From the NCBI GenBank assembly GCA_002011125.2, contig MTMF02000011.1:1-13208 (forward strand): 13,208 nt of DNA. Reading direction: 5' to 3'. Below the pieces are notes generated by a model. That model had not been told where the DNA came from. It saw only the letters and a list, made by a program, of their open reading frames with translations, and made no database searches. The stretch comes from Candidatus Hydrothermarchaeum profundi (GTDB lineage Archaea > Hydrothermarchaeota > Hydrothermarchaeia > Hydrothermarchaeales > Hydrothermarchaeaceae). The position numbers were made by a program, and so were the translations under genes. Positions 1-13,208 of the stretch are shown here, piece after piece. Position 1 is the stretch's first letter. The number at the start of each line of letters is the position of its first letter.

Positions 1-47
1 CCGCTGGCTCCGGCGCCAACAACTATGGCATCGAACTTCTCTTCCAT
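1..47 (-). CDS. N-terminus of a FAD/NAD-binding flavoprotein (partial, runs off left edge)
   Basis: Only the first 15 codons are in the window, reading MEEKFDAIVVGAGAS and continuing into GG.. beyond the edge. The hydrophobic beta-strand followed by GAGAS is the start of a Rossmann dinucleotide-binding GxGxxG motif, as in FixC/geranylgeranyl-reductase-like and other FAD-dependent oxidoreductases. A very good ribosome binding site (AGGAGGT) lies 5 bases before the ATG, and the gene follows the UPF0280 gene by 22 bases, so it is probably the next gene of the catabolic operon. Possible roles are an electron-transfer partner for the reductase or for glutaryl-CoA oxidation, but this is inference; 15 residues cannot separate the subfamilies. 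Confidence 0.75.
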   Translation of the reverse strand, partial: MEEKFDAIVVGAGAS

Positions 48-69
48 CGAAGACCTCCTAATTTTATTT

Positions 70-972
70 TTAATTATTATTATTTTTAATATTTAAGAAC
101 TTAAAATCCTTTTCTAATTTTATCAACTTCTTAATTTTTTTAGGATAGATCCCTACAAACTTGTCCAATTTAATTATTGTAGCGACTCCCACTTTTTTGG
201 CAAAACTTAAACCATTAATTATAGCATCTCTGATTTCTGAGTTAGATAATTCACCATGCCTCATGACAACTTTTTCTCCTCTGATATCGGTAAGGGGGTC
301 TAGATTTTCTGCGTACTCGTATTTAATTTTGGGAGAATCTACCACAACCCTATTGCCGATTAATGTCGCAAAAGTATCTGCAAGAGATGCAGATTTATTA
401 ATGCAAACCGTAGCCTCTGATATTCCTTTTGAAAAACTTCTTCCTCTGAAACCACTAGTACATATTCCTCCAATACTATTGTCCACTTCCATGACTCCGA
501 ATAAGTTCTCTTTAGCGTCTAACAGCCCTATTTTCGCACGTTCAACTCTTAAGGCGATGTCGCCATAATTATTGATTATAATGTACTCCGCTTCAGATTC
601 AAGTTCTTCTAGAATGCAATCCGAGATTGATCCTGCAACGCTAATTAAAGGTGTTGTTTTCTCTCCAAAAAATTCCTGACCAATTAACGCTGATTCCACC
701 ATTTTTTTTACAACTTTTGGAAGGCTTGAAATGTCTAATGGCTTACACCATGAAGTTACAATGTCTAGATTTCCTGCAACGTCCTCTAAAGTCTGGATTG
801 CAACAGATACTGTTCGATTAATCGCTCTTTCACTGACAAATATTGATTCTCCATCGTTTTTCGCTGTTATAACAAGGCCCATTGGGCCAAGATATATGTG
901 AAGCCTCATTTTGGAATCTAAAAAGTAAGTTAGGTCAGAGTAGTTCGACTTCATACTTTTTAATAAACTCAT
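70..972 (-). CDS. UPF0280 family protein (ApbE-like fold)
   Basis: A 300-residue protein recognisable as UPF0280, a family distantly related to the ApbE FMN transferases. Supporting segments are TPLISVAGSISDCILEEL (about residues 105-122), the IIINNYGDIALRV stretch (about 131-143), and GGICTSGFRGRSFSKGISEATV followed by SLADTFATLIGN (about 168-206), which match the conserved G/D-rich blocks of the family. No signal peptide or membrane segment is seen. Its start overlaps the end of the reductase gene by 38 bases, so the two are probably translationally coupled; an in-frame ATG at 954 would shorten the overlap and is possible because neither start has a strong ribosome binding site. The tail is Asn-rich (TTATTATTATT repeats) and probably unstructured. 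The biochemical function of UPF0280 is unknown to me; a role in flavin or cofactor handling for the neighbouring reductase is a guess from ApbE kinship. Confidence 0.85.
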   Translation of the reverse strand: MSLLKSMKSNYSDLTYFLDSKMRLHIYLGPMGLVITAKNDGESIFVSERAINRTVSVAIQTLEDVAGNLDIVTSWCKPLDISSLPKVVKKMVESALIGQEFFGEKTTPLISVAGSISDCILEELESEAEYIIINNYGDIALRVERAKIGLLDAKENLFGVMEVDNSIGGICTSGFRGRSFSKGISEATVCINKSASLADTFATLIGNRVVVDSPKIKYEYAENLDPLTDIRGEKVVMRHGELSNSEIRDAIINGLSFAKKVGVATIIKLDKFVGIYPKKIKKLIKLEKDFKFLNIKNNNN

Positions 973-2689
973 TATAACTCATTTTATTTTCTATATGTCC
1001 ACCTATTTCTTCGTAAACTTTTCTCTCCATCGTATACTCAATCGGAGCAACTATCGCAGGTGTTGGGACATAGGTTAAAGGATCTTTTCCCTTGATTTCT
1101 TCAACATTCACATAGAAGTTAATGCCCCCTCCTGGGAGTACAAAAGCTGGAGCTCCGCCAATAGTTAACTTTATTAGCCCTTTATGTACAGCTTCTGTAA
1201 CTTTTTTAGGAAACTTCGCCACTCCAGCTCTCGCACTACCACCTACCCCCCCGCAAAATAGCGCAGAAACTCCAGAATCTTCGCATGTATCAAATATCAT
1301 CTTGACCACTTTCTTGGCTTCTTCAGTAGGTTCTATTTCTTTTAACCTTTCTCCTCTCAACTCGAACATACTAAGGTGTTCTCCCGTTGTATCAGTTATT
1401 AAGACTCTCATGCCTTCCCAAGCGTAATTGAAGTCTATTTTTTTAATTGCGTCAAGTGGGTCCTTGATTGGTGTACCACCTATTCCGTCACCATGCTCAC
1501 CAAAGTAACGGCCGTCTGTACTCTTAACACCCCATGGGATTATACCCGAATATTTCATACCTAAGTACTTACCTGCATAGTGCTCTGAAAGGAGGCCAAT
1601 TATATGGGAGTCTAAAATTATTGCCTCATCAGCAACTTTCTTCAGATATGGTGCAAACATGCCTATAATCGCACTTCCACATCCTGCACGCATCTTTCTT
1701 ACCTTTTTCCCGTTAATTACTGGTTGTTTGCCAAGCTTAAATCTAATCCAGCTCTTTTTACCGATTTTTAATTCAACCTCTTTTCCATTCACAATGTCTA
1801 CTATTGTTCTTGCTGCTGTTAGTCCTGTTTTACTCTGCAGAATGTTTACCCCTCCAATATCTATCATTTTTGATCCATATTCTTCTGTCACAACTATCCC
1901 TACCTTTTTTCCGTCTCTGTATACAGTTTGACCTTCTGTTCCTATGAACTCATCAGTATCTATTTTTAGTTTCAAGTGGGAAAAGCTAAGAGGTGTTGCT
2001 GAAACAACTGTGACCACATCTACTCCTTCTACGTTACCTTCTACAATGATCGGGGCTGGTACAAAGTCGGGATATGTATTACCAGCCCCTACACCATAAA
2101 CTAGAGGTTCTCCGAATCTCTTCTGAGCTGGAACAGAGATTCTTCTGGATAGAACTAACCTCCCCCTCTCATTTTTATATCTTTTACAAGCCCCGTATTC
2201 TCCGTCTTTTATGGTACAAAAAACTGGACAACTCGTACATTTGATCCCTTTTGAGGGCAAAAATACGATGGCATTAAAGTTACACACTTTCTTGCAAGCT
2301 CCGCAATCAACGCATAACTTGGAGTTAACAAATGCCCTCTTTTTATCATCTGACTTTATGATATTTATAGCATTCTTTGGACACTCTTTAGCACATGAAC
2401 CGCATCCAGTACAATCATCCGTTATAAAGGCACTTCTGTTACCAATACCAATACTTGGCGCAGTAATGATTACATCGTCATTCTCAGCTAATTTGTAAGA
2501 TGCTAAGTTCCCCCGTATGGGTTGACTATTTACTAAAACCGTTATATTTCCTAACTTCTTTTTCAGCGAGTACTTTTCTTCGATAAAATTTAGTAACTCC
2601 CCTAACGTTCCACTTATGAGTTCGAACTCTTCCTTTGACTTCGTGGTGATACTCCTTACAGTAGTTAAATATCTCACACCAACCTTCAT
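935..2689 (-). CDS. hnr: 6-hydroxynicotinate reductase-like iron-sulfur protein with N-terminal MoaD-like domain
   Basis: 584 residues. The central and C-terminal parts look like the ferredoxin-dependent 6-hydroxynicotinate reductase family, which reduces 6-hydroxynicotinate to 1,4,5,6-tetrahydro-6-oxonicotinate in anaerobic nicotinate breakdown. Residues 93-103 (C93, C96, C99, C103) and 126-136 (C126, C129, C132, C136) form a classic 2x[4Fe-4S] ferredoxin module; C151, C154, C158 and C168 form a third cysteine group. The remaining ~400 residues are Gly-rich with a GGAPAFVLPGGGINFYV block near the C-terminus and no transmembrane segment, fitting a cytoplasmic enzyme. Residues 1-80 are an extra beta-grasp domain resembling MoaD/ThiS, ending APSIGIGN rather than Gly-Gly. 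The start ATG at 2689 has no good ribosome binding site; it is chosen because it begins the first beta strand of that domain. An enamidase gene in the same operon supports the assignment. I cannot exclude a related N-heterocycle as the true substrate. Confidence 0.75.
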   Translation of the reverse strand: MKVGVRYLTTVRSITTKSKEEFELISGTLGELLNFIEEKYSLKKKLGNITVLVNSQPIRGNLASYKLAENDDVIITAPSIGIGNRSAFITDDCTGCGSCAKECPKNAINIIKSDDKKRAFVNSKLCVDCGACKKVCNFNAIVFLPSKGIKCTSCPVFCTIKDGEYGACKRYKNERGRLVLSRRISVPAQKRFGEPLVYGVGAGNTYPDFVPAPIIVEGNVEGVDVVTVVSATPLSFSHLKLKIDTDEFIGTEGQTVYRDGKKVGIVVTEEYGSKMIDIGGVNILQSKTGLTAARTIVDIVNGKEVELKIGKKSWIRFKLGKQPVINGKKVRKMRAGCGSAIIGMFAPYLKKVADEAIILDSHIIGLLSEHYAGKYLGMKYSGIIPWGVKSTDGRYFGEHGDGIGGTPIKDPLDAIKKIDFNYAWEGMRVLITDTTGEHLSMFELRGERLKEIEPTEEAKKVVKMIFDTCEDSGVSALFCGGVGGSARAGVAKFPKKVTEAVHKGLIKLTIGGAPAFVLPGGGINFYVNVEEIKGKDPLTYVPTPAIVAPIEYTMERKVYEEIGGHIENKMSYNEFIKKYEVELL

Positions 2690-2740
2690 ATTTATCTTAA
2701 ATTTTTCTTTATATTTCTCTTATTGGTTGATATTCTGCAT

Positions 2741-3043
2741 TTATCTCATCTTACTTAGAGTATTCGTTAAGCGCAACATCTGGTTCAACAACCTGTATTT
2801 ACCTCCCCTAGACACGAACTCGAACTGTTTACCGACTCCTTGGTAGGGTTGTACCCTTCTTTTTAATCCGTGTTTCACAAGGAACATTCTTTCCAAATTA
2901 ATTATCTGCCAATACATCGCCAGATCTTTCCTTAGACGCTGCACCCTCAATCCTAAGTTTTGAAATGAAATCTGCTGTGGCCTCATACTTTTATTCCTGC
3001 TAGGTTCTAATCCTACAATTACGTGTTTAAAGTTCTCAAGCAT
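2741..3043 (-). CDS. small basic protein of unknown function
   Basis: A 100-residue reading frame that I do not recognise. Its ATG overlaps the stop codon of the DUF1185 gene (TAATG), an arrangement typical of translational coupling, and it fills the otherwise empty 350-base interval before the reductase gene in the same direction. The protein is strongly basic (Arg and Lys far outnumber Asp and Glu), has no cysteine, no clear signal peptide and no membrane helix; the middle (about residues 30-60) looks helical. Codon use is similar to its neighbours. A small cofactor-assembly or accessory subunit is conceivable, but nothing in the sequence proves it. A chance open frame is the alternative, because a length of 100 codons alone is weak evidence in A+T-rich DNA. 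Confidence 0.5.
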   Translation of the reverse strand: MLENFKHVIVGLEPSRNKSMRPQQISFQNLGLRVQRLRKDLAMYWQIINLERMFLVKHGLKRRVQPYQGVGKQFEFVSRGGKYRLLNQMLRLTNTLSKMR

Positions 3044-3639
3044 TACCTAAGCCCATCTATCCCCTTTATTTCCTCCTTCTTCAACCCACCAACTCTGGGG
3101 TGAGGTCTACCACCGTTAGTCACCGCTACTGCAATTACGAGTTCGTCATCTCTTGGTGCATCGCTGATCGAAATGGTTACAGCATCAAAGTGTGATCTAA
3201 CGAAGGCTGCATCTTTGTAATGCAACGGTATATCCAGTGGTGTACCCATACAGCCATATTTCTTACTCGAAGGAATTATCGCCTTCCCTCCTCCAACTAC
3301 TTCCCGCATTGGCGCGCCAATCTTTGGGTGTAAAATTGCTGCTACATGTTCAAGCTCCCCCTTAGCACCTGCTATTCCTCCTTTACCGTAACTTTCAACA
3401 TTATCTTCAAGAATTTCAACTGCTCTTTCTGTCAAGATCTTTCCGAGTACTTCTCCCCACTCTATAAGCTTAGAGAGATCCTCTACATATTCGCCAGCGT
3501 AAGGGTTTTTTATAACAGCTGCACAAACGACTTTCTTAATCGGCCTTTCGACAGCTTTCCCCCCATCCATAAAAATTTCTTCGGAGTAAGTAACAATTTT
3601 CCTTATTTCCATACCTTTTAAATCCACTTCTATGCTCAT
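3043..3639 (-). CDS. DUF1185 / 'amino acid synthesis' (PF06684-type) protein
   Basis: 198 residues from the ATG at 3639, which has a strong GGGGGTG ribosome binding site 6 bases upstream; a GTG at 3648 lies inside that site and is a poorer choice. The protein resembles the DUF1185/AA_synth family: an early IRKIV strand, KVVCAAVIKNPYAGEYVEDLS in the first quarter, a conserved HVAAILHPKIGAPMREVVGGGKAIIPS segment in the middle, and a DDELVIAVAVTNGGRPHPRVGG block near the end. It is soluble by appearance. The family name suggests amino acid synthesis but I know of no firmly established reaction. It sits between the aldehyde dehydrogenase (13-base gap) and the small basic gene (overlapping TAATG), so it probably takes part in the same ring-cleavage pathway. 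From memory such proteins recur beside amidohydrolases and hydroxynicotinate reductases in bacteria; this could not be checked here. Confidence 0.8.
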   Translation of the reverse strand: MSIEVDLKGMEIRKIVTYSEEIFMDGGKAVERPIKKVVCAAVIKNPYAGEYVEDLSKLIEWGEVLGKILTERAVEILEDNVESYGKGGIAGAKGELEHVAAILHPKIGAPMREVVGGGKAIIPSSKKYGCMGTPLDIPLHYKDAAFVRSHFDAVTISISDAPRDDELVIAVAVTNGGRPHPRVGGLKKEEIKGIDGLR

Positions 3640-3652
3640 TTTGCACACCCCC

Positions 3653-5119
3653 TTAACCTCTTTTACCTAGCCACCTAGATACCACTACTTTTTTATCGGT
3701 GTAGAAATCAATTGCATCGTTTGCTCTACCCCTAGTTGAACCGTAAAATGATGTCTTTCTCCCTCCTACCGGGTAAAACGCGATTGGAGCTGGGGTTCCC
3801 ACGTTTATGCCAATTTGCCCAGTATTAACCATTCTCACGAAATCTCTTGCGTACTTTCCACATTCCGTATAGATTACTGCAGTATGACCGTATTTACTTT
3901 GGTTTATTATTGAAATCGCTTCTTCGAAGTTTTTAACACTCTTAACACACCTTATGGGTCCAAATACCTCTTCATCAAACACTTTCATTCCTGGCTCAGC
4001 TTCAAATACAGTAGGGGCTAAAAAGTACCCTTTCGGATATTTTTCGACCTTGTATTTTCTCCCATCAAGTATCAATTTTGCTCCCTCTTTGATAGCTAGG
4101 TCAATCTCGTTTAGAAGTCTTTTTAAAGCTTCTTTCGTCACTACTGGCCCCATTGTAACATCTTTATCCATACCATAACCTAGTTTGATTTCCTTTACCT
4201 GTTTTAGGAACTTGTCTATGAATTCGTCATATATTTCTTCGATTACTAGAATGTTAGATATTGCAAAACATCTCTCGCTTACATGGCCAAAACAAGAATT
4301 TACAAGGTTTTGCATAATACCATCCAGATTTGTATCTTCCATAACTAAGGCATGGTTATTCGCACCTCCTTGGCACTGAGCCCTTTTGCCGTGGGATGTT
4401 GCAAGTTTATAAACTTCTTCGGCAGCCCTCGAAGAACCCACAAAAGTAACACCCACAACATCTTTGTTCGTAACTAAAGCCCTTCCAACCTCTGCACCTC
4501 CGTGAACGACATTTATAACGCCTTTAGGATAACCTACTTCGTGGCATAATCCTATAATTTCATTTGTTGTCATGGGACAAATCTCACTCGGTTTAATTAT
4601 CACTGTATTCCCAGCTGCTACCGCCCATCCAAAGTAGAGTGGTATCATTGCTGGAAAGTTAAAAGGTGGAAGTATAATGAAAGGTCCTAATGGTTCGCGA
4701 ATGTAGTACTCGTCAACTCCTCTACCCACATCTTCTGAAAAACTCCCTTTAAGGAGTTCTGTAATTGCACAGGCGTGCTCGACGTATTGTATTCCTCTCA
4801 TCAATTCCTGCATAGCTTCTTCGAACGTCTTACCATGCTCGTTAACTATTATTTCAGCGAGCCTCTCTTTGTTCTCTTCTAATTTATATTTTAGCTCGAA
4901 CAAGTATTCCGCCCTGACTGGCGGAGGAGTTTGCCTCCATTCCCAAAAAGCCTCTTTAGCGCTTTTAACAGCCTCATTTACTTCCTCATTGGTAGACATT
5001 GGACATAGAGCTATTACTTCGTCAAAAGCTGGATTAGTTACCTCTATGTACTCACAGCTTTTAGATTCTATAAATCTTCCTCCTATATAATTCTTCAATT
5101 TTACTACTATTTCAATCAC
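3653..5119 (-). CDS. CoA-acylating semialdehyde dehydrogenase, methylmalonate-semialdehyde dehydrogenase type
   Basis: Aldehyde dehydrogenase superfamily, 488 residues from a GTG at 5119 that overlaps the end of the enamidase gene by 8 bases; a TTG at 5137 would add six residues. Features mark the methylmalonate-semialdehyde subgroup rather than ordinary aldehyde dehydrogenases: PPFNFPAMIP (about residues 151-160), GGANNHALVM (about 251-260, where classical enzymes have the general-base Glu), SERCFA with catalytic Cys284 preceded by an Arg, and GGRKTSFYGS near the C-terminus. Such enzymes oxidise malonate-type semialdehydes with NAD+ and coenzyme A, release the carboxylate as CO2 and yield an acyl-CoA. 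An Arg in MRGIQYVEH and the Arg before the catalytic Cys fit carboxylate binding in that family. Next to an enamidase, the likely substrate is 2-formylglutarate, giving glutaryl-CoA + CO2 + NADH; that substrate is inference. Methylmalonate or malonate semialdehyde is the alternative. Confidence 0.9.
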   Translation of the reverse strand: MIEIVVKLKNYIGGRFIESKSCEYIEVTNPAFDEVIALCPMSTNEEVNEAVKSAKEAFWEWRQTPPPVRAEYLFELKYKLEENKERLAEIIVNEHGKTFEEAMQELMRGIQYVEHACAITELLKGSFSEDVGRGVDEYYIREPLGPFIILPPFNFPAMIPLYFGWAVAAGNTVIIKPSEICPMTTNEIIGLCHEVGYPKGVINVVHGGAEVGRALVTNKDVVGVTFVGSSRAAEEVYKLATSHGKRAQCQGGANNHALVMEDTNLDGIMQNLVNSCFGHVSERCFAISNILVIEEIYDEFIDKFLKQVKEIKLGYGMDKDVTMGPVVTKEALKRLLNEIDLAIKEGAKLILDGRKYKVEKYPKGYFLAPTVFEAEPGMKVFDEEVFGPIRCVKSVKNFEEAISIINQSKYGHTAVIYTECGKYARDFVRMVNTGQIGINVGTPAPIAFYPVGGRKTSFYGSTRGRANDAIDFYTDKKVVVSRWLGKRG

Positions 5120-6281
5120 CCCCTTTTGTAATTTCAATCATTCTATATGGTGGAGGTGTATACTTGCTTTTTACAACCTTAATGTCACCATTAATTAAAA
5201 CAGCAGAAATTCCTGGCACATCTCCATTCTTTAAAGCTTCAAGCGCAGTATCTCCAACACCTCCCATGGGCACATCTGCAAAAACCAAGTCTGCCTCCTT
5301 TCCAGTTTCTATAACGCCCGTATTCAAACCATAAACTCTCGCAGTGTTTCCAGTAGCTAGCGAAATTGCCTTTTCTGGTTCAAGTTCGCAAATAGATGAG
5401 ATGAAGGCCAGCAATCTAAGGACGGCTAAAGGTATAATTCCCGTCCCAGAAGGAGAATCCGTTCCTAGAACCACCCTTTCGAGAGCATTTTTATTTCTTA
5501 TGTATTTCAATATTTCTTGTAAAGCTTTCAGATTTCCACAATAGACAAATTCTAAGATTATATCAGTTTCGTCCACTATTCTGAATGCATCTTCCAGCGG
5601 CATGGCAGTCGGACCACCATTGATGTGTCCCACTATGTCAGGGTGAATTGCAATTACTTCCTCTGCACCTATGGTTGTACTTTCTGGAATTGAAGTGCCG
5701 CCAGTGTGCATTTTTACTTTCATGCCGTACTTCCTAGCGAGTTGAACAAGTGGTTTAACATCTTCAGGTTTGTACGCGCTACCTAGTCCGATTTCTCCTA
5801 CCAGCCACACACCATGATGGGCCAGTTCCTTGAAATCATCTTCCGTCATTCCCTTTTCTAGAATAACTGCACCGGCGTGAACCTTTACACCACTTGGTCT
5901 CATGTTGTCAAAACTTTTCCTTGCAAGTATCGCTAGTGCTTTGGCACCCACAATATCTCTGGGCCTTCCAGGCATATGTGGTTCGCCAGCAGAAATCATT
6001 GTTGTTACCCCACCATGAAGATAACCTGAAATCCACCCTATGGTATTTTGCCTTGGTGTATAGTCTCCGAAAACGGGATGAACGTGTGCATCTATAAGCC
6101 CTGGGAACACGGTATTGCCATTTGCATCTATCACTACATCGAAATTTTTATCGCCCAACTCATTTTCAAATCCAATAAATGCTATTTTACCATTATCCAA
6201 AACCAAGCAGTCTCCTTCTAAGATTGGTTCCTCCAACTTTCCAGACACTATCACGCCAATATTTCGAATTTTTACTTCCAT
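5112..6281 (-). CDS. ena: enamidase-like amidohydrolase (6-oxo-1,4,5,6-tetrahydronicotinate hydrolase)
   Basis: Binuclear-metal amidohydrolase of 389 residues, close to the ~385 of Eubacterium barkeri enamidase, which opens 6-oxo-tetrahydronicotinate to 2-formylglutarate with loss of ammonia. Visible probable metal ligands are H66 and H68 (GLIDAHVHP), E163 (LVGEIGLG), H192 (KMHTGG), H219 (IVGHINGG) and D275 (LGTDSPSG). The glutamate in place of a carbamylated lysine as metal bridge, and the MHTGGTSIPEST segment, point to enamidase rather than dihydroorotase or hydantoinase. The N- and C-terminal beta strands of the composite barrel are present (residues 1-55; EADLVFADV and ISAVLINGDIKVV). Start ATG 6281 has GGTGAG four bases upstream; a longer frame to 6374 would cross the TATA-like element and operator and is rejected. 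It is the first gene of the catabolic operon and is followed by the aldehyde dehydrogenase with an 8-base overlap. Exact ring substrate is inferred from family and context. Confidence 0.8.
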   Translation of the reverse strand: MEVKIRNIGVIVSGKLEEPILEGDCLVLDNGKIAFIGFENELGDKNFDVVIDANGNTVFPGLIDAHVHPVFGDYTPRQNTIGWISGYLHGGVTTMISAGEPHMPGRPRDIVGAKALAILARKSFDNMRPSGVKVHAGAVILEKGMTEDDFKELAHHGVWLVGEIGLGSAYKPEDVKPLVQLARKYGMKVKMHTGGTSIPESTTIGAEEVIAIHPDIVGHINGGPTAMPLEDAFRIVDETDIILEFVYCGNLKALQEILKYIRNKNALERVVLGTDSPSGTGIIPLAVLRLLAFISSICELEPEKAISLATGNTARVYGLNTGVIETGKEADLVFADVPMGGVGDTALEALKNGDVPGISAVLINGDIKVVKSKYTPPPYRMIEITKGGD

Positions 6282-6292
6282 TAATCTCACCG

Positions 6293-6311
6293 TAAATCGA
6301 TTAGCGTTTAT
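6293..6311 (-). promoter_or_regulatory. putative operator of the catabolic operon (19-bp imperfect inverted repeat)
   Basis: Read on the minus strand the site is ATAAACGCTAATCGATTTA, two 7-base arms around 5 bases. It lies directly between the TATA-like element and the enamidase start, ending 11 bases before the ATG, and its centre is about 16 bases downstream of the TATA centre. It closely resembles the sites at 6703-6721 and 12923-12941. Binding here would block RNA polymerase recruitment, so a repressor is expected. That the NrpR-like protein of this window binds it is inference. Confidence 0.6.
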
Positions 6312-6312
6312 C

Positions 6313-6329
6313 AATATAAAATTTTCGAA
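6313..6329 (-). promoter_or_regulatory. archaeal BRE/TATA promoter of the catabolic operon
   Basis: On the minus strand CGAAAA (BRE-like purine run) is followed by AATTTTATATT, a good archaeal TATA box centred near 6318. Transcription would begin about 25 bases downstream, near 6293, leaving a very short leader of about 12 bases that still contains the GGTGAG ribosome binding site. No other comparably placed promoter is seen before the operon's later genes. Confidence 0.6.
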
Positions 6330-6370
6330 ACTAAGAGCTTTCATAACAATAACTAAAAATAGTAGATGTG

Positions 6371-6650
6371 TCACTCAATATTAGTGACCTCCAGCTCAGA
6401 GTCGAACGAACTGTTAAATGGAAACCTGTTATGAAATCTCCTAGTTCTGTCTTTAAGCTGGGAAAACAGGCTTTCAATGGAGTTTCTTCTTCCAAACGTT
6501 TCGTGTTAATACTTTAAGCCAACCTCCTCAAAACCCAGAGACACCAGAATCCTTTATCAACCACCACTTCCGGCTTGTTCTCGCAGCATCTCAGCACTTC
6601 TTTGAGGAAAACGTAGGCGTGGAAGTTTGGTTTGTTATCAGAACCTCAAA
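6371..6650 (-). pseudogene. C-terminal half of a decayed DDE transposase (archaeal IS6-like)
   Basis: In broken minus-strand frames the DNA encodes recognisable transposase segments: FEVLITNQ, then NFHAYVFLKEVLRCCENKP, then EVVVDKGFWCLWVLRRL (second catalytic Asp), then in a shifted frame [19 protein letters not shown] (catalytic Glu) and [20 protein letters not shown], ending at a stop at 6371. At least two frameshifts and one in-frame TAA separate them, so it is inactive. The N-terminal DNA-binding half and first catalytic Asp are absent here. This accounts for most of the 450-base gap between the two divergent operons. Family attribution is from pattern memory of archaeal IS elements. Confidence 0.75.
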
Positions 6651-6680
6651 TAAACGGCATATCGCTAGTTCCCTAGAGAC

Positions 6681-6698
6681 ACCAAAAAATTCATATAG
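6681..6698 (+). promoter_or_regulatory. archaeal BRE/TATA promoter of the ABC importer operon
   Basis: ACCAAAAAATTCATATAG contains a purine-rich BRE-like run and a TATA-like TTCATATAG centred near 6694. A start of transcription about 25 bases downstream, near 6719, would leave a leader of about 14 bases before the ATG at 6733. Confidence 0.5.
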
Positions 6699-6702
6699 TG
6701 TG

Positions 6703-6721
6703 TTAACAATTAATCGTTTAG
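6703..6721 (+). promoter_or_regulatory. putative operator of the ABC importer operon
   Basis: TTAACAATTAATCGTTTAG, aligned with the 19-bp sites of the catabolic and regulator promoters. The right arm (AATCGTTTAG) is well kept and the left arm is weaker. The centre is about 18 bases after the TATA centre, the same geometry as at the other two promoters. Confidence 0.5.
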
Positions 6722-6732
6722 TGGTGGTTGAG

Positions 6733-8004
6733 ATGGGAGGGTTTACGCGAAGAGATTTTATAAAAAGAACTATGGCTATTGGTATAGGCTCTACTCTTTT
6801 TGGTACAACCTTAATGGGTTGTGCAGGAGAGAAACCTGAAGAGAAGAAAGAACCTATTAAAGTGGGGCATTTAGCCGATTTAACAGGCGGCTTAGCCATT
6901 TACGGTTACTCACACGATAAAACACTGAACGCTGCTGTTAGAAGAATAAACGCTGAAGGTGGAATAGGGGGAAGGCCGGTAGAGATATACACAGAAGATA
7001 CAGAATCCAACGTTTCAACCGCAACGACAAGAATGAGAAAACTTATCGAATACTACAAGGTGGATTTTATAATTGGTTCTAATCATTCAGGAATTAATAT
7101 AGCGTGCAATCCAATTGCGAAGGAATTAAAGACAATTTTCTGGCCAACATCTGGGGCCATTAGTATAACCGGTGACCAAGGAAATCGCTACGTTTTCAGA
7201 ATGTGTAGTAATGTTAGAAGTGAGATAAAAGGTGCTGCGAACTGGGCAGTTGAGAACCTTGGAAGAAAGTGGGCCACAATTGTAGTAAACTATGCTTGGG
7301 GATGGTCCAATGAAGACGAATTCAAGAAAAGAGTTTCGGAAGCTGGTGGTAAGATAGTTAAATCTATAAGGGCACCCATGGGGACTAAGGATTTCATACC
7401 CTATGTAAACCAAATACCGGAGGATGTGGATGCGGTTTTCATTGCCTTCTTCAGCACTGATCTACTTTCACTTCTAAAAGATCTTTATGTATTAAGACCA
7501 AACATACAAAAGATGGTTGCATTGTATGGACTAAGCGGAATAGATACAACAAAACTTGGTGAGATGGTTGAGGATGTTACTATAATAAGTACCTTCCCAA
7601 GAAGACTTGAAGGGTTCGATACGCCGTACACGAGAGAATTTAGAAAAGCTATCGGTGTAGATCCTAAAGGTAGGGAAGTAGGAAACCCTTCAATGATATA
7701 CGCACTGCCATACGACTGGGCAGTCTGGGAAGCAATGTTTGCGATGAAAAAAGCTATTGAAGAATCTGGATGGTCAGGCAAGGAAGATAACCCGGATTTA
7801 ATCAAAACCCTTGAAGGGATTGAATTCAAAGAGAGCATAGAATTCCCACAGGGTGATGTAACTATTAGAGCGCAAGACCATCAGGCATTCATGCAACTCT
7901 TTATCGAAGGAGTTAAAAATGGCAAGTTAAAAGTCTTGGCAAGAATTCCTGCTGAAGAAACAATATATCCTTATGAGGTAGATTTCACTCAGGAGGCTTT
8001 TTGA
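6733..8004 (+). CDS. ABC transporter substrate-binding lipoprotein, branched-chain amino acid/amide (HAAT) type, Tat-exported
   Basis: 423 residues from the ATG at 6733, with GGTGGT four bases upstream; a longer open frame from 6619 covers the promoter, operator and transposase remnant and is not used. The N-terminus has a twin-arginine motif (TRRDFIK, residues 5-11), a hydrophobic stretch, and a lipobox LMGC with lipid-carrying Cys30, followed by a charged linker. From residue ~38 it is a type I periplasmic binding protein: KVGHLADLTGGLAIYGYS, AVRRINAEGGIGGRPVEI, and FIIGSNHSGINIACNPIA, as in LivK, AmiC and UrtA relatives. It would capture substrate outside the membrane and deliver it to the two permeases encoded next. 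The ligand cannot be read from the sequence. Being divergent to, and sharing an operator with, a nicotinate-type catabolic operon, it more likely binds nicotinate, 6-hydroxynicotinate or a related carboxylate than leucine. Confidence 0.9.
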   Translation: MGGFTRRDFIKRTMAIGIGSTLFGTTLMGCAGEKPEEKKEPIKVGHLADLTGGLAIYGYSHDKTLNAAVRRINAEGGIGGRPVEIYTEDTESNVSTATTRMRKLIEYYKVDFIIGSNHSGINIACNPIAKELKTIFWPTSGAISITGDQGNRYVFRMCSNVRSEIKGAANWAVENLGRKWATIVVNYAWGWSNEDEFKKRVSEAGGKIVKSIRAPMGTKDFIPYVNQIPEDVDAVFIAFFSTDLLSLLKDLYVLRPNIQKMVALYGLSGIDTTKLGEMVEDVTIISTFPRRLEGFDTPYTREFRKAIGVDPKGREVGNPSMIYALPYDWAVWEAMFAMKKAIEESGWSGKEDNPDLIKTLEGIEFKESIEFPQGDVTIRAQDHQAFMQLFIEGVKNGKLKVLARIPAEETIYPYEVDFTQEAF

Positions 8005-8032
8005 ATTTTTTAAAAGGTTCAGGAGGTCTATG

Positions 8033-8902
8033 GTGCCAATTGAACCCACAATTGTTAATAAAATTATCCTAGCCATTTTGAATGGAGTTGTATGGGCGCT
8101 CATCATAGCACTGGTAGCTCTGGGACTTACCCTCATCTTTGGTCTTATGGATATAGTAAACATAGCCCATGGAGACTTCTACATGCTTGGAGCTGTATTA
8201 GCATGGTACGGAGTTGCTTTGTTCAATAATTTCTGGCTTGGTGCGGTAATGGCAATGATATTTACAGCGATACTTGGAGCTGTGGTAGAGCGTAGTATAA
8301 TAAGACCCGTTGAGGGGCTACCAGCATTTACAGTTGTAGTCACCATAGGCCTTTCATACATCATCCAACAATCCGTTTTGGCTACCTTTGGTGGTTCTCC
8401 TCAAACCGTGCCCGAACCTATCCGTTTAACCATAGAATTCTTAGGTATAAGATATCCTGCCTACAGATTGTTTGTAGCAGGAGTTTCAGGGTTGGCCCTT
8501 ATCGCTTTAGGAGTTTTCCTTTTTAAAACACCCTATGGACTTTGGATTAGGGCCTCTATGCAAGATAAAGAAATAGCAAGCGCAATGGGCATTAACGTTA
8601 GCAATGTTTACATCATGACATTTAGCTTGGGTGCTATGCTTTCAGCACTGGGTGGTGCTCTCGCAGCCCCTATAACACAAGTTTTTTACCTAATGGGACT
8701 AGACGTGCTTGCTATTTCATTTATTATCGTTATAATAGGTGGTCTTGGTAGCTTGAAAGGGACACTGATTGCAGCTTTCATCATCTCTCTCTTGGAGAAC
8801 TTCATAACCCTTGTAGCCACACCAACGGAAGCAAGAGTCATATCATTGCTTATAATGGGAGCAGTACTTCTGATACGGCCGAAAGGGCTTTTTAGCACAT
8901 AA
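8033..8902 (+). CDS. livH: ABC transporter permease, LivH type
   Basis: About 289 residues, hydrophobic throughout with roughly eight membrane segments. Family marks include the N-terminal ALVALGLTLIFGLMDIVNIAHGDFYMLGA (a LivH hallmark: Asn-Ile-Ala-His-Gly before the second helix), the cytoplasmic coupling loop RASMQDKEIASAMGINVSNVY, and the closing VLLIRPKGLF. A strong AGGAGGT lies 5 bases before GTG 8033 and only 2 bases before ATG 8030, so the GTG is preferred although the ATG would add just one residue. It forms the inner-membrane channel with the LivM-type protein; gap to the receptor gene is 28 bases. Confidence 0.93.
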   Translation: MPIEPTIVNKIILAILNGVVWALIIALVALGLTLIFGLMDIVNIAHGDFYMLGAVLAWYGVALFNNFWLGAVMAMIFTAILGAVVERSIIRPVEGLPAFTVVVTIGLSYIIQQSVLATFGGSPQTVPEPIRLTIEFLGIRYPAYRLFVAGVSGLALIALGVFLFKTPYGLWIRASMQDKEIASAMGINVSNVYIMTFSLGAMLSALGGALAAPITQVFYLMGLDVLAISFIIVIIGGLGSLKGTLIAAFIISLLENFITLVATPTEARVISLLIMGAVLLIRPKGLFST

Positions 8903-8905
8903 GGG

Positions 8906-9883
8906 GTGATAATCATTTCAAACAGTAAGATTAAAAATTTTAATATCATGAAAAACAGGCTCATATTGTATGTGTTGGTATTGGTAATATTGTTCTCGTT
9001 GGGTTTTACTCTTCCTACAGATATGCGATCCTTATCCATTGATATTTTTATTTTCGCCATTTATGCAATGGCCTATGACATACTTTATGGTTATACCGGC
9101 CAGTTTAGCTATGGCCAAGCCGTGTTTTTTGGGGTTGCAGCATACGGCCTTCTATTACCAGTACTTCATACTAATACAAATCTCTGGGTTTCATTAACAA
9201 TAGCATTGGTAATAACAGTTGTGTTTGGAATAGTGTTGGGCTTTTTAGCAGTTAGGCTTGGTGGGGCGTATTTTGTAATAATTACAATTATCTTCAATCT
9301 CACATTTTACTTAATAGCTCTCGATTGGATTTGGCTTACAGGTGGAGATGATGGGCTAACGTTTAGAGCTCCAAAAATAGAGTTTGGCGTGTTTAGTCTT
9401 TCGCTATATGATCCAGTTGTCACCTATTATTTCATGCTATCCTTTTTACTGGCAAGTTACCTAATTTTAAAAAGGCTGATATCATCTCCAATTGGTAAAG
9501 TACTGATAGCAATCAGAGAAAACGAGGAGCGAGCGCAATTAATCGGTTATAACGTTTTTCGATATAAACTTCTAGCATACGTTGTCTCAGCATTATTCAC
9601 TGGCTTAAGCGGTGCGCTTTATTCTCTAAGGACCCGCTACGCCTCTGCTGATTACTTTAACATAGCTTTATCGGTCCAACCTATAATATGGACCTTAGTA
9701 GGTGGCGCAGGAACTCTGACAGGACCAATAGTTGGTGTTATACTCATAAATCCCCTAATCTACTACATAGGTGTATGGTGGAAACACTACCTATCAATTA
9801 TAGGAGCACTCATGATTTTTGTTGTGATATACTCTCCCAAAGGGATTGTAGGCAATCTCATAAATAAAATAGAAAAAAGTTAG
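8906..9883 (+). CDS. livM: ABC transporter permease, LivM type
   Basis: 325 residues if the GTG at 8906 is used; that codon sits inside a GGGGTGAT Shine-Dalgarno-like run, so the start could instead be a later codon such as ATG 8948, which would remove 14 mostly polar residues. The membrane part starts at about residue 17. LivM marks are YDILYGYTGQFSYGQAVFFGVAAYG (about 54-78), the loop GKVLIAIRENEERAQLIGYNVFRYK, and IIWTLVGGAGTLTGPIVG near the end. It pairs with the LivH-type permease and begins 3 bases after that gene's stop. Confidence 0.93.
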   Translation: MIIISNSKIKNFNIMKNRLILYVLVLVILFSLGFTLPTDMRSLSIDIFIFAIYAMAYDILYGYTGQFSYGQAVFFGVAAYGLLLPVLHTNTNLWVSLTIALVITVVFGIVLGFLAVRLGGAYFVIITIIFNLTFYLIALDWIWLTGGDDGLTFRAPKIEFGVFSLSLYDPVVTYYFMLSFLLASYLILKRLISSPIGKVLIAIRENEERAQLIGYNVFRYKLLAYVVSALFTGLSGALYSLRTRYASADYFNIALSVQPIIWTLVGGAGTLTGPIVGVILINPLIYYIGVWWKHYLSIIGALMIFVVIYSPKGIVGNLINKIEKS

Positions 9884-9900
9884 AACAGGGAGGATAATGA

Positions 9901-10659
9901 ATGAAAGACTCAGAAAAAAGTATCATAATTGAAACACATGAGTTAACAAAGAGTTTTGGAGGATTAGTCGCTTTAAACAATGTAAATCTTAGAATTCCAA
10001 AAGGTGAACTCAGAGCCATCATTGGACCTAACGGAGCCGGGAAATCCACCTTGCTGAATACAATAACTGGACGTCTTACTCCAACCTCAGGAGAGATATA
10101 CTTTCTGGGTGAAAAAATAACTGGACTTCCACCACATGAAATAGCAAGGCGAGGAATAGCGCTGTCACTCCAAATAGTACAAGTATTTCCGAATTTGTCT
10201 GTTTTCGATAATATCTGGTTAGGAGTTAAAATGAGATTTAAGACGAGGAACCCGTTTATTCATTGGAGACAATTAAAGGTAATTGAGGAGAAGGTTATCG
10301 AGATATGCAAGAAGATCGGACTTGAAAATAAAATTGATGAAATAGCTTCTAACCTTTCTCATGGTGATCAGAGGCTTCTAGATATAGCAATAGCTTTAAG
10401 CACCAATCCGAAATTACTTCTCCTAGATGAACCCCTCGCAGGTCTAAGTGTTAAAGAAAGAAGGCATGTGAGTAACTTGATCAAGGAATTATCCCAAGAA
10501 AAAACTATTATCTTGATAGAACACGATATAGACGCAGTTATGCGATTAGCAGATAGAATAACAGTTCTAGATAGAGGTAGGGTAATTGCAGAAGGTACAC
10601 CTCGTGAGATAAGTGAAGATCGGCAAGTTCAGGAAGTTTATATAGGAAGTAGAGAATGA
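9901..10659 (+). CDS. livG: ABC transporter ATP-binding protein, LivG type
   Basis: 252-residue ATPase. Walker A GPNGAGKST at 42-50, Q-loop Gln91 (or Gln94) in SLQIVQVFPNLSVFDN, signature LSHGDQR at 152-158, Walker B LLLLDEP at 172-178, and switch His208 in LIEHD. The QVFPNLSVFDNI segment and the RGRVIAEGTPREI tail are LivG-like. The signature deviates from the usual LSxGxQ only at tolerated positions. AGGGAGGAT precedes the ATG by a few bases. It powers the importer together with the LivF-type subunit. Confidence 0.95.
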   Translation: MKDSEKSIIIETHELTKSFGGLVALNNVNLRIPKGELRAIIGPNGAGKSTLLNTITGRLTPTSGEIYFLGEKITGLPPHEIARRGIALSLQIVQVFPNLSVFDNIWLGVKMRFKTRNPFIHWRQLKVIEEKVIEICKKIGLENKIDEIASNLSHGDQRLLDIAIALSTNPKLLLLDEPLAGLSVKERRHVSNLIKELSQEKTIILIEHDIDAVMRLADRITVLDRGRVIAEGTPREISEDRQVQEVYIGSRE

Positions 10660-10671
10660 TGAGGTGTTAAC

Positions 10672-11388
10672 ATGTTAAGAGTTGAAGATGTGGATGTGTT
10701 TTACGGTAAGAGTCATATATTGCACGGAATCGAAATGGATATCCAGCATGGCCAAATTGTGGCACTTTTGGGCAGAAATGGTGTAGGCAAGACGACTACT
10801 ATAAAGACTATAATAGGGATCCTAAAACCAAAAAAGGGGAGAATAATATTTGAAGGTCAAGAAATCTCCAAAATACCTACTCACGAGATAGCTAGAATAG
10901 GAATAAGTTACGTTCCACAGGGTCGAAGATTATTTAATAAATTAACAGTTCTTGAAAATATTATTATAGGACTTACAGTAAAAAAAGAATTAAGAAATAA
11001 TGAGTCTTATCAAGATAAAATAAAAAAAGTTTTAGAAATCTTTCCGCAATTGGAAAGTCTACTAAATAGGCCAGTAGAAACTCTAAGTGGAGGTGAACAA
11101 CAAATGGTCGCTATAGCTAGAGCATTGGTAACGAATCCCAAGTTGTTGCTAATGGATGAACCTAGCGAGGGTTTAATGCCTGTACTTGTACAAAAGTTAG
11201 GTGACACAATAAAATTAATTAATCAAATGGGTGTCACAATTCTCCTTACAGAACAAAACGTATCCATGGCTCTAAAAATTGCTGACAAAGTATATATAAT
11301 GGATAACGGTGAGATAAGATTTAAAGGAAACCCTACTAGGCTTTTGAAGGACGAAGATCTGCTTTTAAAATATCTAGGCGTAAGATGA
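10672..11388 (+). CDS. livF: ABC transporter ATP-binding protein, LivF type
   Basis: 238-residue second ATPase. Walker A GRNGVGKTT at 34-42, Q-loop Gln83 in YVPQGRRLFNKLTVLEN, signature LSGGEQQ at 138-144, Walker B LLLMDEP at 158-164, then SEGLMPVLV and LLTEQNV, where Gln occupies the switch position as usual for LivF. It follows the LivG-type gene by 12 bases with a GAGGTG ribosome binding site. It is the last gene of the operon; I see no clear terminator after it, only A-rich DNA leading into a transposase remnant. Confidence 0.95.
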   Translation: MLRVEDVDVFYGKSHILHGIEMDIQHGQIVALLGRNGVGKTTTIKTIIGILKPKKGRIIFEGQEISKIPTHEIARIGISYVPQGRRLFNKLTVLENIIIGLTVKKELRNNESYQDKIKKVLEIFPQLESLLNRPVETLSGGEQQMVAIARALVTNPKLLLMDEPSEGLMPVLVQKLGDTIKLINQMGVTILLTEQNVSMALKIADKVYIMDNGEIRFKGNPTRLLKDEDLLLKYLGVR

Positions 11389-11409
11389 AATTACCATGCT
11401 AAAAAATAA

Positions 11410-11711
11410 AAGGAAATTGTAAAGGAACCAAAAGTCTTTGAAAGAAACAAAGTACTTCCAGAAATCAAAATACTTGGCATAACAATGTACATCCAAACAT
11501 CCTCGGTAAGAAGAAGTGCCAGAATTCTGTCAGAGCTTCATCCAATCTCTAAAACATCAGTATGGAACTGGATAAAGAAGTTCAAAGAAAGTTGCCAATT
11601 ACAGCGGAGAGAAAACCAAGGAACCAGATAACAGATAAAACGGTTGTTGAAGCGGGAAAAAGAAGTATTACATCTATACGATAAGATCTGTTTATAAGTT
11701 TGCAGTTCTGA
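11410..11711 (+). pseudogene. N-terminal half of a decayed transposase
   Basis: The frame from 11410 to a stop at 11631 encodes a helix-turn-helix-like N-terminus (KILGITMYIQTSSVRRSARI, then LHPISKTSVWNWIKKFKE) typical of archaeal IS transposases. Further pieces follow in other frames: DKTVVEAGK, resembling the region around the first catalytic Asp, and YYIYTIRSVYKFAVLN. No intact frame exists and no methionine start is evident. The catalytic C-terminal half is missing, although a compatible half lies on the opposite strand at 6371-6650. Confidence 0.6.
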
Positions 11712-11758
11712 ATGTCCTTTTGATTGGGATTGTTGTAGCTACTATGGCATAACAATAA

Positions 11759-11926
11759 AATGAAGAGGAAGATGGGGAAATAAGCAAGCATATGAAGAAT
11801 AAATGGATGAAGTGGAGTGCTAAAGGAGCTGAGAATTTTGGCACTCTGCAGATGAAGATGAAGTGTGAGGAAGATATTTATGAATCGTTCGTTGAAATTA
11901 TGAAGCTAGATGGGAATATAAGATGA
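11759..11926 (+). pseudogene. short transposase-like remnant
   Basis: A 55-codon open stretch ending at TGA 11926, containing KWMKWSAKGAENFGTLQMKM followed by an acidic CEEDIYESFVEIM tail. The 'WS..GAEN' pattern recalls the C-terminus of some IS transposases, but of a different group from the half just upstream. It may be what remains of a second element, or simply continued decay of the first. It has no convincing start or ribosome binding site. Confidence 0.35.
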
Positions 11927-11966
11927 GAAGTGAATTTAAACTCATGATAGAACACGACCCAATTGT

Positions 11967-12923
11967 TTACAATTCCTCAAGCAATTCATAGTCAATTACA
12001 TCAACCATTAATTCCAGTTCAACGTTTATTCCTTGTTCTTTTAGTATTAGTAAGGGCGTCGAAGAAGCTACGATAGTTATACCTAATTGATCACTATTTA
12101 CTGGAAGTCCAAGAACTTCTTGATTGGGCTTACCTATTTTCAAAAATCCGTTTATCTTGCATTTCTTCAATTTAGCGGAGATATCAATAACCTCTTGGTA
12201 ACAAATACCTGGGATAACTCTGAATGTTGCTGGACACTCCCCACAACCATTAGTGAGAATGCTTAATGCTGAAAAAGACTTAGCACGAAAGAGGTCTACT
12301 GATGTAATAGAGGATGTCTCATACCCTACCATATCTATAAATCTAACAGGTTCACCATGTTTAAATTCGACCACTCCACCATATCTTAAATGTACGTTAA
12401 TTCCTCTTCTTAATAAAACACCATCAACTGCTATTCCATTTATGTAATACATCCCAACTTCATCCTCAGATAGTAGTTCACCGTCCTCTATGACTTTAAC
12501 TAAAGGAGATATAGCTAATTTTCGTTTATAGCATTCTTTAAATATATCAATTACTTCATCTAAATAATCTTTTTTAAACTTGCAGAAATTTACAAGTATC
12601 TTTCCTTTCTTTGTTTCTGGATTAAAATTAGACATGAACATGTATTCTTCCTTTCTAGTTAACAATGTACTGACTCTAGCCATAACATTTGCTCTTTCAA
12701 GTTCAGATAAACCTTTTTGAGTAATTTTTCTACCCAAATTCTTTACTTTAAAGACATACCCTCGTTCCTCAAGTATCCTCAGATGATACCTAATTGCAGC
12801 TTCGCTTAGTTCGATGCCAACTTCTTTCAGTTTTTCAGAAAGTTTTTTGGATCCCATTGGATCTCTTTCGTCTCTCAGTATTGAGAGAATAGTATGTCTA
12901 ATTTCTTCGTTAGATAACAACAT
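11967..12923 (-). CDS. NrpR-like transcriptional repressor (winged helix + one NrpR/DUF128 domain)
   Basis: 318 residues. Residues 1-75 form a winged helix (RHTILSILRDERDPMGSKKL, then LSEAAIRYHLRILEERGYV). Residues ~85-318 match one NrpR effector domain: ISPLVKVIEDGE, VDGVLLRRGINVHLRYGGVVEFKHGEPVRFIDMVGYE, and SVDLFRAKSFSALSIL. NrpR proteins of methanogens repress nitrogen genes and are released by 2-oxoglutarate; here the domain occurs once, as in NrpRI-type proteins. No nitrogen-assimilation gene is in the window. The gene sits beyond the importer operon, has its own promoter, and a 19-bp site overlaps its start codon, suggesting autoregulation. With a TATA element only ~26 bases upstream of the ATG, the mRNA is probably leaderless. 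A catabolic dicarboxylate chemically near 2-oxoglutarate (2-formylglutarate, glutarate) is a plausible inducer; this is inference. Confidence 0.88.
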   Translation of the reverse strand: MLLSNEEIRHTILSILRDERDPMGSKKLSEKLKEVGIELSEAAIRYHLRILEERGYVFKVKNLGRKITQKGLSELERANVMARVSTLLTRKEEYMFMSNFNPETKKGKILVNFCKFKKDYLDEVIDIFKECYKRKLAISPLVKVIEDGELLSEDEVGMYYINGIAVDGVLLRRGINVHLRYGGVVEFKHGEPVRFIDMVGYETSSITSVDLFRAKSFSALSILTNGCGECPATFRVIPGICYQEVIDISAKLKKCKINGFLKIGKPNQEVLGLPVNSDQLGITIVASSTPLLILKEQGINVELELMVDVIDYELLEEL

Positions 12924-12941
12924 TAAACGATTTTCGTCTAA
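12923..12941 (-). promoter_or_regulatory. putative autoregulatory operator of the NrpR-like gene
   Basis: Minus-strand reading TTAGACGAAAATCGTTTAA: arms TTAGACG and CGTTTAA are inverted repeats with one mismatch around 5 bases. It is the most symmetrical of the three sites. It touches the start codon and its centre is about 17 bases downstream of the TATA centre. Confidence 0.65.
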
Positions 12942-12945
12942 TGCC

Positions 12946-12953
12946 TATTTAAA
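12946..12953 (-). promoter_or_regulatory. TATA box of the NrpR-like gene
   Basis: TTTAAATA on the minus strand, centred near 12950 and preceded by a GCGAAGAA purine-rich BRE-like run. The predicted start of transcription, about 25 bases downstream, falls at or next to the ATG at 12923. Confidence 0.55.
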
Positions 12954-13155
12954 TTCTTCGCTTTAATAGAGTTAAAATTAAAATTAAGATATTAACACAT
13001 TTATTTATACTTCCTTGTTCTCGTTGATAGAGATAAGCAAGTTCTAGGGCTTTCCACATTCAGTAACCTAATCTCTTAGCCATCTCACACCTTCTAACTT
13101 TAAACAAATAATCATCGAGCCTTCCCCAAAAAAGAAATATTCTATAATAAGGCCC
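12949..13155 (-). other. broken open frame at the right edge, unidentified
   Basis: One minus-strand frame is open for 31 codons, is broken by a single TGA at 13060-13062, and continues for 36 codons to 12949. It reads GRLDDYLFKVRRCEMAKRLG, then MWKALELAYLYQREQGSINK, which looks like protein rather than noise but matches no family I can name. It may be the decayed end of a gene or mobile element lying to the right. The last 50 bases show only short frames. Apart from this and the regulator promoter I see nothing in 12955-13208. Confidence 0.25.
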
Positions 13156-13208
13156 TTACAAAACCACCACTTAAATCTTAACTCTAACAACTCTAAACCA
13201 AAAACAAC

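Follow-up and report, generated by a model that had tools for sequence, protein, structure and literature searches.

The minus-strand operon discussed here lies in a stretch of DNA of 13,208 nucleotides (the window) and is probably (we put it at roughly 0.55) an anaerobic THON-type operon for nicotinate or 6-hydroxynicotinate catabolism with a new downstream entry to glutaryl-CoA. Tentatively, and at slightly less than even odds, we suggest that this entry depends on a new activity, a decarboxylating, CoA-acylating 2-formylglutarate dehydrogenase derived from an archaeal methylmalonate-semialdehyde dehydrogenase (MMSDH), that would let an anaerobic archaeon pass from nicotinate ring opening to glutaryl-CoA in a single step. 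A preliminary description of the same DNA had proposed a new branch of nicotinate catabolism. Glutaryl-CoA as a late intermediate is already known from Azorhizobium, where it is reached via free glutarate, and the novelty is thereby narrowed to the direct CoA-acylating entry and, possibly, an archaeal host.

In the proposed pathway, a Liv-type transporter would import the acid (nicotinate or 6-hydroxynicotinate), a ferredoxin-fused 6-hydroxynicotinate reductase would form 1,4,5,6-tetrahydro-6-oxonicotinate, and an enamidase would hydrolyze this compound, releasing ammonia and 2-formylglutarate, a carboxyethyl-substituted malonate semialdehyde. The MMSDH-type enzyme would hold 2-formylglutarate as a thiohemiacetal on the catalytic Cys while a hydride is passed to NAD+; the α-carboxylate would be lost as CO2 and the acyl group transferred to CoA, giving glutaryl-CoA. 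The net step would be 2-formylglutarate + NAD+ + CoA → glutaryl-CoA + CO2 + NADH. Glutaryl-CoA dehydrogenase would then convert glutaryl-CoA to crotonyl-CoA and CO2.

A THON-type nicotinate cluster is expected to encode an enamidase and a 6-hydroxynicotinate reductase, and the window has a gene for each. The enamidase gene (positions 5112 to 6281, minus strand) encodes 389 aa if translation starts at ATG 6281, as these coordinates assume; the reading frame is open from GTG 6374. Its product is 55.3% identical over 376 aa to the crystallized Eubacterium barkeri enamidase (PDB 2vun; phmmer E = 1.2e-136), which bears out the enamidase-like hydrolase of the preliminary description. The second-best PDB match reaches only 7e-9, and other PDB amidohydrolases score far lower. 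Enamidase converts 1,4,5,6-tetrahydro-6-oxonicotinate to 2-formylglutarate and NH3. The reductase homologue (935 to 2689, minus strand; 584 aa), assigned by homology to annotated reductases and by its Fer4 domains, aligns with the annotated enzymes over residues 149 to 567. It is 42% identical over 448 columns to one 6-hydroxynicotinate reductase and 40 to 43% identical to most proteins annotated as such. Residues 1 to 148 form an extra N-terminal region with a MoaD-like part (a weak match) and a 2[4Fe-4S] ferredoxin part that contains the Fer4 domains.

The reductase gene is overlapped by a UPF0280 gene (70 to 972, minus strand; PRK04334 models), and in bacteria UPF0280 likewise travels with the reductase. 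The window protein is 27% identical to a Sulfitobacter UPF0280 whose gene adjoins that organism's reductase gene, and it weakly matches PDB 2o34 (E = 1.7e-6). UPF0280 is ApbE-like, so a role in flavin attachment to the reductase is conceivable. The operon extends as far as position 70 and past the contig end; in a longer copy of the contig, the start of a flavoprotein-like ORF, MEEKFDAIVVGAGASGLGAAYKLAKYGFNVV, lies just beyond the left end of the window.

On the other side of the reductase gene lies an AA_synth gene (PF06684/DUF1185; 3043 to 3648, minus strand, with a probable start at ATG 3639; Pfam E = 8e-73), the product of which is about 50 to 60% identical to the AA_synth neighbors of bacterial enamidases. 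Between the two, an ORF of 100 aa (2741 to 3043, minus strand) starts in a TAATG overlap with the AA_synth gene, matches no family and occupies the place of the second AA_synth gene of bacteria. We considered whether it is a broken copy of that gene and rejected this, as no similarity between it and the second AA_synth paralogue could be detected; the ORF is possibly spurious or decayed. The plus strand carries a Liv-type ABC transporter, consisting of a substrate-binding lipoprotein (Peripla_BP_6; 6619 to 8004; Pfam E = 1e-56) with a twin-arginine and lipobox-like N terminus, followed at 8030 to 11388 by LivH (8030 to 8902), LivM (8906 to 9883), LivG (9901 to 10659), and LivF (10672 to 11388), assigned from the LivG family match and the Liv operons beside bacterial clusters. 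An NrpR-type regulator gene (HTH_12 and NRD1_2; 11967 to 12923, minus strand; PF01995 E = 6e-66) lies beyond the transporter genes. Between the divergent operons, positions 6397 to 6475 hold a degenerate transposase-like remnant, 78 to 80% alike to two contigs (L020, 78%, and L024) of the archaeal bin JdFR-43.

The combination of enamidase, reductase, UPF0280, AA_synth, and Liv transporter recurs in proteobacteria. We compared 87 enamidase neighborhoods (79 proteobacterial stretches and eight plasmid loci with an enamidase homologue): AA_synth is present in 56 of them, UPF0280 in 27, the reductase in 25, and a Liv transporter in about 30. Two plasmids, one from Sulfitobacter and one from a member of the Comamonadaceae, carry the annotated gene set. 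AA_synth, the function of which is unknown, is a conserved companion of enamidase, also where the reductase is not nearby. The same module makes up the conserved nicotinate cluster of Azorhizobium caulinodans and Bradyrhizobiaceae; the published clusters contain nicotinate dehydrogenase genes, and the A. caulinodans pathway passes through glutarate (PMC3511419). Reductase, UPF0280, AA_synth, and ABC transporter, a set that makes the locus fuller than the preliminary description had it, mark the window as holding a THON-type cluster for nicotinate or 6-hydroxynicotinate. An MMSDH gene occurs in none of the 87 neighborhoods (0/87), which yielded no second MMSDH-enamidase pair; the few aldehyde dehydrogenases present there are generic and 25 to 29% identical to that of the window.

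In bin G000 (2.19 Mb; one 1.92-Mb contig, one 135-kb contig, and fragments), the window is contig C11; contig MTNE01000018.1 (L001/L046) of JdFR-43 matches it without a difference along the full 13,208 bases. The same contig has thus been binned in two unrelated archaeal genomes: the rRNA region of G000 matches a JdFR-43 contig at 80% over 749 bp only, and the bins look like different lineages. Both come from sub-seafloor ridge-flank fluid. By tetranucleotide signature, the contig is a poor fit to either bin (r = 0.56 with G000, 0.60 with all JdFR-43 contigs compared, and 0.56 with the JdFR-43 core). Its composition and the repeats it shares suggest that it was binned wrongly in G000 and perhaps also in JdFR-43; most likely, it belongs to a third organism that has yet to be placed. 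An archaeon is the likely, though not certain, host, given the NrpR-type regulator and the grouping of the MMSDH with haloarchaeal members. The archaeal setting put forward in the preliminary description is weakened by a contig that sits in two unrelated archaeal bins. Scanning contigs with the single window enamidase protein recovered JdFR-43's own copy, Rhodoplanes, one weak match, and no more; in the phyla of both bins, no archaeal enamidase was found besides that of the window contig itself. A plasmid of Haloarcula sp. GH36 (L119, 14986 to 16128) encodes an enamidase homologue (39.5%) annotated as a hypothetical protein, with the reductase not nearby.

The search for nicotinate dehydrogenase that the preliminary description had called for came out negative: the molybdenum enzyme (PF02738) is absent from G000, JdFR-43, and the window operon. 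The enoyl-CoA hydratase that would act on crotonyl-CoA (PF00378) is absent from both bins as well, although the organism that owns the contig may be represented by neither. Because nicotinate dehydrogenase is missing from both, 6-hydroxynicotinate could be the substrate. An operon that serves 6-hydroxynicotinate only, or another N-heterocycle, with an enamidase product that need not be 2-formylglutarate, would account for this absence and for the enamidase relatives that sit in clusters without 6-hydroxynicotinate reductase. However, the same ring chemistry is indicated by the reductase homologue and by an enamidase 55% identical to that of E. barkeri, and the bins searched may not be the true host. 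We consider this reading unlikely, although it deserves some weight, and retain a nicotinate or 6-hydroxynicotinate operon that leads to 2-formylglutarate.

The gene between enamidase and AA_synth encodes the MMSDH-type, CoA-acylating aldehyde dehydrogenase, our candidate for a decarboxylating 2-formylglutarate dehydrogenase (3653 to 5137, minus strand). Its possible starts are TTG 5137 (used here), GTG 5119, and TTG 5098. The overlap with the enamidase gene noted earlier holds to the extent that it may be up to 26 bp; it hinges on the start codon, and the ends may merely abut. The family assignment made in the preliminary description is confirmed: the protein scores 484.4 bits against TIGR01722 (CoA-acylating MMSDH, NCBIfam), the curated cut-off of which is 448.5 bits, and its best ten PDB matches are all MMSDHs (359 to 412 bits), after which the score falls to 234 bits. 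In a tree with other aldehyde dehydrogenases, as had been recommended, it lands inside the MMSDH clade, beside haloarchaeal MMSDHs (support 96/93), on the longest end branch of that clade (1.33). It is also the sole Aldedh protein detected in G000.

Conserved and altered positions can be set side by side. The catalytic Asn (PFNFP) and Cys (SERC) are kept, two of the MMSDH marks named before. The third, GANNH, proves to be a departure, since 14 of 14 other family members have GAKNH, and the Glu base it was thought to replace belongs to another column: where hydrolytic aldehyde dehydrogenases have this Glu, the window protein has Gln256 (...QGGANNH), and the Glu base is missing. Further changes, which like GANNH are placed close to the active site, are a Trp-to-Tyr replacement and the loss of one residue (after PFNFPAMIPL) in the helix that follows the catalytic Asn, and HVSERCF in place of the SAGERCM of ordinary MMSDHs. 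In all, the protein departs at 18 of 93 conserved columns (those kept in at least 13 of the 14 ordinary MMSDHs compared), whereas the ordinary members, judged likewise against each other, depart at 0 to 14. The departures and the deletion are as expected if the substrate pocket has changed. They also bear on whether this is an ordinary MMSDH that acts on malonate or methylmalonate semialdehyde in valine, thymine, β-alanine, or inositol breakdown and stands in the operon by chance. Its clear family membership and its 37 to 44% identity to ordinary MMSDHs fit such a role; the longest branch of the clade, the excess of departures, the position of the gene between enamidase and AA_synth with ends overlapping or abutting, and a window that carries no valine, inositol, or β-alanine genes all weigh against it and make it quite improbable.

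Two arginines speak to the decarboxylation itself. Arg114 (in an RGI.. motif) and the Arg before Cys in SERC are kept in the window protein, are common to all 14 MMSDHs compared, and are absent from hydrolytic aldehyde dehydrogenases (the succinate-semialdehyde dehydrogenases aligned). In work on Bacillus subtilis MMSDH, they reportedly bind the carboxylate group that the substrate goes on to lose. The pattern of kept and altered positions fits an enzyme in which decarboxylation and CoA acylation persist on an altered substrate. Alternatively, 2-formylglutarate might first be decarboxylated, spontaneously or in a separate step, to glutarate semialdehyde, and the MMSDH-like enzyme would only acylate this to glutaryl-CoA. 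The arginines would then be needless, the substrate being an unbranched ω-aldehyde acid. β-Formyl acids are labile, however, and 2-formylglutarate, being one, could shed CO2 at high temperature unaided, so that an enzyme on a contig from ridge-flank fluid bins may act on glutarate semialdehyde and give the same product. In Azorhizobium, too, decarboxylation reportedly precedes oxidation (Kitts, 1992). The published account of the A. caulinodans cluster confirms only the glutarate route (PMC3511419). On balance we judge prior decarboxylation an improbable but serious contender and prefer a combined decarboxylating, CoA-acylating step.

What follows glutaryl-CoA can be traced outside the window. 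JdFR-43 has a single acyl-CoA dehydrogenase gene, and the best nine PDB matches of its product are all glutaryl-CoA dehydrogenases (438 bits to 2eba); the first clearly different match, a peroxisomal acyl-CoA oxidase, scores 301 bits. The genome search for this enzyme, also advised in the preliminary description, gave one in JdFR-43, on a contig with a shared end, and none in G000. The first 101 bases of that contig (G023:C28, L020) and of the window contig are identical, after which the two diverge; positions 13144 to 13208 of the window (no strand assigned) are part of this exact terminus. The 101-bp stretch was not found elsewhere in either bin, and no other end-sharing pairs were seen among the JdFR-43 contigs compared. 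Assembly produces common ends roughly one k-mer long when two contigs run into a single graph node, and the two contigs therefore likely derive from the same or a nearly identical genome. Alternatively, two species could both carry this terminus as a mobile repeat, for which an IS110 transposase gene on the glutaryl-CoA dehydrogenase contig counts. On the same contig (L020, 1860 to 3200 and 7986 to 8975), glutaryl-CoA dehydrogenase lies near sucCD, an NrpR-type regulator, and a CxxCH-rich (multiheme cytochrome-like) gene.

Together, the MMSDH traits, the enamidase module, and the linked glutaryl-CoA dehydrogenase gene favor direct conversion of 2-formylglutarate to glutaryl-CoA. All three grounds lend support to the route suggested in the preliminary description, in which the substrate, the product, and the direction of flow are what we infer from them. 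The claim that the E. barkeri branch has no counterpart in the window also stands: no genes of this type were seen there, and a PrpF-type methylitaconate isomerase (PF04303) is absent from both bins. An E. barkeri-type route (through hydroxymethylglutarate and methyleneglutarate mutase) elsewhere in the host is conceivable, as the bins searched may not be the true host; that such a route carries the flux seems very improbable with this isomerase in neither bin and glutaryl-CoA dehydrogenase linked instead. Our search of the open-access literature found nothing on conversion of 2-formylglutarate to glutaryl-CoA.

To our knowledge, only two fates of 2-formylglutarate have been described, the mutase route of E. 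barkeri and the route of Azorhizobium through glutarate, and we know of no glutaryl-CoA shortcut in other nicotinate degraders. If the proposal is correct, it would add a third, one-step fate that conserves NADH and a thioester and needs neither the CoA transfer used in Azorhizobium nor the E. barkeri mutase reactions. It would also extend MMSDH chemistry to a larger substituted malonate semialdehyde. If the host is archaeal as well, nicotinate breakdown would, as far as we know, be described for an archaeon for the first time.

Compared with known systems, the operon combines familiar parts. The E. barkeri pathway, which Alhapel et al. are said to have described in 2006, reportedly leads through 6-hydroxynicotinate reductase and enamidase steps to 2-formylglutarate, which is said to be reduced to 2-hydroxymethylglutarate before methyleneglutarate mutase acts. 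The window shares the two steps (with an enamidase 55% identical) and differs in having an MMSDH gene after the enamidase gene, with no genes of the hydroxymethylglutarate and mutase route seen. With A. caulinodans and Bradyrhizobiaceae, it shares the module of reductase, enamidase, UPF0280, AA_synth, and Liv-type ABC transporter; those clusters carry nicotinate dehydrogenase genes, whereas the window operon has none. In Azorhizobium, the ring-opened product is reportedly (Kitts et al., 1992) decarboxylated and oxidized to glutarate, which gives glutaryl-CoA by CoA transfer, whereas the window would use a one-step CoA-acylating oxidation. Glutaryl-CoA dehydrogenase (decarboxylating; PDB 1siq and 2eba) is encoded outside the window and is linked to it by the shared contig end and the bin. 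Finally, the dehydrogenase resembles MmsA and IolA in family, catalytic Cys and Asn, both arginines, the missing Glu base, and its CoA-acylating class, and differs from them in its 37 to 44% identity, GANNH for GAKNH, Tyr for Trp, the helix deletion, and HVSERCF for SAGERCM.
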